DNA from: Verrucomicrobiaceae bacterium
Lineage (GTDB): Bacteria > Pseudomonadota > Gammaproteobacteria > Pseudomonadales > CAMLJR01
Length of the DNA stretch: 64,000 nt
NCBI GenBank assembly: GCA_028293825.1
Contig: JAQGNY010000009.1
Span: 1 to 64,000 of the forward strand
Reading direction: 5' to 3'
Below are positions 1 to 64,000 of this stretch, piece after piece. Below the pieces are notes generated by a model, which saw only the letters and a list, made by a program, of their open reading frames with translations, did no database searches and was not told the DNA's origin. Each line of letters opens with the position of its first letter. Position 1 is the first letter of the stretch. The position numbers and the translations under genes were made by a program.

Positions 1-494
1 TGTTGTCGGGTGAAACCACGGTCGGTAAACATCCGGTGCGGTGCGTTGAATTTCTCGATCGCATTGCGCACGAAGCGGAGCGCACGATGGGTATGCGTTT
101 TTGCGAATGTTTAAATGTCGATGTCGATAAGCAACATATGGCGAGCAGTGCGGTGCAGCTCGCCGAATCGTTAAAAGTGAGCGGTATTGTCGTGATAACG
201 CGGCGCGGCGTGATGGCGAATTATGTGGCGAATTGCCGCCCGCGAAATCCTATAATTTACGCGTTCACCAATGATGTCGATACCTGCCAGCAAATGGCGC
301 TGAATTTCGGTACGCGCGCGTATCACATTCGGTTTCACGAGGACGCGGAAGCAACATTGCAAGAAGCATTTGGTCTTCTATTAGCGCAGAAGCGTGTTGA
401 GATCGGCGACAAGCTTGTGGTGTTGTCGGATGTGCTAACGGCGGATGGGGTCGATGCTGTGCTGGTCAGAAAAATCAGCGTGCCGGTGGTCTGA
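1..494 (+). CDS. pyk: Pyruvate kinase, C-terminal part (5' end outside window)
   Basis: Pyruvate kinase makes pyruvate and ATP from phosphoenolpyruvate and ADP in the last step of glycolysis. Only about the last 163 residues are here. The reading frame is already open at the window edge and the first codon shown is internal. The visible start, SGETTVGKHPVRCVEFLDRI, matches the end of the barrel domain (SGETAxGxxP motif). It is followed by the C-terminal alpha/beta domain that carries the allosteric site in this family. The gene ends with TGA at 492-494, six bases before the stop of the convergent histidine kinase gene. The isozyme type cannot be told from this fragment. Confidence 0.93.
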   Translation, partial: LSGETTVGKHPVRCVEFLDRIAHEAERTMGMRFCECLNVDVDKQHMASSAVQLAESLKVSGIVVITRRGVMANYVANCRPRNPIIYAFTNDVDTCQQMALNFGTRAYHIRFHEDAEATLQEAFGLLLAQKRVEIGDKLVVLSDVLTADGVDAVLVRKISVPVV

Positions 495-500
495 AAATAA

Positions 501-1184
501 TCACGGCAGTAATAAACGAAAGCAACTACCGCGCGGTTGCAAGTTGCCCAGCACGATACTGCCGTGGTGTTCGCCGCGGCGATGTAAGTGAGCGACCTCT
601 GCGGCAAAATATAATCCGAGATTAGTGCTGCCGCTGTGAAAATCGATGCCGCGATCGTGATTGTGCAACGATTGCAGCATTTTTTCCGGAAAGCCTGGGC
701 CGTCATCGCGTACTTCGATTAACAGACTTCCATCCTCGGTGCGTTGCGCGCTTAAAATAATATCGGTTTGTGCGTAACGCGCGGCGTTAACAAGGACATT
801 ACCGATTACGCCGGAAATAAGTGTGGAATCGAAATACGCGGCTAAGTCTTCAGCGCAATCGCAACGAACATTCAGTTGTCTGATCGAAAATAATAAATCG
901 TTGGCAGCGATTTGTTCTTCCAGAAAGTCCGCGACGTAAACTTCCTGTATTTGCAGCGGCAACTGATGCTCTTGCAGTCGATACAACCCGAGCAGATAAA
1001 TTAATGAATTATTAATCCGTGCGGCTTCGCCGCGTAGTGTAGAAAATTGCTGCCGCTGCGAATCACTTTTTATTTCGGTGGTTTCGATAACCGAATCGAG
1101 CGTGTTGAGCAGCATAGCCAGCGAGTTTTTAATGTCGTGTACCGACGACGCCAACAATAAAGAAAGTGGCGCTTCTTCACGCAT
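501..1184 (-). CDS. Small sensor histidine kinase (HATPase type), partner of the upstream response regulator
   Basis: A cytoplasmic-looking histidine kinase of about 228 residues with no membrane segment. An H-box-like motif, VHDIKNSLA, lies near the N-terminus. An N-box (NVLVNAARYA) and a G1 box (VRDDGPGFP) follow, and a final GLYFAAEVAHLH stretch resembles the G2 region, so the ATP-binding domain is present. The frame is open up to 1202, but that first codon is TTG with no Shine-Dalgarno. The ATG at 1184 has an AGG about eight bases upstream and was chosen. It overlaps the end of the response regulator gene by eight bases, which indicates translational coupling and a dedicated pair. The input signal is unknown because no sensor domain is visible. 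Confidence 0.85.
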   Translation of the reverse strand: MREEAPLSLLLASSVHDIKNSLAMLLNTLDSVIETTEIKSDSQRQQFSTLRGEAARINNSLIYLLGLYRLQEHQLPLQIQEVYVADFLEEQIAANDLLFSIRQLNVRCDCAEDLAAYFDSTLISGVIGNVLVNAARYAQTDIILSAQRTEDGSLLIEVRDDGPGFPEKMLQSLHNHDRGIDFHSGSTNLGLYFAAEVAHLHRRGEHHGSIVLGNLQPRGSCFRLLLP

Positions 1185-2832
1185 CGGCATCGCCTGTTTC
1201 AAGCAGATCTTCTTGCAGGTTTTCGACGTGCTCCCACAATACTTGGAAACGTTCGTAGAGCGGATGTTCTTCGCTCAGCGTGTCGACAGAGTTGATGATT
1301 TTTTCGCACCGCACTAATTGTTCAGCATTGGCGCCATGCGTATTCATATTGCGCACCATGGCCAGCAGCAAATTGAGTTTTACTGCAGTATTGTTCGGGT
1401 AATGGCGCATTGCTTCGCCGAACAATGCGATGGCTTCAACGTATTGTTGGCTGCCGAGCAACTCCTTGCCGCGACGGTTTAAATCAACCGCTTTGTCTTT
1501 GCCTCGGCGCGATAACGGTTCATCGGACAATTGATCGATGGCTTCGCCAATCGCTTCGTCGTCGGGATATTGCAGTGCTAAATCTTTCAGAATTTGTTTG
1601 GCTTGTGCGTTGTCGCCGCTGGCTTGATAACAGCGCGCCAGATCCAGTGCGATCTGCGCGGCGTTGAGCATTTCTTCCGCCGGCATTTTTGCGGCGATGG
1701 CGGCAATGCGTTTTCGCGACTCGTCAGCTTGTCCGGCACGTGCATAAACTGCTGCGTTGATGACATCGGACTGCAATCGAATTTGATCGTCGTCGCGGTA
1801 TTTCCGGCGCGCGCGGTCTAATACCTCTTCAGCATCGCTGATGCGCTTGCGATCATCGCCATTAATTTGCGCAGAGATGCAGCGCGCCAGTTTGAAATAA
1901 TTTTCCGGCGACTCATAACAAGAATTTGCGCCCAGCCGCACAACTTTGCGCAGCGCTTTTTCGGCGCGCTCCAAATCGCCATTGCCCGCGCTGATTTCCG
2001 CCAATAATTGCTGGCGCAAAATGGCATTGGGCGAAATCTCGCTCGCGTATTCGAGCAGTTGCTGTGCACCGGCGATGTCGCCGCGCTGCGTTTTGATCTC
2101 GGCTAACGCGTCGTACACTTCAAGGCACAGACAATTCTGTCCGATTAATTCGTTGAAGAGTTTTTCCGCATCGTCCAGCTCGCCCATCTGCATCATGCAT
2201 TGGCCCAAACCAATTTGCGCCCAATCAACCGGCCGCTCATCGAGCACATCGGCGTAAATTTCGCGTGCTTGCGGGTATAAATGTTTTTCCAAAAAACAAT
2301 TGGCTTTGATGCGGTAGCACTTTTGTTCGTAGCGGCTTTTGGCGCTGATATGCTCGTCGCACAGTTCGATGGCGCGGTCGTAATCCTGCTCGTCGATCGC
2401 ACGATTCACCTCGTGCAACTCTTCCTTCTCTAATACCAGGCGATCGAGTCGGCGTTGCAATACCGTTTGTGTGAACGGTTTGGTCAGATAGTCATCGGGC
2501 TGATATTCCAGCGCGCCGAAAACCATGCTCTTGGTGGTCTCGGCCGTGATCATCATGTAGGCCGTGGTGCGTTTCAGCAGGCGCCGAAAGCGCAACTCTT
2601 CCAATACTTGCTGACCGTTTTTGCCATCGCCCAGGTTGTAGTCGCAAAGAATGATGTCGAAATGATTGTTCTCACACGTGGTGATCGCTTCGGTGCCGGT
2701 CGACGCGGTGTGCACTTCCGTAATGCCAAAGTTAACCAGCATGCGGCGGATCGAGCCGCGCATATCCGGGTAGTCATCTATTACCAGCGCGGATTTGCGC
2801 TGATAGATTTTTATCACATCGATTTTTTGCAT
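1177..2832 (-). CDS. Response regulator with C-terminal TPR repeats
   Basis: The N-terminal receiver domain (about residues 12-130) has the acidic pair IDD, the phospho-acceptor D64 in ILCDYNL, and the conserved lysine K118 in YLTKPF. The remaining roughly 400 residues are helical TPR-like repeats, for example the stretches around AIELCDEHI, AEKLFNELIG and AIALFGEAMRHYPNN. There is no DNA-binding or enzyme domain, so output is probably by protein-protein contact. The frame opens at 2871, but only the ATG at 2832 has a Shine-Dalgarno (AGGA) close upstream. The gene is followed, with overlap, by a small histidine kinase. Receiver-TPR proteins occur in several gammaproteobacteria; the target here is not known to me. 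Confidence 0.85.
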   Translation of the reverse strand: MQKIDVIKIYQRKSALVIDDYPDMRGSIRRMLVNFGITEVHTASTGTEAITTCENNHFDIILCDYNLGDGKNGQQVLEELRFRRLLKRTTAYMMITAETTKSMVFGALEYQPDDYLTKPFTQTVLQRRLDRLVLEKEELHEVNRAIDEQDYDRAIELCDEHISAKSRYEQKCYRIKANCFLEKHLYPQAREIYADVLDERPVDWAQIGLGQCMMQMGELDDAEKLFNELIGQNCLCLEVYDALAEIKTQRGDIAGAQQLLEYASEISPNAILRQQLLAEISAGNGDLERAEKALRKVVRLGANSCYESPENYFKLARCISAQINGDDRKRISDAEEVLDRARRKYRDDDQIRLQSDVINAAVYARAGQADESRKRIAAIAAKMPAEEMLNAAQIALDLARCYQASGDNAQAKQILKDLALQYPDDEAIGEAIDQLSDEPLSRRGKDKAVDLNRRGKELLGSQQYVEAIALFGEAMRHYPNNTAVKLNLLLAMVRNMNTHGANAEQLVRCEKIINSVDTLSEEHPLYERFQVLWEHVENLQEDLLETGDADA

Positions 2833-3205
2833 CAGTCCTACTTCGCCCGAAGTTTCCAACTTCATCAGCATAGAAGAGATTGGGTTGAGCGCCCATTTAT
2901 GACGTTGTTATTTCTTTTCGTGTGAAAGCTTCGATGTGCACCAAATAAAGGCGATTTGTTTGCCGGGGCACAGTTATTGCTCGAGCTGCCGGGCGACAGA
3001 TGTGGCACCTTAAGTAAAAATCTTAGTCTTTGTGTTTTCTGGATTTAAAATTTTTTAGTTACTTGTTTTTATTGATTAAAAATAAATGAAAAGAGATTTC
3101 GGTTTCTACAGCAGATCGTCATCGCCAATCCGATATAGCACCAAAAAAAAGCACGGCGTCATTTATTGGTGCGTTTGCGCTGCAAAATCATAACTGAGAG
3201 GATTT
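2833..3205. other. Divergent intergenic region between the response regulator gene and amtB
   Basis: About 370 bases without a supported gene. It holds a strong sigma-54 promoter directed at amtB (listed separately) and an NtrC-like half site TGCACCA at 2937-2943. The rest, especially 3030-3090, is A/T-rich. I saw no convincing open frame or RNA gene. The Shine-Dalgarno of amtB (GAGAGGA) lies just before 3206. Confidence 0.6.
2967..2981 (+). promoter_or_regulatory. Sigma-54 (RpoN) -24/-12 promoter of amtB
   Basis: GGCAC at 2967-2971 and TTGCT at 2977-2981 are separated by exactly five bases, which matches the sigma-54 consensus (TGGCAC-N5-TTGCW) at all core positions, including the invariant GG and GC. 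It points toward amtB, whose start is about 225 bases further on, so the leader would be about 210 bases. Nitrogen-limitation control by NtrC and RpoN is the established mode for amtB in many proteobacteria, and the half site at 2937 is consistent with it but not sufficient alone. Confidence 0.75.
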
Positions 3206-4519
3206 ATGCGCTTATCTAAGAGACTGTTTCTAAGGTCGACTTTAGCCGCGATATTGGCTGTCAGCTCGGCCTGTGCCTGCGCCGATACCGGCGTGGTTAA
3301 CGGTGCCAATACGGCTTGGGTACTAACTGCGACGGCCTTGGTACTGTTCATGACGCTGCCCGGCTTAGCGCTCTTTTATGCCGGCTTGGTCCGCAGTAAG
3401 AATGTGCTCAGCGTAATGATGCAATGCTTTGCCATCGCCTGTGTATCGTCGGTGCTTTGGTTTGTGGTCGGTTATAGCGCGGCATTCAGTGGCGTGGGTG
3501 CGTGGCTCGGTAACTTCGACAAAATATTATTGGCCGGAGTCGGCGCCAATTCCGTGGTCGGCAATTTGCCCGAACCGGTGTTTCTGATGTTTCAAATGAC
3601 CTTCGCGATCATCACGCCGGCCTTGGTTATTGGCGGCTTTGCCGAGCGCATTCGCTTTTCGGCGGTGCTGTGGTTTTCCGCGTTGTGGCTGCTGCTTGTT
3701 TATGTGCCGGTGACGCATTGGGTTTGGGGCGGCGGTTGGCTTGGGCAGCTTGGCTTGCTGGATTTCGCCGGCGGTACGGTCGTGCATATTACGGCGGGCG
3801 CGGCGGCTCTGGTTGGCGCAATTATGGTGGGACCGCGCCGTGGTTTTTCCGAGACCGCAATGCCGCCGCACAATATGACGATGACGGTCACTGGCGCCGG
3901 CATGTTGTGGGTGGGCTGGTACGGCTTCAACGCAGGCTCGGCGCTCGCGGCCGATGGCAATGCCGGCATGGCGATGCTAGTGACACATCTGTCCGCATGC
4001 GCTGGTGCGTTCACATGGCTCTGCATCGAGTGGTACACGTTCGGCAAACCCAGTGCATTGGGTGTCGTCACTGGTCTGGTCGCGGGGCTGGGCACGATTA
4101 CACCGGCTTCGGGTTATGTCGGACCCGCTGGTGCGCTGGTGATTGGCGTCAGCGCGGGATTTATTTGTTTCTTCGCCACACTGGGACTTAAGCGCAAATT
4201 AAAAATTGACGACTCGCTGGATGTATTTCCGGTGCATGGTGTGGGCGGCATTCTCGGTACTTTTATGGCGGGAATTTTTGCATCGCCGCACCTCGGCGTA
4301 TTTAGCGGACGCGGTTTTGGCGCAGGTATCGATTCGATAGCGGGCCAACTGAAAATACAATTGCTGGGGATTGGCTCGATCTTTTTGTACACCGTTTTTA
4401 TAAGCTTTGTGTTGTACAAATTGATCGACATGGTTATCGGTTTGCGTGTTTCCGCAGACGAGGAAACCGAAGGTCTCGATATCGTTCAACACAACGAAGT
4501 GGGTTACGATTTACGCTAA
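3206..4519 (+). CDS. amtB: Ammonium transporter AmtB
   Basis: Inner-membrane trimeric ammonium channel. The 437-residue protein has an N-terminal signal peptide (cleavage near ACACA-DTG, about residue 26) followed by roughly eleven hydrophobic segments. The family signature FYAGLVRSKN starts at residue 57. The twin pore histidines are visible as H194 (in VVHITAGAAA) and H344 (in FPVHGVGG). The usual companion glnK, coding for the PII regulator, is not adjacent: a glutaredoxin-like gene follows instead. The gene is preceded by a sigma-54 promoter, so expression under nitrogen limitation is likely. Start chosen by the GAGAGGA Shine-Dalgarno. Confidence 0.97.
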   Translation: MRLSKRLFLRSTLAAILAVSSACACADTGVVNGANTAWVLTATALVLFMTLPGLALFYAGLVRSKNVLSVMMQCFAIACVSSVLWFVVGYSAAFSGVGAWLGNFDKILLAGVGANSVVGNLPEPVFLMFQMTFAIITPALVIGGFAERIRFSAVLWFSALWLLLVYVPVTHWVWGGGWLGQLGLLDFAGGTVVHITAGAAALVGAIMVGPRRGFSETAMPPHNMTMTVTGAGMLWVGWYGFNAGSALAADGNAGMAMLVTHLSACAGAFTWLCIEWYTFGKPSALGVVTGLVAGLGTITPASGYVGPAGALVIGVSAGFICFFATLGLKRKLKIDDSLDVFPVHGVGGILGTFMAGIFASPHLGVFSGRGFGAGIDSIAGQLKIQLLGIGSIFLYTVFISFVLYKLIDMVIGLRVSADEETEGLDIVQHNEVGYDLR

Positions 4520-4539
4520 CTTTTTAACGCGAAGCGCCG

Positions 4540-4776
4540 ATGAAGCAATTTATTCTGTATGGCACCGTGGGGTGCCATTTATGCGAGGACGCGGAGGCGC
4601 TATTGGCGCCTTTGCTTAACGAGCAGTGTGAAATTGAATGCATCGATATCAGCGATGACGATCAATTGTTGGACCGCTACGGCGAATTGATTCCGGTGTT
4701 GCGTCGTGTAGGCGATGGCGCCGAATTAAATTGGCCGTTCGCTTCTGAGAAGACGCGCGATTTTCTGTTCGAGTGA
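4540..4776 (+). CDS. Glutaredoxin-like protein (DUF836 type)
   Basis: A 78-residue single-domain thioredoxin-fold protein. It starts with a short beta strand (FILYGTVGC) leading into a CxxC motif, C12-H-L-C15. This is followed by a helix and an acidic strand region (IECIDISDDDQL). A cis-proline-like site is visible in ELIPVLRR. This matches the small glutaredoxin-like DUF836 family. It lies 20 bases after amtB and may be co-transcribed. Its stop is seven bases from the stop of the convergent EAL-HDOD gene. The redox partner is unknown. Confidence 0.8.
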   Translation: MKQFILYGTVGCHLCEDAEALLAPLLNEQCEIECIDISDDDQLLDRYGELIPVLRRVGDGAELNWPFASEKTRDFLFE

Positions 4777-4783
4777 AACGGAT

Positions 4784-6004
4784 CTAACGCAAAAACTGCA
4801 GGTTTTCGTCGGCCCATTGCAGGCTACTTAAATACGCTTGCTGCGTATGTTCCGCATCGATACCGAGTTTTTCAAGCTCTACCCAATTGATGCTGTCCCA
4901 ATCGGCGTGTTCGTAAGCAAGCGCAACGGCGAGCAATAAACCATCGTTACCTTCGCGTTGCAAAATCGCGCCGCGCATCGCTTCAGGAACGGAAATGCTG
5001 TCGAGAACTTCCGCTAACTCCATACCTAAATACGCGTCCAGCGTTGACAGCAAACCAATGGTGAATTGAGTTTCGCCGACCAGCTCGCTGTTATTGGACA
5101 GCTCCGCCAATAACTGACCGAATCGCGCTCGAACCATTGTGGTGGTGAATAAGGCTGCGGGTTTATTTTCAAGATTCGACAGGGCCAGCAACTGAGTCCA
5201 GCTGCGAATTTTATTCAGCCCGAGCATGGAAAGCGCTTGGCGAATGGTGGTTATTTCGCGCTGCTGATGAAACATCGCCGAATTCACCAGCCGCAAAATT
5301 TTCAATACCAAAACCGAATCGGCTTGAATTACGTGCTCGATCTCGTGAAATTCCACGTCTGTTTTACGCAATGTCGAAAGCAATTGCAGCACGGTGCGTT
5401 GATCGCTGCGCAATGCGCGGCCTTTGACGATTTGCGGACGTGCTAAAAAATAACCCTGGAATAATTTAAAACCCAACTGCTTGCAGGTTTCGAACATTTC
5501 TTGCGTTTCGATCTTTTCGGCAAGCAGCACATGGTTATAGCCTTCAAGCCTGCGAAGTAAGGCTCGCACTTCGTCGAGGCTCAGCGCCAGCACATCGATT
5601 TTGATCAGATCGGCCAGTTCCAATAATTCCTCGTGCCCTTCGTAATACACATAGTCATCGAGCGCGATGGTATAGCCCTGCGCTTTCAATTCGCGAATCG
5701 CGGCGATTGTCGGTGGATCTATGACGATATTTTCCAGCACTTCAACCACCAGCCTGCTCGGATCGATAGGCGGTGGATTGTCGAGCAGTCGACGGGTGAA
5801 ATTGACGAACGCGGGTTTGCCTTCCAGTAGCTCTTCAATCGGCAGGCCGGTAAATGCATTGAGCAGAACTGTCGACGTCGCTTGATCGCCATCACTGAAG
5901 CCGCTGGCGCCGGTATCCTGTGCGCGAAATAACAGCTCGTATGCATGCACGCGTAAACGCGAATCATAAATAGCTTGTCGGGCGAGAAGTACGCTGGTGG
6001 TCAT
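4784..6004 (-). CDS. EAL-HDOD signalling protein
   Basis: A 406-residue protein with an N-terminal EAL-type domain (about 1-200) and a C-terminal HDOD domain (about 205-400), the YuxH/CdgJ-like architecture. In the EAL part the signature reads ELL (residues 23-25) instead of EAL, and the DDFG loop reads ALDDY. Other metal- and substrate-binding positions seem kept: N in FVNFT, E in VVEVLEN, K in LIKID, E in AEKIET and Q in FQGYFL. Proteins of this architecture often bind c-di-GMP or affect motility without degrading c-di-GMP, so activity is uncertain. No membrane segment is seen. It is divergent from the MOSC gene. Confidence 0.85.
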   Translation of the reverse strand: MTTSVLLARQAIYDSRLRVHAYELLFRAQDTGASGFSDGDQATSTVLLNAFTGLPIEELLEGKPAFVNFTRRLLDNPPPIDPSRLVVEVLENIVIDPPTIAAIRELKAQGYTIALDDYVYYEGHEELLELADLIKIDVLALSLDEVRALLRRLEGYNHVLLAEKIETQEMFETCKQLGFKLFQGYFLARPQIVKGRALRSDQRTVLQLLSTLRKTDVEFHEIEHVIQADSVLVLKILRLVNSAMFHQQREITTIRQALSMLGLNKIRSWTQLLALSNLENKPAALFTTTMVRARFGQLLAELSNNSELVGETQFTIGLLSTLDAYLGMELAEVLDSISVPEAMRGAILQREGNDGLLLAVALAYEHADWDSINWVELEKLGIDAEHTQQAYLSSLQWADENLQFLR

Positions 6005-6219
6005 AATGCGGTTTCTTATTAGAGTCCCTACACCTTAGCGGATTTGAATATCCCTGCAAGAACTATAGATTAGGATTGCGTGCTGAGTTCGGCACAATTG
6101 GAATATCTCACTCGAATGACTAATTGAATTGTGCAAAAATTCAGCATTTATTTTTTTTTTAAAAAATTTCCGCAAAATCTTACAGACCAAAATGAATTGA
6201 AACCGATAGGAGAAAAATT

Positions 6220-7020
6220 GTGCAGCAGGCTCAGGTGAGCGGTCTGGCAATTTATCCGGTGAAGTCGCTGGGTGGCATCGCACTTAAAACTCTACCCATC
6301 GATTTATTGGGGCCTGAGTGGGATCGACGATTTATGTTGGTCGATGCAAAGCGTCGCTTCATTACACAGCGTCAATTTCCCCGTTTATGTTTGATTAGTG
6401 TTGCGCTGCAAGCGGGTCAATTCTCGATCACCGCTGCCGGCCACATGACGCTGACGTTAGAAGTGAGCGTAGCCGCCTCGGCAACGTGGGACGTAACGGT
6501 ATGGCACGACGTAGTGGCCGCCTGCGATATGGGCGAAAAAGCGGCGACGTGGTTTTCTAACTATTTAGGTTGCGAAGTGCGGTTGGTTTATTTGCCGGAG
6601 AGTAGCGTGCGTGCGGTCGATCCCGTTTATGCGCAGGCTAACGATCGCGTTGGTTTTGCCGATGGGTTTCCCATTTTGCTGACAACGCAGGCATCGCTGG
6701 ACGAAATTAACCGCGAATTACCGGGCCCGATATCAATGCAGCGATTTCGTCCCAACATTGTGATCGACGGAACCTTGCCTTACGCGGAGGACAGTTGGAG
6801 GCGAGTGCGTATCGGTGCATTGGAGTTTGAGGTGGTGAAACCGTGTTCACGTTGCGCTATTCCCTCGATCAATCCGCAAACCGGACAGAAGCAACCCATC
6901 GTTGCGCAAACGTTGTCGCGCTTACGCAGTCGCGATAATGCCGTTTATTTCGGACAAAATCTGATTCACCGCGGACACGGACGCATTGCATTGGGCGATC
7001 GGTTAACGGTGCTCGAATAA
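6220..7020 (+). CDS. MOSC domain protein (YcbX-like, molybdenum cofactor-dependent)
   Basis: A 266-residue protein with the N-terminal beta-barrel MOSC_N domain (starting VSGLAIYPVKSLGGI, with the typical WDRRFMLVD) and the MOSC core (about 115-265). The core includes the cofactor-ligand cysteine region VKPCSRCAIP and the following INPQTG. YcbX-type proteins carry the molybdenum cofactor and reduce N-hydroxylated compounds with an electron donor. This protein lacks the C-terminal 2Fe-2S ferredoxin domain of E. coli YcbX, so its donor must be separate. It starts with GTG at 6220 behind AGGAGA at 6208-6213. Its stop is two bases from the stop of convergent slt. Confidence 0.87.
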   Translation: MQQAQVSGLAIYPVKSLGGIALKTLPIDLLGPEWDRRFMLVDAKRRFITQRQFPRLCLISVALQAGQFSITAAGHMTLTLEVSVAASATWDVTVWHDVVAACDMGEKAATWFSNYLGCEVRLVYLPESSVRAVDPVYAQANDRVGFADGFPILLTTQASLDEINRELPGPISMQRFRPNIVIDGTLPYAEDSWRRVRIGALEFEVVKPCSRCAIPSINPQTGQKQPIVAQTLSRLRSRDNAVYFGQNLIHRGHGRIALGDRLTVLE

Positions 7021-7022
7021 AT

Positions 7023-9023
7023 CTAACAGTTGGAATCAGGCGCGATTGCACAATTGGAGCGAGCGCTAAGGGCGACGGGGTCGGTGCCGATTTTGCGTTC
7101 GTTGCTTTTTAGAAATGCAATCGGCAGACCTAAACGTTCGCCATATATCACGGCAAAGGTGAGTACGTTTTGCACGTATTCGCGCGTTTCTTTGTAAGGC
7201 AATATTTCGACCCACACATCGGCGGCAAGTGCTGCGTTTTGATTACGCAATAAATTGCCGATGCGACTGGGGCCGGCGTTATACGCCGCGGTGGCGAGAA
7301 TGCGATTGCCATCGAAACGACGCGCTAAATCATTTAAATAAACGCTGCCCAACCGAATATTAGTCGCAGGTTGCAACAGCTGATCGGGCGTAATGCGCAG
7401 CTGTTGACCACGCGCTACTTGTTTAGCGGTATCCGGCATTAGTTGCATTAACCCCAACGCGCCTACCGGCGAGCGCGCATCGGCCATAAAAGCACTTTCC
7501 TGGCGTGTAATTGCGTACAGCCATTGAATCGGCAGCGTAGTGTTTTTCGCCGCTTCGTTCATCGTGTCGCGATAGCCGATCGGAAAGCGCAGCCGCAAAT
7601 CGTTAGTAGTGCCGGTTAAATTTGCGGTGCGAATACTTTGGTCGTACCAATCCCATTGCGCGGCGAGCAAAGCCGCAGTTTGTTGTTCATCGCTATTCAT
7701 CTTGTGCAATGCAAATTGCCATTCGCGGCGCGCATTGGCCTGCTCATCGATTGCGAAAAATTCGCGTGCGCGCACAATCCCCGCGCGTTGCGCGATGACA
7801 TCGACCGTTGCCACTGGCGTGGTGCGTTGATCATTCAACCGATACGGCGCTTTTTGTAAATCGGCCGCGAGAAAACCGTAATATCCGCGCTCTTTAGCCA
7901 GCGTGGAAAAAATTTCCGCTGCGCGTTGTTGCTTGCTCGCATCGTCATGTTGTTCGGCCAGCGCGCGCGCCAGCCAATAATTCCAGCGTGACGATTGCGC
8001 CAATTCGATCGGCAATTGCGGAATCCAATGTTCGATCTGTGCCCAATCGCCACTGCGCAATGACAAACGAATGCGCCATTCGAGCAGGTAACTGTCCTCG
8101 CCGCTACGATCGTATTGCAGCAACCAGGGCAGTGCATCGAAACTTTTTGCAGCGACTTGTTGGCGGCCAATTTCGCGGCGTGTGGCATTGCTGTCTTCGA
8201 CAGATAATTCATTAGTGGCGATAACTTGTTGCCACAGCGCCGTTGCATTATCAGGATCGCGTTTCGCAATATTTTTTATCGCTTGCGCAATCACTGCACT
8301 GGCTTCGACATTTTGTTCAATTTGCGGCAACAAATTATTGAGCACAGTGGGGTCGCGAAATAAAAGCAGTGCGTATTCGGCTTGCTGTTTGTATGGTTCG
8401 CCGATTTCCACCACCAGCGAACGCGCCAACGTTTCCTGCTTTTTATCGAGCGCTAACAACAGCCGTTTCCACACCAGCGCTTCGCTGCGTTGGTTGCTCG
8501 CAAGCCAGCGTTTAAATGCCGCATCGCAGGCATCCGGCATATCCGTGGTGACCCACAGCTTGCTTGTTTCTTTCAGCGCGGCGTCTTTTTGATTGGTGTT
8601 ATACAGCGCATCAAGCGCCCAGCATTGCTGCAATTTGCTGGAATTGTCAGCGCGATAATATTTAAGAAAGTCAGTCCAGTGTTCGCTGTTGGCGAGCACC
8701 GCCAGCCATTGATTGCGCAGCTGATCACCGACCAGCGTGTTGTCGTAGCGTGTCAGAAAACTTTCGATCGCCTCATCCGATTGTTGATTCAGCGCATTGG
8801 TCAGCTGAATTAATTCGAGATATGGGAACAGCGGATAATCGTGCAATGCATTCATGCCAATAGCAGCGGCATCGGGTTGATGGTTTTGCAGTTGCGCGCG
8901 CGTTTGCAAAAACAACGCGCGCTGGGCTGCTATGGCGCTGTCGTTCGTAACTTGCGCGAACGAGCTTCCCGTCATCAACAAGGTGAGGGCAAAGAATAAT
9001 TTTCGAATCAGACGGTTAATCAT
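7023..9023 (-). CDS. slt: Soluble lytic murein transglycosylase
   Basis: A periplasmic enzyme that cleaves the MurNAc-GlcNAc bond of peptidoglycan to give 1,6-anhydro products. The 666-residue protein has a signal peptide (MINRLIRKLFFALTLLMTG, cleaved near SSFA-QV). A long alpha-helical superhelix domain follows (about 30-440). The C-terminal lysozyme-like SLT domain holds the catalytic glutamate in ITRQESAF (near residue 510), then the GALGLMQLMP and AYNAGP motifs. Length and domain order match Slt70. No clear Shine-Dalgarno was seen. The gene is divergent from uup, with which it shares only about 80 bases of upstream DNA. Confidence 0.95.
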   Translation of the reverse strand: MINRLIRKLFFALTLLMTGSSFAQVTNDSAIAAQRALFLQTRAQLQNHQPDAAAIGMNALHDYPLFPYLELIQLTNALNQQSDEAIESFLTRYDNTLVGDQLRNQWLAVLANSEHWTDFLKYYRADNSSKLQQCWALDALYNTNQKDAALKETSKLWVTTDMPDACDAAFKRWLASNQRSEALVWKRLLLALDKKQETLARSLVVEIGEPYKQQAEYALLLFRDPTVLNNLLPQIEQNVEASAVIAQAIKNIAKRDPDNATALWQQVIATNELSVEDSNATRREIGRQQVAAKSFDALPWLLQYDRSGEDSYLLEWRIRLSLRSGDWAQIEHWIPQLPIELAQSSRWNYWLARALAEQHDDASKQQRAAEIFSTLAKERGYYGFLAADLQKAPYRLNDQRTTPVATVDVIAQRAGIVRAREFFAIDEQANARREWQFALHKMNSDEQQTAALLAAQWDWYDQSIRTANLTGTTNDLRLRFPIGYRDTMNEAAKNTTLPIQWLYAITRQESAFMADARSPVGALGLMQLMPDTAKQVARGQQLRITPDQLLQPATNIRLGSVYLNDLARRFDGNRILATAAYNAGPSRIGNLLRNQNAALAADVWVEILPYKETREYVQNVLTFAVIYGERLGLPIAFLKSNERKIGTDPVALSARSNCAIAPDSNC

Positions 9024-9107
9024 TGGTATCGGGCTGGATGCGTTAGAATGCTGGCCGCGAGTTTAACGAATTGCCCGCCGCTGTCCCAAGCCTTTCGGAG
9101 TTTTCAA

Positions 9108-10979
9108 TTGTCACTGCTAAATCTCAACCGTGTTTCGCTGCATTACGGCGAACAAACTTTACTCGATAACGTCGATTTGCAGATCGATAAAGGCGAGCGC
9201 GTATGTTTGGTAGGGCGCAATGGCGTCGGTAAATCCACCTTTCTGCAATTGCTGGAAGGCAGCATCAAGCCCGATGGCGGAGAATGCCGAATCTCGCCGG
9301 ACCTGCGCATGGCGCGGCTAGCGCAGGAACCACGCGTCAGCGCTGGCCGCACCGTATATGAGGAAGTGGCCTCCGGTCTTGAGGGTGTTGCGCAATTGCT
9401 GACGGATTATCACCAGCTCGCGCAGAACTTACATGGCGATGCCGAGTTGCGGCAGCTTGAAGCACTTCAATACAAGCTCGATGCCGCTAATGCGTGGAGC
9501 TTTCAACAGCGCATCGACACCATATTGACTCGCTTGGGTTTGCCTGCCGAGCAGATGCTCGACACCTTGTCCGGCGGTTGGTTGCGACGCGTCGCTCTGG
9601 CGCGCGCGTTGGTCACCGACCCCGAATTATTACTGCTCGACGAACCGACCAACCATCTCGATATCGCGACCATCGATTGGCTGGAAACGCAGCTGCTCGA
9701 TTTTTCCGGCGCCGTATTATTTATCACCCACGATCGCGCGTTGGCGCGGCGTTTGGCGACGCGTTTTATCGAGCTCGATCGCGGACGTCTTTACAGTTAC
9801 TCCGGCAATTACGATAGTTATTTATTGCAACGCGAGCAGCGTTTGGAAATCGAATCGCGCGAACAGGCGTTGTTCGATAAAAATCTCGCGGAAGAAGAGC
9901 GCTGGATTCGGCAAGGTATTAAAGCGCGGCGCACCCGCAACGAAGGCCGCGTCCGCGCGCTCAAAAAATTACGCGATGTGCGCTCGCAGCGCCGCGAACA
10001 AATAGGCAAAGCGCAATTTGGTATCGAAGACGCGGACCGCTCCGGCAAATTAATTGCGGAGCTGAGTCACGTGAATTACAGCATCGGCGATAAACGCCTG
10101 ATCGACGATCTCAACTTGGTCGTGCAGCGCGGTGATCGCGTCGGTTTAATCGGTCCGAACGGTGCTGGCAAATCGACGTTGCTGCAATTAATTCTCGGCG
10201 AATTAAATCCGAGCAGCGGTGATATTCGTCGCGGCGAGCGCCTGCAGATTGCGTATTTCGATCAATTGCGCAATCGCTTCGATGCCAATGCGACGTTGAT
10301 CGATATCGTCGGTCAGGGCCGCGATTTCATCGAGGTCAACGGTCAGCGGCGGCACGTGATTAGTTATCTGGAGGACTTTTTGTTCCGTCCCGATCAGGCG
10401 CGACGTTCAGCGAATTATTTATCCGGCGGTGAGCGCGCGCGTTTGCAATTGGCGCGTTTATTTTCGCTGCCGGTAAATATGTTAGTGCTCGATGAGCCGA
10501 CCAACGATCTCGATGTCGAAAGTCTCGAGTTGCTTGAGCAATTATTGCTTGAGTTTGACGGCACAATTTTGTTGGTCAGTCACGATCGCGAATTTCTCGA
10601 CAACGTCGTTACCAGCAGTGTGGTATTTGAAAGCGACGGAAAAATTCGCGAATACGTCGGTGGTTATACCGATTGGTTGCGCCAAAAGCCCACGCAATCT
10701 GCTGCTGCAAAGTTTGAAAAACAAACCGCAGCAACGGGCGCTGGCGAAACTAAAAAAGCGCCGAAGTTATCGTATAAATTGCAGCGCGAACTGGATTCGA
10801 TGCCAGCTCGGATCGAACAATTTGAAGCGGCGGTGGCGAAAATAAATGCGGAGATTGCGACCGATGATTTTTATCAGCGCGATCAAGCGGCGATTACGGC
10901 GAAATTAGCTGAGCTTGCCAGCGCGCAACAACAACTCGATACCTGTTACGCGCGCTGGGTGGAATTGTCAGAAGGCTGA
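9108..10979 (+). CDS. uup: ABC-F family ATPase Uup
   Basis: A cytoplasmic, ribosome- or DNA-associated ATPase with two ABC domains in tandem and no membrane part. Walker A motifs are GRNGVGKS (residues 36-43) and GPNGAGKS in the second half. Signatures LSGGW and LSGGE and Walker B motifs LLLLDEPTNHLD and MLVLDEPTNDLD are all visible. A C-terminal coiled-coil region (ELDSMPARIEQFEAAVAKI) is the hallmark of Uup. The frame is open from 9048, but the first 20 codons fit nothing. TTG at 9108 follows CGGAG and gives the usual MSLLNLNRVSL start. In E. coli Uup is linked to ribosome function and to precise excision of transposons. Confidence 0.92.
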   Translation: MSLLNLNRVSLHYGEQTLLDNVDLQIDKGERVCLVGRNGVGKSTFLQLLEGSIKPDGGECRISPDLRMARLAQEPRVSAGRTVYEEVASGLEGVAQLLTDYHQLAQNLHGDAELRQLEALQYKLDAANAWSFQQRIDTILTRLGLPAEQMLDTLSGGWLRRVALARALVTDPELLLLDEPTNHLDIATIDWLETQLLDFSGAVLFITHDRALARRLATRFIELDRGRLYSYSGNYDSYLLQREQRLEIESREQALFDKNLAEEERWIRQGIKARRTRNEGRVRALKKLRDVRSQRREQIGKAQFGIEDADRSGKLIAELSHVNYSIGDKRLIDDLNLVVQRGDRVGLIGPNGAGKSTLLQLILGELNPSSGDIRRGERLQIAYFDQLRNRFDANATLIDIVGQGRDFIEVNGQRRHVISYLEDFLFRPDQARRSANYLSGGERARLQLARLFSLPVNMLVLDEPTNDLDVESLELLEQLLLEFDGTILLVSHDREFLDNVVTSSVVFESDGKIREYVGGYTDWLRQKPTQSAAAKFEKQTAATGAGETKKAPKLSYKLQRELDSMPARIEQFEAAVAKINAEIATDDFYQRDQAAITAKLAELASAQQQLDTCYARWVELSEG

Positions 10980-10992
10980 TTAAAAAATAAAT

Positions 10993-11424
10993 TCAACCCA
11001 CACGCACGGCGAGAACGTCGCATTTTGCGCCGTGCAAAACACCGTTTGCGGTCGAGCCTAACAGCAGCGCTAAGCCGTGGCGGCCGTGACTGCCGACAAC
11101 AATTAAATCTGCGCTTAATTTATCGGCGATTGCATGGACTTCATTTTCCGGTCGTCCCAGCGTCACATGCAGGCGCTCGATCGGTACGTTAAGCCTGCCG
11201 CACAATGTGTGTAATTGCGCTTCGGCCTGTTGCTGAATCTGTTCCTGAATAGTCGAGAAATCGATGGGGATATCGCCGCCATAGGCAAAGCTCAGCGGTT
11301 CGATCACGTGCACGATATGCAATTGCGCGCCGTGCAACTGCGCAAGACGCGCCGCTTTGGTTGCGATCTGGCTGGCTTCTTCCGACAAATCGACTGCTAC
11401 CACGATGTCTTTGTAGTCACTCAT
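10993..11424 (-). CDS. Universal stress protein (UspA family)
   Basis: A 143-residue single Usp domain that starts with the typical strand KDIVVAVDLSEEA. It ends with the ATP-binding motif GSHGRHGLALLLGSTAN, which fits the G-2x-G-9x-G(S/T) consensus and suggests a nucleotide-binding Usp. A Shine-Dalgarno GGAG lies before the ATG. The gene is convergent with uup (stops 13 bases apart). Its leader region contains a string of imperfect short repeats listed separately. The role in stress survival is inferred from the family. Confidence 0.9.
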   Translation of the reverse strand: MSDYKDIVVAVDLSEEASQIATKAARLAQLHGAQLHIVHVIEPLSFAYGGDIPIDFSTIQEQIQQQAEAQLHTLCGRLNVPIERLHVTLGRPENEVHAIADKLSADLIVVGSHGRHGLALLLGSTANGVLHGAKCDVLAVRVG

Positions 11425-11449
11425 GATTATCTCCGCCTTATTGATTTAT

Positions 11450-11520
11450 GAGAGTTAATTGAAGAGAGCTAAATTGTGCGAGTTAAGTTGAGATAGTTAA
11501 ATTGCGAGAGGTAGTTGTGA
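11450..11520. repeat. Imperfect tandem repeats in the leader of the universal stress gene
   Basis: Five consecutive degenerate units of about 12-16 bases share the pattern GAG(A)-GTTAA-(A)TTG: GAGAGTTAATTG, GAGAGCTAAATTGTG, CGAGTTAAGTTG, GATAGTTAAATTG and GAGAGGTAGTTGTG. They run head to tail, begin about 25 bases upstream of the universal stress start codon, and lie outside any gene. They could be a multi-site operator or merely a decayed microsatellite. Confidence 0.5.
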
Positions 11521-11635
11521 ATGCGCTGTGGCCATACTCTAACAACCGTTCGCGGCGATGCAAGGAATGCTTTGACGCAGGAGTAGGTGGATTTGTTATG
11601 AATACCTGCGAATTAATTTTTTACGGGAGCATTTT

Positions 11636-12121
11636 GTGTTGGCGTGGGCAATAGCAATCTTCGCCGTGGCGGCTGTGCTCGGTTCGGTAATGTGGCTGAA
11701 GCCGTCGCCCGCACAACAGCGGCAAACGCGGATGCGATTATTGGCGCGGCAGTACGGGCTCGATGTGCGTTTGGTGACGCTGCCGCAGACGCGACGCAAT
11801 CGTGTGCGCCAGGAAGCAACAGAGCAGGGCGTCGTTTATCGATTGTTGCGTTTCGATATCGTCACGCCGTTGCCGCACGATTATCTGTGGGTCCGTGAGA
11901 ATAGCGAAGGAGTTTGGGAGCAGGTGCCCGAGCTAGCTTTGACTAACGCTATTCAGAAAGTAATCGACGACGTTTTAGTGCAAATGCCGCGCGACGTAGT
12001 TGCGGTCGAGCTGACACCACATGGTCCTGGTGTTTATTGGCGCGAGCGCGGCGATGAGCAAACGTTAAAAAAGCTGCGCGAATTAATGGAGAAATTATTG
12101 CAGGCGCTATCAACGCGATAA
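11636..12121 (+). CDS. Membrane-anchored hypothetical protein
   Basis: A 161-residue protein not assigned to a named family. One N-terminal hydrophobic helix (about 2-20, AWAIAIFAVAAVLGSVMWL) is followed by an arginine-rich segment (QQRQTRMRLLARQYGL) and a soluble domain. That domain has a WVRENSEGVWEQVPEL stretch and a charged C-terminal helix. It looks like a single-pass inner-membrane protein with a cytoplasmic domain. It starts with GTG behind ACGGGAGC. The stop overlaps that of the convergent hypothetical gene by 12 bases. Similar small hypotheticals lie near topA in Pseudomonas; that link is from memory. Confidence 0.7.
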   Translation: MLAWAIAIFAVAAVLGSVMWLKPSPAQQRQTRMRLLARQYGLDVRLVTLPQTRRNRVRQEATEQGVVYRLLRFDIVTPLPHDYLWVRENSEGVWEQVPELALTNAIQKVIDDVLVQMPRDVVAVELTPHGPGVYWRERGDEQTLKKLRELMEKLLQALSTR

Positions 12122-12724
12122 TTTGGTTCTGTCGCGATCGCCTTGCAGATATTCACCAACCTGCTCGACGGTGCGCTCCATCTGCGGGCTGGCAGCGGCA
12201 CGGCGCAATTGCAGTCGCAACTCCAGTGCGCGCTGCGCGTGTTTGAGATCGGTCAGCATTGGTTGCAGCTGATCGTAGGCAATCAAGCCGCGTTTATCCA
12301 ACCCGGCCAGCAATCGCGACGCCTCGGTCAAATGCAGCTGCGCTTCGATCAATTCGGTTTCCGGAAACTCCAATACCGCGTCTCTGCCGGCGGAAGCCAG
12401 CGGATCGTCTTGTTCGGTGCTCGCCAGTAGCGCATGACACTCCCTCAGCGATGCGGGTGTGGCGGGAAGTTCGGGGTCGAGCAGGGCGGAATGCTCCAGC
12501 ACTTGAATCGCATCTTGCAGTAATGCTCGGGCAATGCCGTTCTGACGGGTATGAACCTGCGTCGCCAATGCAATCTTAAACAGGTGATCGGCGCGGCGCT
12601 GCAGTTGGCTGGCTTCTTTTTTGTCGACCAGCTGCCGTTGACGGCGCCGGATGTTGACCGTGGCGAACGCCAAAATCGCTGCCAGCGCGGCGGCAATCAG
12701 CAACAAAACGATCATTAACAACAT
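12110..12724 (-). CDS. Membrane-anchored helical hypothetical protein
   Basis: About 204 residues. An N-terminal membrane helix (MLLMIVLLLIAAALAAILAF) and a basic stop-transfer (RRRQRQ) precede a mostly helical cytoplasmic domain rich in Leu, Ala, Glu and Gln. Conserved-looking pieces are FKIALATQVHTRQNGIARAL and EAQLHLTEASRLLAGL. The frame is open to 12820, but the upstream stretch lacks hydrophobic logic; the ATG at 12724 begins directly with the membrane helix and was preferred. It is divergent from topA and overlaps the convergent neighbour by 12 bases. Function unknown. Confidence 0.7.
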   Translation of the reverse strand: MLLMIVLLLIAAALAAILAFATVNIRRRQRQLVDKKEASQLQRRADHLFKIALATQVHTRQNGIARALLQDAIQVLEHSALLDPELPATPASLRECHALLASTEQDDPLASAGRDAVLEFPETELIEAQLHLTEASRLLAGLDKRGLIAYDQLQPMLTDLKHAQRALELRLQLRRAAASPQMERTVEQVGEYLQGDRDRTKLSR

Positions 12725-12951
12725 GGTTCGGGGTACCGATTTCGAAGCAGTGAAGAGATTGTCCTGAGTGTAGCAGTAGCATCCTGTGAGCGTTGTCACA
12801 CGGCTCAAATAGACCGTCATTTAGTGCCAGGGTTTCGTCCTCGGCCATACCACCTCAAATCAAGGCGCGCTTGACCGCCTGAATTTCAGGTCTTATATAT
12901 GTCGCCTCTTTTGGGCAGGGTGCCCCTACTCAAGCTACTTAGAAGGTCGCA

Positions 12952-15594
12952 ATGGGAAAGTCATTGGTCATCGTAGAGTCGCCGGCTAAGGCGAAGACCA
13001 TCAACAAATACCTTGGCAAGGACTACATCGTTAAATCCAGTATCGGCCATATCCGCGACTTGCCGACCAGCGGCCAGACCAAGGAAGTGGACCCGAAAGA
13101 GCGCGCGAAAGCCGCCGCGGTGACCCGTAAACTGTCCGCCACCGACAAAGAACAGCACCGCGAGCGCAAATCGCGCGAGCAGCTGGTCAACCGTATGGGC
13201 ATCGACCCAGAACACGGTTGGAAAGCGCAGTACGAAATTCTGCCCGGCAAGGAAAAAGTCGTTGCCGAATTGCGCAAACTGGCCGAAGACGCTGACGTTA
13301 TCTATCTCGCGACCGACTTGGATCGCGAGGGAGAGGCGATCGCGTGGCACCTCAGCGAAGCCATCGGCGGCGACAAAACCCGCTATCGCCGCGTTGTGTT
13401 CAACGAAATTACCAAAAATGCCATTACCGAAGCATTCAAACAGCCCGGCATCGTCGATAACGATCGCGTTAATGCCCAGCAGGCGCGCCGTTTTCTCGAT
13501 CGCGTGGTCGGCTACATGGTGTCGCCGCTGCTGTGGGCAAAAATCGCGCGCGGACTTTCTGCGGGTCGCGTGCAGTCGGTGGCGGTGCGGCTGATTGTCG
13601 AGCGCGAGCGCGAAATTCGCGCCTTCATTCCCGAAGAGTTTTGGCAGATCCATGCCGACACCAAAGGCAAGGCCGGTGAGCTGCGTCTCGAAGTCAAAAA
13701 ACAGGGCGATCAGAGCTTTCGCCCGACCAACGAGGCCGATGCGAAAGCTGCGCTGGAGTCGCTGAAAAAGCAAACGCTGCTGGTTTCGCAGCGCGAAGAT
13801 AAACCGACGCAGACCAAGCCTAATGCTCCTTTTATTACCTCGACATTGCAGCAGGCGGCGAGCACGCGCTTAGGCTTTGGCGTGAAGAAAACCATGATGA
13901 TGGCGCAGCGCTTGTACGAAGCCGGCTACATCACTTACATGCGTACCGATTCGACCAATCTGAGCAACGATGCGGTCGCTGCGTGCCGCGATTACATCCA
14001 GGATCAGTTCGGCAAAAAATATCTGCCGAAAGAGCCAATTCGTTATTCGAGCAAAGAAGGCGCGCAGGAAGCACACGAAGCGATTCGTCCGTCCGATGTC
14101 AGCATTCAATCGACGCAATTACAAAATATGGAGCGCGATGCCGAGCGTTTATATGAACTAATTTGGCGGCAATTTCTCGCCTGTCAGATGACGCCTGCCG
14201 AATTCACCAGCACCTCGATTGTCGTGCAGGCCGGTGATTTCGAGCTGCGCGCGCGCGGTCGTGTGGTTCGTTTCGACGGCTTTACCAAAGTGTTGCCGCT
14301 GCAAGCGAAAAAAGACGAAGACGTGATGCTGCCCGATATTAAACAGGGTGAAACGCTGACATTATTGAAGCTCGATCCGAGTCAGCATTTCACAAAACCG
14401 TCGCCGCGATACAGCGAAGCATCGCTGGTAAAAGAGTTGGAAAAACGCGGTATCGGCAGACCATCGACCTACGCCGCAATTATTTCGACGATTCAGGAGC
14501 GCGGTTATGTGCGCGTCGAAAATAAGCGTTTTCATGCGGAAAAAATGGGCGATATCGTCACTGAGCGCTTGGTCGAAAGTTTCGCCGATCTGCTCGATTA
14601 CGGTTTTACCGCCAGTATGGAAGAGTCGCTCGATGAAGTGGCTGCCGGTCAGCTCGACTGGAAAAAATTACTCGACGATTTTTATAAAGAGTTTCGCAGC
14701 AAGCTCAGCATTGCGGAAAAAGAAAAAGGCATGCGCGAGAACGAGCCGACCGACACCGACATCGCGTGTCCGCAATGCGGTCGGCCGATGCAGATTCGCA
14801 CTGCGAGCACCGGCGTATTTCTGGGCTGTTCGGGTTATGCATTGCCGCCGAAAGAACGCTGCAAATGCACGATTAATTTAATCTCCGGCGACGATGCCAT
14901 TCACGTGGTTGAAAACAACGACGACGATGAAGAGGGTGATGAAAACGAATCGCTGCGCCTGCGCACAAAACATCGCTGCCAGATTTGCAACACAGCGATG
15001 GACAGTTATTTAATCGACGCGCAGCGCAAGTTGCACGTGTGCGGCAATAACCCTGATTGCCCGGGTTATCAGGTTGAAGCCGGCCAGTTCAAGATTAAAG
15101 GTTACGAAGGCCCGAGTCTTGAGTGCGATAAATGCGGATCGCAAATGCAATTGAAAACGGGCCGTTTCGGCAAGTTTTTTGGCTGCACTAATGAGACCTG
15201 TAAAAACACGCGTAAATTATTGAAAAGCGGTCAGCCTGCGCCGCCGAAAATCGACGCGGTGCCAATGCCGGAATTGCGTTGCCTGAAGGTCGATGATTTC
15301 TATGTATTGCGCGATGGTGCTGCCGGTTTATTCCTGGCCGCATCGGGTTTTCCGAAACATCGCGAAACGCGCGCGCCGCTGGTAAAAGAATTGGTACCGC
15401 ATCGCGAGGCCATCGACCCGAAATATCATTACCTGCTCGATGCGCCGAAAAAAGATCGCGACGGTAACGATGCGGTCATTCGCTTCAGCCGCAAAAGTCG
15501 CGAACATTATGTGCAAACCGAAAAAGACGGCAAACCGACTGGCTGGCGTGCAACATTCCAAAATGAACGCTGGGTAGAAAGCATCGGCAAATAA
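12952..15594 (+). CDS. topA: DNA topoisomerase I
   Basis: Type IA topoisomerase that relaxes negatively supercoiled DNA. The 880-residue protein has the N-terminal Toprim domain ([20 protein letters not shown]) with acidic triad D122-L-D124-R-E126. The active-site tyrosine is Y329 in [12 protein letters not shown]. At the C-terminus are zinc-ribbon modules: a first CxxC (CPQCGRPM) with later partners, then CQIC and CDKC modules. The C-terminal tail continues with further topoisomerase-type repeats. Length is close to E. coli TopA (865). The start has AGAAGG upstream. Two small genes follow in the same direction. Confidence 0.98.
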
Positions 15595-15613
15595 TGCGTG
15601 CCGGTGTCAGTGC

Positions 15614-15640
15614 AAACTCGCTGCGCGATGTAGCGGGTTT
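15614..15640. repeat. Inverted repeat between topA and the DUF6586 gene
   Basis: AAACTCGCT at 15614-15622 can pair with AGCGGGTTT at 15632-15640 (nine pairs, one G-T) around an eight-base loop. There is no T-run after it, so it is not a standard terminator. It may be a processing or attenuation hairpin between two likely co-transcribed genes, or chance. Confidence 0.35.
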
Positions 15641-15657
15641 GTGCATGGAGTGAATCG

Positions 15658-16113
15658 ATGAATGCACGCGTTAATCAAAAGTTGTATTTCGCAAAGCTCG
15701 TGCTCGACCTCGCGCACGAGAGCGAAGATGGTAAAAAAACAGCGTTACTCGAAGCGGCGTTGTTTCATCTGGTCAATGCGTATCGCAATTATTTGCTGGA
15801 AATTATCGATGATCGGCAAATTGTATTTGCCGAAAGCGCAACATCTGCAGTGCAGCAACAGCAGCAATTAGGGCTCGAAAGTAAACCTGAACTGCAAGAG
15901 CTATTTCAGCTCGAACACAGCGGTGCGTGGTCTGCCAATATGCTCGCCGCCTACGGAAATTGTATTTCTGCTGTCGTACCTATCCGCCCGCATTCAATCG
16001 GGATTGCGCTAGCCGATGTGACCTTGAATGCCGATCAAGACAACTGCCAATCTTGGTTGGATCAATTCCAACAATTATTGGTTCGGCAGCGCGACCATGC
16101 GCATGAATGGTGA
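15658..16113 (+). CDS. DUF6586-type small protein downstream of topA
   Basis: A 151-residue soluble, mostly helical protein that begins NARVNQKLYFAKLVLDL and has a central acidic segment. I recognise it as the DUF6586 family found after topA in Pseudomonas and relatives. No catalytic motif, signal peptide or membrane helix is visible. A Shine-Dalgarno (TGGAG) lies nine bases before the ATG. It is probably transcribed with topA. Function unknown. Confidence 0.75.
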   Translation: MNARVNQKLYFAKLVLDLAHESEDGKKTALLEAALFHLVNAYRNYLLEIIDDRQIVFAESATSAVQQQQQLGLESKPELQELFQLEHSGAWSANMLAAYGNCISAVVPIRPHSIGIALADVTLNADQDNCQSWLDQFQQLLVRQRDHAHEW

Positions 16114-16230
16114 TGCGTATCTTCGCGGCGCCCGAATTTACGAACAGTTAAAGCAGCCGACCAACGGTTTTGTTTTTTTCGATTCGGCAGGTACAATTTA
16201 AAAGAACCCGTGCGAAGAGCGTATTCGATC

Positions 16231-16467
16231 GTGTCGACTCTCTACGAAATTCTAGAACTTCCCAGTGGCGAAATTGTGTTGCAGCGCCTGGAAGGCGACA
16301 CCGAGCCACTGGTGCGAATCCGTTTTTCCGATCAAGCTAAAGCGTATATGGAAGATGCCAGCTTGATGATTGCGAAAGCGATGGTGGAGGCCGGTATTAA
16401 AGCCATCAACGAGTTGGGGCAGGGCGCGAATGTGCAGCCCGAGCAGCAGCCACGCCAATTGCATTAA
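16231..16467 (+). CDS. Small conserved hypothetical protein
   Basis: A 78-residue protein (MSTLYEILELPSGEIVLQRL...) with an N-terminal strand-rich half and a C-terminal helix (MIAKAMVEAGIKAINELG). The same gene order, topA - DUF6586 - this type of protein, is what I recall in Pseudomonas, where it sits before sulA/lexA; here it is followed by a cupin gene instead. The frame opens at GTG 16210, but GTG 16231, preceded by GAAGAG, gives the better N-terminus. Function unknown. Confidence 0.65.
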   Translation: MSTLYEILELPSGEIVLQRLEGDTEPLVRIRFSDQAKAYMEDASLMIAKAMVEAGIKAINELGQGANVQPEQQPRQLH

Positions 16468-16532
16468 CCGCTAAATTCGCCGCGCTGCCGCAGTGCAACG
16501 CTGCGGACTAGTTTATTTCTTTTGGAATTTCC

Positions 16533-17009
16533 ATGAAGCTGGTTACGCCTTCGTTATTTTCGACATTGCTGGAAAAAGCTGCCGCCAGCCCTCGCCGTCG
16601 CAGTAATTTCAATTTGCACGAACAGTCACAGGATCCGATCCAGCGCCTGTTTATTGCCGCCAAGAGCGATTCTTATTTTCGCGCGCATCGACATCCCGAC
16701 AAATGGGAGTTTTCGATAGTTGTGCGCGGCGCGTTCGACGTACTGACCTTTGATGAGGTTGGCGTCGTGACACAACGCATTCGAGTCGGTCCAGATGCGG
16801 AAGTCTATGGTTTCGAATTGCCGCCGAATACGTTTCACGCGTGGGTGCCGGTGGCGGACGACTCAGTATTTTTCGAGGTGAAACAAGGCCCTTACGACGT
16901 GGTGACCGCTGCCCAGTTTGCGCCGTGGGCGCCGGCCGAAAGTGCTACCGAAGTGCCTGCCTTTGTCCAAAAGTTAGCGCTAGCCAAAATTGGCGAAAGC
17001 GTTGCTTAA
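16533..17009 (+). CDS. WbuC-family cupin-fold metalloprotein
   Basis: A 158-residue cupin. The N-terminus includes an arginine/asparagine region (SPRRRSNFNLHE). The metal-site motif is HRHPDKWEFSIVVRG, with a second motif FELPPNTFHAWVPV and a late FFEVKQGPYD. This matches the WbuC family, which is usually named from O-antigen clusters. No polysaccharide genes are nearby, so the in vivo substrate is unclear. The histidines indicate a metal-binding site. Confidence 0.8.
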   Translation: MKLVTPSLFSTLLEKAAASPRRRSNFNLHEQSQDPIQRLFIAAKSDSYFRAHRHPDKWEFSIVVRGAFDVLTFDEVGVVTQRIRVGPDAEVYGFELPPNTFHAWVPVADDSVFFEVKQGPYDVVTAAQFAPWAPAESATEVPAFVQKLALAKIGESVA

Positions 17010-17075
17010 GCGCCCTAACTTGTTGATATCGAAAAATATAGATGAAACGGGACTGAGCTTATCGGTTTCTGTTGT

Positions 17076-17105
17076 TTGATCGGATAAGGGGTTTTGGCCT
17101 ATAGT
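17076..17105 (+). promoter_or_regulatory. Probable sigma-70 promoter of the cysH-like gene
   Basis: TTGATC at 17076-17081 (first four of six match the -35 box) is followed after 18 bases by TATAGT at 17100-17105 (five of six match the -10 box). It points to the cysH-like start at 17184. The -10 box is bracketed by GGCC on both sides. Two copies of CCTTTACGA (17144-17152 and 17167-17175) lie between it and the gene. Confidence 0.5.
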
Positions 17106-17183
17106 GGCCGTCCGCAATATTCACGCAGTTACCGTTGTAGCGGCCTTTACGAAGCAATAGTAACTACCTTTACGAGACAGTGA

Positions 17184-17813
17184 ATGACGCTCGATTTGAA
17201 CGCTATTAATACCGAACTGCAAAACCGCTCGCCCGAAGACATCGTGCGCTGGGCGCTGCAGCGCAGCGATCGCGTAATTACCACCACCAGTTTTTCGCCG
17301 AACTCCGCCGCCATGCTCCATCTGGTGACGCAGATTAAACCCGACATGCCGATAGTCTGGATCGACAGCGGTTATAACGTGCCCGATGCGTACCGTGTCG
17401 CAGAACAATTGATTGAACAGCTGAAGCTGAATATCACGGTGTACACACCGATCATGTCAGCCGAGCGCCGCAACGCGCTGATGGGCGGTATTCCGCATCC
17501 GGCAGACAATCCCGAGCTGCACGCTGAGTTCAGCCGCCAAGTGAAGCTGGAGCCGTTTCAGCGCGCACTGTATGAGTTCAAGCCCGATCTGTGGCTGACC
17601 GGTATTCGCCGCGACGAAACCGAGTTTCGCAAAACGCTGGATATCGTGACTTGGGACAATCGCGGTTTGTTGCGTGTCGCACCGCTATTTCATTGGAGTG
17701 CGGACGATGTGCAGCGCTACATGGAGCGTTATCAATTGCCGAGCTGCAAACATTATTTCGATCCGACCAAAATTGCCGATAACGTCGAATGCGGTTTGCA
17801 CACCGCTGCATGA
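17184..17813 (+). CDS. cysH: PAPS reductase-like protein (CysH family), shortened
   Basis: A 209-residue protein of the PAPS/APS reductase fold. The nucleotide-binding core is visible (TTTSFSPNSAAMLHLV, IVWIDSGYNVPDAYRVAEQL), as are the RRDET motif (TGIRRDETEFR) and the C-terminal catalytic ECGLH. It lacks the paired cysteines of 4Fe-4S APS reductases, which points to the thioredoxin-linked PAPS reductase type that makes sulfite. It is about 35 residues shorter than E. coli CysH. The region between the last helix and ECGLH, where the family has a GDxHTT-like motif, is nearly absent. No other sulfate-assimilation gene is nearby. The exact substrate is therefore less certain than the fold. Confidence 0.75.
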   Translation: MTLDLNAINTELQNRSPEDIVRWALQRSDRVITTTSFSPNSAAMLHLVTQIKPDMPIVWIDSGYNVPDAYRVAEQLIEQLKLNITVYTPIMSAERRNALMGGIPHPADNPELHAEFSRQVKLEPFQRALYEFKPDLWLTGIRRDETEFRKTLDIVTWDNRGLLRVAPLFHWSADDVQRYMERYQLPSCKHYFDPTKIADNVECGLHTAA

Positions 17814-17819
17814 TTTCCC

Positions 17820-17842
17820 ACGTCGACTGTGGTCGGCGTTTT
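17820..17842 (+). terminator. Rho-independent terminator after the cysH-like gene
   Basis: ACGTCGAC (17820-17827) pairs with GTCGGCGT (17832-17839) around TGTG, with one G-T pair. The stem runs straight into TTTT (17839-17842). It lies just after the cysH-like stop, before the convergent batD stop. The T-run is short, so confidence is moderate. Confidence 0.55.
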
Positions 17843-17872
17843 CCGCAAATAATTTCACGAAAACTAAACCAG

Positions 17873-19621
17873 CTAGCTGACAGGATAGAGCGGCGGCAAT
17901 GTCGCTTCCGCTTGTGGTTTATCTGCGAGTTGTTTTTTTAGCTGAGTAATTACGCGCAGTAAATTTTCGCCATTCCATGCGCCGCTATCGGGCATCGTGC
18001 CAAATAAACGATTATCCAACTGCTGCAGTTCGCGCTCGAACGCGCCATCGGCACTAAGAGTTCGCAATTGATCGATGGTACGTAAATCAGATCGCTTGAA
18101 AAATACGCGTGCCCATTGCAGCATTTTTTGTCGCGCTATTGCCGCGTCGTTGGAGTGACACGCTTTTGTTAACGCTTGCCACGCAGCAGCATCGCTGTCT
18201 GCCGATGAGTTTTTTTGATCGATGACATTGTCGGTGCGCGGCGTTATTGCGCGCCGTGCTCGCCAATATAAAACCAGCGTAATTAGCCAAAGTGTTGCAA
18301 ATCCTGCGCTCACCAATTGCCATATCCGTGCCGTATTCGTGTCGCCATTCCCAAGCGCCTGAGTGATGGTGTTAGATTGGACTTGCGGCGCTGTAACGGA
18401 ATCGGTCGGCAGATTTGCGACGGGCGGCGGGGCATCTGCAGTAGGCTGGTTGTTATTGGCGGCCCCCGGCGAAATGTTTAGCGTTTCACCGTTTAACGTC
18501 GCCACTTTCTCGCTGTCACTATCGACATCCCACCAAATCACGCGTGTTTCGGGTAAATGCAAGGCGCCGGGTTGAGTGGGAATTAACGCCATATTTTCGA
18601 TGCGCTTGGCGTGCGTGGTGACGCTGTCCTGCTGATCGTCAAGCGTGGGCTGATCCGAATAAATTTTTGCATTGTTCAATGTCGGCTGTTCCAGCGCCGG
18701 CAATTGCGCAGCCAGAACACTGTCGGCGCGGATTGAAATACTGCGCGTAATCGATTCGCCAGCGCTCAAATGTTGCGGAGTGCCGCTCCAACTTTCGGTC
18801 AACGTCAGATTGCGCGCCGGCAGCCAAACGGTTCCGCTAAACGCTTTTGGAATCGGCTTTACGTGCACACCAATTTGTTTGCTCATGCGGCGCAGTGCGC
18901 GTCCCTGACCGGGAAAATCGAACAACGAGCGCGCCCGCGTGGCTTCGACCGCACTGAACACCAGTTCAGGAATCGTCAGTTCGCCGGCCTGCTGCGGAAA
19001 GATCGCGTAAGTCAATTCGTGCACCGCGTAAGGCGTGCCGTTAATTTCGCGGCGAAAAGTAGTTTCGGATAATTGTTTAACGCTGGCGTTATCGAATTCC
19101 GGCTTAGTCAACTGCAAATCTTCAAGTTGCACCGCGACAAAAACACGCACGGTAAATAACAGTTGTTGTTGCACGTAAACCGCGTTGCGGTCGACTTGAG
19201 ATTCAATGAATACCGGCTCGCTGCCATCGTTGGCGGCATTTTTATTCGCGGCATTGACTTGAATCGCAATGGCTTGGGTTTTCGCCGCGCCCACAGCCAA
19301 TTCCGGAATAATTATTTGACCGGTATGTTTGGGCGACAATGTCGTTTGCCATTCGGTATGCGACGACAGGCTGCCGTTAAAGAGCGAATGCTGCGTGCTC
19401 TGCCGACTGCCGAAAACATCGAAGTCTTTTTTAAGCACGGCAAAGTCGGGCGCGTCATCGCTGCTGCCCTCGACGGTTATCGTCAGCGTTAGCGAATCGC
19501 CTTCGTTAATACTATTGCGGTCGACGCTTGCCTGCGGTGCGTTCTGTGCGTGAGCGCTGAAACCTGCGCACATCAATATCAGCGCGAACCACGAAAATAA
19601 TAAAAATCGATGTTGTTTCAT
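17873..19621 (-). CDS. batD: BatD-like membrane protein
   Basis: About 582 residues. A signal peptide (MKQHRFLLFSWFALILMCAG, cleaved near AHAQ) is followed by a large periplasmic part with beta-sandwich repeats typical of BatD (INEGDSLTLTITVEG..., then a second FTVRVFVAVQLEDLQL copy). A membrane helix (WQLVSAGFATLWLITLVLYW) lies near residue 440, followed by a cytoplasmic helical tail. The open frame extends upstream to 20080, but that part is only a shifted reading of the batB/batC low-complexity region. The ATG at 19621 lies four bases after the batB/C stop. It is the last gene of the MoxR-Bat operon. Confidence 0.88.
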   Translation of the reverse strand: MKQHRFLLFSWFALILMCAGFSAHAQNAPQASVDRNSINEGDSLTLTITVEGSSDDAPDFAVLKKDFDVFGSRQSTQHSLFNGSLSSHTEWQTTLSPKHTGQIIIPELAVGAAKTQAIAIQVNAANKNAANDGSEPVFIESQVDRNAVYVQQQLLFTVRVFVAVQLEDLQLTKPEFDNASVKQLSETTFRREINGTPYAVHELTYAIFPQQAGELTIPELVFSAVEATRARSLFDFPGQGRALRRMSKQIGVHVKPIPKAFSGTVWLPARNLTLTESWSGTPQHLSAGESITRSISIRADSVLAAQLPALEQPTLNNAKIYSDQPTLDDQQDSVTTHAKRIENMALIPTQPGALHLPETRVIWWDVDSDSEKVATLNGETLNISPGAANNNQPTADAPPPVANLPTDSVTAPQVQSNTITQALGNGDTNTARIWQLVSAGFATLWLITLVLYWRARRAITPRTDNVIDQKNSSADSDAAAWQALTKACHSNDAAIARQKMLQWARVFFKRSDLRTIDQLRTLSADGAFERELQQLDNRLFGTMPDSGAWNGENLLRVITQLKKQLADKPQAEATLPPLYPVS

Positions 19622-19625
19622 GCCA

Positions 19626-21548
19626 TCACCAGGCTTGTTGATCGGAACGTGAGGCGGGATCGCGTTGCCGCTGTCGGTATTCGTACAAAAATTTGCGTCG
19701 CAATAAGCCGGCGGGATCGTCGGGAATTTGCCGCAACCATTGCTCGGTGGCGCGTTGCTGCTGTTGTTGTTCGGGCGATAGCTTGTCGTTAGCAGTGGTT
19801 TGAGCGGCCGATTTTTGCTCGCCGGATTTGTCGCCTTTTTCGGATTCGTTTGCCGCTGTATTGTTCTGTTGCGTCTCTTTATCTTGTGGCGACTGTGCCT
19901 CGGCAGAATTCGCCGTTTGATTTTTGTCGTCGCCCGCTGGCTTGCCATCAGCAGGATTGGATTGCGAATCTTTTCCCGATTTTTCTTCAGCGCTTTTTCC
20001 GGGATTATTCGCCTGTTCGGATTTCGATTGCTCACCTTTACCGGAATTCGATTCGTTGTTCTGTTGCTGACCGTCGCCATTTTTTTGCTGGTCTTGTTGC
20101 TGTTGCGAGGATGCGTTCTGTCGCTCGTCTTTATTTTGTTGCTTATCGTTTTTTTGCTGCTGTGACGATTGCTCTTTTTGCTGTTGTTGCAGCAGCTTCT
20201 GCACCAGGTCGCGATTGAATTTGGTGTCGTCGGAATTAGGATTAATTTTTAACGCCGCATCGTACGCCGTAATGGCTTCCTGCAATTTGCCAGCTTGCGC
20301 TAGTGCGTTGCCGCGATTGTACTGGGCATCGGCGCTGGCTAAGTTGCTCAGCGTTTTTGCTGCTTCTTCATAATCGCCGGAACGGTATTGCGCTGCACCG
20401 CGCCACGTCGGATCGGTAAATTTTTGCGCGGCATCCTTGCTATCGCCGTCGCTAAATAAACGCTGTGCCTGTTGATCGGGCCGCTGCCACAAATCGCGCC
20501 ACTTCGCGTTCCAATCCTGCGCTTGACTCGGTGCGCTCAGCGGCAATAATAAAAAAATCAATAACCAGCCGCGCCGAAATGCAAATGCCGCCAGCGGCAA
20601 TAACAGTAAAACCAATTGCGGGCCGCGTTCGCGCCATTGATCGAATTCGCGCTGCACTGTGCGCGTTGAATTAGCGTCATCGAACGTATCCGGCAACAGC
20701 GCGTTGAGATCGCTATCATCGAGACGCAAGTCGCTGTAGTGGCCATTTGTTTTTTGCGCGAGCGCCGCGAACGTAGCGCGATGCATTTGCGCAATTGCAA
20801 TCGAGCCGCTTGCACTTTTTAAGAAGCCACCCTGCGTCGGAATCGGCGCGCCCTGTTCGGTGCCGACGCCGATCATCGACAGTTGCCAATTGCTATGACT
20901 GATTTTTGCCGCGATTTGATCGGCGTTTGTGCTGTCGATGTCATCGCTGATCAATAAAATACGGCCGCGTTCGAAACCGGAATTTTTCAGTAATTGAATC
21001 GCTTCTTCAACGCCGGCCGCCGAGTCGCTGCCGAAATTCGGCATCATCGCCGGCGCCAATGCCGGGACTAAATTGGCGATGGTGGCGGTGTCGTCTGTTA
21101 GCGGTGACACGACGTGCGCATCACCGGAAAAAACTACCAACCCCGTCAAGCCTTCGCGGCGTTGTTTCAACGTGTCGAGGATTTTGTACCGCGCGCGTTG
21201 CAGCCGCGATGGTTTTATATCTTCGGCATACATCGACAGCGATAGATCGAGCACGATCACCAGCGCGTCGCGTTTTTGCAGTACCGGTTGCGGCGCTTTT
21301 TCCCACGTCGGCCCGGCCATTGCTAATGTTGCCAGTAACCATGTTGCGGCGAGCAACCAAGCCCAATTGCGGCGCTGTTCCTGGCCGGGCTCAAGCAGAT
21401 AATCGATCAGCTCGGGCGCAATCGCGCGCCGCCAATTCGCGCCGCTGCTGACTTTTCGATACAGCGCAACAGCGATAAAAATAACCGGCATTAACAACAG
21501 CAGCCATGCTGGACGCAGAAAATGGAATTGCGCTAACAGATTGTTCAT
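19626..21548 (-). CDS. batB: BatB-BatC fusion: von Willebrand A domain plus TPR and Gln/Asn/Ser-rich tail
   Basis: About 640 residues. Two membrane helices (about 13-30 and 62-78) precede a vWA domain (about 93-290) with MIDAS motif DLSLS (101-105). A membrane helix pair follows (LVLLLLPLAAFAFRRGWLLIFLLLPL). Then comes a TPR unit (AQYNRGNALAQAGKLQEAI) and about 160 residues of Gln, Asn, Lys, Ser and Glu. A short conserved-looking end has WLRQIPDDPAGLLRRKF. BatB and BatC are separate genes in Bacteroides and Leptospira; the fused form is common in gammaproteobacteria. The start at 21548 overlaps the batA stop by four bases (ATGA), so translation is coupled. Confidence 0.88.
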   Translation of the reverse strand: MNNLLAQFHFLRPAWLLLLMPVIFIAVALYRKVSSGANWRRAIAPELIDYLLEPGQEQRRNWAWLLAATWLLATLAMAGPTWEKAPQPVLQKRDALVIVLDLSLSMYAEDIKPSRLQRARYKILDTLKQRREGLTGLVVFSGDAHVVSPLTDDTATIANLVPALAPAMMPNFGSDSAAGVEEAIQLLKNSGFERGRILLISDDIDSTNADQIAAKISHSNWQLSMIGVGTEQGAPIPTQGGFLKSASGSIAIAQMHRATFAALAQKTNGHYSDLRLDDSDLNALLPDTFDDANSTRTVQREFDQWRERGPQLVLLLLPLAAFAFRRGWLLIFLLLPLSAPSQAQDWNAKWRDLWQRPDQQAQRLFSDGDSKDAAQKFTDPTWRGAAQYRSGDYEEAAKTLSNLASADAQYNRGNALAQAGKLQEAITAYDAALKINPNSDDTKFNRDLVQKLLQQQQKEQSSQQQKNDKQQNKDERQNASSQQQQDQQKNGDGQQQNNESNSGKGEQSKSEQANNPGKSAEEKSGKDSQSNPADGKPAGDDKNQTANSAEAQSPQDKETQQNNTAANESEKGDKSGEQKSAAQTTANDKLSPEQQQQQRATEQWLRQIPDDPAGLLRRKFLYEYRQRQRDPASRSDQQAW

Positions 21549-22567
21549 GGCGCGACCGTCGATGCAGTGAATTTTTCGCCGCGCAAAGCCGCGCGCGCTG
21601 CAGCGATGAGACTCAGCAACAAAGCAATTCCGAGCGGCCAATAAAACAGCGCGCGTTGTGGCCGATAAGTTTGTGCATTGTCGGCGACCGGTTCGAGCCC
21701 ATCGAGCACGCGATAAATGCCGGCTAATTCTTCAGGATTGCGTGCGCGGAAATAGCGGCCACCGGTGACATCGGCAATATTTTTCAGTGCGTTTTCATCC
21801 AGATCCTGCGATGGATTAACCCGCTGCGCGCCGAAATTGCCGCCGAACGGCCCGGGTACGATTAACTCTTCGGCGCCAATGCCGATGGTATAAATAACGA
21901 TGTGATTTTCCGCTGCTAATTTCGCCGCGGCTTCCGGCGTGACAGTGCCTGCGTTGGAGGCGCCGTCGGTGAGTAGGATTAATACGTGGCGATCGCCGGG
22001 ACGATCGCGCAGTCGTTTTATTGCCAATCCGATGGCATCGCCAATGGCGGTTTCCTCGCCGGCAAAACCAATTTGCGCTTCACGCAGAAAACGCCCAACA
22101 GTGTCGAGATCAAACGTGAGCGGTGCCTGCACATACGCCTGCGTGCCGAATACGATCAAGCCGATGCGATCGCCTTTGCGCTGTTTGATGAAATCGTCGA
22201 CCACCGCTTTGATCGCGACGATACGCTGCACATGATCGTTGCCGATTTGCATGTCGCGGATTTGCATCGAACCGGATAAATCCACTGCCAGCATTAAATC
22301 GCGACCGCTGGCGGGCAAACTGATTTCATCGCCAATCCAATGCGGGCCGCACGCGGCGGCAATTAATAACAGCCACCCCAACAACAGCGTGGCGAAACGA
22401 ATTTTTCGTCGCACCTGGCGCGGCACGATAACCTCGTTAGACGACAGCCGCGAAAAAAAGGGGACGCGCAGTGCCGACTGTTGTTGCGTCGCACGCGGAT
22501 ACAGCCAGTAAATAAATAATGGCAGCGGTGCCAGTAGGGCTGCCCACGGATAATCGAAACCTAGCAT
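21545..22567 (-). CDS. batA: BatA-like von Willebrand A protein
   Basis: About 340 residues. A first membrane helix lies at about 8-23 and a second at about 59-73. The vWA domain has MIDAS motif DLSGS at 96-100 with later T and D partners (GEETAIGD, LLTDGASNAG). A C-terminal membrane helix (FYWPLGIALLLSLIAAARAA) follows. ATG at 22567 is preceded by GGAGG at good distance and was chosen over the ATG at 22585. It overlaps the end of the DUF4381 gene by seven bases. Bat proteins act with MoxR ATPases, probably in folding or activation of envelope protein complexes; the target here is unknown. Confidence 0.88.
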   Translation of the reverse strand: MLGFDYPWAALLAPLPLFIYWLYPRATQQQSALRVPFFSRLSSNEVIVPRQVRRKIRFATLLLGWLLLIAAACGPHWIGDEISLPASGRDLMLAVDLSGSMQIRDMQIGNDHVQRIVAIKAVVDDFIKQRKGDRIGLIVFGTQAYVQAPLTFDLDTVGRFLREAQIGFAGEETAIGDAIGLAIKRLRDRPGDRHVLILLTDGASNAGTVTPEAAAKLAAENHIVIYTIGIGAEELIVPGPFGGNFGAQRVNPSQDLDENALKNIADVTGGRYFRARNPEELAGIYRVLDGLEPVADNAQTYRPQRALFYWPLGIALLLSLIAAARAALRGEKFTASTVAP

Positions 22568-23073
22568 CGGTGCCTCCGTATCCAATATTCGGTGGCGTTG
22601 AGTATCGCGGAGGGTACGACCGTCTGCGGCGTTGCTTGATAGGTGGTGGCGAGTGCGCGCAAATCGGGTTCGCTAAAGCGCGCTTGTTTTAAGCCGCTGT
22701 CGAGAAAGAGCAGCCAGTCAGCGCCGCTGAGTGCGGCGACACGCTGCCGTGGATACGCGACCAATGCAGTTTGCTTCAGCAATTGATTCAACGCTTGGGT
22801 CAGCCATACATCGTCGTGTTGCGTTTGCCATTGCGCGCGTATCGAGCCCAATTTCTGCAATGCCAAACGCCGATAGCGATGTTTCGCACGATAACTTTTA
22901 AACCAAACAATTGCGGCAATAATTATTGCGACGGTTGCAGCGAGCAGTAACCACCAGCCCGGCGCGGGCGGCCACCAACCGACCGGCGGCGGCAAATGAA
23001 TATCGTGTAATTGCTGCAGCGTTTCTGCGGCGGCGGAGGGCGCGCCGCTGTGGTTGGCGACAGGGCTGCTCAT
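22561..23073 (-). CDS. DUF4381 membrane protein of the MoxR-Bat operon
   Basis: A 170-residue protein with a proline-rich N-terminus (HLPPPVGWWPPAPGWW), one membrane helix (LLLAATVAIIIAAIVWF, about 42-58) and a cytoplasmic helical domain. The domain has the recurring pattern LNQLLKQTALVAYPR and LSGADWLLFLD, which is characteristic of DUF4381. It overlaps the preceding DUF58 gene by four bases and batA by seven, so it is fully embedded in the operon. Its exact role is unknown. Confidence 0.85.
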   Translation of the reverse strand: MSSPVANHSGAPSAAAETLQQLHDIHLPPPVGWWPPAPGWWLLLAATVAIIIAAIVWFKSYRAKHRYRRLALQKLGSIRAQWQTQHDDVWLTQALNQLLKQTALVAYPRQRVAALSGADWLLFLDSGLKQARFSEPDLRALATTYQATPQTVVPSAILNATEYWIRRHRC

Positions 23074-24080
23074 GATTTAGTGCGGGCCGTAAATGCCTGC
23101 AGCGGCGGTTCATTGGTGCTGATGGTCGTGAGTGGAATGCCGAGCGAATTCAGCAATTGCTGCAGGCCATCGCGCTGCGCGGAAAATTTATTGCGGTGTT
23201 GCTCGCGCAATAAACGCTCGCCGCTGTCGAGCACGAAACGCTGCGCGCTATCGGTGACGGTATACAGCGCGGGCGGCGGTAATTCCTGTTCGAGCGGATC
23301 GAAAATAAATAAAGCGCGCACCTCGCAATGTCGCGCCAGTGCATACAGTTGTTCGCGCACCTGAGGATGTTCGCTGCCGTGAAAATCGCTGATTAAATAA
23401 ATCGTGCTGCCGGGTCGCGCGATGCGCCGCAAATCGGTTAATGCAGTCAGCAGCGATTGCGCAGCGTCGGGCAATTGCGTATCGCGTTTTAATTGCCGAT
23501 TAAAATCGAGCAACAAATTCAACCAGCTCATAGTCGTTTTGCGCGCGCGGCGCGGACGAATTTCCCGGCGCTCGTTATTGCCGATAATTAACCCGCCGAT
23601 GCGATCACCGTTTTCAATTGCGGCCCACGCGAGTACAGCGCCGAGCCACGCAGCAAGTTTCGATTTAAAACACGAGCGGCTGCCGAAAAACATCGGCTGG
23701 CTTTGATCGACGACGAGCAGCACCGGGCGCTCGCGCTCTTCGCGAAATAATTTTGTAAACGGACGACCGCTGCGTGCGGTGACGCGCCAATCGATATTGC
23801 GCACATCGTCGCCGGCTTGATACGCACGCACTTCTTCAAATTCCAAACCACGGCCGCGAATGGCGGAGCGAATACTGCCGAACTGCGGATTGGTGGCGTG
23901 TTTACGTTGTCGCAACAACCAATTCGCTGCAGCGAAACGCGCGCTGGTCAATTCATGCAATTCACAATACGCGCCGCGCAACGGTTGTTGCAGCCATTGG
24001 TTAACAAACGATGTTGCCGCCGCATCCGTAGCTGTTGCGAAAGAATGAATCGAGTGGGTGTCGATCGATGAATTACGCAA
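23070..24080 (-). CDS. DUF58 domain protein of the MoxR-Bat operon
   Basis: About 336 residues. The DUF58 signature is clear (RGLEFEEVRAYQAGDDVRNIDW followed by RVTARSGRPFTKLFREERER). A vWA-like region starts at VLLVVDQSQPM and shows YLISDFHGS further on. The frame opens at ATG 24143 inside the MoxR gene without a Shine-Dalgarno. TTG at 24080, preceded by GGAG about ten bases away and overlapping the MoxR stop by eight bases, is preferred. DUF58 proteins are standing partners of MoxR ATPases. Confidence 0.87.
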   Translation of the reverse strand: MRNSSIDTHSIHSFATATDAAATSFVNQWLQQPLRGAYCELHELTSARFAAANWLLRQRKHATNPQFGSIRSAIRGRGLEFEEVRAYQAGDDVRNIDWRVTARSGRPFTKLFREERERPVLLVVDQSQPMFFGSRSCFKSKLAAWLGAVLAWAAIENGDRIGGLIIGNNERREIRPRRARKTTMSWLNLLLDFNRQLKRDTQLPDAAQSLLTALTDLRRIARPGSTIYLISDFHGSEHPQVREQLYALARHCEVRALFIFDPLEQELPPPALYTVTDSAQRFVLDSGERLLREQHRNKFSAQRDGLQQLLNSLGIPLTTISTNEPPLQAFTARTKS

Positions 24081-25053
24081 TCGGTACCAGCTCCAAAATG
24101 CGTGCGATAACTTGATCGGTGTCGACGCCACCGGCTTCTGCATCGAAACTTAAAATTAAACGATGGCGCAATACGTCGGCGCATACCGCTTGCACATCGT
24201 CGGGGCTGACGTAATCGCGATTGGCCAACCAAGCACGCGCACGCGCGCAACGGTCGAGCGCAATGGTCGCGCGCGGGCTGGCGCCGAATTCGATTAAGCC
24301 GGCGAGGTTTTTATCGTAATTGCCGGGCTGACGCGTCGCCATAACCAACTGTACGATGTATTCCTCGACCGCATCGGCCATGTGCAGTGCCAGCGTTTCT
24401 TTGCGCGCGCCGAAAATCGCCTGTTGCGAAACTCGCAGCGGCGCGGCGCTTTGCTCCGATTGCGCCTCATCGCGGGTTAATTGCAGAATTTTTCGCTCGG
24501 CGATCGCATCGGGATAATTCACTCGCACATGCAATAAAAAACGATCGAGCTGCGCTTCCGGCAGCGGATAAGTGCCTTCCTGTTCGATCGGATTTTGCGT
24601 CGCCATCACCAGAAATAATGGCGGCAATGCATAGGTGCTGCGACCGACGCTGATTTGCCGTTCGGCCATGGCTTCGAGCAATGCGGATTGCACTTTTGCC
24701 GGCGCGCGATTTATTTCATCGGCGAGCACCAGATTGTGAAAAATCGGTCCGGGCTGAAATTTAAAGCTGCCGTCTTCGGGGCGATAAATATCGGTGCCGG
24801 TAATATCGCCCGGCAGTAAATCCGGGGTGAATTGCACGCGGTGGAAATCGCCCTCGATAGCCTGTGCCAATGTTTTTATCGCGCGCGTTTTCGCAAGCCC
24901 GGGCGCGCCTTCGACCAGCAAATGCCCATCGGCCAGCAGTGCCGTCAACAAGCGTTCGATCAATAATTCCTGGCCGATGATGCGCGTGCTGAGCCAGTGG
25001 CTCAATTCGCGTAATGTGCTGGGCGCTGGCGACAGCGTTAGCGATGTGGTCAT
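24073..25053 (-). CDS. MoxR-family AAA+ ATPase
   Basis: A 326-residue AAA+ chaperone-like ATPase and first gene of the leftward MoxR-Bat operon. Walker A is GAPGLAKT (49-56) and Walker B LVLADEINRAP. Sensor 1 lies in FLVMATQNPIEQEGTYPLPEAQLDRF, and a C-terminal lid follows with ASPRATIALDR. This matches the MoxR subgroup, which is thought to insert cofactors or remodel vWA-domain client proteins. The second of two near ATGs (25053) was chosen because AAGGA precedes it by five bases. The operon is divergent from the glutamate dehydrogenase gene. Confidence 0.93.
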   Translation of the reverse strand: MTTSLTLSPAPSTLRELSHWLSTRIIGQELLIERLLTALLADGHLLVEGAPGLAKTRAIKTLAQAIEGDFHRVQFTPDLLPGDITGTDIYRPEDGSFKFQPGPIFHNLVLADEINRAPAKVQSALLEAMAERQISVGRSTYALPPLFLVMATQNPIEQEGTYPLPEAQLDRFLLHVRVNYPDAIAERKILQLTRDEAQSEQSAAPLRVSQQAIFGARKETLALHMADAVEEYIVQLVMATRQPGNYDKNLAGLIEFGASPRATIALDRCARARAWLANRDYVSPDDVQAVCADVLRHRLILSFDAEAGGVDTDQVIARILELVPIA

Positions 25054-25331
25054 AGCCATCCTTATGTGTATCTGTGTTTAAAAGCCGAAAGTTATAAACG
25101 CCGAGTAAACGCAAGCGTTCGATGTGACTTCACGGACGAAAATTTTACGCAATCGCAGCGACCGTTGCAGCCGCAACCTTTTGACTCATGTCACCCGATT
25201 AGTTCCGACCGATAAGTGAGCGGAAATATTGGTCGTTTTGCGTCTCTGCGGCGTTTGTGCCACAGCGGCAGACCGCGCCGACAGAATGCTCTATTCTTGC
25301 ACTCCGCGTTTTATCGAAAAGGGGAAGAAAT

Positions 25332-28300
25332 ATGGAATGGCACGAAAGCCAGCACACCCTGATCAAGCAATTAGTCGTCGATATCGAGCGACATCTACCT
25401 GCCGCACAAGCCGCGCCCCTCGCTGAATTCGCGCGCCAGTACTACGAAAACTTTCCCGTCGATGAATTGAGTGGCCGCCCGCTCGGCGATTTATACGCCG
25501 CCACTTACGGCAGTTGGCATTTTTTGCAGTATTACGACAGTCGCCGCGCCAAGGTGCGCGTGTTCAATCCCGAATTCGAGCGTCACGGCTGGCAACTCGG
25601 TCACACCGTGGTTGCCATCGTCTGCCCCAATGTGCCATTCGCGCTCGATTCGGTGCGCAGTGAATTAAATTCGCGCAATATCACAATATTCACGATTTAT
25701 TCGATATCGCTGCGGGTGCGCCGCGATGAGCAGCATCAGCTGCAGCAATTGCTCGGTCGCGCCGATGAAGACGACGCTGAGAATGACGACGGTGTTTCGT
25801 CAGAAGCATTTCTCTATTTGGAAATCAGTCGACACAGTCGCGCCGAAGAAATCGCCGCGCTGGAAGAAGTGCTGCGCGATGTGTTGCGCGAAGTAAACAC
25901 AGCGGTCAGCGATTATCAGCCGATGTGCGCACGTGCGCGCGCCGTCGCCGCGGAAATTCAGAGCGATACTAATGCCGCGGCTGACATTGTCGCGACCGAA
26001 GTGCGCGCGTTTATCGACTGGATACTTGCCGATAATTTTACATTTTTAGGTTACGAAAAATTTCGCGTCGAATATGTCAACGGCCAACCGCAAGTCGAGC
26101 GCGAAGATGCCGCGACTCTCGGTCTGCTTGCAGAACGTTCGACGTACGGCGCCAGCGATTTATTGCGCGGAATCGCTGCACTCGATAGCGATCCGCTTAA
26201 ATCGTTGGTGTATTTTTCCAAATCGTCATTGCGCGCGCGCGTGCACCGGCGCGTATATCCCGATTACATCGGCATTCGCGTATTCGACGCGCAGCAGCGC
26301 GTGATCGGCGAGCATCGGTTTTTGGGTTTGTACACATCGCGCGTTTACACGATGTCGCCAGCGCTGATACCGCTCATTCGCTTAAAAGTAACGGCAGTTA
26401 TCGAGCGCGCGAACTTCCCCGCGCGCAGTCACGAGCGCAGTGAATTATTGCGCGTGCTCGAAGTGCATCCACGCGACGAATTATTTCAATCGAAAGCGGA
26501 GGAATTATTCGTAACAGCGCTTGCGATTATTCAAATTCAGGAGCGGCGTTTGGTGCGTGTTTTTGTCCGCCGCGATCCAACCCTGAAATTTATCAATTGC
26601 CTTGTCTACATGCCGCGCGATATGTACAACACTCAGCTGCGGATAAAAATTCAAAATATTTTGTACTCCGCATTCGATGCACAGGAAGCTGAATTTTCCA
26701 CGTTCTTTTCCGAATCGGTGTTGACGCGCACGCATTACGTATTGCGCACCGATCCGCAGCATCCGAAAGAAAAAGACAACGCATTGTTGGAAAAAGAAAT
26801 CGTCGAAGCCTGTCTCAGCTGGCAGGATCGGTTGCGCAATCATTTGGTTGAAGAGTTTGGCGAAGAGCAGGGACTCGCTACCACTGCGGAATATGGCGAT
26901 GCATTTCCCGCATCGTATCGCGATGATTACGAGGCGCGCGCGGCGATTGGCGATATTCGAAAAATGGCCAAGCTGATTTCAGCCAGCGATATCGCGATGA
27001 GTTTTTACCGTAGTCTCGGCGATGCCGATCCGATTTTGCGGTTTCGTTTATTCCATTTGCAGCAACCGTTGCCGCTGTCCGATGTAATGCCGATTCTCGA
27101 CAACTTCGGTTTGCGCGCACTCGGCGAACGCTCGTACGGGATTAAGCGTGCCTCCGATACGCAGGTGTGGATCCACGAATTCGTGCTGTCCTACGGCTGG
27201 GCCGACGGTATCGATATCAACGAAGTGAAAGGCAATTTTCAGGAAGCGTTCGCGCGCATCTGGTACGGCGATGCTGAAAACGACAGCTTCAATAAATTAA
27301 TTCTAGGCACCGGTCTCGGTTGGCGCGATGTGGCAATGCTGCGCGCATATGCACGCTATCTGAAACAAATCCAATTTAATTTCAGCAGCGAATACATTGC
27401 CGATACATTGCTGCGCCATCTGATCATTACGCAAATTATCGTGCAGTTATTTCAGGTGCGTTTTGATCCACAGTTGACGTTGGCGGACGACGAGCGCAAC
27501 GAGCGCGAAAGTCGGTTGCAGGCCCGCATCGTTGCCGCGCTCGACGATGTCGAAAATCTCGGCGAGGATCGCATCATTCGCCAGATTGTGGCGCTGATAA
27601 AAGCGACGCTGCGCTGCAATTATTTTCAACGCGACGACAGCGGCAAACCAAAAAATTATTTCTCGTTCAAGCTCGATTCACACGCGGTGCCGGAAATGCC
27701 GCTGCCGCGACCGCTGTATGAAATTTTCGTGCATTCGCCGCGCGTCGAAGGTATTCATCTGCGCACCAGTAAAGTGGCGCGCGGCGGTTTGCGCTGGTCG
27801 GATCGACAAGAAGATTTTCGCACTGAAGTGCTGGGTTTGGTGAAAGCGCAGAATGTTAAAAACGCGGTGATCGTTCCCACCGGTGCCAAGGGCGGTTTTG
27901 TTGCGCGGCGCGCGGTTACCGGCGATCGCGATGCGGTGCAGCGCGAAGGCATCACCTGTTACAAATTATTCGTACAGGGTTTACTGGATATCACCGATAA
28001 CACCGGCGACAAAGGCGTAATTCCACCACCCGACGTGGTGCGCAAAGACGCCGACGATATTTATTTGGTAGTGGCCGCCGACAAAGGCACCGCAAGTTTC
28101 TCCGATATCGCCAACGATATTTCGCACCATTACAATTTTTGGTTGGGCGATGCGTTCGCTTCCGGCGGCAGCGTCGGTTACGACCATAAAAAAATGGGCA
28201 TCACCGCGCGTGGCGCGTGGATTTCGGTGGAGCGGCATTTTCGCGAAATCGGCGTCGATGTCGCCACCACGGATTTCACCGTGGTTGGTATCGGCGATAT

Positions 28301-30191
28301 GGCCGGCGATGTGTTCGGCAATGGCATGTTGTTATCGCGGCATATTCAATTGGTCGGCGCGTTCAATCATCAACATATTTTTATCGATCCGCAGCCGAAT
28401 GCCGAGGCCAGTTTTATCGAGCGCGAACACCTGTTTAATTTGCCGCGTTCGAGTTGGGAGGATTACAACGCGACGTTGATTTCTGAAGGCGGCGGTATTT
28501 TTAAGCGCTCTGCCAAAACCATCGACATCACGCCGCAGATGAAAACGCGCTTTTTAATCGAGGCCGATCAACTCGCGCCGAATGAATTAATTATCGCGCT
28601 GCTGAAAGCACCGATCGATTTATTGTGGAATGGCGGCATCGGTACTTACGTTAAAGCCAGCACACAAACCAACGCGGATTGCGGCGATAAAACCAACGAC
28701 GCATTGCGTGTCGATGGCCGCGATTTGCGATGCAAGGTCATTGGCGAAGGCGGCAATCTCGGCTGTACGCAACTCGGTCGCGTTGAATTCGCGCTGCGCG
28801 GCGGCCGTTGCAATACCGATTTTATCGACAACTCCGCCGGCGTCGATTGTTCCGATCATGAAGTTAATATCAAAATCGCATTGAACACGTTGCTCACCAA
28901 CGGCGATATGACCGAAAAGCAGCGCCGCGAATTATTGGTCAGCATGACCGATGAAGTTTCCAAACTGGTGCTGAAACACAATCAGCGGCAAACGTTGGCG
29001 CTGAGTTTGGCGGAGCTGCAGGCATTGCAACGCAGCGGTGAATATCAGCGCTTGATTCATTCGATGGAAGGTCGCGGTTATTTAAATCGCGCCATCGAAT
29101 TTATTCCCAGCGACGATGCATTGATCGAACGCAAAATCGGCGGCAAGGGGCTGACGCGTCCCGAATTGTCGGTGCTGATTTCCTACACGAAGGGTCAGCT
29201 CAAATCTTCATTGGCTGTGAATACGATTGCCGACGATCCGTTATTGGCCGAATCGCTATTCAGCGCATTCCCGGTGCAATTGCGCGAGCGTTATCCTGCG
29301 GCGATAGAGCATCATCGTCTGCGCCGAGAAATCATCGCGACGCAAATCGCCAACGACATGATCGATTTAATGGGCATTCCATTTGTCGAGCGCATGGCGC
29401 AATCCACCGGCGCGACGGCGGTCGAGATTGCGCGCGCTTACGTTACCGCGCGCGAAATATTCAACATGCGCCAACACTGGCGTGCGCTCGAATCGCTGCC
29501 GACCGATGTCAGCGGACAAATTCAGCTGGAATTGATGGCGATTGAAATGCGCATGGTGCGGCGCGCAACGCGGTGGTTTATTCGCAATCGCCGCGTCAAT
29601 CTCGATCCGACACGCGAGGTCGAGCGCTTTCAAAAAGCGCTGGCGCAATTGGTTGAAGAATTACCGCAATTAATTGTCGGTCGGGTGCACGACGATTATT
29701 TAGCGCGGCATCGGCAATTGACCGAGTCGAATGTGCCGCCGGCACTGGCGCAGCGCGCCGCGTTGGCCAATGTGATGTATGTTTGCTTGGGAATTATCGA
29801 CGCGACGGCGGAAATAAAAGCGCCCGCTGCAAAAGTGGCGGAAGTGTATTTTGTGCTCGGGCAGGAATTGGAGCTGGATTTATTCTCGCGCCAAATCGCC
29901 GAGTTGCGCGTCGAAAATCATTGGCAGGCGCAGGCACGCGAATCGTTTCGCGATGACCTCGAATGGCAAATGCGCAAACTCGCAGTGGGCGCCATGCGCC
30001 ATATCTGCGACAAGGGCGATGTCAACGCGTGCATACAGCGCTGGATCGCGCAACAAAGTGCATTGGTGGCGCGTTGGCGCGCATTGTTGGTCGAACTGCA
30101 CGGCACGCAAGCTAAAGATTTTGCCGTGTATGCGGTTGCGATTCGCGAGCTGCTCGATTTGGCGCAAAGCACTCAGCACGATGTGAAATGA
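25332..30191 (+). CDS. gdhB: NAD-specific glutamate dehydrogenase, 180-kDa type
   Basis: About 1,619 residues, the same size as the large NAD-dependent glutamate dehydrogenase of Pseudomonas and Streptomyces. It converts glutamate to 2-oxoglutarate and ammonia, feeding carbon into the TCA cycle. The N-terminal third holds ACT-like regulatory domains (for example [19 protein letters not shown]). The catalytic core shows [20 protein letters not shown] and the substrate-lysine region [12 protein letters not shown], then the nucleotide-binding part with [16 protein letters not shown]. The frame opens at 25257, but ATG 25332 follows GGGGAAG and gives the family-typical start. It is the longest gene in the window. 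Confidence 0.96.
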   Translation: [1619 protein letters not shown]

Positions 30192-30387
30192 ATCGCGCGC
30201 CATAGCTTTTCGATCCGGCACTAATTATTGCTCGTCACCGCTTACTAATTATTGACTATTACTTTTTAAATTTTAGTTAAAGTGTCGCGTGCTTGATCGC
30301 AATTCTAAAAATTATTAGCGTGATGGCGGTGCGACGGCGCAACTGAAATAATCGTAAATAAAGCAGCTGTGTACAGCGAGGCAAGAC

Positions 30388-32454
30388 GTGACAACGATAC
30401 AGAGCGGTGTGGCGATCAATAACCAAAAAGACCGAGACGCTATTGTTGTCTTCGAAAAGGTCGTTTCTGTCTTCGAGGAAAAAGCGGCCGCTGATGTTAA
30501 GGCGATCGCGCAATTTTCGCGAGAGTGGTTCGATGCGTTGGCCTCGTTGGATAATCCGGTCGCTCGTTGCGAACGATTTCTCGATGCCGTTGCCAAGGGC
30601 GAACCCGATGCGCTGGCCTATCATCTCGCCGGCATTATCTCGGCGCGTATCGGCAAGCACGACGACGCGATCGGTTGGTACCAAAAAACGTTGCAGCTCG
30701 ATGCCGACGACGCGCTGGTTTGGCGCAATCTCGGCAGCTCGCAATCTGCATTGCTGGATTTTACCAGTGCTATTGCGTCGTATCGCAAAGTGCTTGAGCT
30801 GGATGCCATCAATAGCGATGCCTGGAGCGATCTCGGTATTTCGCAAGCTGCAGTCCTCGATTTTACTGGTGCAATTGCATCCTTCAGCACTGGGGCCGAC
30901 CGCACGCCGGCTTCTTTCACGGCGTATTCAAGCTGGCGCGGCGCGCTGCAACAGCTCGGCTATCCGAATAAAGCCACGCAGCAATTTTGCAGCGCTGCTG
31001 AAAAGCAAACTGCGCCGGCGGAGGCACTGTATGAGCTCGGTGCGTACTATCAGGATGTGTGGGAAATCGATAAGGCGCTCACCTGTTTCGAGCGCGCCGA
31101 TGCACGCAATTTAAAAACTGCCTATGCATTACATTCGCAGGTCTATGTGCTGGGTTTACAGGGCCGGTACGCAATGGCCCGGGAAAAAGCGCTGAGTGGC
31201 GAAGCGCGCCGCTATTATCTGCAAGCCGAACGTCTACTGAAAAATAAATTAGACGCTGGTAATAATATGGATCTGGCCGAACTCTATCTGACCTTCGGTG
31301 AATATAAAAAGACCGCGAATTGCGTCGAGCAATGGCAAAAAAATAACGAAGCATGGGCCAGCGTAACTGCAGACGGAGCGCGTGCGTACGATTTACTGGC
31401 GGCCGCGTACATCGGCCTCGAACGTTATTCTTCAGCAGTGAAACAGTTGGAAAAAGCGCTGGAAATACAGCGCGGCCAACTCGACTATTTAAATCGGCTT
31501 GCATTCTGCTTGGTCAAACTCGATGAGCTGTCGCGTGCAGAGCAGATTTATAAAGACATTCTGAAAACAGCCTTTTATCACGTCGACGCGTTGGTAGGGA
31601 TGGGTGATCTTTACAAGAAGATGGGCGAGAACGCATCCACCGGTGGCGATAGCGGCGTGGAAGAGGAGCACTACAATGCGGCTGTCGAATATTATCAGCA
31701 TGCATTGAATTGCATGGCCGAAGAAAAAAATAGAAACCGCAGTTCGCGCATTCTCAATCCGGTGGAAATTTCGGCCCTTCGTTATGCGTTGGGTTATGTG
31801 CACGTCAAGCTCGCCGAAACGGGCGGAGCAGTGAAGGATAGATCGAAAGGATTAAAAACCGCTAAGGAAAATTTTGCGCGAGTCGCCGCAGGCACACCGA
31901 ATTATTACAAGGCGCAGGGCGCGCTGCGTCGAATCGCCGCCAGCCAAAAAGGCGCAGGCGATCGCGTTACCCAATTCGGTGGACTGACCGTTACGTTGAT
32001 CGCAGGTTTAGTTTTTATCGCCGCACAATTACTGTTTTTCTGGGGCAAGCCGATCTATCAGGCAAATGCCTGGAAAATAAATTCATCAGCCATCACCGAA
32101 TTGATTCAGCAAAAACACTACCAGTTGGATGCAGATACGTTGGCACGGTTGGAGCGACAGCATTTCTTGTCGAGCGATTTTTTTGAGCGCGAGCTGCGCC
32201 ACACGCTACCTGCGCTTGGCTCGGGCGATATCGATACAAAGCAATTGTTGTTGCCGGTGGACGGCACTCATTTTGTCGGCGGTCAGCAGATAGGTGAAAC
32301 GACTTACGGACTTTTCACCTTCGGTGCATTGATTTTTATCGTTGCTGGCCTCTCGCTACAACAATTGTCCAAATTAAAATTCGGTGGCATTGAGTTGGAG
32401 AAAGCTTCAGGTCCCGCGGTAACGACGCAAATACCGCTCAATATCAGTAAATAG
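30388..32454 (+). CDS. TPR protein with two C-terminal membrane segments, function unknown
   Basis: A 688-residue protein I cannot name. Residues about 60-510 are TPR-type helical repeats (for example AIGWYQKTLQLDADDALVWR and AIASYRKVLELDAINSDAWS, then the AVKQLEKALEIQRGQLDYL unit). A membrane helix follows at about 532-553 (LTVTLIAGLVFIAAQLLFFW), then about 85 polar residues and a second helix at about 638-658 (LFTFGALIFIVAGLSLQQL). A short tail has KFGGIELEKASG. The TPR part and the tail would be on the same side, presumably cytoplasmic. It starts with GTG. It stands alone between gdhB and pyrD. Confidence 0.75.
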   Translation: MTTIQSGVAINNQKDRDAIVVFEKVVSVFEEKAAADVKAIAQFSREWFDALASLDNPVARCERFLDAVAKGEPDALAYHLAGIISARIGKHDDAIGWYQKTLQLDADDALVWRNLGSSQSALLDFTSAIASYRKVLELDAINSDAWSDLGISQAAVLDFTGAIASFSTGADRTPASFTAYSSWRGALQQLGYPNKATQQFCSAAEKQTAPAEALYELGAYYQDVWEIDKALTCFERADARNLKTAYALHSQVYVLGLQGRYAMAREKALSGEARRYYLQAERLLKNKLDAGNNMDLAELYLTFGEYKKTANCVEQWQKNNEAWASVTADGARAYDLLAAAYIGLERYSSAVKQLEKALEIQRGQLDYLNRLAFCLVKLDELSRAEQIYKDILKTAFYHVDALVGMGDLYKKMGENASTGGDSGVEEEHYNAAVEYYQHALNCMAEEKNRNRSSRILNPVEISALRYALGYVHVKLAETGGAVKDRSKGLKTAKENFARVAAGTPNYYKAQGALRRIAASQKGAGDRVTQFGGLTVTLIAGLVFIAAQLLFFWGKPIYQANAWKINSSAITELIQQKHYQLDADTLARLERQHFLSSDFFERELRHTLPALGSGDIDTKQLLLPVDGTHFVGGQQIGETTYGLFTFGALIFIVAGLSLQQLSKLKFGGIELEKASGPAVTTQIPLNISK

Positions 32455-32528
32455 CGTTCGCCGCGCGACTGTGAATAGCGGCGGGCTTTCGGTATCCTGT
32501 GGCGCTTCCTATTACGTAGAAACGATTC

Positions 32529-33557
32529 ATGTACGGTTTATTGCGTGAGCTTTTATTTCGCCTGCCTACCGAAACCTCGCACCATCTATCGCTGGATGCC
32601 TTACAGCTCGCCGCCAAACTCGGTGTTAACCGTTTAATCGCCAGCGCAGTGCCGCGCGATGTGACCACGGTCATGGGAATTGAGTTTCCGAATCGCATCG
32701 GTCTCGCCGCGGGCCTCGATAAAAATGGCGATTATATTGAAGGATTGGTTGCGCTCGGTTTTGGATTTATTGAAATCGGCACAGTGACGCCGCGCCCGCA
32801 AACGGGAAATCCGCAACCGCGTTTGTTTCGTTTGCCGCAGGCGCGCGCGATAATCAATCGCATGGGTTTCAATAATCAGGGCGTCGATTATTTGGTGGAG
32901 AAAGTGAAAAGCGCGCGCGGTTTTCTCGATCGCAACAATGTCGTACTCGGTATCAATATCGGTAAGAATAAAGATACGGCGGCGGAAAATGCCGTCGATG
33001 ATTATTTAATTTGCATGCGTAAGGTCTATGCGCACGCGTCGTATATCACTGTAAATTTATCGTCGCCAAACACACCTGGTCTGCGTGATCTGCAATTTGG
33101 CGATCCGTTAAAAAATTTGCTGGAGCGGTTGAAGCAGGAGCAACATTTGCTCGCCAACACGCACGGTCGTTACGTGCCGTTGACGGTAAAAATAGCGCCC
33201 GATATGGCGGCCGATGATATTCACGATGTCGCCGGTGCGCTGATGCAATTTGAAATCGATGGCGTGATTGCGACCAATACAACGATTGCACGCGATGCGG
33301 TAAAAGATTTTCCGCACGGTAACGAAGCCGGTGGTTTAAGTGGCGCACCGTTGACGCAGAAATCGACGCAGGTGATTCATGCGTTAGCGCAGGAATTGGA
33401 TGGCAAATTGCCGATCATCGGTGTCGGCGGAATTATGTCGGGCAGCGACGCTGCCGAAAAAATTAAAGCCGGCGCGGCGTTAGTACAGATTTATAGTGGA
33501 TTTATCTATCGTGGTCCGGATTTGATTGCAGAAGCGGCGCGCGCCTTACGCGGATAA
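32529..33557 (+). CDS. pyrD: Dihydroorotate dehydrogenase (quinone)
   Basis: Class 2, membrane-associated enzyme of pyrimidine synthesis that oxidises dihydroorotate to orotate with quinone as acceptor. The 342-residue protein has the N-terminal amphipathic extension of class 2 enzymes ([20 protein letters not shown]). The FMN barrel motifs include [10 protein letters not shown] and the NRMGFNNQG region. The catalytic serine lies in NLSSPNTPG (S178/S179). The phosphate-binding end [13 protein letters not shown] is present. Length matches E. coli PyrD (336). Confidence 0.97.
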
Positions 33558-33671
33558 ATAACTTGCGCGACTGATAAAGGAATAGAAGGACAGGCAGCGT
33601 TGAGCTGCAGTAATTTCATAAAGAAATAATTTAATTTAGCGAAAGCTTGAATTTACCGTGAGGTAACAACG

Positions 33672-34370
33672 ATGAAAACTTTAATAAAGTTGGCAGTTGT
33701 TTTAGCTGTTCCGTTCTTTGTTGTTCCGTCGTCGGCGTTGGCATTATCGCTGGCTGACCTTTCCAATAAAGACGCATCCGCCGGTATTAAAGAGGCGCTT
33801 ACTCAAGGTGTAACGAAAGCGGTTGGGTCGCTCGGCGCTGCCGATGGCTTTCTCGGCAATCCCGAAGTGAAAATTCCATTGCCCGGCAAGCTGGCAAAAG
33901 CCGATTCGATTTTGCGCATGGCGGGTATGGGTAAGCAGGCCGATGAGCTGGTGACGGCAATGAACCGTGCGGCGGAAGCAGCGGTGCCCGAAGCGAAGCC
34001 GTTATTAATTAATGCGGTGAAGGCGATGACGGTGACGGATGCGAAAAATATTCTCACTGGCGGCGACGATTCGGTGACGCAGTTTTTTAAAGATAAAACC
34101 TCAGCGCAGCTGACGCAAAAATTTTTGCCGATTGTGAAAAAGCATACGGCCCAGGTCAGTCTCGCGCAAAAATACGATCAGATCGCCAGCAAAGGTTTGC
34201 AGCTCGGTTTGATCAAGCCGGAAGATGCGCAGATTGATAATTATGTGGCTCGCGAAGCCATCGACGGGCTTTATAAAATGATCGGCGAAGAAGAGAAGGC
34301 GATTCGCGCTAACCCACTGCAAGCGGCCGGCAGCATGGCGAAGAAAGTATTCGGTGCGCTGGGTAAGTGA
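33672..34370 (+). CDS. DUF4197 domain protein, probably periplasmic
   Basis: A 232-residue protein with an N-terminal signal peptide (MKTLIKLAVVLAVPFFVVPSSALA, cleavage near residue 24) and the DUF4197 domain. The domain starts with a GIKEALTQGVTKAVGSLGAADGF stretch and contains NPEVKIPLP. It ends in a helix before the C-terminus (GSMAKKVFGALGK). The family is common in proteobacteria and mostly helical. Function is not known. The Shine-Dalgarno GAGG precedes the start. Confidence 0.85.
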   Translation: MKTLIKLAVVLAVPFFVVPSSALALSLADLSNKDASAGIKEALTQGVTKAVGSLGAADGFLGNPEVKIPLPGKLAKADSILRMAGMGKQADELVTAMNRAAEAAVPEAKPLLINAVKAMTVTDAKNILTGGDDSVTQFFKDKTSAQLTQKFLPIVKKHTAQVSLAQKYDQIASKGLQLGLIKPEDAQIDNYVAREAIDGLYKMIGEEEKAIRANPLQAAGSMAKKVFGALGK

Positions 34371-34431
34371 TTAGCCAATTATTCTTCTGATGTGGCATAT
34401 GGTGTGACTTTGAAACTACCAGTTAAAATTA

Positions 34432-35352
34432 CTATTGAGCTGTGGCAGCTTTCGCTATTTGATCGTCGGTACAAGAGTTCGGAAGAGCAGCGCTACTGCT
34501 ACTGTGGCTTGGTACTGACATAATCCACCCCCGCAGATTACGAATTACGATGCGGTTACAGCTATTTGCGATCAGTTGTCCGCGCTCGATCTGTTCGCTC
34601 TCTCCTCTGTAATAATGGAATGTTTTGTAAGTGGCAACATCGATATCTGGATCCTTTGAAGCTTCTTCGGTAGCAATTTTAAGAGATTGAGCAAGCAGTT
34701 CAGCACTGAGGTTTTTTAATTTTTCTCCTTCGTTTTGAGTCCAGTATTCAACTGGATTTTTCTCAAAAATTGGATCGGATATTATTTTTATCAAATTTTG
34801 ATAAACGATTGCGGTCGATTTGTTCGAAAAATAAACTGTAACCGAATTTTGTAGGGTTAATGTTTTTTGGTCTTGTGAAAAAATGTAGACAGGAACGCTT
34901 TCTAACGTCCAGCTATCTACTTCGGCGCTGGGTATGGCGGTACCTATTTTTTGATTATTTTGAGAGATTTTTATTAAGCTTTGCTCTTTGAGCATGTCAT
35001 ACGAAAATCCACTGACTACTGATTTATAAGGCACAAGTATTTTATCGGCATTTGTTTGAAGGTCAGTTTTCTTGCCGTTGTTCACCGAGTCAACAATTGC
35101 CGCGTGCGTTGCGATTGCAGCTAAAAATCCGACTAAATTTGGAGCGGGGTATAGGAATGAGGCAGAGTTTTGTGCGCCCTGATCAAAATTTATTTCTCCA
35201 TGGTAAGGCACGCCTAAGCCGCTAGGTAGTTTTAAAGTAAAAGCCGAGTTGGCTGAAACTGTGCTTGGCTTATGTGCATACTGAGTTTGTTTTGTATTCG
35301 TACTTGAACACGAACACAAAAAAAGTATTGTGAAGAAACAGAGTAGCCGCAT
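34432..35352 (-). CDS. Putative lipoprotein A of an AT-richer gene pair
   Basis: A 306-residue protein I do not recognise. The N-terminus MRLLCFFTILFLCSCSS reads as a lipoprotein signal with the acylated cysteine probably C15. The mature part starts with Ser/Thr/Gln-rich linker, then contains a region around VPYHGEINFDQGAQNSASF and a beta-rich middle (ESVPVYIFSQDQKTLTLQN). A basic or charged C-terminal domain holds HYYRGESEQIERGQLIAN and three cysteines, one near the end. Base composition is visibly more AT-rich than the flanking genes. AAGGA precedes the start. It follows lipoprotein B in the same direction with a gap of about 90 bases. Confidence 0.65.
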   Translation of the reverse strand: MRLLCFFTILFLCSCSSTNTKQTQYAHKPSTVSANSAFTLKLPSGLGVPYHGEINFDQGAQNSASFLYPAPNLVGFLAAIATHAAIVDSVNNGKKTDLQTNADKILVPYKSVVSGFSYDMLKEQSLIKISQNNQKIGTAIPSAEVDSWTLESVPVYIFSQDQKTLTLQNSVTVYFSNKSTAIVYQNLIKIISDPIFEKNPVEYWTQNEGEKLKNLSAELLAQSLKIATEEASKDPDIDVATYKTFHYYRGESEQIERGQLIANSCNRIVIRNLRGWIMSVPSHSSSSAALPNSCTDDQIAKAATAQ

Positions 35353-35444
35353 CGGCAGGCATCCTTGATGAGATAAGGCGAGGCTAAATTGAGTTGAATA
35401 GACCGCCGAATCGATACCAGTAGTATATCTATCGGCGCATATTT

Positions 35445-36137
35445 CTACTCGGAAAATGGTTTGGAGAAGCTGTCCTGTCCTATTTCAATAGCTTGAAAAT
35501 AAGCATTGGTTAGTCCGGGGAATTTTGGGGCCTCATCCCAGCTACCTTCGGCATTTTTAAGAATATCCAACGGCAAGTACCAATCGTACGTGTTGTTGCT
35601 TAAATCAATAATATAGCCAACTCCTTTGAGTCTAGCTTTCGGATCGCTGGTGGGAATGTATCCAGAATATGTTCGAAGAACGCCGAGAGCGTTAATATCA
35701 ATAATCAACAATTTGTCTACTTGATACTGATTTTTGAGTCCGGAATAATCCACTTCCGATACATTCGGGCCTTTTGATTTTGATTTTTGCAAAGTGGCGA
35801 TATTGATCGGGCTATCAATCAAAACTACATCAAAACCTTTATTTTTTAGTAAGTCGGCTATCCGACTTTTGAGGTCGGCAAGATTTTCCGTTGGCAATTT
35901 TCTGACGTAATCGGTTAATGCTGAGTTGGCTAGTGATGCGGTAGCCATGCATAGAAGACAGCCTGCTCCATCAAAGCTGGTGTCGACCTTGGGGAGAGGT
36001 GTCATAGCCACACCTATTTTTGTCTTTTTCATTGTAGACAAATCGTCAGGAAGATTAACCGCTTGCTGAGGGTGTGAAGTGCAACCAGCTAATAGAGCAA
36101 GAACAGTAACTAGGGCAATTTTCAAATTAAATTTCAT
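35445..36137 (-). CDS. Putative lipoprotein B of an AT-richer gene pair
   Basis: A 230-residue protein, not assigned. A clear lipobox LLAGC gives acylation at about C19 (MKFNLKIALVTVLALLAGC). The mature part includes a CLLCMATASLANSAL segment, a strand-helix-strand pattern (LLKNKGFDVVLIDSP, then VDKLLIIDINALGVLRTYSG) and a C-terminal KFPGLTNAYFQAIEIGQDSF. The internal alpha/beta part resembles that of other small outer-membrane-associated lipoproteins of unknown role. GGAG lies six bases before the ATG. Composition is AT-richer than the surroundings. It is probably co-transcribed with lipoprotein A. Confidence 0.7.
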   Translation of the reverse strand: MKFNLKIALVTVLALLAGCTSHPQQAVNLPDDLSTMKKTKIGVAMTPLPKVDTSFDGAGCLLCMATASLANSALTDYVRKLPTENLADLKSRIADLLKNKGFDVVLIDSPINIATLQKSKSKGPNVSEVDYSGLKNQYQVDKLLIIDINALGVLRTYSGYIPTSDPKARLKGVGYIIDLSNNTYDWYLPLDILKNAEGSWDEAPKFPGLTNAYFQAIEIGQDSFSKPFSE

Positions 36138-36526
36138 TTAAACTCCGTGAGTTTTTAGTTTTAAATATTAAATTTTAGTTTTTTCCGAATGATCAAGTGG
36201 TCTCTTGCGGCGAGAGTCAGGTGGTTTATTACTTGCTGCCTTGTGCATCTCCTGATGCATCGCTAACTGGCTAAAGTGGCCATGCGGATGACGAGACTAA
36301 TCGGTAGATAGGACGTGAAGTTTTAATGGGCATGACAAATCCGTTTTTATTTATAGTTTGTTGAGTAAATAGTTAAAGATACAGCCTGATCGGGCAGATT
36401 AGCCGTACCGCATATCACTTTAGATTACGCCGGTTCGCTTTTCAACTGAGGGATTAGCAGCATTGAAAGAGTACGTGAGCCGCCTGGTTGCGGCCCACGT
36501 ATTAGCGTTGAATGGGAAAGGAGTAA
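36138..36526. other. Gene-free stretch between lipoprotein B and the M16 peptidase gene
   Basis: About 390 bases. The left half is AT-rich like the lipoprotein pair and should hold their promoter. The right half contains a near-perfect hairpin at 36474-36499, listed separately. An open frame on the plus strand from 36463 runs into the antisense of the peptidase gene and is not supported. No RNA gene was recognised. Confidence 0.5.
36474..36499 (-). terminator. Hairpin after the M16 peptidase gene, possible terminator
   Basis: CGTGAGCCGC (36474-36483) pairs with GCGGCCCACG (36490-36499) around CTGGTT, ten pairs with one A-C mismatch. In the minus direction it comes about 28 bases after the peptidase stop and is followed by TACTCTTTC, which is only a weak T-run. 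It may terminate or protect the message. Confidence 0.4.
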
Positions 36527-39466
36527 TTAAACAGTCAGGACTTCCAGCGGTGTCAGCGTTGATGCTTGATATTGCTGCTTACCGCTTTCATTGGTTACCA
36601 ATGCAATGCTTGCGGCTTCTTCTTTCAAATACGTTGTTGCCACGCGTTTTAAATCATCCAATGTTACTGCGAGGATGCGTGCGCGGAAGCGGCGTTGTTG
36701 CTCCGGTGTGCGGCCGAATAAATTGTTGTGGAAATCCTGTTTCGCCTCGCCGGCCGGGGAGCCGGGTTTGTCGAGGCTGCCCATAATGCCGAGGATCGCT
36801 TCTTCGAGTTGTTGCGGATCGTGTTCGGTGTCGAGCAGCCAGGTGATGGCCGCATCGAAATCGGCTAGCGTTTCGGTCAGGCGTGGGTCGCGGTACGAAT
36901 AAAAACGAAATGCCGCCACGTTTGAATCCTGCGATGCACCACCGCCGTAAGCGCCGCCCTGTTCGCGAATCGCGCGGTGCAAATAACCGTTGCGCAAGAA
37001 GCCACCGAGCACTGTGAGTGCTGCGGTATCGGGGTGATCGGTCGGCACGGTGGGATAGGCTTTCGCGCAGAAATTCACTTGCGTGTTGGTTTGCCACAAT
37101 TGCCGAACCGGTTCGCGCAATGGCGGTGTTTTTAAGACTGCGTTTTGCGACGACAGCGAAGTAGTTGTCCACAAGCTGCTGATCGATTCGCGAATCGCGT
37201 CGAGCTGTTCGCTTTCGGCGATGACGAGCAGTTGTTTTTTGCTGCTAACGATGGCGTTGTGCAATTGCTGCAGTTTGTCTGCATACGCTTGCAACGAATC
37301 ATTTTGATTGAGCGAATCGTCGAGTACTTTCACCGCTTGAATACCGGCGAGACCCGACAAGTTATGCGTGAGCTGCGCAACGCTGCTCATACCGGCACAC
37401 GCCGCATTCATCGCTAATACGTGACCGTTGCCGGTGACGCTTTGCTCGCGGCGCGCGCGTTGCTGCGCAATTAAATCGCGCAAACGCGGCAATTCATCCC
37501 AGCGCACATTTTCCAATGTTGCCTTCATTAATTCCGCTTGCGCGTGATGATTGCGGGCGAGCGCTTTCGAAGAAACCACCAATACTGCCTGCGTGGTTTG
37601 TTCGTCGTCGATAGCGCCGCGCAACGACGTGTACGCATTGATCGAGCCGCACACCGACGCCTGCCATTCTTGCGTTGTTAAATAATCGCGCGCGCCGATA
37701 CCGACCTCGGTCAACGCATTGCTGTAATACGGCAACAGTGCGAGTAGCGAATCGTCAAGCGGCGGTAAATCGATAATTAATTGTTGATAAACGATGCCGT
37801 TGGTGCCGCGCGCATAGGTGGTCGTCGGCAACACGCCCCATTGGGCAGCGTTTGATTCCAGCACATGAATATCGGATTTGACATCGTCGAGAGTGACTTT
37901 CGGCAATACCGAGACATCGAGTTTTTGTTGCTGGCGCGCTTCGAGTTGTTGCGCGAGGTCGATAATATTTTTGCGAGCACCGTCGTCGAGCGAATCTTTA
38001 ATCGAAGCGAGCCGTTGCACTTCGGCGGCGTCGCGACGCGTTGCTAATTCGCGATCCGGCGTTAACAGCAGCGTGACGCGATGTGGATTATTAATTAATA
38101 AATCGCGTGCCAGCTGTTTGATAAATTCCGGGTCTTTGATGTCTTCGCGCAATTGTTGCAGCACCGGCTCCAAATCCATCATCGCAATCGGATCGCCGCG
38201 ATGCGTTGCTGCGGATAACGCATTCAGAATTAATTGCAGGCCGTACGGATAAGAGTCGCCGCCGATTTCGCGCTGATGCAATTCGAGTTGATGCAATACC
38301 GCTTCGACACGTTCCAGCGGCACGCCGTTGTCGGCGACATCCTGAATCGTATCGAGAATTAATTTTTCCACTTGCTCGACGTGTTCGACGTTGCTGCCTT
38401 CGAGACCGCACACGAAAGTTAATTCGCGCATCGAATCTTCAAGGCCGCACAGCGGACTTGGCGCGCTACCGAGATCGGTAGTTTCAAGGGCGCGCTGCAA
38501 TGGCGAGGCGCTGTTGTCGAGCAATACCGACGACAGCAATTGCGCTTTTAATAAATCGTTGAGATTCGCACTTTTGCCGAACAACCAGCCCAACACGATA
38601 TGCGTTTTATCGGTAGCGTCTTCATCTTCACCGAGTGCATAGCTTTCCTGCACGCGGATCGGTGCGTGATAACGTTTTTCGTCGGGCACGCCGATATGCA
38701 CATCAAGTTTTTCGAAGCGCGACAGCGCCAATGTTTCGAAACGCTCTTGATGTACGTACGCGGGAATATCGCCGAAGGTCATGAAGATCGCGTTGGTGGG
38801 ATGATAGTGATGCTGATAAAAATGTTTTAAATCGGCGTAACTTAAATCGGGAATATGTTCGGGATCGCCACCGCTGTTGTAGTGATAGGTGGTGCTTGGA
38901 TACAGGTATTTACACAGCGTGTGCCACAGCGTGCTCGGCACCGAACTCATCGCGCCTTTCATTTCATTGAAGACGACGCCTTTGTAAACCAGATCGCTGC
39001 TTGGATCGTTCGGTTTGGCGAATTCAATGCGGTGACCTTCTTGCGCGAAATCGAGCGGATCGAGGCGCGAGAAAAATACCGCGTCGAGATAAACCTCCAG
39101 CAAATTATCGAAATCTTTGCGGTTCTGGCTTGCGAATGGGTATGCAGTCCAGTCGGAGCTGGTGAACGCGTTCATAAACGTATTCAGCGAGCGCCGCAGC
39201 ATTAAAAAGAATGGGTCGCGCACCGGAAAGCGTTCGCTGCCGCACAGCGCGGTGTGCTCGAGAATATGCGCAACGCCGGTGGAATCCATCGGCACGGTAC
39301 GCAGCGCGACGAGAAAAACGTTCTCGTCGAAATCGGCGGCGAGGTGGTAATGCACAGCGCCGGTTTTGCGATGGCGGTATTCCTCCACGGCGATATTCAG
39401 CGATTCCAGATTGTGGCTGCGAAGCCACTCGAAAGCAGGATTTAAAGTGGAAGGTTTAGCGGTCAC
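36527..39466 (-). CDS. M16 metallopeptidase, PreP-like (insulinase family)
   Basis: About 979 residues. The inverted zinc motif HILEH is at residues 67-71 (VAHILEHTALCGS), and the downstream glutamate region lies around FNEMKGAMS. The C-terminal half carries the second M16 repeat and the glycine-rich GAYGGGA segment typical of the family. Size and layout match presequence peptidase PreP / M16C, which degrades short unstructured peptides. There is no signal peptide, so it is probably cytoplasmic. The frame is open to 39601, but upstream codons fall in an intergenic repeat. GTG 39466, with GAGGA seven bases before it, was chosen. Confidence 0.9.
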   Translation of the reverse strand: MTAKPSTLNPAFEWLRSHNLESLNIAVEEYRHRKTGAVHYHLAADFDENVFLVALRTVPMDSTGVAHILEHTALCGSERFPVRDPFFLMLRRSLNTFMNAFTSSDWTAYPFASQNRKDFDNLLEVYLDAVFFSRLDPLDFAQEGHRIEFAKPNDPSSDLVYKGVVFNEMKGAMSSVPSTLWHTLCKYLYPSTTYHYNSGGDPEHIPDLSYADLKHFYQHHYHPTNAIFMTFGDIPAYVHQERFETLALSRFEKLDVHIGVPDEKRYHAPIRVQESYALGEDEDATDKTHIVLGWLFGKSANLNDLLKAQLLSSVLLDNSASPLQRALETTDLGSAPSPLCGLEDSMRELTFVCGLEGSNVEHVEQVEKLILDTIQDVADNGVPLERVEAVLHQLELHQREIGGDSYPYGLQLILNALSAATHRGDPIAMMDLEPVLQQLREDIKDPEFIKQLARDLLINNPHRVTLLLTPDRELATRRDAAEVQRLASIKDSLDDGARKNIIDLAQQLEARQQQKLDVSVLPKVTLDDVKSDIHVLESNAAQWGVLPTTTYARGTNGIVYQQLIIDLPPLDDSLLALLPYYSNALTEVGIGARDYLTTQEWQASVCGSINAYTSLRGAIDDEQTTQAVLVVSSKALARNHHAQAELMKATLENVRWDELPRLRDLIAQQRARREQSVTGNGHVLAMNAACAGMSSVAQLTHNLSGLAGIQAVKVLDDSLNQNDSLQAYADKLQQLHNAIVSSKKQLLVIAESEQLDAIRESISSLWTTTSLSSQNAVLKTPPLREPVRQLWQTNTQVNFCAKAYPTVPTDHPDTAALTVLGGFLRNGYLHRAIREQGGAYGGGASQDSNVAAFRFYSYRDPRLTETLADFDAAITWLLDTEHDPQQLEEAILGIMGSLDKPGSPAGEAKQDFHNNLFGRTPEQQRRFRARILAVTLDDLKRVATTYLKEEAASIALVTNESGKQQYQASTLTPLEVLTV

Positions 39467-39557
39467 GTCGACATCCTCGCGCTGGGAATTTCCGCATTGT
39501 AGCGGGTTGATGGAGCTGGCCCAACGGTTGATTGGGGTGATGGATTGGTTAAGCGTG

Positions 39558-39636
39558 CCCTTTACGAAAGGGGATTTCGGCGGATTTAACACGGTGGGCA
39601 AATCCCCGGGCTCACTTTTGCTTAATGGGGGGATTT
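39558..39636. repeat. Palindromic intergenic repeat (NPPKSPF-type)
   Basis: Between the glutaminyl cyclase stop and the peptidase start lie two inverted repeats. CCCTTT-ACG-AAAGGG is at 39558-39572. AAATCCCC (39600-39607) pairs with GGGGATTT (39629-39636). Read on the minus strand the region translates to NPPKSPFVKG, a phrase seen over and over in annotation artefacts from dispersed intergenic palindromes in many genomes. I take it as one copy of such a dispersed element, not coding. Confidence 0.5.
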
Positions 39637-39656
39637 CTTGATTTAAAAAGGGGCGA

Positions 39657-40433
39657 TCAGCGCAATGGCTCGGTCAATTGCACGCGAAACACATAAGGCC
39701 AGAATTTGCCGGTGATTAATAAGGTGTTATCGCGCGGATCGAACGCAATGCCGTTCAATACATCGCTGTGCGCACTGCGTTGGCCTTTCGGGTACAACTT
39801 ACTCAAATCGAGGTGCGCGGTGACGTTGCCATTATCGGGATCGATCACCACGATGATGTCGCTCTGCCAGATATTCGCGAGTATTCGCGCCGGTTGCTTG
39901 CCGCGTGCGGGAATCCACTCCAGCTCGTTCAAGCGTTCGACCGGCTGCCCGTTATCGGTCACGGCGATATTTTTCACACCGTGAAAATCCTCCGGATCGA
40001 ACACGCGCAGCGTGTCGCTGCCATCGCTCATGATCAGTGCCTGCGAGCTGTGCGTTAGGCCCCAACCTTCGCCGCGATAGTCGAATTCACCGATTTTTTG
40101 TAGTGTGGCTTTATCGAATACGGCTGCTTTTTGTTCCTTCCACGACAGCACGTACACGCGATTGTTAAACAGTGTCAGCCCTTCCGCGAAAATAGTTACT
40201 GGCAGATTTTGTTTATCGAAAACTTTTTGATCACTGAGATGCCAGCGCGCAATAAACGACTGCGTATAAAGCCCGCTGCTTTCGTAAACGATATCGCCGT
40301 CCAACTCTAAACCTTGCGTGAACGGCGTGTCGGGGTGAGTGTAGCGAGCGATGACGTTGTAGCTCAGGCTGGGTGTGGCGGCGGCGTGAAGGGCGAATAG
40401 AACAAGAAAAACCGGTAGAAATAAACGCCGCAT
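39657..40433 (-). CDS. Glutaminyl-peptide cyclotransferase (plant/bacterial propeller type)
   Basis: A 258-residue exported enzyme with signal peptide MRRLFLPVFLVLFALHAAA and a five-bladed beta-propeller. The family motifs visible are FTQGLELDGDIVYESSGLY, FAEGLTLFNNRVYVLSW, GEGWGLT and the C-terminal LNGIAFDPRDNTLLITGKFWP. It forms N-terminal pyroglutamate on exported peptides or proteins from glutamine. It lies 19 bases after the ComFB-like gene in the same direction. Confidence 0.9.
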   Translation of the reverse strand: MRRLFLPVFLVLFALHAAATPSLSYNVIARYTHPDTPFTQGLELDGDIVYESSGLYTQSFIARWHLSDQKVFDKQNLPVTIFAEGLTLFNNRVYVLSWKEQKAAVFDKATLQKIGEFDYRGEGWGLTHSSQALIMSDGSDTLRVFDPEDFHGVKNIAVTDNGQPVERLNELEWIPARGKQPARILANIWQSDIIVVIDPDNGNVTAHLDLSKLYPKGQRSAHSDVLNGIAFDPRDNTLLITGKFWPYVFRVQLTEPLR

Positions 40434-40452
40434 ATTTTATTGGGTCCGCTAT

Positions 40453-40758
40453 TTATTTGGTTCGATTGCCGCTTAATTCTACGAATACGATGGCACGGCT
40501 GACGGCGGCGGTCACTTTTTCCTCCATCTCACCGCTTTCTTTCGGCGAGAGGTAAAACGCCATATCGACGTCGTAGCGCACGTAGCGCGGCGGTAAATGA
40601 TTCAGCGCGATACAGGCGGCGTCGGCAATAAAGTTGGTGTCGACCGCTTTTTCGCCCAGTTGCCGATGAATTTCATTGAGCACTAAATGTTCGTAATAGT
40701 TGTGGACGGTATCGACATCGTCGGTCGAGTCGGTAAGCGCCGCGTAGGACGTAAGCAT
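40453..40758 (-). CDS. ComFB-like protein
   Basis: A 101-residue protein of the late-competence ComFB family. The family pattern NYYEHLVLNEIHRQL and the following DAACIALNHLPPRYVRYDVDMAFYL are clear. In Bacillus the comFB product is encoded with competence genes; cyanobacterial ComFB-type proteins bind cyclic dinucleotides. There are no other competence genes here. AGGAG lies seven bases before the ATG. Since this window also has several c-di-GMP-related proteins, a nucleotide-binding role is plausible but inferred. Confidence 0.8.
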   Translation of the reverse strand: MLTSYAALTDSTDDVDTVHNYYEHLVLNEIHRQLGEKAVDTNFIADAACIALNHLPPRYVRYDVDMAFYLSPKESGEMEEKVTAAVSRAIVFVELSGNRTK

Positions 40759-40847
40759 ATTTTATCTCCTGATCGATTATTACCGGGGCGGTGGCGACGA
40801 GAGAAAATTGTAGACCAGAACTTTCGATTGCGACGGCATTCCGCGCA

Positions 40848-42902
40848 TTAACCTTCACTGCCGCGATTGCGAACCAGGTTGCGCAGTGTGAATCGCGCCG
40901 GCGACAACGCTTGAATCAACTCGCGCGGCAGCGGGCGCGCTGCGCCGGTAATTTGCGCGGCCAACAGCTCGGCGCAAAGCGGTGTCGACGTCAGCCCGCG
41001 CGAGCCGTGGCCGACATTGACGTATAAATTCTCGCGATAGATACCGGGCTCGATCAGTGCGGCATTGGCATCTTTCGCCAGTTTGCCGAAGCGCGTGCGC
41101 ATCGCAGCGTCATCGGCGACCGGCCCCACCAACGGCAGATAATCGGGCGTGGTGCAGCGCTGGCCGACGCGGCCGCCCAAGTTGGCGCAATCGATAATGT
41201 CCGGCGAATCCATTAATAGATCGGGGAGCGCACGCTGCAAGCTGCGCAGATTGGCGCGGTGATCGTCGCTGCGCAGTTGTGGATAGGCATCGCGTTGATC
41301 GAACGTTGCGCCGATGGTTATGCCTGTCTGCGCGCTAACTAGATAACCCTCGTGACAAATAACGCAGCGCGGTTGTGTGCGCAGCATCGATGCGGGCAAT
41401 TCGGTAATTTGGCCTCGTATCGGTTTCAACGGCAAATCAGCGCTAGTGAGTAGCGCGGTAGCTTCGTTAGCGGTGGCAATCACCACGATATCGGCGTGCA
41501 GCGCGCCGGAGCTGGTTTCGAGCTGCCAATATGGGCTTTCGCGCGTTAATGCCTGCACCGTGCAATGGGTTTTTACCTCGATCAACGGATGCTCGGCGAG
41601 ATAGCGACAGATTGCGGCGGGTGCCAGCCAGCCGGCGCGCGAAAACCACAGCGCCGCATTCGGCACGGCGCATTGCGCGATTGCGCTGGCTTGTTCGGCA
41701 TCGACAAATTGCACCCAGTCTTCTTGCGCCGAAAATGCCGTGCGCAATTGCTGCCACTGCGTATCGCTGTCGGCCAGCTGCAACACACCGCTGAAATCGC
41801 CGAGATTTTCTGCATCGATCGGCAGCGTGCGATAAAAATCGAGCGCGTGGCTGTAACTCGCAAGCGTGAAGCGATTCAGCAAACCGGCCTGCGGCGACAG
41901 CGTCGTGTACAACACGCCGTGCGGATTTCCCGACGCGCCGGCAGCCAGCGTAGCGGCCTGTTCGAGCAGCGTGACCGGCCAACCGCGCGTCGCTAATGCG
42001 TGCGCGGTGTGAGCGCCGGCCAAGCCGCCACCGACGATAACCACGCGGCGTGTTTGTGTCTCAGCGGGCGGCGCATACGCCGAGTATTCGATGGCGCGCA
42101 GCTTCGTCGGCGCCGTCGGCGGCAAGGTATCGAAATCGCCGCGCAGCATTTGTCGTTTCGCGCCGAAGCCGGTAATTTTTTCGATAACAAACCCCGCCTG
42201 ACGCATGCCGCGTTTAACGATGCCGGCAACGGTGAACGTCGCGAAAGTGCTGTCGCGTCGGCTCAACCGACCGATGTGCAGAAATAATTCGTCGCTCCAC
42301 ATCGCCGGATTTTTCGCGGGTGCGAAACCATCGAGAAACCACGCGTCGATGTGAAAACCATTCGGCAACTCTGGCGCGGCGCTGTCGTGCAATTGTGAAA
42401 ACGCAGTTGCTGCATCATCGAACAACAACTGCAATTCGACGCGATCGGAAAAGCGGCGGTGATGAAAGCCCGGCAGCAGCGGCGGATAGCTCGAAATGAC
42501 CTGTGCGCTCATTTCGGAAAACTGCGGCCACTGTTGCTGTGCGCGCTGAAAATTAACGCGTGCGAGCGGATAGCGTTCGACTGAAATAAATAATAAACGC
42601 CAACTCGGTGGTGCAACGCGACGCCATAATTCCCACGCACAGAAAAAATTGAGTCCGGTACCGAAACCGGTTTCGCCGATGGTGAAGACACCGCTGACAT
42701 GCGGGTCCAATGCGCGCCAGCGTTGTTCAAGGCGATTTTGCTGCAGAAAAACATACTGCGTTTCGGCCAACCCATCGCCGCGCGAAAAATAAATATCGCC
42801 GAATAATTCGGATGTGGGTTCGCCGCTGTCGCCCCAGCTGATATGGGCCGGCGTGATTTGCCAGGGATTATTGCGGTCGGCGTCGGGCATCGGTGGGCGC
42901 AT
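40848..42902 (-). CDS. mnmC: Bifunctional tRNA mnm5s2U modification enzyme MnmC
   Basis: A 684-residue protein that makes the last steps of mnm5s2U at wobble position 34. The C-terminal FAD-dependent domain removes the carboxymethyl group and the N-terminal domain methylates with SAM. The N-terminal part (about 1-240) has ETGFGTGLNFF and the DAWFLDGFAPAKNPAMW motif of MnmD. The C-terminal oxidoreductase starts with RRVVIVGGGLAGAHTAHAL (FAD GxGxxG) and ends with GSRGLTSTPL. Both domains look intact. The exact start is uncertain between two close methionines. Confidence 0.95.
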   Translation of the reverse strand: MRPPMPDADRNNPWQITPAHISWGDSGEPTSELFGDIYFSRGDGLAETQYVFLQQNRLEQRWRALDPHVSGVFTIGETGFGTGLNFFCAWELWRRVAPPSWRLLFISVERYPLARVNFQRAQQQWPQFSEMSAQVISSYPPLLPGFHHRRFSDRVELQLLFDDAATAFSQLHDSAAPELPNGFHIDAWFLDGFAPAKNPAMWSDELFLHIGRLSRRDSTFATFTVAGIVKRGMRQAGFVIEKITGFGAKRQMLRGDFDTLPPTAPTKLRAIEYSAYAPPAETQTRRVVIVGGGLAGAHTAHALATRGWPVTLLEQAATLAAGASGNPHGVLYTTLSPQAGLLNRFTLASYSHALDFYRTLPIDAENLGDFSGVLQLADSDTQWQQLRTAFSAQEDWVQFVDAEQASAIAQCAVPNAALWFSRAGWLAPAAICRYLAEHPLIEVKTHCTVQALTRESPYWQLETSSGALHADIVVIATANEATALLTSADLPLKPIRGQITELPASMLRTQPRCVICHEGYLVSAQTGITIGATFDQRDAYPQLRSDDHRANLRSLQRALPDLLMDSPDIIDCANLGGRVGQRCTTPDYLPLVGPVADDAAMRTRFGKLAKDANAALIEPGIYRENLYVNVGHGSRGLTSTPLCAELLAAQITGAARPLPRELIQALSPARFTLRNLVRNRGSEG

Positions 42903-43029
42903 TACTCAGTAATTAGCGGCATTTAAAGGTGGCGCGCCATTCTAACCAGCCTCTCGTCTAATCAACACCGCGTTCCCGCGCTGTGCGCTTTTTTGTTAGC
43001 ATCGCGCGATCGTTGTCAGACAAAAAATT

Positions 43030-44640
43030 ATGTCCGCTGTTTTTCGCATTTTATTGCTTTGCCTGTTCTTCAATCTCTCCGCATTTGCGGCGGATGGCGT
43101 TGATGTCGCCGGACAGCGAATTAGCATTGCGTTGAAAAGCGAGCCGCCAACGCTCAATAGCCTGCAGGCCAGCGATGTGGTGAGTAGTTTTATTCTCAAT
43201 CATGTCATGGAGGGATTACTGCAATACAACATGCGCAATGAACTGGTTGCGGGTGTTGCGGAGCGTTGGCAATTGCGCGAAGACGGTGCGACGTTCTGGT
43301 TGCGCCGCAACGCGTTGTGGAGCGATGGTAAACCTGTTACAGCGCGAGATTTTGTTTTCGCGTGGCGCCAAGTGTTAATTCCTGCGACAGCGAGCCGTTA
43401 CGCGTTTATCTTGTTTCCGATCAAAAATGCCGAGCGCGTAAATCGTGGCGAATTGCCTGCCGATCAGCTCGGCGTAAAAGCGATTGGCGATTATCAAATC
43501 GACGTCCAGTTTGAACGCCCGTGCCCTTATTTTCTTGGCCTGACGGCATTCGCGACCTATAACCCACTGCGCGAAGATTTTGTGTTGGCGCGTGGCGGTA
43601 GTTACGCGGCCGACGCAAAAGACATGCTATTTAACGGTCCATTTTTGCTGACGCGTTGGGACCACGGCGCGCATCTCACCCTGCAAAAAAATAAAAAATA
43701 TTGGAATGCCGCCGCTATTCGTTTGCAAGAAATCGATATTCCCTACATCACTGCGGACGCGAGCGCTGTTTTCAATTTGTTTCAAGAGGGCAGCATCGCG
43801 ATGGCGCAGCTCGATACGGCAACATTGCAAGAGGCCAGCGCGCGTGGCGCACCGATGCAATTATTCGATACTGGCGCTTTATATTTTCTCGAATTTAATT
43901 TGCAGCCGAATCGAATGACCGCCAACGTGCATTTGCGGCGCGCCATTCAAGCGATATTCGCACAGGAACAGCTAACCGATAAAGTCATCGGCATGCCCGG
44001 AAATCTACCGACATTTTCTTTGTTTCCGCGCTCGGTAAAAGGTATTAACGGTAATTTTCGCGATGAATTTCCACCCACACCGCCGCCGCGCGGCATGGCA
44101 ATAGCAAAACAGGAATTAGCTCTGGCGCAGAGCGAGCTGGGTATTAAACAATGGCCGCCGCTGGTGTTGTTGGCATCGGTGAGCGCAACGGGGAAGCGAC
44201 AGGCCGAGTATTTTCAACAGTTGCTACAAACCGGTTTGAACATTCCTGTGCGTATCGATAATCAGATTTTTAAACTCACCATTGAAAAAATGAACCGCGG
44301 TGATTTCGATATTGCGATGGCGGGGTGGTTACCTGATTTTGACGATGCCATTACATTTGGCGATCTACTGGCGAGCTGGAACGAAAACAATCGCGGGCGC
44401 TATAACAGCCCGCGTTACGACGCGTTGGTAAATGCCGCCAATGCAACTGGCGATCAATCAAAGCGCATGTTGTATTTTTCAGAAATGCAAAAAATGTTAA
44501 TCGACGATGTACCAATATTGCCAACTTTTGAAAGCACAGAAATTTATGCGATTAATCCCGAGCTGCACGGAGTTTCGCGCGCTTTATTCGGCGGCGATCT
44601 CGATTTTCGTCATGCCTATGTAGAAGCGCTCGCGAAGTAA
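43030..44640 (+). CDS. oppA: Oligopeptide ABC transporter, substrate-binding protein
   Basis: A 536-residue periplasmic binding protein of family 5 (SBP_bac_5). The signal peptide is MSAVFRILLLCLFFNLSAFA. The mature part shows the typical start ISIALKSEPPTLNSLQASDV and the motif LVAGVAERWQLREDGATFWL. Further on are WSDGKPVTARDFVFAWRQ and the C-terminal MLIDDVPILPTF. It is not a lipoprotein: no cysteine is present at the signal end. It is the first gene of a five-gene transporter cluster. The true substrate (oligopeptide or other) cannot be told from sequence. Confidence 0.9.
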   Translation: MSAVFRILLLCLFFNLSAFAADGVDVAGQRISIALKSEPPTLNSLQASDVVSSFILNHVMEGLLQYNMRNELVAGVAERWQLREDGATFWLRRNALWSDGKPVTARDFVFAWRQVLIPATASRYAFILFPIKNAERVNRGELPADQLGVKAIGDYQIDVQFERPCPYFLGLTAFATYNPLREDFVLARGGSYAADAKDMLFNGPFLLTRWDHGAHLTLQKNKKYWNAAAIRLQEIDIPYITADASAVFNLFQEGSIAMAQLDTATLQEASARGAPMQLFDTGALYFLEFNLQPNRMTANVHLRRAIQAIFAQEQLTDKVIGMPGNLPTFSLFPRSVKGINGNFRDEFPPTPPPRGMAIAKQELALAQSELGIKQWPPLVLLASVSATGKRQAEYFQQLLQTGLNIPVRIDNQIFKLTIEKMNRGDFDIAMAGWLPDFDDAITFGDLLASWNENNRGRYNSPRYDALVNAANATGDQSKRMLYFSEMQKMLIDDVPILPTFESTEIYAINPELHGVSRALFGGDLDFRHAYVEALAK

Positions 44641-44699
44641 TAGATGATGAAAAATCACAGCGCACCATTGCGATTAATCGATATGAGAGCACAGAATTA

Positions 44700-45635
44700 A
44701 TGTGGCGCTATATTTTAAGACGCTTGCTCTCCGGCGTAGTCACCATTTGGTTTATCGCCACCGCGACTTTTTTTGCGATGCATTTTGTACCTGGCGATCC
44801 GCTCAGCAGCGAGCGCGCAATGTCGCCTGAGATTCGCAAAAATCTGCAGATAAAATACGGGCTCGATCAACCGTTAGCGCATCAGTACATTTTATTTTTA
44901 CGCAATATGCTGCACGGCGATTTCGGTATTTCTTTCACGCAACAGAATCGGCGCGTCAACGATATTATTCGCGAACATTTTCCGGTGTCCGCATTGCTCG
45001 GTATCGTTTCATTAATTATCGCCACTGTCGGTGCCGTGCTGTGGGGTGCGGTTTCGGCGCATTACCGCAGACGCTGGCCGGATTCGGCGATTATGTTGCT
45101 CGTTATCGTTGCGGTGTCACTGCCCGGGTTTGTCACCGCCGCCTTAGTGCAATGGCTGGTGCTCGCATTAAATCGGCAGTGGGGATTTACCGTATTGCCA
45201 GTGGCAGGGTGGGGCACGTGGAAGCATTTACTGCTGCCGGCGTGGGTGCTAGGCCTCAGTACAATGGCGTACATGACGCGCTTAATGCGCGCGAGTTTGC
45301 TAGAAGTAGCGCACGCGGATTATTTGCGTACCGCCCGCGCCAAAGGTTTAAGCGCGCATCGAATTTTTTTCCGCCATCAATTGCGTAATGCGTTGCTGCC
45401 GGTTATTACCGTGCTCGGCCCTGCCATCGCGGCGATTACCACTGGCGGCTTTGTGGTGGAGTTGATGTTCGCAATTCCCGGCCTCGGTCGCTATTTTGTC
45501 GAAGCGGTGCAGCAGCTCGATTACACCGTGATTATGGGCACGACAGTTTTTTACGGCGCGTTTCTGGTGTTGATGGTGCTGTTGGTCGATATCATTTACG
45601 GCGTGGTCGACCCGCGTATTCGAGTCGCGCGATGA
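44700..45635 (+). CDS. oppB: Oligopeptide ABC transporter permease, OppB type
   Basis: A 311-residue inner-membrane permease with six expected membrane helices. The first is WRYILRRLLSGVVTIWFIA, and the conserved periplasmic motif HFVPGDPL follows. The EAA-type loop (YLRTARAKGLSAHRIFFRHQ and then LRNALLP) contacts the ATPases. The stop overlaps the start of the next permease gene by four bases (ATGA), so translation is coupled. Confidence 0.93.
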   Translation: MWRYILRRLLSGVVTIWFIATATFFAMHFVPGDPLSSERAMSPEIRKNLQIKYGLDQPLAHQYILFLRNMLHGDFGISFTQQNRRVNDIIREHFPVSALLGIVSLIIATVGAVLWGAVSAHYRRRWPDSAIMLLVIVAVSLPGFVTAALVQWLVLALNRQWGFTVLPVAGWGTWKHLLLPAWVLGLSTMAYMTRLMRASLLEVAHADYLRTARAKGLSAHRIFFRHQLRNALLPVITVLGPAIAAITTGGFVVELMFAIPGLGRYFVEAVQQLDYTVIMGTTVFYGAFLVLMVLLVDIIYGVVDPRIRVAR

Positions 45636-47032
45636 ACACTCAGTCGAATATTCCCGCCGAATTATTTGAACCCGCTGTAGCGCGGCCGACACTGGACGTG
45701 GCTGTCGCTTCAGCATTGCCGTTCTGGCCGGCGTTGCGACGTCAATTGCGTAGCGATGCACGCGCCATAGTTTCATTGTTAGTTATTTTTATTTTAGTGA
45801 TTGCCGCTGTGGCGGGGCGCGGGTTGTGGCCGCTCGACCCGGCGCAGCAAATATTGGGTTCGGCCGCACAGGGTTCCATGCGCGCGCAACGCGCGTTAGT
45901 CGTGCGTACTACGATCGATGAACCGATTATCGAGTTATCGCCAGCTGCTTTATTGCCAGCGCCGCAATTAGCTTCGCCGCAGCATCTGCAAGTGCTCGAA
46001 GCTACTACCGAACGCGTGAAATTTCGTTGGAAGCTGGTTGCCGGCGCGCATTCTTATCGCATTTATCGGAACACACATGCACCGCGCGATCATGCCGATT
46101 TGGGCTTGCCGCTGGGGTTTACCACCGCGCGCGGACAGGTGAGTTTCAGCGATGGTTTATTGCTGCGCCCGCGCGATTATTTTTACAGCGTGGTGGCCAG
46201 CGATGGTGCGGACGAAGCCAAAACATTTGCGACGCTGACCATAACGCCGCAGCCCGCGATTGGTTTGCTAGAAGCGCAACTGCAAGGATTAGTCGCAGCG
46301 GATGTGCACGATGTAACGTCAGCGCCGCAAACTGTTTTATTACCGGCGCATCCCCTCGGTACCGATCATTTAGGGCGCGATTTACTGGCGCGATTATTAC
46401 AGGGTGCGCGTGTGTCGCTATTTATCGCGATCAGTGCCGCATTGTTATACGTCGCGTTGGGATTAGTCTACGGCGCGGTGGCAGGCTTTGCCGGCGGCGC
46501 AATCGATCACTGGATGATGCGCATCGCTGACTTTGTTATCGCGCTGCCATTTCTTTTATTTATGATTTTATTGCGTATCGCATTCGGTATTGCGCCCGGC
46601 GAAAGCGGTGTGATGCCATTGGTTATCGCGCTGGTATTGTTGAGCTGGCCCTCGACCGCACGGCTGGTGCGCGGCCAGGTTTTGCAATTGCGCGAAGAGC
46701 CTTACATCTCTGCGGCGCAACTCGCCGGTGCCGGCAATTTATATATTATTTTTCGCCATCTACTGCCGAATATGCTCGGCGTGATTTTAGTGACGCTCGC
46801 GTTCGCGATTCCCAATGCGATTTTTACCGAGGCATTTCTGTCGTTTATCGGCATGGGCGTAACGCCACCCGCGACATCGTGGGGCGCGATGAGCAGCGAT
46901 GGCGTGCAGAATTTATTGATCCATCCCACTGAGTTAATTTGGCCGGCGCTGTGTATTAGCGTCACTGTGCTCGCGTTTAATTTATTGGGCGATGCCTTGC
47001 GTGACGCGCTGGACATGAAGGTGCAGCGATGA
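45632..47032 (+). CDS. oppC: Oligopeptide ABC transporter permease, OppC type, with FN3-like insert
   Basis: A 466-residue permease, clearly longer than usual OppC (about 300). After the first membrane helix (about 44-63) there is a roughly 180-residue periplasmic segment. Within it residues 112-207 look like a fibronectin type III domain: a proline start, LQVLEATTERVKFRW, the SYRIYRN strand, and the YFYSVVASDGADE strand near the end. The permease core resumes at HPLGTDHLGRDLLARLLQGA and contains the EAA loop SAAQLAGAGNLYIIFRHLLP. Both ends overlap neighbours by four bases, so the insert is inside a normal operon gene and not a frameshift product. Confidence 0.88.
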   Translation: MNTQSNIPAELFEPAVARPTLDVAVASALPFWPALRRQLRSDARAIVSLLVIFILVIAAVAGRGLWPLDPAQQILGSAAQGSMRAQRALVVRTTIDEPIIELSPAALLPAPQLASPQHLQVLEATTERVKFRWKLVAGAHSYRIYRNTHAPRDHADLGLPLGFTTARGQVSFSDGLLLRPRDYFYSVVASDGADEAKTFATLTITPQPAIGLLEAQLQGLVAADVHDVTSAPQTVLLPAHPLGTDHLGRDLLARLLQGARVSLFIAISAALLYVALGLVYGAVAGFAGGAIDHWMMRIADFVIALPFLLFMILLRIAFGIAPGESGVMPLVIALVLLSWPSTARLVRGQVLQLREEPYISAAQLAGAGNLYIIFRHLLPNMLGVILVTLAFAIPNAIFTEAFLSFIGMGVTPPATSWGAMSSDGVQNLLIHPTELIWPALCISVTVLAFNLLGDALRDALDMKVQR

Positions 47033-48072
47033 GCGAGTCCGCGTCCTCAGTCGAATTAAGTAACCAGGCAACGGCAGCGGCGAATCAATTGCTGCGGATC
47101 GATCAATTAACGGTTCATATCAACACGCCGCACGGTGTTGTGCAGGCGTTGCGCGGTATCGATTTGCAATTGCGCGCCGGCGAAGCACTGGCATTGGTCG
47201 GTGAATCGGGCAGCGGCAAATCGATTACTGCGTTGAGCATTAGCGGTTTACTACCGGAAAGTGCTGCGATGGTTGGTGGCGATATTTTTTTCGCGCAGCA
47301 ACGCGTCAATGAATTCGATCAACGCGCGTGGAATAAATTGCGCGGTTCGCGAATCGGCATGGTGTTTCAAAACCCGATGTCGTCTTTCAATCCGTCGATG
47401 CGCGTTGGCGATCAAATTGCAGAAGTATTACGCGCGCATCGCGATTTATCGAAAACCGCAGCGCGGCTGCGCTCAGTGCAATTGCTCGAACGCATGCGCA
47501 TTGCAGATGCGGCGGCGCGTGCGCACCAATATCCGTTCGAATTTTCCGGCGGCATGTTGCAGCGCGCGATGATTGCCATGGCGGTGGCGTGCGAACCGCA
47601 ATTATTAATTGCCGATGAGCCGACCACTGCGCTCGATGTCACGGTGCAGGCCGAAGTGCTCGATTTACTGCGCGAATTGCGCCGCGATAGTGGCATGGCG
47701 TTGTTATTGATCACGCACGATCTTGGTATCGTCGCGCAAATTGCCGATCGTGTTGCGGTGATGTACGCCGGCCAAATTATCGAGCAGGGCCCGGTCGGCG
47801 CGCTATTACATGCACCGGCGCATCCGTATACCGCTGCATTGCAGGCAGCGGCACCAACTATTGCGCAGGATTTTTTACAGGCGATTCCCGGCACGCCGCC
47901 GGATTTAACCAATCCGCCGTCAGGCTGCGGTTTTTATGCGCGCTGCAAACACGCGATGCGTATTTGCATGGATGGAGCGGTTCCCAATTTCGAATTAAAT
48001 GCGCAGCACGCGAGTCGCTGTTGGTTGTTGCATCCGCAATGCAAAAATTCAGAGCCGTCTGTGGATGTCTAG
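47029..48072 (+). CDS. oppD: Oligopeptide ABC transporter ATPase, OppD type
   Basis: A 347-residue ATPase. Walker A is GESGSGKS and the signature FSGGMLQRAMIAMA. Walker B is LLIADEPTTALD. The C-terminal oligopeptide domain has the conserved PSGCGFYARCKHAMRIC with its cysteine pattern. It overlaps the OppC-type gene by four bases. It works as a heterodimer with the following OppF-type ATPase to drive import. Confidence 0.94.
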   Translation: MSESASSVELSNQATAAANQLLRIDQLTVHINTPHGVVQALRGIDLQLRAGEALALVGESGSGKSITALSISGLLPESAAMVGGDIFFAQQRVNEFDQRAWNKLRGSRIGMVFQNPMSSFNPSMRVGDQIAEVLRAHRDLSKTAARLRSVQLLERMRIADAAARAHQYPFEFSGGMLQRAMIAMAVACEPQLLIADEPTTALDVTVQAEVLDLLRELRRDSGMALLLITHDLGIVAQIADRVAVMYAGQIIEQGPVGALLHAPAHPYTAALQAAAPTIAQDFLQAIPGTPPDLTNPPSGCGFYARCKHAMRICMDGAVPNFELNAQHASRCWLLHPQCKNSEPSVDV

Positions 48073-48074
48073 CG

Positions 48075-48851
48075 ATGAGTGATTGTTTGCTGCGCGTAGA
48101 GAATCTCGGCAAAGAATTTTTATTGCCGGGACGCGAAAGCTTTTGGGCGGCACGTGCAATTAATTTCGAGCTGCGCAGTGGCGAAGCATTTGGCTTGGTG
48201 GGCGAGAGCGGTTCCGGCAAATCGACACTGGGTCGTTTATTGATTGGTCTGCATGAAAAATCGGAAGGTGCCGTTTATTTTCGCGGCGAGCGCTTGCCGC
48301 AGCGTTATAGGCAACGCGACTTTAAAAATTACGCAAAGCACATGCAGATGGTTTTTCAAGATCCGTATGCGACGTTGAATCCACGCTTCACCATCGGCAG
48401 CAGTATTGCAGAGCCGCTGCGGTTGCGCGGTGAGCGCGATAATTTAGCGCAACGGGTGGCGCAGATGCTGGAGCGCGTTGGTTTGGCGCCGGCGATGGGC
48501 AATCGCTATCCGCATGAATTTTCCGGGGGGCAGCGCCAGCGTATCGGTATCGCGCGTGCATTAATCGCCGAGCCAGCGCTATTGGTTTGCGACGAGCCGG
48601 TATCGGCGCTCGACGTATCGGTGCAGGCTCAAATTATTAATTTGTTGCGCGAATTGCAGCGTGAAATGCAGTTGACGTTAATTTTTATTTCGCACGATCT
48701 CGCGGTGGTGCAACATTTGTGCGATCGCATTGCGGTAATGGAGAAGGGGCGTATTGTCGAACTGGCGGATAAGCAAACGCTGTTTAATACGCCGCAACAT
48801 GCGTTCACGCAAAAATTATTAGCCGCGCGTTATCAGGGTATTAATAATTAA
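48075..48851 (+). CDS. oppF: Oligopeptide ABC transporter ATPase, OppF type, short
   Basis: A 258-residue ATPase. Walker A is GESGSGKS, the Q-loop is MVFQDPYATLNPR, the signature FSGGQRQRIGIARAL, and Walker B ALLVCDEPVSALD. It ends soon after the H-loop and the AFTQKLLAARY segment. It therefore lacks the C-terminal oligopeptide-transporter domain that most OppF proteins have, including its cysteine motif. The start is three bases after the OppD stop; the open frame upstream to 47964 is only overlap with OppD. Confidence 0.9.
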   Translation: MSDCLLRVENLGKEFLLPGRESFWAARAINFELRSGEAFGLVGESGSGKSTLGRLLIGLHEKSEGAVYFRGERLPQRYRQRDFKNYAKHMQMVFQDPYATLNPRFTIGSSIAEPLRLRGERDNLAQRVAQMLERVGLAPAMGNRYPHEFSGGQRQRIGIARALIAEPALLVCDEPVSALDVSVQAQIINLLRELQREMQLTLIFISHDLAVVQHLCDRIAVMEKGRIVELADKQTLFNTPQHAFTQKLLAARYQGINN

Positions 48852-48912
48852 ATCGGTCGTAAATTTAAAACGGACGTGAATAAAAAATACAAAAATAGCC
48901 GGCGCAGATACC

Positions 48913-50079
48913 TTACGGCGCTGCGCGCAATTCTTTTTTAAGCGGTGTATCCAGGGCCGCGCGCCAGCAGTTGCGACCGGCATGTTTGGCAGCGTAAAGC
49001 GCGGAATCTGCAGCGCCGAGTAATTGCCGCGCAGCGTGTTGTTCCGGTTGATCGGGAATACGCGTGGCGCAGCCGATGCTGGTAGTGATGCGAATGGTGC
49101 CGGCTTCGGGGTGTTCCATTTCCAATGCGGCAACTGCTTCGATAATTTGCTGCGCCATCTGCGTCGCGCCTTCACCATCGGTATTGATCAATAGCAACGC
49201 AAATTCCTCACCGCCGATTCGCGCCAGTACATCGCCCGAGCGCTGCGCTGCCGTGGTCAAACATAAACCCACTTCTTGCAACACATAATCGCCAAATTGA
49301 TGGCCGAAGCGATCGTTGACCAGCTTGAAATGGTCGAGGTCGATGATCAGCAATGACACCGGATAACCTTGCCGGAACGCACGTTTCCATTCGAGCTCAA
49401 GATGCACGTCGAAATAGGCGCGATTGTGCAGACGCGTCACCGGATCGGTGAAGCTGGTGTACTCCAATTCCTTGGTGCGCTGTTCGAGTTGCAACGCGGT
49501 TTTTATCGCTTGCAGATAATCGTGTTGGCGTGCGCGCGTGGCGAACATCAGATAGCCGATAAATACGCAGCTGAGCGCGGCGATCATCAGCGATTCGCGA
49601 GTGCCGATTAATAGCAGCGACATAACGGACGGAAGCGCTACGGCAATCGGCAAATACACGCGCAATAACGAATGAAAGCCCAGTGCCCAACTGCTCGAAC
49701 TGGCAATCGCGGCAGCGGTTAATAGCATCGGCCAGCGCAGCGGCAGTAATTGATCGTCGGCAACACATAGTGCAGTCATCACACCCCAATGCGCGGCATT
49801 GGTTACGGTGGTGACGATCAGGTGGTATTCGAGACGTTGAAACGCGGCCATCGAAAAGTTTTTCAAGCCATGCAGCAACCAGGCGCGCGATAGCGTCGTC
49901 AACGCCAATACCGCGGTGTTGATCCAGAAATAATGCGGGGCTATGTGCGGTAAATCGGTAAATGCAGACAGCACTATCCAGATCAGCGGATACACGAAAA
50001 CGCTGGATACGTTTTGCCGTCCCAGATCTTGCAGCGTGCGAACGCTGATTTCGAGCGCTAGAGCCTTGTCTTCATTCAT
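48913..50079 (-). CDS. Membrane diguanylate cyclase (GGDEF)
   Basis: A 388-residue protein that would make c-di-GMP from two GTP. The N-terminal 190 residues contain about six hydrophobic helices, then a short coiled linker (LQAIKTALQLEQRTKELEY). The GGDEF domain begins at FTDPVTRLHNRAYF and has the active-site motif GGEEF. An RxxD inhibitory site (RSGD) lies five residues before it, so product inhibition is expected. It is convergent with the opp operon. The input signal is unknown. Confidence 0.92.
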   Translation of the reverse strand: MNEDKALALEISVRTLQDLGRQNVSSVFVYPLIWIVLSAFTDLPHIAPHYFWINTAVLALTTLSRAWLLHGLKNFSMAAFQRLEYHLIVTTVTNAAHWGVMTALCVADDQLLPLRWPMLLTAAAIASSSSWALGFHSLLRVYLPIAVALPSVMSLLLIGTRESLMIAALSCVFIGYLMFATRARQHDYLQAIKTALQLEQRTKELEYTSFTDPVTRLHNRAYFDVHLELEWKRAFRQGYPVSLLIIDLDHFKLVNDRFGHQFGDYVLQEVGLCLTTAAQRSGDVLARIGGEEFALLLINTDGEGATQMAQQIIEAVAALEMEHPEAGTIRITTSIGCATRIPDQPEQHAARQLLGAADSALYAAKHAGRNCWRAALDTPLKKELRAAP

Positions 50080-50190
50080 AAGCTGTTGGACCGCGCGGCA
50101 ATCGAAGCGTTACCACGGTGGCAGTAACCATGCGATGGTCGCGGCGGCATTACATTCAATCTCTAATGGCAAAGGCGCATTGGCATGCGC

Positions 50191-50233
50191 AAAAAAATAA
50201 ACACCGCCGCCCTTTGTCGAAAGGGCGGCGGTG
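50191..50233 (-). terminator. Strong Rho-independent terminator
   Basis: CACCGCCGCCCTTT (50202-50215) and AAAGGGCGGCGGTG (50220-50233) form a perfect 14-pair GC-rich stem with loop GTCG. In the minus direction it is followed by a T-rich run (50191-50200 on the plus strand reads AAAAAAATAA). It lies directly after the stop of the coiled-coil protein gene. Confidence 0.93.
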
Positions 50234-50243
50234 ATAACGCAGT

Positions 50244-51335
50244 TTATTTACCGCCTTCCAACGCGCTGTTATAAATCGTCAGATGCGGACTCTTTTCGTC
50301 GCTGGCATCGAGTAAAAATACTTGGTCGCCGGCGTCGCTGGCAGAAAATGTAACCGGCCAGCGATTGAAGCCCAGCACCGCCTCGTATTGGCCCGCCGCA
50401 ATAGGGTTGCTGCCGCGATATTGATTATTGCCGAGGCCTTTCAATGTGATTTTGTCTTTGTTGGTGGCCGCGACATCGGCCCGTTTCACGTACACACTTT
50501 GATTGATCGTACGTCGGGTATCGGCATTCGCGGTGCGTTGCGCAATTTCTTGCAAGGCGTGCAACACCGCTTGTTGGCTGTCGAGTTTCACTAGAGAACC
50601 CGCGTTCGTTGCAGCTACCGGGGCTGCGGGTGTCGCCGCTGCTGGAGCGGGTTTAGCGGCGGCGAGCTCCGGCTTCGGTGCTGTTGCCGCCGCCGCCAAC
50701 GCCGGAGCCGATACCACTGGCGCAGGTGCGGCCGCTTGGGCTTTCGCTTCGCCGGCTTCTTTGCTCGCCAAAGCAGCTTTCAAACGTTCTATTTCTTTGC
50801 GTGCGGCTTCAGCTTCTTGCTTGCTGCGCGCCAGTTCTTGTTCTTGCTGCTGGCGCTTGGCGCGTTCATCGGCCAATTTTTGCGCTTGTTGCACGTCGGC
50901 TGCAGGTTCTGCTGCGATTTTGCTGAGGTCTTTAATTTGCTGCTGCTTGGCGGCGACCTGTTGTTTCAGGCGCTCGACTTCATCGTTCACCGCTTCCGCA
51001 TCGCCGTGTGCTTTATCGTATTTGATTTGTGCGAGCTTAAATTTGAATTCGGCGTTGCGCGCTTTGCCGTCGTTTTCGGTACCGGGATTGGTTTTTACCT
51101 CGGCTCGCGCATCGCTCAACGCTTTTTGAGCTGCGGCGAGTTCGGCTTGTTCCGGTGACGGACGGTTGCGCAGGGCGGTCGCTTGTTGCTGCTTGGCCGA
51201 AATCTGCTGGTTAAGGGTGGCGATATCTTTTTCTATCGTCGCTTGTTGGCTGCGTACATCCTGGGCAAAAGCGCTAGCTCCCAGCAAGCCCGCCACTGCC
51301 ATCAGGCCGGCTGCGCCGAAATTTTTCCAACTCAT
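50244..51335 (-). CDS. Exported coiled-coil protein, function unknown
   Basis: About 363 residues. The signal peptide is MSWKNFGAAGLMAVAGLLGA with cleavage near SAFA-Q. A long Gln/Ala/Lys/Glu-rich coiled coil follows (about 25-200), containing repeated heptads such as LNQQISAKQQQATALR and RLKQQVAAKQQQIKDL. An Ala/Pro-rich linker (about 200-260) and a small C-terminal domain follow. That domain has AVLHALQEIAQRTANADTRR, YVKRADVAA and NRWPVTFSASDAGDQVFLLD. I do not recognise the family. The frame is open to 51449, but the ATG at 51335, after GAGGTAAC, starts the signal peptide. A perfect terminator follows. Confidence 0.75.
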   Translation of the reverse strand: MSWKNFGAAGLMAVAGLLGASAFAQDVRSQQATIEKDIATLNQQISAKQQQATALRNRPSPEQAELAAAQKALSDARAEVKTNPGTENDGKARNAEFKFKLAQIKYDKAHGDAEAVNDEVERLKQQVAAKQQQIKDLSKIAAEPAADVQQAQKLADERAKRQQQEQELARSKQEAEAARKEIERLKAALASKEAGEAKAQAAAPAPVVSAPALAAAATAPKPELAAAKPAPAAATPAAPVAATNAGSLVKLDSQQAVLHALQEIAQRTANADTRRTINQSVYVKRADVAATNKDKITLKGLGNNQYRGSNPIAAGQYEAVLGFNRWPVTFSASDAGDQVFLLDASDEKSPHLTIYNSALEGGK

Positions 51336-51561
51336 TGTGAAAGTTACCTCATGAAATCTAGCTGTAACAGGGCGGCCAAAAGGGATGGGGCCGTCGTCGC
51401 TCCGCGACCCATGAAATATGGCAGATAAGCCTTGTTTGTCAAAAGCCAATAGCGAAAGGTTGCGAGCTACCGCTCAACGGCAGTTAGCGGCGACGGATGA
51501 CAAACCGGGGCGGGGTATTTAGACTTGCCGCCAACTTTAATAACGATGATGTCACTCACTC

Positions 51562-52053
51562 ATGCCGCTGTATCGTACCCAGTCCGTATCCGCCGAAAAG
51601 CTGTTAACCATTTCGATCAATTTGCTGCATCAGGCATTTGGCGACACCACGCGCCTGCTGGCGAAGCGACGTTTTCAGTACCTTGAAAACGGCAAGTCGG
51701 TTTATCTGGCGCATGTGAAGATGGAGGACGACAGCCAGCTAAAAGTGAACGTGAAGCTGGAGCGCAGCGAATTAAAAGGAAAGCTGAACTTCAGCGCGTT
51801 TCGCCAAGTAGTGGCTCACTTGCTCGGTGCGTGCGCGCAGCAGATTGAGTCGAAGCAACAGCTCAATACGTTTTCCGATACCGATGAGAAGCGCTGGATT
51901 TATTTGATTCCGGCGTTGTATCAAAGTGACGTTGCACAAAACATGCTGGTGCTGGGTGTTAATTTGCGGCAACCCGGCGAGCTGACGCTGGAGCTGATGT
52001 TTGTCGATCCCACCCAGTTTCAGCAGCAAGAACGCACCGCCGCACAAGCCTAA
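51562..52053 (+). CDS. Hypothetical protein, 163 residues
   Basis: A soluble alpha/beta protein without signal peptide or membrane helix. It has basic and aromatic stretches (RLLAKRRFQYLENGKSVYLAH, ERSELKGKLNFSAFRQVVAH) and a strand-rich C-terminal half (NMLVLGVNLRQPGELTLELMF). I cannot assign a family. It is the only gene between the divergent coiled-coil protein gene and fadD. No strong Shine-Dalgarno was seen, so the start is tentative. Confidence 0.6.
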   Translation: MPLYRTQSVSAEKLLTISINLLHQAFGDTTRLLAKRRFQYLENGKSVYLAHVKMEDDSQLKVNVKLERSELKGKLNFSAFRQVVAHLLGACAQQIESKQQLNTFSDTDEKRWIYLIPALYQSDVAQNMLVLGVNLRQPGELTLELMFVDPTQFQQQERTAAQA

Positions 52054-52147
52054 ACGCCTGGTCGCGGTCAGCGTCTTGTAGTAGTGGCGGACTAACAGCA
52101 GTGCCTTCTTTTCTTTCGCCTTCTTTCGCCGACCGGGGTGCAGCTGC

Positions 52148-53839
52148 ATGATCGAAACAATAATAGAGACAGCGCGTGCAAAAGCCGGCGTAGCAAGTCA
52201 GCTGGATTTCGATCAATTCCCGAACATCATCGCCATGTTCGATGCGGCCGTATCGAACTATGCCGATAAACCCGCATTCAGCAGTCTTGGCAAGACCATT
52301 ACCTTGCGTGAACTCGATCAGCTGTCGCGTCAATTCGCCGCCTTTCTGCAGCAACAACCGCAATTACAACGCGGCGATCGCATCGCGATTCAAATGCCGA
52401 ATTTAATTCAGTACCCAGTGGCGTTGTTTGGCGCGATGCGCGCGGGCTTCGTCGTCGTCAATACCAATCCGCTGTACAGCGCGCCCGAAGTCGAACATCA
52501 GCTGAACGATTCCGGTGCCAAGGCGCTGGTGGTGCTGGCGAATTTCGCCCACAACGTGTCGACGATTCTGTCGAAAACTTCGGTGCAGCTGGTGATCGTC
52601 ACCGAGCTTGCCGATTTACACGCGCCGCTCAAGCGCACCGTGATTAATTTCGGCGCGCGTTACATCAAGCATCTGGTGCCGGCGTTTTCCATTCCGGGAG
52701 CGATCAGCTTTCGCGCGGCCCTACGTGGCGACGCAAGTAAATTAAAAGGAATCAATGCGCAGCCCGATGATCTCGCCGTGCTGCAATACACCGGCGGCAC
52801 CACCGGTGTCGCCAAAGGCGCGATGCTCAGCCATCGCAATTTGATCGCGAATGCATTGCAGGGCGCCGCGATGTTTGCGACTTATGGCTTGCGTCCGGCC
52901 AGCGAAACCTTCATCGCGCCGCTGCCGTTATGTCATATCTATTCGTTTACCGTCGGTATGATTTTGCTCAGTAGCGGCAATCACAGCGTGTTGATTCCAA
53001 ATCCGCGCGATTTAAAACATCTGATTTCCGAAATGCGCCGCTATCCATTCACCGGCTTTACCGGGCTGAATACCTTATTCGTAGCGCTGAGCCAGAATCC
53101 AGATTTCGCCACGCTGGACTTTTCGCGGATGAAAACGACCGTGTCCGGCGGTATGGCGTTGACCGGCGGCGCGGCGCAACGCTGGCGGCAAATCACCGGC
53201 TGCGATGTGTACGAAGGCTACGGTCTGACCGAGGCATCGCCCGTGGTGTCGGTGAACCCCGGCACCAACAATCAAATCGGCACCATCGGCGTGGCGGTGC
53301 CCGGCACGCATATAAAGGTGGTCGACGAAGAGAATCGCGAGCTCGATCTCAATCAACCTGGCGAATTGTGTGTGAAAGGCCCGCAGGTGATGCTCGGCTA
53401 CTGGCAGCGCGCGGATGAAACACGCAAGGTGCTCGATGACGACGGCTGGCTGCGCACCGGCGACATCGCCATCGTGCGCGAGGACGGCTACATCAAAATC
53501 GTCGATCGCAAAAAAGACGTGATCGTCGTGTCCGGTTTTAAGGTGTTTCCGGGCGAAGTCGAGGATGTGTTGAGCCGCCATCCCGATATTTTGGAGTGCG
53601 CGGTGATTGGCGTGCCGGATGAGCATTCCGGCGAAGTGGTGAAAGCCTTTGTGGTGCGGCGCAGCGATAGCCTTACAGAGCAGCAGGTGCGCGATTTCTG
53701 TCACGAGAATTTAACCGGCTACAAAGTGCCAAAACAGGTTGAATTCCGCGACGATTTGCCGAAATCTAACGTCGGCAAAGTATTGCGTCGCGAGCTGCGT
53801 GACGAAGAAACTAAAAAACTCACGCAAACGGCGAAGTAA
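52148..53839 (+). CDS. fadD: Long-chain fatty acid-CoA ligase
   Basis: A 563-residue acyl-CoA synthetase that activates fatty acids with ATP and CoA at the membrane. Visible motifs are the P-loop-like YTGGTTGVAKGAML (AMP-binding), GYGLTEASPVVS, WLRTGDIAIVREDGYIKIVDR and the lysine region NVGKVLRREL. Size and N-terminus match FadD. It lies 49 bases upstream of hrpA in the same direction. A regulatory site for FadR was not recognised. Confidence 0.94.
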   Translation: MIETIIETARAKAGVASQLDFDQFPNIIAMFDAAVSNYADKPAFSSLGKTITLRELDQLSRQFAAFLQQQPQLQRGDRIAIQMPNLIQYPVALFGAMRAGFVVVNTNPLYSAPEVEHQLNDSGAKALVVLANFAHNVSTILSKTSVQLVIVTELADLHAPLKRTVINFGARYIKHLVPAFSIPGAISFRAALRGDASKLKGINAQPDDLAVLQYTGGTTGVAKGAMLSHRNLIANALQGAAMFATYGLRPASETFIAPLPLCHIYSFTVGMILLSSGNHSVLIPNPRDLKHLISEMRRYPFTGFTGLNTLFVALSQNPDFATLDFSRMKTTVSGGMALTGGAAQRWRQITGCDVYEGYGLTEASPVVSVNPGTNNQIGTIGVAVPGTHIKVVDEENRELDLNQPGELCVKGPQVMLGYWQRADETRKVLDDDGWLRTGDIAIVREDGYIKIVDRKKDVIVVSGFKVFPGEVEDVLSRHPDILECAVIGVPDEHSGEVVKAFVVRRSDSLTEQQVRDFCHENLTGYKVPKQVEFRDDLPKSNVGKVLRRELRDEETKKLTQTAK

Positions 53840-53887
53840 ACGCGCTGACGTATAATGGCCGGCCGTACTCCGTCGCGGTAAACCGGT

Positions 53888-56800
53888 TTGCCAGAACAGC
53901 GAAATTCCCGATCCTCTCCGCGTAGAAATTCCTCTTCGCAGCAACGCAGTAGCGGTCCGTTACCGGAATCGCTGCGGCCGTTGCGCGCGCAACTCGATAC
54001 CTGTCTGCAAAGCGATCGCTATCGCTTCTGGCAACAATTGCGCAAATTGCAGGACGCGATTAATCGCGGCGGCAATGTCGATGCGGAAATCGAAATTTTG
54101 CGCGCGCAATTAAAGGCGTCGTCCGATTTTGTCGCGCAGCGTTTGCAGCAGCGACCGACCATCGAATACGACAACGATTTGCCGATCAGCGCGCACCGTG
54201 CCGAAATCGCCGCTGCGATTCGTGATAATCAGGTGGTCGTCATTGCCGGTGAAACCGGTTCCGGCAAAACCACGCAATTGCCGAAAATTTGTTTGGAATT
54301 GGGGCGCGGTGCGCGCGGTTTAATCGGTCATACGCAGCCGCGACGTTTAGCGGCGCGCAGCGTTGCCGCGCGTATCGCCGATGAGCTGCATACGCCGCTC
54401 GGCGCCGCGGTCGGTTATCAGGTGCGCTTCAGCGATCAGGTGTCGGACGGCACGTTTATTAAATTGATGACCGACGGCATTTTGCTCGCGGAAATTCAGC
54501 AGGACCGTTTTCTCAATCGCTACGACACGTTGATTATCGATGAAGCGCACGAGCGCAGTTTAAATATCGATTTTCTGCTAGGTTATTTAAAACAATTACT
54601 GCCGAAGCGGCCCGATCTGAAAGTCATCATCACGTCAGCCACCATCGATGTGAAAACATTTTCCAAACATTTTACCGATGCGCCGATTATCGAAGTGGCG
54701 GGGCGCATGTTTCCGGTTGAAGTGCGTTATCGCGCCGTTGAAGAATTAGTCGCGGAGCCCGACTTATCCGCCGCCATCGAAGCGGCCTTGATTGAATTGG
54801 CCGCCGAGCGCGGTGGTTTGCAGGGCGACGTATTGGTGTTTTTGCCGGGCGAGCGCGAAATTCGCGAAGCCGCGCTGCAATTGCGCAAAAGCACATTGCC
54901 GCATCTTGAAGTGGTGCCGCTTTACGCGCGTTTAAGTTTGGCCGAACAGCAACGTGTATTCGACATCACTAAACGGCGCGGTACGCGCATCGTACTCACC
55001 ACCAATGTGGCTGAAACATCGTTGACGGTGCCCGGTATCCGCTACGTTATCGATAGCGGTTTGGCGCGCGTCAGTCGTTATAGTTTTCGTTCGAAATTGC
55101 AGCGTCTGCCGATCGAGCCGATTGCCAAGGCGAGTGCCGAGCAGCGCAAGGGTCGCTGTGGTCGTATCGGTCCGGGTATTTGCGTACGGTTATACGATGA
55201 GCAGGATTTTGCGCGGCGTCCCGAATTTGCCGATCCCGAAATTCTGCGCACTAATCTTGCGTCGGTTATTTTGCAATTGCTGACATTGCGACTGGGCGAA
55301 ATCGAAAACTTTCCGTTTGTCGAAGCGCCCGATAGTCGCCAGATCAGCGATGGTTTTTTATTGCTCGAAGAACTGGGCGCCGTACACGCGCGCAAAACGC
55401 TGACGACGACGGGGAAATTACTCGGCAGATTACCGGTCGATCCGCGTGTCGCGCGCATGTTGGTTGAAGCGCAGCAGCGTGGCAGTTTGCGCGAAGTATT
55501 GATTATCGCCAGCGCATTGAGCGTGCAAGATCCGCGCGAACGTCCCGCCGATAAACAACAAACGGCCGATGAAATGCACCGGCGCTTTCAACATCTGGAT
55601 TCCGATTTTCTCGCCTATGTGAATTTGTGGAATTATTTTGAAGAGCAGCGACAGGCGCTGAGTCAAAATCATTTGCGCAAATTATGCGAGCGCGAATTTT
55701 TGTCGTATCTGCGTCTGCGCGAATGGCGCGATGTGCATCATCAATTAAAACTCGCCTGCGCCGAATTGGGTTTTCGCGAAAGTTCGGACGAAACTAAAAC
55801 CGATGAAATTAATTACGAAGCAGTGCATCGCGCCGTGTTGTCGGGTTTACTCGCGCAGATTGCGACGCTGGATGAACAGCGTGAATTTCTCGGCACGCGC
55901 AATCGCAAATTGCGTATCTTTCCCGCCTCTTCGCAATTTAAAAAACCGCCAAAATGGATTGTTGCCGGCGAGATTGTCGAGACATCGCAAGTGTACGCAC
56001 GCTGCGTAGCGAAAATAGACCCAGCGTGGGTGCTCGGCATCAACGACGATTTGCTCAAGCGCAGTCACAGCGAGCCGCACTGGCACGCCAAGAGCGGTCG
56101 CGTGACGGCGCTGGAAACGGTCACGCTTTACGGCTTAATTATCAGCGACAAGCAGCGTGTGCATTTCGGAGAGATCGATCCGGTGCTGGCGCGCGAAATT
56201 TTTATTCGCAGTGCGTTGGTCGGCGGTGACTATCGCAGCGATGCCGAATTCCTTATCCATAATCGCCGCGTTATTGGCGCGATAGAAGAGCTGGAAGACA
56301 AAGCGCGTCGACGCGATATTCTCGCTGACGAAGAGGAGCTATTTCGTTTTTACGCCGAGCGTGTTCCCGGCGATATCGTTACTGCGCATCAGTTCGAGCA
56401 ATGGCGCAGGCGCGAGGAAAAAATTAATCCACGCCTATTATTTATCGATGCTGCGCGTTTAATGCGCCACGGTGCTGAAGCCATTACCGAAGCACAATTT
56501 CCCGATGAAATTGTCTGCGACGATTTAAGTTTCAAGCTCACTTACCATTTCGAACCGAATCATCCGCAGGACGGCGTTAATGTAATCGTACCGATTGGAT
56601 TATTGAATCGCGTGCCGATGTATCGCTTCGAGTGGTTGGTGCCAGGCCTATTGCGCGATAAATGCATTGCTCTGATTAAATCGCTGCCGAAAAATTTGCG
56701 GAAATTATTTGTGCCAGTGCCCGAGGCGGCGGATCGATTGCTGCCACATTTGCGCGCGCGCGATGCCTCTTTATTAGCGGCGTTGGGCGAAGCGATATTT

Positions 56801-57880
56801 ACCGTTTATCGCGAGCGTGTGCCAGACGATGCATGGCAATTGAATGAACTGGAAATATTTTACCGCGCTAATTTTCGCGTGCTCGATAGCGATGGTGCGT
56901 TGCTCGATCAGGATCGCGATCTTGCCGCGTTAAAGTTGCGTTTACGCGAACCGATGCAGCGCAGTCTGCAACAGGAGACATCGCGTGGTTTTCAGCGCGA
57001 TGCTTTACAACGCTGGGATTTTGGACGGCTGCCTGATACGTATCAGTTCGAGCAAGCAGGCGTGAAGATTACCGCGTATCCAGCACTGGTCGATCAAAAG
57101 GACAGCGTAGCAATTCGTTTGCTCGAGTCGCCTGCGATTGCAATGCAGCAATCGGAGCGCGGATTGATTCGCTTGCTGCAATTGCAGACCGGCGCGACAG
57201 TTAAATATTTACGCAAGGAATTATTGCGCGGCAATGGCGTGAATTTACAGCTTGCCGGCATCGAACAACGTCGTGACGATTGGCTCGATGAAGTTCTTGA
57301 AGCAACCTATCGAGAAATTTTTATTGTCGATCACGAATTGCCGCGTACTGAGGAAGAGTTCACGCAACTATTGCAGAACGGCCAAAGCGATATTGCCTCA
57401 GTCGCGCTGCGCTACGCGGCGACGGTTGAGAAAATTGCGCTGCATTATTCAAAAATCCGCACGCGCTTAAGGCAGGATAACCAACTTGCTTGGCTGCCAG
57501 CGCTTGAGGAAATTGAAGGGCAGTTGAAGTTATTGTTTATGCCGCGTTTTATAGCGGATACGCCGTGGCAATGGCTGCAGCAATATCCGCGCTATCTGCA
57601 AGCGATCGAGCAGCGCATCGATAAGTGGCGCGGATTTTTTTCACGCGACCGCGAATTGAGCCGTGATTTGATGCCGCTGCAAAAACAATTGATCGAGTTA
57701 ATCGCGCGGCAGCCGGATATTCTTCAACGCGCCGTGCTTGCACAACGCTATCGCTGGACATTGGAAGAATTGCGTATTTCTTTGTTCGCACAGACGTTGG
57801 GGACGTTGGAGCCGGTTTCTACAAAGCGCTTGCGCGAGCTGTGGTCGCAAGTATTGACGCAAACGGAGTCGATTCGTTGA
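53888..57880 (+). CDS. hrpA: ATP-dependent RNA helicase HrpA
   Basis: A 1,330-residue DEAH-box helicase. Walker A GETGSGKT is at 121-128, followed by the DEAH box in LIIDEAHERSLN (about 218-221) and the TSATID motif. Motif VI lies in a stretch with QRKGRCGRIGPG. The helicase-associated and OB-fold domains follow, and the long C-terminal DUF3418 region extends to the end. Length matches E. coli HrpA (1,300). The start codon is TTG at 53888. A TATAAT box lies at 53851-53856, though no good -35 box goes with it. Confidence 0.95.
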   Translation: MPEQRNSRSSPRRNSSSQQRSSGPLPESLRPLRAQLDTCLQSDRYRFWQQLRKLQDAINRGGNVDAEIEILRAQLKASSDFVAQRLQQRPTIEYDNDLPISAHRAEIAAAIRDNQVVVIAGETGSGKTTQLPKICLELGRGARGLIGHTQPRRLAARSVAARIADELHTPLGAAVGYQVRFSDQVSDGTFIKLMTDGILLAEIQQDRFLNRYDTLIIDEAHERSLNIDFLLGYLKQLLPKRPDLKVIITSATIDVKTFSKHFTDAPIIEVAGRMFPVEVRYRAVEELVAEPDLSAAIEAALIELAAERGGLQGDVLVFLPGEREIREAALQLRKSTLPHLEVVPLYARLSLAEQQRVFDITKRRGTRIVLTTNVAETSLTVPGIRYVIDSGLARVSRYSFRSKLQRLPIEPIAKASAEQRKGRCGRIGPGICVRLYDEQDFARRPEFADPEILRTNLASVILQLLTLRLGEIENFPFVEAPDSRQISDGFLLLEELGAVHARKTLTTTGKLLGRLPVDPRVARMLVEAQQRGSLREVLIIASALSVQDPRERPADKQQTADEMHRRFQHLDSDFLAYVNLWNYFEEQRQALSQNHLRKLCEREFLSYLRLREWRDVHHQLKLACAELGFRESSDETKTDEINYEAVHRAVLSGLLAQIATLDEQREFLGTRNRKLRIFPASSQFKKPPKWIVAGEIVETSQVYARCVAKIDPAWVLGINDDLLKRSHSEPHWHAKSGRVTALETVTLYGLIISDKQRVHFGEIDPVLAREIFIRSALVGGDYRSDAEFLIHNRRVIGAIEELEDKARRRDILADEEELFRFYAERVPGDIVTAHQFEQWRRREEKINPRLLFIDAARLMRHGAEAITEAQFPDEIVCDDLSFKLTYHFEPNHPQDGVNVIVPIGLLNRVPMYRFEWLVPGLLRDKCIALIKSLPKNLRKLFVPVPEAADRLLPHLRARDASLLAALGEAIFTVYRERVPDDAWQLNELEIFYRANFRVLDSDGALLDQDRDLAALKLRLREPMQRSLQQETSRGFQRDALQRWDFGRLPDTYQFEQAGVKITAYPALVDQKDSVAIRLLESPAIAMQQSERGLIRLLQLQTGATVKYLRKELLRGNGVNLQLAGIEQRRDDWLDEVLEATYREIFIVDHELPRTEEEFTQLLQNGQSDIASVALRYAATVEKIALHYSKIRTRLRQDNQLAWLPALEEIEGQLKLLFMPRFIADTPWQWLQQYPRYLQAIEQRIDKWRGFFSRDRELSRDLMPLQKQLIELIARQPDILQRAVLAQRYRWTLEELRISLFAQTLGTLEPVSTKRLRELWSQVLTQTESIR

Positions 57881-58091
57881 AATATGAAGCATTGTTACGT
57901 TCTCCAAAAAAACCTGTAACTCCGTTATAGTTCGGTCCATTACCTGCAGCAGTTCGATGCATTACAAACAACTAACAAACCCTCTGTATGAGTGGCGTTT
58001 GTTTTCGCGGCTCGTCCGCCAGCGCTCTTCGATGAGCGCGTTGTCCGCAATCGCGACAGTGACGGCGGATAATATTTGTGAGGAAGCAGCA

Positions 58092-58868
58092 TTGAAAAAA
58101 ATGATTCGCTCGTGGTCGCTGGCGGTTTTACTGTTGCCGTCACTGGCAGGCGCGGACGAAGCGCCAAGTGCCGTCAATCCTGATCCATGGGAAGGCTTCA
58201 ACCGCAAAATTTATGCATTCAATGATGTGGCGGATAGATATCTGTTAAAGCCTGTTGCCAAGGGCTATGACACGATTACGCCGCAGTTTTTGGAAGACGG
58301 CATTCACAACATTTTTTCGAACGTGGGCGAAGTCGGCAATGTGCTCAATAGCTTGCTGCAGGCGAAATTCAAGCATAGCGCCGAGGACACTGGCCGGTTG
58401 CTGATTAACAGCACAGTGGGCTTGCTCGGTTTTTTCGATGTCGCCAGTAAGATCGGTTTGGAAGTCCATGAAGAAGACTTCGGCCAAACCTTGGGTTATT
58501 GGGGCGTTAAGTCCGGCCCTTATGTGGTAATCCCATTGCTGGGGCCGCGCACGGTGCGCGATGCATTCGGTTCAGTGCCCGATGCTTATACTGATCCCAT
58601 CCCTTACGTAATCGACTATGTGCCAACCCGTAACGAAGTGTTGGGTGCCCGGGTGATTGATACGCGTGCGTCGCTATTAAACGCAGAAGAGCTGGTTACC
58701 GGAGATCGCTACATATTTTTGCGCGATGCCTATCTGCAGCGCCGCCAATTCTTGGTCAACGACGGTGTGGTGAGCGATAGCTTCGGTGAGGATGAGATTC
58801 CCGGCGAGCAACCTGCAGCAGCTGAGAGTCCCAAAGATGCAGACAAAGTAGAGAAGAAAGATCAATAA
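58092..58868 (+). CDS. mlaA: MlaA/VacJ-family outer-membrane phospholipid protein
   Basis: A 258-residue protein of the Mla lipid-asymmetry pathway, which removes misplaced phospholipids from the outer leaflet. Family motifs include DPWEGFNRKIYAFND, the LPPVxD-like core, FGQTLGYWGVKSGPYVVIPLLGP and the ILDxRA-type VIDTRASLL. The signal peptide (MKKMIRSWSLAVLLLPSLAGA) has no cysteine, so it is not a lipoprotein as in E. coli. TTG at 58092 is preceded by GAGGA and was preferred over the open frame from 57957. A long acidic-polar tail ends the protein. Other mla genes are not in this window. Confidence 0.92.
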   Translation: MKKMIRSWSLAVLLLPSLAGADEAPSAVNPDPWEGFNRKIYAFNDVADRYLLKPVAKGYDTITPQFLEDGIHNIFSNVGEVGNVLNSLLQAKFKHSAEDTGRLLINSTVGLLGFFDVASKIGLEVHEEDFGQTLGYWGVKSGPYVVIPLLGPRTVRDAFGSVPDAYTDPIPYVIDYVPTRNEVLGARVIDTRASLLNAEELVTGDRYIFLRDAYLQRRQFLVNDGVVSDSFGEDEIPGEQPAAAESPKDADKVEKKDQ

Positions 58869-58883
58869 GGCGCTTTAAAAGTT

Positions 58884-58913
58884 AGCCCGACAGTGGCTGT
58901 CGGGCTTTATAGA
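58884..58913 (+). terminator. Rho-independent terminator after mlaA
   Basis: AGCCCGACAG (58884-58893) and CTGTCGGGCT (58897-58906) form a perfect ten-pair stem with loop TGG, followed by TTAT and a T-rich stretch. It lies 16 bases after the mlaA stop and before the convergent PilZ gene. Confidence 0.88.
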
Positions 58914-58926
58914 TATTTGTTTTAGG

Positions 58927-59232
58927 CTATTCGTCGTGAATGGCGGTAAGTGACAGACCGAGTATAAATCCCGACGGATTGACCGGGTCGACGCGGACGA
59001 TCTCACCACTGGCGCGAAACGGCTGGTGTTTATCGCCATCCTGTTCAATGCGAATTTCGACCATCGTACCCAGGGCCAGCGCGCGGTCTGTCTGGATCAG
59101 CACGCCGGAACCGCTTAAATCCTTACAGCGAGCGACAAACTTTTCATTGCCAGCCTCGATCTCCACGGGCGTATTGATTTTCATACGAATGAAATTGCGC
59201 TTTTCGTTATAGGCTCGGTGCTCCGATACCAT
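58927..59232 (-). CDS. PilZ domain protein
   Basis: A 101-residue single PilZ domain, a c-di-GMP receptor fold. Both binding motifs are present: R12-x3-R16 (KRNFIRM) and DLSGSG at 38-43 (D/N-x-S-x-x-G). The open frame extends upstream to 59316, but ATG 59232, after GGAGGGG, is the natural start. It sits between mlaA and the divergent response regulator gene and is transcribed toward mlaA. Its output is unknown. Confidence 0.9.
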   Translation of the reverse strand: MVSEHRAYNEKRNFIRMKINTPVEIEAGNEKFVARCKDLSGSGVLIQTDRALALGTMVEIRIEQDGDKHQPFRASGEIVRVDPVNPSGFILGLSLTAIHDE

Positions 59233-59444
59233 CGCTGGCCCCTCCGGTCGTGTTGTTATGGTCAATGTAGCTAAGGATAGCCGGAGCCCGCTGGCTGCAC
59301 CAGTGATCCTTATCACAGCTGATCGATTGAGAGCCTCGACGATATGCTACTTGCAACGACTGCCTCAAGGGTTTAGCCTTGCCGCCTCGATTATTTTGTG
59401 CTCAGCCCACTCTATGTTGCAGGCGCTGTTAAAAGGTTATGGTC

Positions 59445-60623
59445 ATGGATCGTGAACGCCATCGTTTGCTGGTGATCGACGACGATGATGCGGTCCGCGA
59501 TAGCATGGCAGAGTACCTGCAAGAGCTGGGGTACCAAGTAGAGCAGGCCGCGAGCGGTCGGCGTGGTCTTGAGCTTTTTGAGCAAAATCCTCCCGAAGTG
59601 GTTCTGTTGGATCTCAAATTGCCGCAAATGGGCGGCCTTGAAGTGCTCAAAGCACTCAATCAACATCCCGCTAACATTCCGATCATCGTCATCTCCGGTT
59701 CCGGCGTGATGAACGATGTTGTGCAAGCATTGCGTTACGGCGCTAGCGATTATCTGGTCAAGCCGATTACCGATATGGAAATGCTGACGCACGCAGTATC
59801 GCGCGGCATTGAGCAAAATCGGTTGCGCCGAGAAAATCAGCTGTATAGCGAGCAATTGGAAGCAGCCAACCGCGATTTGCGGCAGAGCTTGAATGCATTG
59901 CAGCAGGATCAGCAAGCCGGTCGGCATGTGCAGCTCAAGATGTTCCCGGCTCGGCCTTTAACGATTGGCGATTACCACTTAAGCCACAGAATTTTCCCCT
60001 CGCTATTTCTTAGTGGCGACTTTGTTGATTACTTCACCGTCGGCGACAGTAAAGCGGTGTTTTTCATCGCTGATGTATCCGGCCATGGCGCTTCCTCAGC
60101 CTTTTTAACGGTACTGATGAAGAATCTATTCGCGCGCAAGCGCAGCGACTTCGGTCATTGGATGGATCGTACTATTCTTTCGCCCGCTGCCATGTTGGCG
60201 CAGGCGAACCGCGAGCTGTTGGCGACCGAAGTGGGAAAGCACGTAACTCTATGCGTTGCAGTGATGGATATCAGAGACAATACGCTGCTGTATTCGATCG
60301 CCGGCCATTTGCCCGCACCGATATTGTGGTCGCCAACAGGTTGTCATTATTTGAAGGGCGATAACCCGCCGGTAGGCTTGTTTGAGGATGCCGAATACAC
60401 GGAAGAGCGGCTAGACTTACCAAACGAATTCGCGCTGTCGTTGTTTTCGGATGGCATACTGGAAACAATTGAAGTGGACGGTCTACTTGCCAAGGAAAAA
60501 GCGCTGTTAGCCACGTTGGCGGAGGGCTTCAGCAGCATGGATGCGCTAATTGATGCACTGGGTTTACAGGGCGTCAAAGAGGCTCCGGATGATATTGCGG
60601 TACTGCTGGTTTCTAAAGGTTAA
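59445..60623 (+). CDS. Response regulator fused to PP2C-type phosphatase (SpoIIE-like)
   Basis: A 392-residue protein. The receiver domain (about 1-120) has D56 in VVLLDLKLP and K106 in YLVKP. A coiled linker (RRENQLYSEQLEAANRDLRQ) joins it to a PP2C/SpoIIE-type phosphatase domain with the metal aspartates visible in SGDFVDYF, ADVSGHG, FSDGILE and PDDIAVLLV. It probably dephosphorylates the STAS protein encoded next to it. ATG 59445 has AGG eight bases before it; ATG 59439 is an alternative. The gene order matches PA2798-PA2797 as I recall it in P. aeruginosa. Confidence 0.9.
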   Translation: MDRERHRLLVIDDDDAVRDSMAEYLQELGYQVEQAASGRRGLELFEQNPPEVVLLDLKLPQMGGLEVLKALNQHPANIPIIVISGSGVMNDVVQALRYGASDYLVKPITDMEMLTHAVSRGIEQNRLRRENQLYSEQLEAANRDLRQSLNALQQDQQAGRHVQLKMFPARPLTIGDYHLSHRIFPSLFLSGDFVDYFTVGDSKAVFFIADVSGHGASSAFLTVLMKNLFARKRSDFGHWMDRTILSPAAMLAQANRELLATEVGKHVTLCVAVMDIRDNTLLYSIAGHLPAPILWSPTGCHYLKGDNPPVGLFEDAEYTEERLDLPNEFALSLFSDGILETIEVDGLLAKEKALLATLAEGFSSMDALIDALGLQGVKEAPDDIAVLLVSKG

Positions 60624-60628
60624 ATTCA

Positions 60629-61114
60629 ATGCATACGGGTAAAATTCTCGTCGCCCAACAGGGCGGTGCATTTGTCATCAAGCTTTCGGGCGACGTACGC
60701 CTGACGTTTTGCAGCACGCTCGATGAGTTTTTCGACCGGATGTTTGCGGCGCCAAATTTTGCGAGTGTTATTATCGATTTGTGCGAGGCCGAAAATATCG
60801 ATAGCACCACACTAGGTCAGTTGGCCAAGGTCGCAATCACCGCCAAACGCACCCATCAGCTAATTCCTGTTGTTCTCTCTACTAATCCGAATATCACCCG
60901 AATTCTCACGTCGATGGGATTTGAGCGCGTATTCGATATTCGGGAGCAACGTCCGCAAACCGAGGAGCAGCTGCGAGAGTTGCCCGCAGTTGCAGATAGC
61001 GAAAATGTGGTGCGCGATAAAGTGTTGGATGCGCATCGGGTGTTAATGGGTATGAACGAGCAAAACCACGCGCAATTTCGTGAGCTCGTATGTGCATTGG
61101 AAGGGACGCGCTAG
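60629..61114 (+). CDS. STAS-domain anti-anti-sigma factor-like protein
   Basis: A 161-residue protein. The STAS domain (about 1-115) has the phosphorylation-site motif IDSTTLGQLAKVAITA, with S59 the likely phospho-acceptor. A C-terminal helical tail (LRELPAVADSENVVRDKVLDAH) extends past the usual domain end. It starts five bases after the response regulator-phosphatase, so the two are surely co-expressed. A dedicated anti-sigma kinase partner is not seen in this window. The stop overlaps the TerB-like gene's stop by four bases. Confidence 0.88.
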   Translation: MHTGKILVAQQGGAFVIKLSGDVRLTFCSTLDEFFDRMFAAPNFASVIIDLCEAENIDSTTLGQLAKVAITAKRTHQLIPVVLSTNPNITRILTSMGFERVFDIREQRPQTEEQLRELPAVADSENVVRDKVLDAHRVLMGMNEQNHAQFRELVCALEGTR

Positions 61115-61563
61115 CTCGCGTCCGGTGCGTTTAGTATTTCAAGTTTTGCTCTGATGTATTCCGAATGCGGCAAATAAATTAAATCTGCAATTTGCCGAAT
61201 CAAGTGATCTTCGTACTTATCAATATGGCGGTCAGCATTGGCCACACGCCATAACTCACAAACGAGTTTAAATTTTTCGGTGTCGCTGCATTGAGAATTG
61301 ATGACGCGGGTGAACTCGTACAACGATGTCGCCTTGGCGCTGGCATTCTCAGCTTCTTGCAATAATTCCTTCACCGCCGATTCTTCTAATCCGTAACAAT
61401 TGCCAACTGCCGCTATTATTGCGGCTTGTTCACGTGGATCGCGTGCGAAATCGGCTTTACTTAATTCGATTAAAAGAGCAGCAGCTGCAATCTGTAGCTG
61501 CTGCTCACTATGCGAATCTTGCTCTTCAAATTCAGAAAAAAATGCTTTTAATTTGCTTAACAT
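61111..61563 (-). CDS. TerB-like protein
   Basis: A 150-residue helical protein of the TerB / tellurite-resistance superfamily. Its core has AAAALLIELSKADFARDPRE, a later EFTRVINSQCS and the ELWRVANADRHIDKYEDHLIR segment, with acidic residues typical of the TerB metal site. Such proteins occur widely without tellurite resistance. It is convergent with the STAS gene and lies between it and tal. Confidence 0.8.
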   Translation of the reverse strand: MLSKLKAFFSEFEEQDSHSEQQLQIAAAALLIELSKADFARDPREQAAIIAAVGNCYGLEESAVKELLQEAENASAKATSLYEFTRVINSQCSDTEKFKLVCELWRVANADRHIDKYEDHLIRQIADLIYLPHSEYIRAKLEILNAPDAS

Positions 61564-61599
61564 GTCGTTGCTCTTTAAAGCGTCGCCTAAATGTAAGAT

Positions 61600-62556
61600 T
61601 CACAGTGATGCAGATAATATTTTTTCAAGCGCTTGTTGATCTTCGGCAAACTTGCGAATGCCCTCCGCTAACTTTTCCGTAGCCATTGCGTCTTGGTTAA
61701 AGGCGTAGCGGAAATTACTTTCGCTATCGTGTTGCGGAGTAATACGATCCCCAGTTTTAGCAGGATCTAATTTTCTTTCTAGCGTCTCATTGTCCGCTGC
61801 CAACTCTTGCAGCAGCTGTGGGCTAATAGTGAGGCGGTCGCATCCGGCCAACTGTTCTATTTCACCGATATTGCGAAAACTGGCGCCCATAACGATGGTG
61901 GCGTAATTATTCTGTTTAAAATAATTATAAATAGTCGTGACTGAAATCACTCCAGGGTCTTCTTGTGCGGGATATGCCTCTTTACCGGAGTTTTTCAAAT
62001 GCCAATCAAGAATGCGCCCTACAAAGGGAGAAATTAACGTCACGCCTGCGTCGGCACATGCAGCTGCCTGCGTGAAATTAAATAGGAGTGTTAGATTGCA
62101 ATTGATGTTTTCTTTTTCGAGAATTTCAGCGGCGCGAATGCCTTCCCAGGTGGATGCAATTTTAATCAAAATTCTCTCACGGCCAATATCGGCTTTTTGG
62201 TAAAGGTCGATTAATCGGCGTGCTTTTTCGATGATGGCGCGGGTATCAAATGAAAGCCGCGCGTCTACTTCAGTTGAAACTCGCCCTGGAATGATGCGAA
62301 GAATTTCACCGCCAATGGCGACAGCCAATTTATCGGCACAATTAATTAATTGTGCAGCGGTATCGCCAGATTGTTTTTTTGCCCAATCTGCTGATTGTTG
62401 TAAGAGCTGTTTATACGCGGGCAGCGCCGCCGCTTTCAATAAAAGAGAAGGGTTTGTGGTGGCATCGAGCGGTTGAAAACGTTTGATGGCTTCGATGTCG
62501 CCGCTATCAGCGACCACTGCAGTAAATTGCTTAAGCTGTTCCAGTTTGCTGGACAT
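61600..62556 (-). CDS. tal: Transaldolase
   Basis: A 318-residue pentose-phosphate-pathway enzyme that moves a dihydroxyacetone unit between sugar phosphates. The Schiff-base lysine is K132 in [12 protein letters not shown], the same position as in E. coli TalB. Other family motifs seen are [29 protein letters not shown] and [10 protein letters not shown]. Length matches TalB (317). It follows dusA in the same direction. Confidence 0.97.
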
Positions 62557-62610
62557 CGTTATACCTCAATATGCAAAGTAGCCAATAAGTGTGTCGCAAT
62601 GAAGCCATAG

Positions 62611-63645
62611 TTATCCGGGCTTAGCGACGCTATAAAACGCTGATTCACTGCGATTGTGCATGCTAGCCAGCGCCTCTTTCAAAACTTGGACACCAGCGCT
62701 CGTGCGCGGTGCCCGTTCACTTAAAATTCGCCGAAACTGTCTCGCCCCTGGTAATCCCTGATACAGCCCAAGAATATGTCGCGTAATCGCGTGTAATGTG
62801 GTGCCGTTTAACAATTGCTGTTCAATATACGGAATCAATTCATCGATAATTTGCTCGCGAGCTTTTGGAAGCGATGTATCGGCAAAAAAATCGCGATCAA
62901 TGGTGCTCAGCAAATAAGGCGTTTGATACGCGCTGCGACCGAGCATTACGCCATCGACGTTATCAAGGTGTGAATGACATGCATCTAAGGATTCGATGCC
63001 GCCATTAATCACAATCGTTAGGTCTGGAAACTCTTGTTTAAGTTGATATACATTTTCATATTGAAGTGGCGGTATTTCACGATTTTGCTTCGGGCTTAAT
63101 CCTTTTAGCCACGCTTTTCGCGCATGTACAATAAAAGTGTCGCATCCGGTTGATGCAATCGTATCGACAAATTGTGCCATGGCTTCGTAGCTGTCTTGAT
63201 CGTCAACGCCGATGCGATGCTTAACCGTCACGCGAATCGTGCAAGCGTCTTGCATTGCCTTAACGCAATCGGCGACGAGGGTCGGCTGCGTCATGAGGCA
63301 AGCGCCAAATGCGCCATTTTGAACGCGAGCAGAAGGGCAGCCGCAATTCAGGTTGACCTCGTCGTAACCAAATTTTTCTGCCAGATTCGCGCATTGCGCC
63401 AGCGCATTTGGATCGCTCCCGCCCAGCTGGAGTGCTAATGGATTTTCGCTTGGATCGAATTCGAGAAAGCGGTTGACGTCGCCATGCAGGAGCGCGCCAG
63501 TCGTAATCATTTCAGTGTAAAGCAGAGCATTTTTGCTCAAAAGCCGCCAAAAATAACGGCAGTGCTTGTCGCTCCAATCGAGCATCGGTGCAACGCAGAA
63601 GCGATGATAGGTATTTTTCATTGCAGGATTGTTGTTCATCGGCAA
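62611..63645 (-). CDS. dusA: tRNA-dihydrouridine synthase A
   Basis: A flavin enzyme that reduces uridine at positions 20/20a of tRNA. It has up to 344 residues; the start lies at one of three near methionines. Motifs include CVAPMLDWSDKHCRYFWRLL, the catalytic cysteine region NLNCGCPSARVQNGAFGACL, and VKHRIGVDD. The later VDGVMLGRSAYQTPYLL completes the FMN barrel. The N-terminal DWSDKHCRYFWR form is typical of DusA rather than DusB/DusC. Confidence 0.96.
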   Translation of the reverse strand: MPMNNNPAMKNTYHRFCVAPMLDWSDKHCRYFWRLLSKNALLYTEMITTGALLHGDVNRFLEFDPSENPLALQLGGSDPNALAQCANLAEKFGYDEVNLNCGCPSARVQNGAFGACLMTQPTLVADCVKAMQDACTIRVTVKHRIGVDDQDSYEAMAQFVDTIASTGCDTFIVHARKAWLKGLSPKQNREIPPLQYENVYQLKQEFPDLTIVINGGIESLDACHSHLDNVDGVMLGRSAYQTPYLLSTIDRDFFADTSLPKAREQIIDELIPYIEQQLLNGTTLHAITRHILGLYQGLPGARQFRRILSERAPRTSAGVQVLKEALASMHNRSESAFYSVAKPG

Positions 63646-63933
63646 TTTATAAAGATCACAGTTTATTGCATTTGGCTAATGGCATTGGAGCAAAGGCTTA
63701 AATTACTTTTAAAGCCGAAGCCATAAGCGCGCAAGCCATTTGGGTCTTCCGACTACATTTTGGCGCTGATCGGGCTTTTGTCGATTTTTTTTACGATCTG
63801 CGTCACACTTACGGTTATTGCCTGTTACTGCCGTTAGGCGATTTCATTTAGTCTCACACCGGGATGGGGGGATACGCCTGGGCTCTGTACTCAGTAATTC
63901 GACATGGAGCGGGAAAAAGTTTTGGGGAAACCA

Positions 63934-64000
63934 ATGTTCAAATTTATCGTAAGCAAGATCATTCTCGTTTGTGCGATTTTCGGCGCCGCCGAAAGTAGCG
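63934..64000 (+). CDS. Start of a secreted protein (3' end outside window)
   Basis: An ATG at 63934, preceded by GGGGA seven bases upstream, opens a frame for the last 22 codons of the window (MFKFIVSKIILVCAIFGAAE...). The peptide has a basic start and a hydrophobic core, which is a plausible signal peptide. Nothing else can be said about it. The 290 bases between it and divergent dusA contain no recognised gene. Confidence 0.45.
   Translation, partial: MFKFIVSKIILVCAIFGAAESS

Follow-up and report, generated by a model that had tools for sequence, protein, structure and literature searches.

Opp and Dpp importers are well studied; in our judgement, it is less well understood what the C-type permease adds to the recruitment of the binding protein. 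The window, as we call the 64,000-nucleotide stretch of DNA analysed here, raises this question through an OppC permease with an extra domain in its first loop. What is this domain, how widely is it found, and what might it do? We identify it as a fibronectin type III (FN3) domain, a compact and separable docking candidate that makes the role of the C-type permease testable.

The window encodes a complete peptide importer, oppA-oppB-oppC-oppD-oppF, at 43030-48851 on the forward strand (Table 1). E. coli OppABCDF and DppABCDF have the same five-gene set and the same permease core, and the E. coli OppA, OppB and OppC core are 27, 39 and 42% identical to those of the window. By eye, the N-terminus of OppA resembles a signal peptide; the best NCBIfam match of OppB is Opp3B (325 bits, below the cut-off of 480). 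The start of oppF was placed at an ATG inside the listed open reading frame 47964-48851.

Table 1. Genes of the opp operon and parts of OppC, with positions in the window.
Feature	Position	Strand	Description and evidence
oppA	43030..44640	+	periplasmic peptide-binding protein, 536 aa; Pfam SBP_bac_5, E 1.6e-56
oppB	44700..45635	+	partner permease, 311 aa; Pfam BPD_transp_1, E 1.5e-37
oppC with inserted domain	45632..47032	+	466 aa; BPD_transp_1 at 277-465, E 1.5e-29
TM1 of OppC, residues about 43-66	45758..45829	+	hydropathy; helix 43-65 in the AlphaFold2 model
enlarged loop of OppC, residues 67-239	45830..46348	+	173 aa; probably periplasmic, after E. coli OppC
FN3 domain, residues about 117-210	45980..46261	+	AlphaFold2, Foldseek, VIA-align 2, profile match to 3mpc_A
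C-terminal linker, residues 211-239	46262..46348	+	leads back to the core; low-confidence short helix at 212-221 in the model
permease core, residues 240-466	46349..47029	+	begins HPLGTDHLGRD; conserved; model and identity
oppD	47029..48072	+	ATPase with C-terminal oligo_HPY; Pfam ABC_tran, oligo_HPY
oppF	48075..48851	+	ATPase, shortened, without C-terminal cysteine region; Pfam ABC_tran

The BPD_transp_1 domain of OppC lies far above its Pfam cut-off (103.5 vs 26.4 bits), the OppC_N match at residues 34-76 just misses its own (22.9 vs 23.9 bits), and no Pfam domain was found between the two. The nearest NCBIfam models are the Firmicutes-type Opp3 and Opp4 permeases, all below cut-off (Opp3C 255.7 vs 450 bits, Opp4C 248.6 vs 350, OppC 199.8 vs 433). 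Since these equivalog cut-offs are missed while the core fits and the gene sits in an oppABCDF operon, we assign the protein to the OppC family as a permease, and not as an equivalog of any of the named models. The core is 62-74% identical to that of 13 relatives and matches E. coli OppC (8z21_B; phmmer E 3.2e-55, with a good match only from residue 230 on) and E. coli DppC (8z1v_B; E 3.1e-44); in its best segment, the core of Firmicutes-type OppCs is up to 53% identical to that of the window. An N-terminal PSL..WQD.W.RL motif is common to the relatives of the window and the Firmicutes-type OppCs, and is weak in the window itself.

An earlier note, made from the letters of the DNA, had described this permease as about 160 residues longer than usual, with the extra part between the first membrane helix and the HPLGTDHLGRD core. 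Both statements hold: the protein is 164 residues longer than E. coli OppC (466 vs 302 aa), TM1 ends at about residue 66 and HPLGTD starts at residue 240. The first loop of E. coli OppC is described as periplasmic and 43 residues long (PMC9192764), as against about 173 residues with the FN3 domain in the window, where by analogy it probably also faces the periplasm. Among 66 operons with an FN3-bearing OppC, the window included, the enlarged loop measures 143-203 residues (median 166). The linkers that flank the domain are roughly 50 and 30 residues long, and residues 77-113 of the first are poorly conserved (mean identity 14.6%).

The note had further read the segment 45965-46252 (residues 112-207) as FN3-like and proposed a structure prediction and an FN3 domain search. 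In an AlphaFold2 model of the whole protein, the core was good (pLDDT means per ten residues 81-97 from residue 241 to 460, and 71 at the end) and the loop was poor (ten-residue blocks at 32-59 across residues 91-230); in the alignment behind this model, most rows were unrelated in the insert. Modelling was then repeated on the domain alone, from an alignment of two rows, the window and a gammaproteobacterial metagenome-assembled genome, a relative that makes it probable that the window is gammaproteobacterial too. Residues 106-212 gave a seven-strand sandwich (strands 120-125, 129-133, 141-147, 159-164, 170-174, 183-190 and 200-204) with a pLDDT of 77.2 (five models, 60.7-77.2) and a pTM of 0.70, the first 12 residues lying under 50; the modelled domain, at about 117-210, nearly coincides with the segment that the note had marked out. 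In a VIA-align 2 comparison, the model superimposes on the fibronectin fragment 6xay_B with Z 10.7 and an rmsd of 2.1 over 83 residues; ranked first, with Z 10.8 over 87 residues, is an entry whose title calls it a predicted model, and Z is at least 8 for 455 of the 995 chains. The best Foldseek matches are also FN3 domains, with a best E of 1.1e-3 and none of 1632 at 0.001 or below; at least three of the 50 rows are not FN3, namely the PKD domain 1b4r, the phage baseplate entry 9f4a and the interleukin receptor-nanobody entry 7s2s.

The domain search gave a divided answer. Pfam fn3 (PF00041) has no match in the window insert, which does not reach the gathering score, and matches 2 of 14 family members weakly (best E 0.049). 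A profile of the family domains (14 rows), run against the PDB with hmmsearch, has as its best match the Fn3-like protein 3mpc_A (E 0.0017), the other five matches lying at E 0.11 or worse. The FN3 modules of 3mpc_A and 2w1n (Clostridium perfringens GH84C) have the same fold as the insert, and 3mpc has the same sequence pattern as well; they sit in other proteins, whereas that of the window lies inside a permease loop. In Pfam as a whole, no match of the insert is significant, the lowest E being 0.031 for an unrelated family; GH85_C, an endohexosaminidase domain, matches six of the 14 members weakly (lowest E 0.063). The insert is thus not labelled by the Pfam and NCBIfam models used. As the Pfam fn3 score is not reached, we claim the FN3 fold and kinship and not the Pfam label, and on these terms we are close to certain that the OppC insert is an FN3 domain.

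The pattern of conservation fits this identification. The core of the FN3 fold is marked by a tryptophan in strand B, a tyrosine in strand C and a tyrosine in strand F, and the insert has these fold-core residues in W133, Y142, Y183 and Y185. W133, R146, G158, D174 and Y185 are identical in all 66 aligned operons, Y183 is found in 64, and Y142 in 57 (F in five, H in four). Most of the invariant residues look like fold positions rather than an interface, and across the 66 operons we noticed no conserved surface patch beyond the GxP stretch at 158-160. A disordered or unconserved insert is ruled out by the conservation in 66 operons and the predicted sandwich, and a frameshift or fusion artefact by the recurrence of the same architecture in 61 genomes.

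Where the insert occurs was a further point raised in the note. A full-length profile finds FN3-bearing OppC in at least 61 of 390 genomes of the order, the window included (E 2.0e-161 or better), spread over 14 families (f1, f9, f12, f14, f16, f18, f22, f23, f24, f28, f30, f31, f39 and f44); at most 4 first-pass candidates were scored per genome here, 3 in the search for OppA and 9 in those of the class and the phylum, so that all of these counts are lower bounds. The insert is no general feature of OppC: matches ranking after the 61 cover the core only, at 265.9 bits and below, and in a subset of 56 genomes, 13 have the FN3-bearing form, 12 a core-only match (E 2.5e-51 or better) and none both. 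Among 369 genomes of the class, the insert profile (1e-5) matches at least 11, with only the window's match in an OppC, which rules out for this sample that the architecture is common in the class. At 21 other loci of 10 of these genomes, it matches FN3-like stretches of other proteins, whose reading frames are 418-4201 codons long; tblastn found no OppC core there within the short flanks. Pfam, run on 10 of the 21 stretches, matched fn3 at E<=0.001 in three, one of them above the cut-off, and nothing in five, and GH85_C also matched some of them; like the insert, most of these stretches miss the fn3 score.

The FN3-bearing operons form one lineage. In 21 other FN3 operons, identity to the window is 43-57% for OppA (20 operons), 66-76% for OppB and 63-75% for the OppC core, as against 22-32%, 33-49% and 41-52% in 38 other Opp systems. 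Trees of the OppC core and of OppB (60 rows each) place 22 FN3 operons on one side of a 100/100 branch, and a tree of OppB plus OppC again groups 27 of them with 100/100 support; these are the FN3 operons that the trees took in, the remaining ones being left out. The gene order A-B-C-D-F is kept in 20 of 21 context loci; the exception, L179, has no adjacent oppA, and its contig stops short of oppF. Every intact member of the lineage found among the 390 genomes of the order carries FN3.

Beyond the order, 398 genomes of the phylum yielded at least four more FN3-bearing OppCs. All four belong to family f244 in a different class, for which 48 genomes were searched. The OppB plus OppC tree includes these four operons (L242-L245), which fall together (100/99) inside the lineage of the order, within a fork supported at 80/95. 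This nested position suggests that f244 may have acquired its FN3-type oppBCDF by horizontal transfer. Carriage on plasmids found no support: at E 1e-3, the window insert matches none of 72,556 plasmid records. The FN3-bearing OppC is thus real, conserved and retained in one lineage of Opp systems. The note knew of no description of this architecture for Opp permeases, in keeping with which the open-licence literature holds no description of an FN3-bearing OppC among the matches listed; the accessible part of a paper that models every ABC system of B. subtilis with AlphaFold, Opp and App among them, uses neither the word fibronectin nor Ig-like (PMC11466899).

Does the binding protein follow the insert, as the note had asked? 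A cognate OppA (E<=1e-80) is present in at least 63 of the 390 genomes, namely in all 61 with an FN3-bearing OppC and in two others. In one of these (G059), the contig ends after oppB and before oppC; in the other (G301), oppC has decayed by frameshifts with FN3 remnants still visible. The OppA of the window itself belongs, by identity, to the FN3-linked lineage. Because the cognate OppA occurs in all 61 genomes and in only two explained others, the FN3-bearing OppC and its OppA type go together. OppA lies within the fetched stretch at 58 of 66 FN3 operon loci; two contigs (L221, L226) end inside oppB, with OppA elsewhere, and for the remaining six loci an OppA of 46-54% identity is encoded at another place in the genome. 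It is separate from oppBCDF in G051, G185, G755, G770 and G798 (on the same contig at a gap of about 3.6 kb in G770), and in G899, where OppA is elsewhere in the genome, its linkage to oppBCDF is undecided. The decayed oppC (L255:6258-7600, one genome) has broken frames and readable FN3 remnants 3' of an intact oppA-oppB, and the four f244 loci carry FN3-type oppBCDF with OppA elsewhere. Such co-retention is expected of a cognate pair with or without an FN3 contact.

We therefore compared the distances of FN3 with those of the other components in a mirror-tree test on 63 of the 66 operons (the truncated L221, L226 and L245 were dropped). The partial correlations are 0.21 for OppA, 0.19 for OppB, 0.13 for OppD, 0.05 for the OppC core and -0.06 for OppF, with taxon-permutation p values of 0.0005, 0.0015, 0.02, 0.19 and 0.80. 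The control, the N-terminal linker against the cytoplasmic OppD, also gives 0.21, which puts the FN3 values near noise; the pattern leans to the periplasmic partners at a size close to that noise. With a median distance of 1.39, FN3 changes faster than OppA (0.79) or OppB (0.42). Charge complementarity between FN3 and OppA was considered and is ruled out, as their net charges do not correlate across 58 operons (Spearman 0.15, p 0.26).

We propose that the FN3 domain may dock OppA, working like the P2 loop of MalF, and give this reading a probability of about 0.45. FN3 would have been acquired in the TM1-TM2 loop of OppC and would stand in the periplasm on its two linkers; when OppA arrives, it would touch and hold the lobe lying over OppC. 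This grip would complement the scoop with which the B-type subunit enters the cleft of the binding protein, and the outcome would be a higher local concentration or a longer dwell time of OppA. The binding protein of E. coli DppABCDF is described as a cap over the two permeases, and DppB as forming, in its periplasmic region past TM1, a scoop that reaches into the cleft of DppA (PMC12136057). The FN3 domain lies in the TM1-TM2 region of the C-type permease that corresponds to this scoop region, and the shared TM1-side location supports docking, which co-retention with one OppA type also makes plausible. MalF P2, in turn, has an Ig-like fold. It is described as a large periplasmic region, part of which contacts MalE in MalFGK2 (PMC3150292), and simulations show it moving around MalE as a rigid unit (PMC8134467). 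The likeness lies in a large periplasmic insert in a permease of a type I importer, and would extend to an FN3-OppA contact; the difference is that P2 is the second periplasmic loop of MalF, a permease of another family.

The fast evolution of FN3 and the resemblance of its invariant residues to fold positions weaken docking, as does the fact that OppA would be kept with its cognate OppBC in the presence or absence of a contact to FN3; E. coli OppABCDF works without an FN3 domain. FN3 could instead be a structural or regulatory appendage on the periplasmic loops or scoop of OppB that tunes opening or assembly and leaves OppA ungripped. OppB is highly conserved in the lineage, and its partial correlation with FN3 is about equal to that of OppA; that statistic is just as weak, though, and the poorly conserved linkers may point to a mobile domain, so that we consider this account unlikely. 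Also improbable in our view is binding to some other periplasmic partner, such as peptidoglycan, an envelope protein, or a peptide or polymer substrate. The note had suggested contact with peptidoglycan or recognition of a polymer, and the analysis brought up no evidence for either. The linkers might allow an outward reach, the FN3-like repeats of the class occur in other reading frames of the sizes given above, and GH85_C is weakly matched; these GH85_C matches extend to the FN3-like stretches, however, and may reflect a shared fold only, while the insert lacks any significant Pfam match and any conserved patch beyond the GxP stretch.

That FN3 is a tolerated passenger, which entered a single time, does no harm in a permissive loop and has persisted by descent, seems very unlikely to us. 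Its retention in at least 61 sampled genomes of 14 families with the fold residues intact speaks against it, and so does the lack of any intact FN3-free member in the sample, since a useless loop of 170 residues should have vanished somewhere. Its rapid evolution would suit a passenger, and so would the unlike inserts that clostridial and other OppCs carry at the same site. An E. coli strain with a chromosomally doubled OppC loop was built, and the doubled 43-residue loop is described as recruiting SecA during synthesis (PMC9192764), which indicates that the export machinery copes with longer loops. Docking of OppA remains the reading that we prefer. A wider version, in which a proteobacterial Opp lineage would have evolved an FN3 arm that tethers OppA as a second, independent MalF-P2-like solution, and clostridial OppC inserts would do likewise with another domain, is one that we put forward only as doubtful.

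How exceptional is a long loop at this site? We scanned contigs with six short peptides and took the best 80 of 199 relatives, counting the residues before the core from the first possible start. At most 98 residues precede the core in 49, 104-142 in 14, and 149-244 in 16 without FN3; the FN3 member among them, the metagenome-assembled genome used for modelling (L032), has 225. The statement of the earlier note that OppC-type permeases normally have a short loop here is thus borne out by E. coli, with 43 residues (PMC9192764), and by the 49, and fails for the 16. In several Firmicutes-type or clostridial OppCs, the same site is filled by a long insert that looks unrelated to FN3, and by eye the inserts of 15 of the 16 long-loop relatives look unlike FN3. 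Pfam gave no fn3 and no meaningful match on seven clostridial-type inserts. A kinship of the clostridial loops with FN3 is thereby rejected at the level of sequence, from 15 proteins by eye and seven by Pfam. Unlike long inserts at the TM1-TM2 site argue that the site is permissive or has been repeatedly exploited; long segments have entered this loop on more than one occasion in evolution. The long inserts include L038:5989-7341, L042, L049, L060 and L063, and shorter ones occupy the same site in L056, L061, L064, L065, L069, L071, L078, L088, L090 and L096.

Two other features of the operons were observed. Adjoining opp in the window is a divergent gene at 40848-42902 that by eye we name mnmC-like; a divergent MnmC beside opp is also seen in 5 of 21 context loci, the flanks of the others perhaps being too short, and the neighbourhood is perhaps an old synteny. 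The second concerns the ATPases. The window OppF matches oligo_HPY only over positions 1-24 of 65, below the Pfam cut-off, and stops without the C-terminal cysteine region, which in E. coli DppF is described as binding a [4Fe-4S] cluster (PMC12136057). Across the FN3 operons, the C-terminal region of OppF has no cysteine in 6 of 63 and four or more in 57 of 63, and OppD has four or more in all 63.
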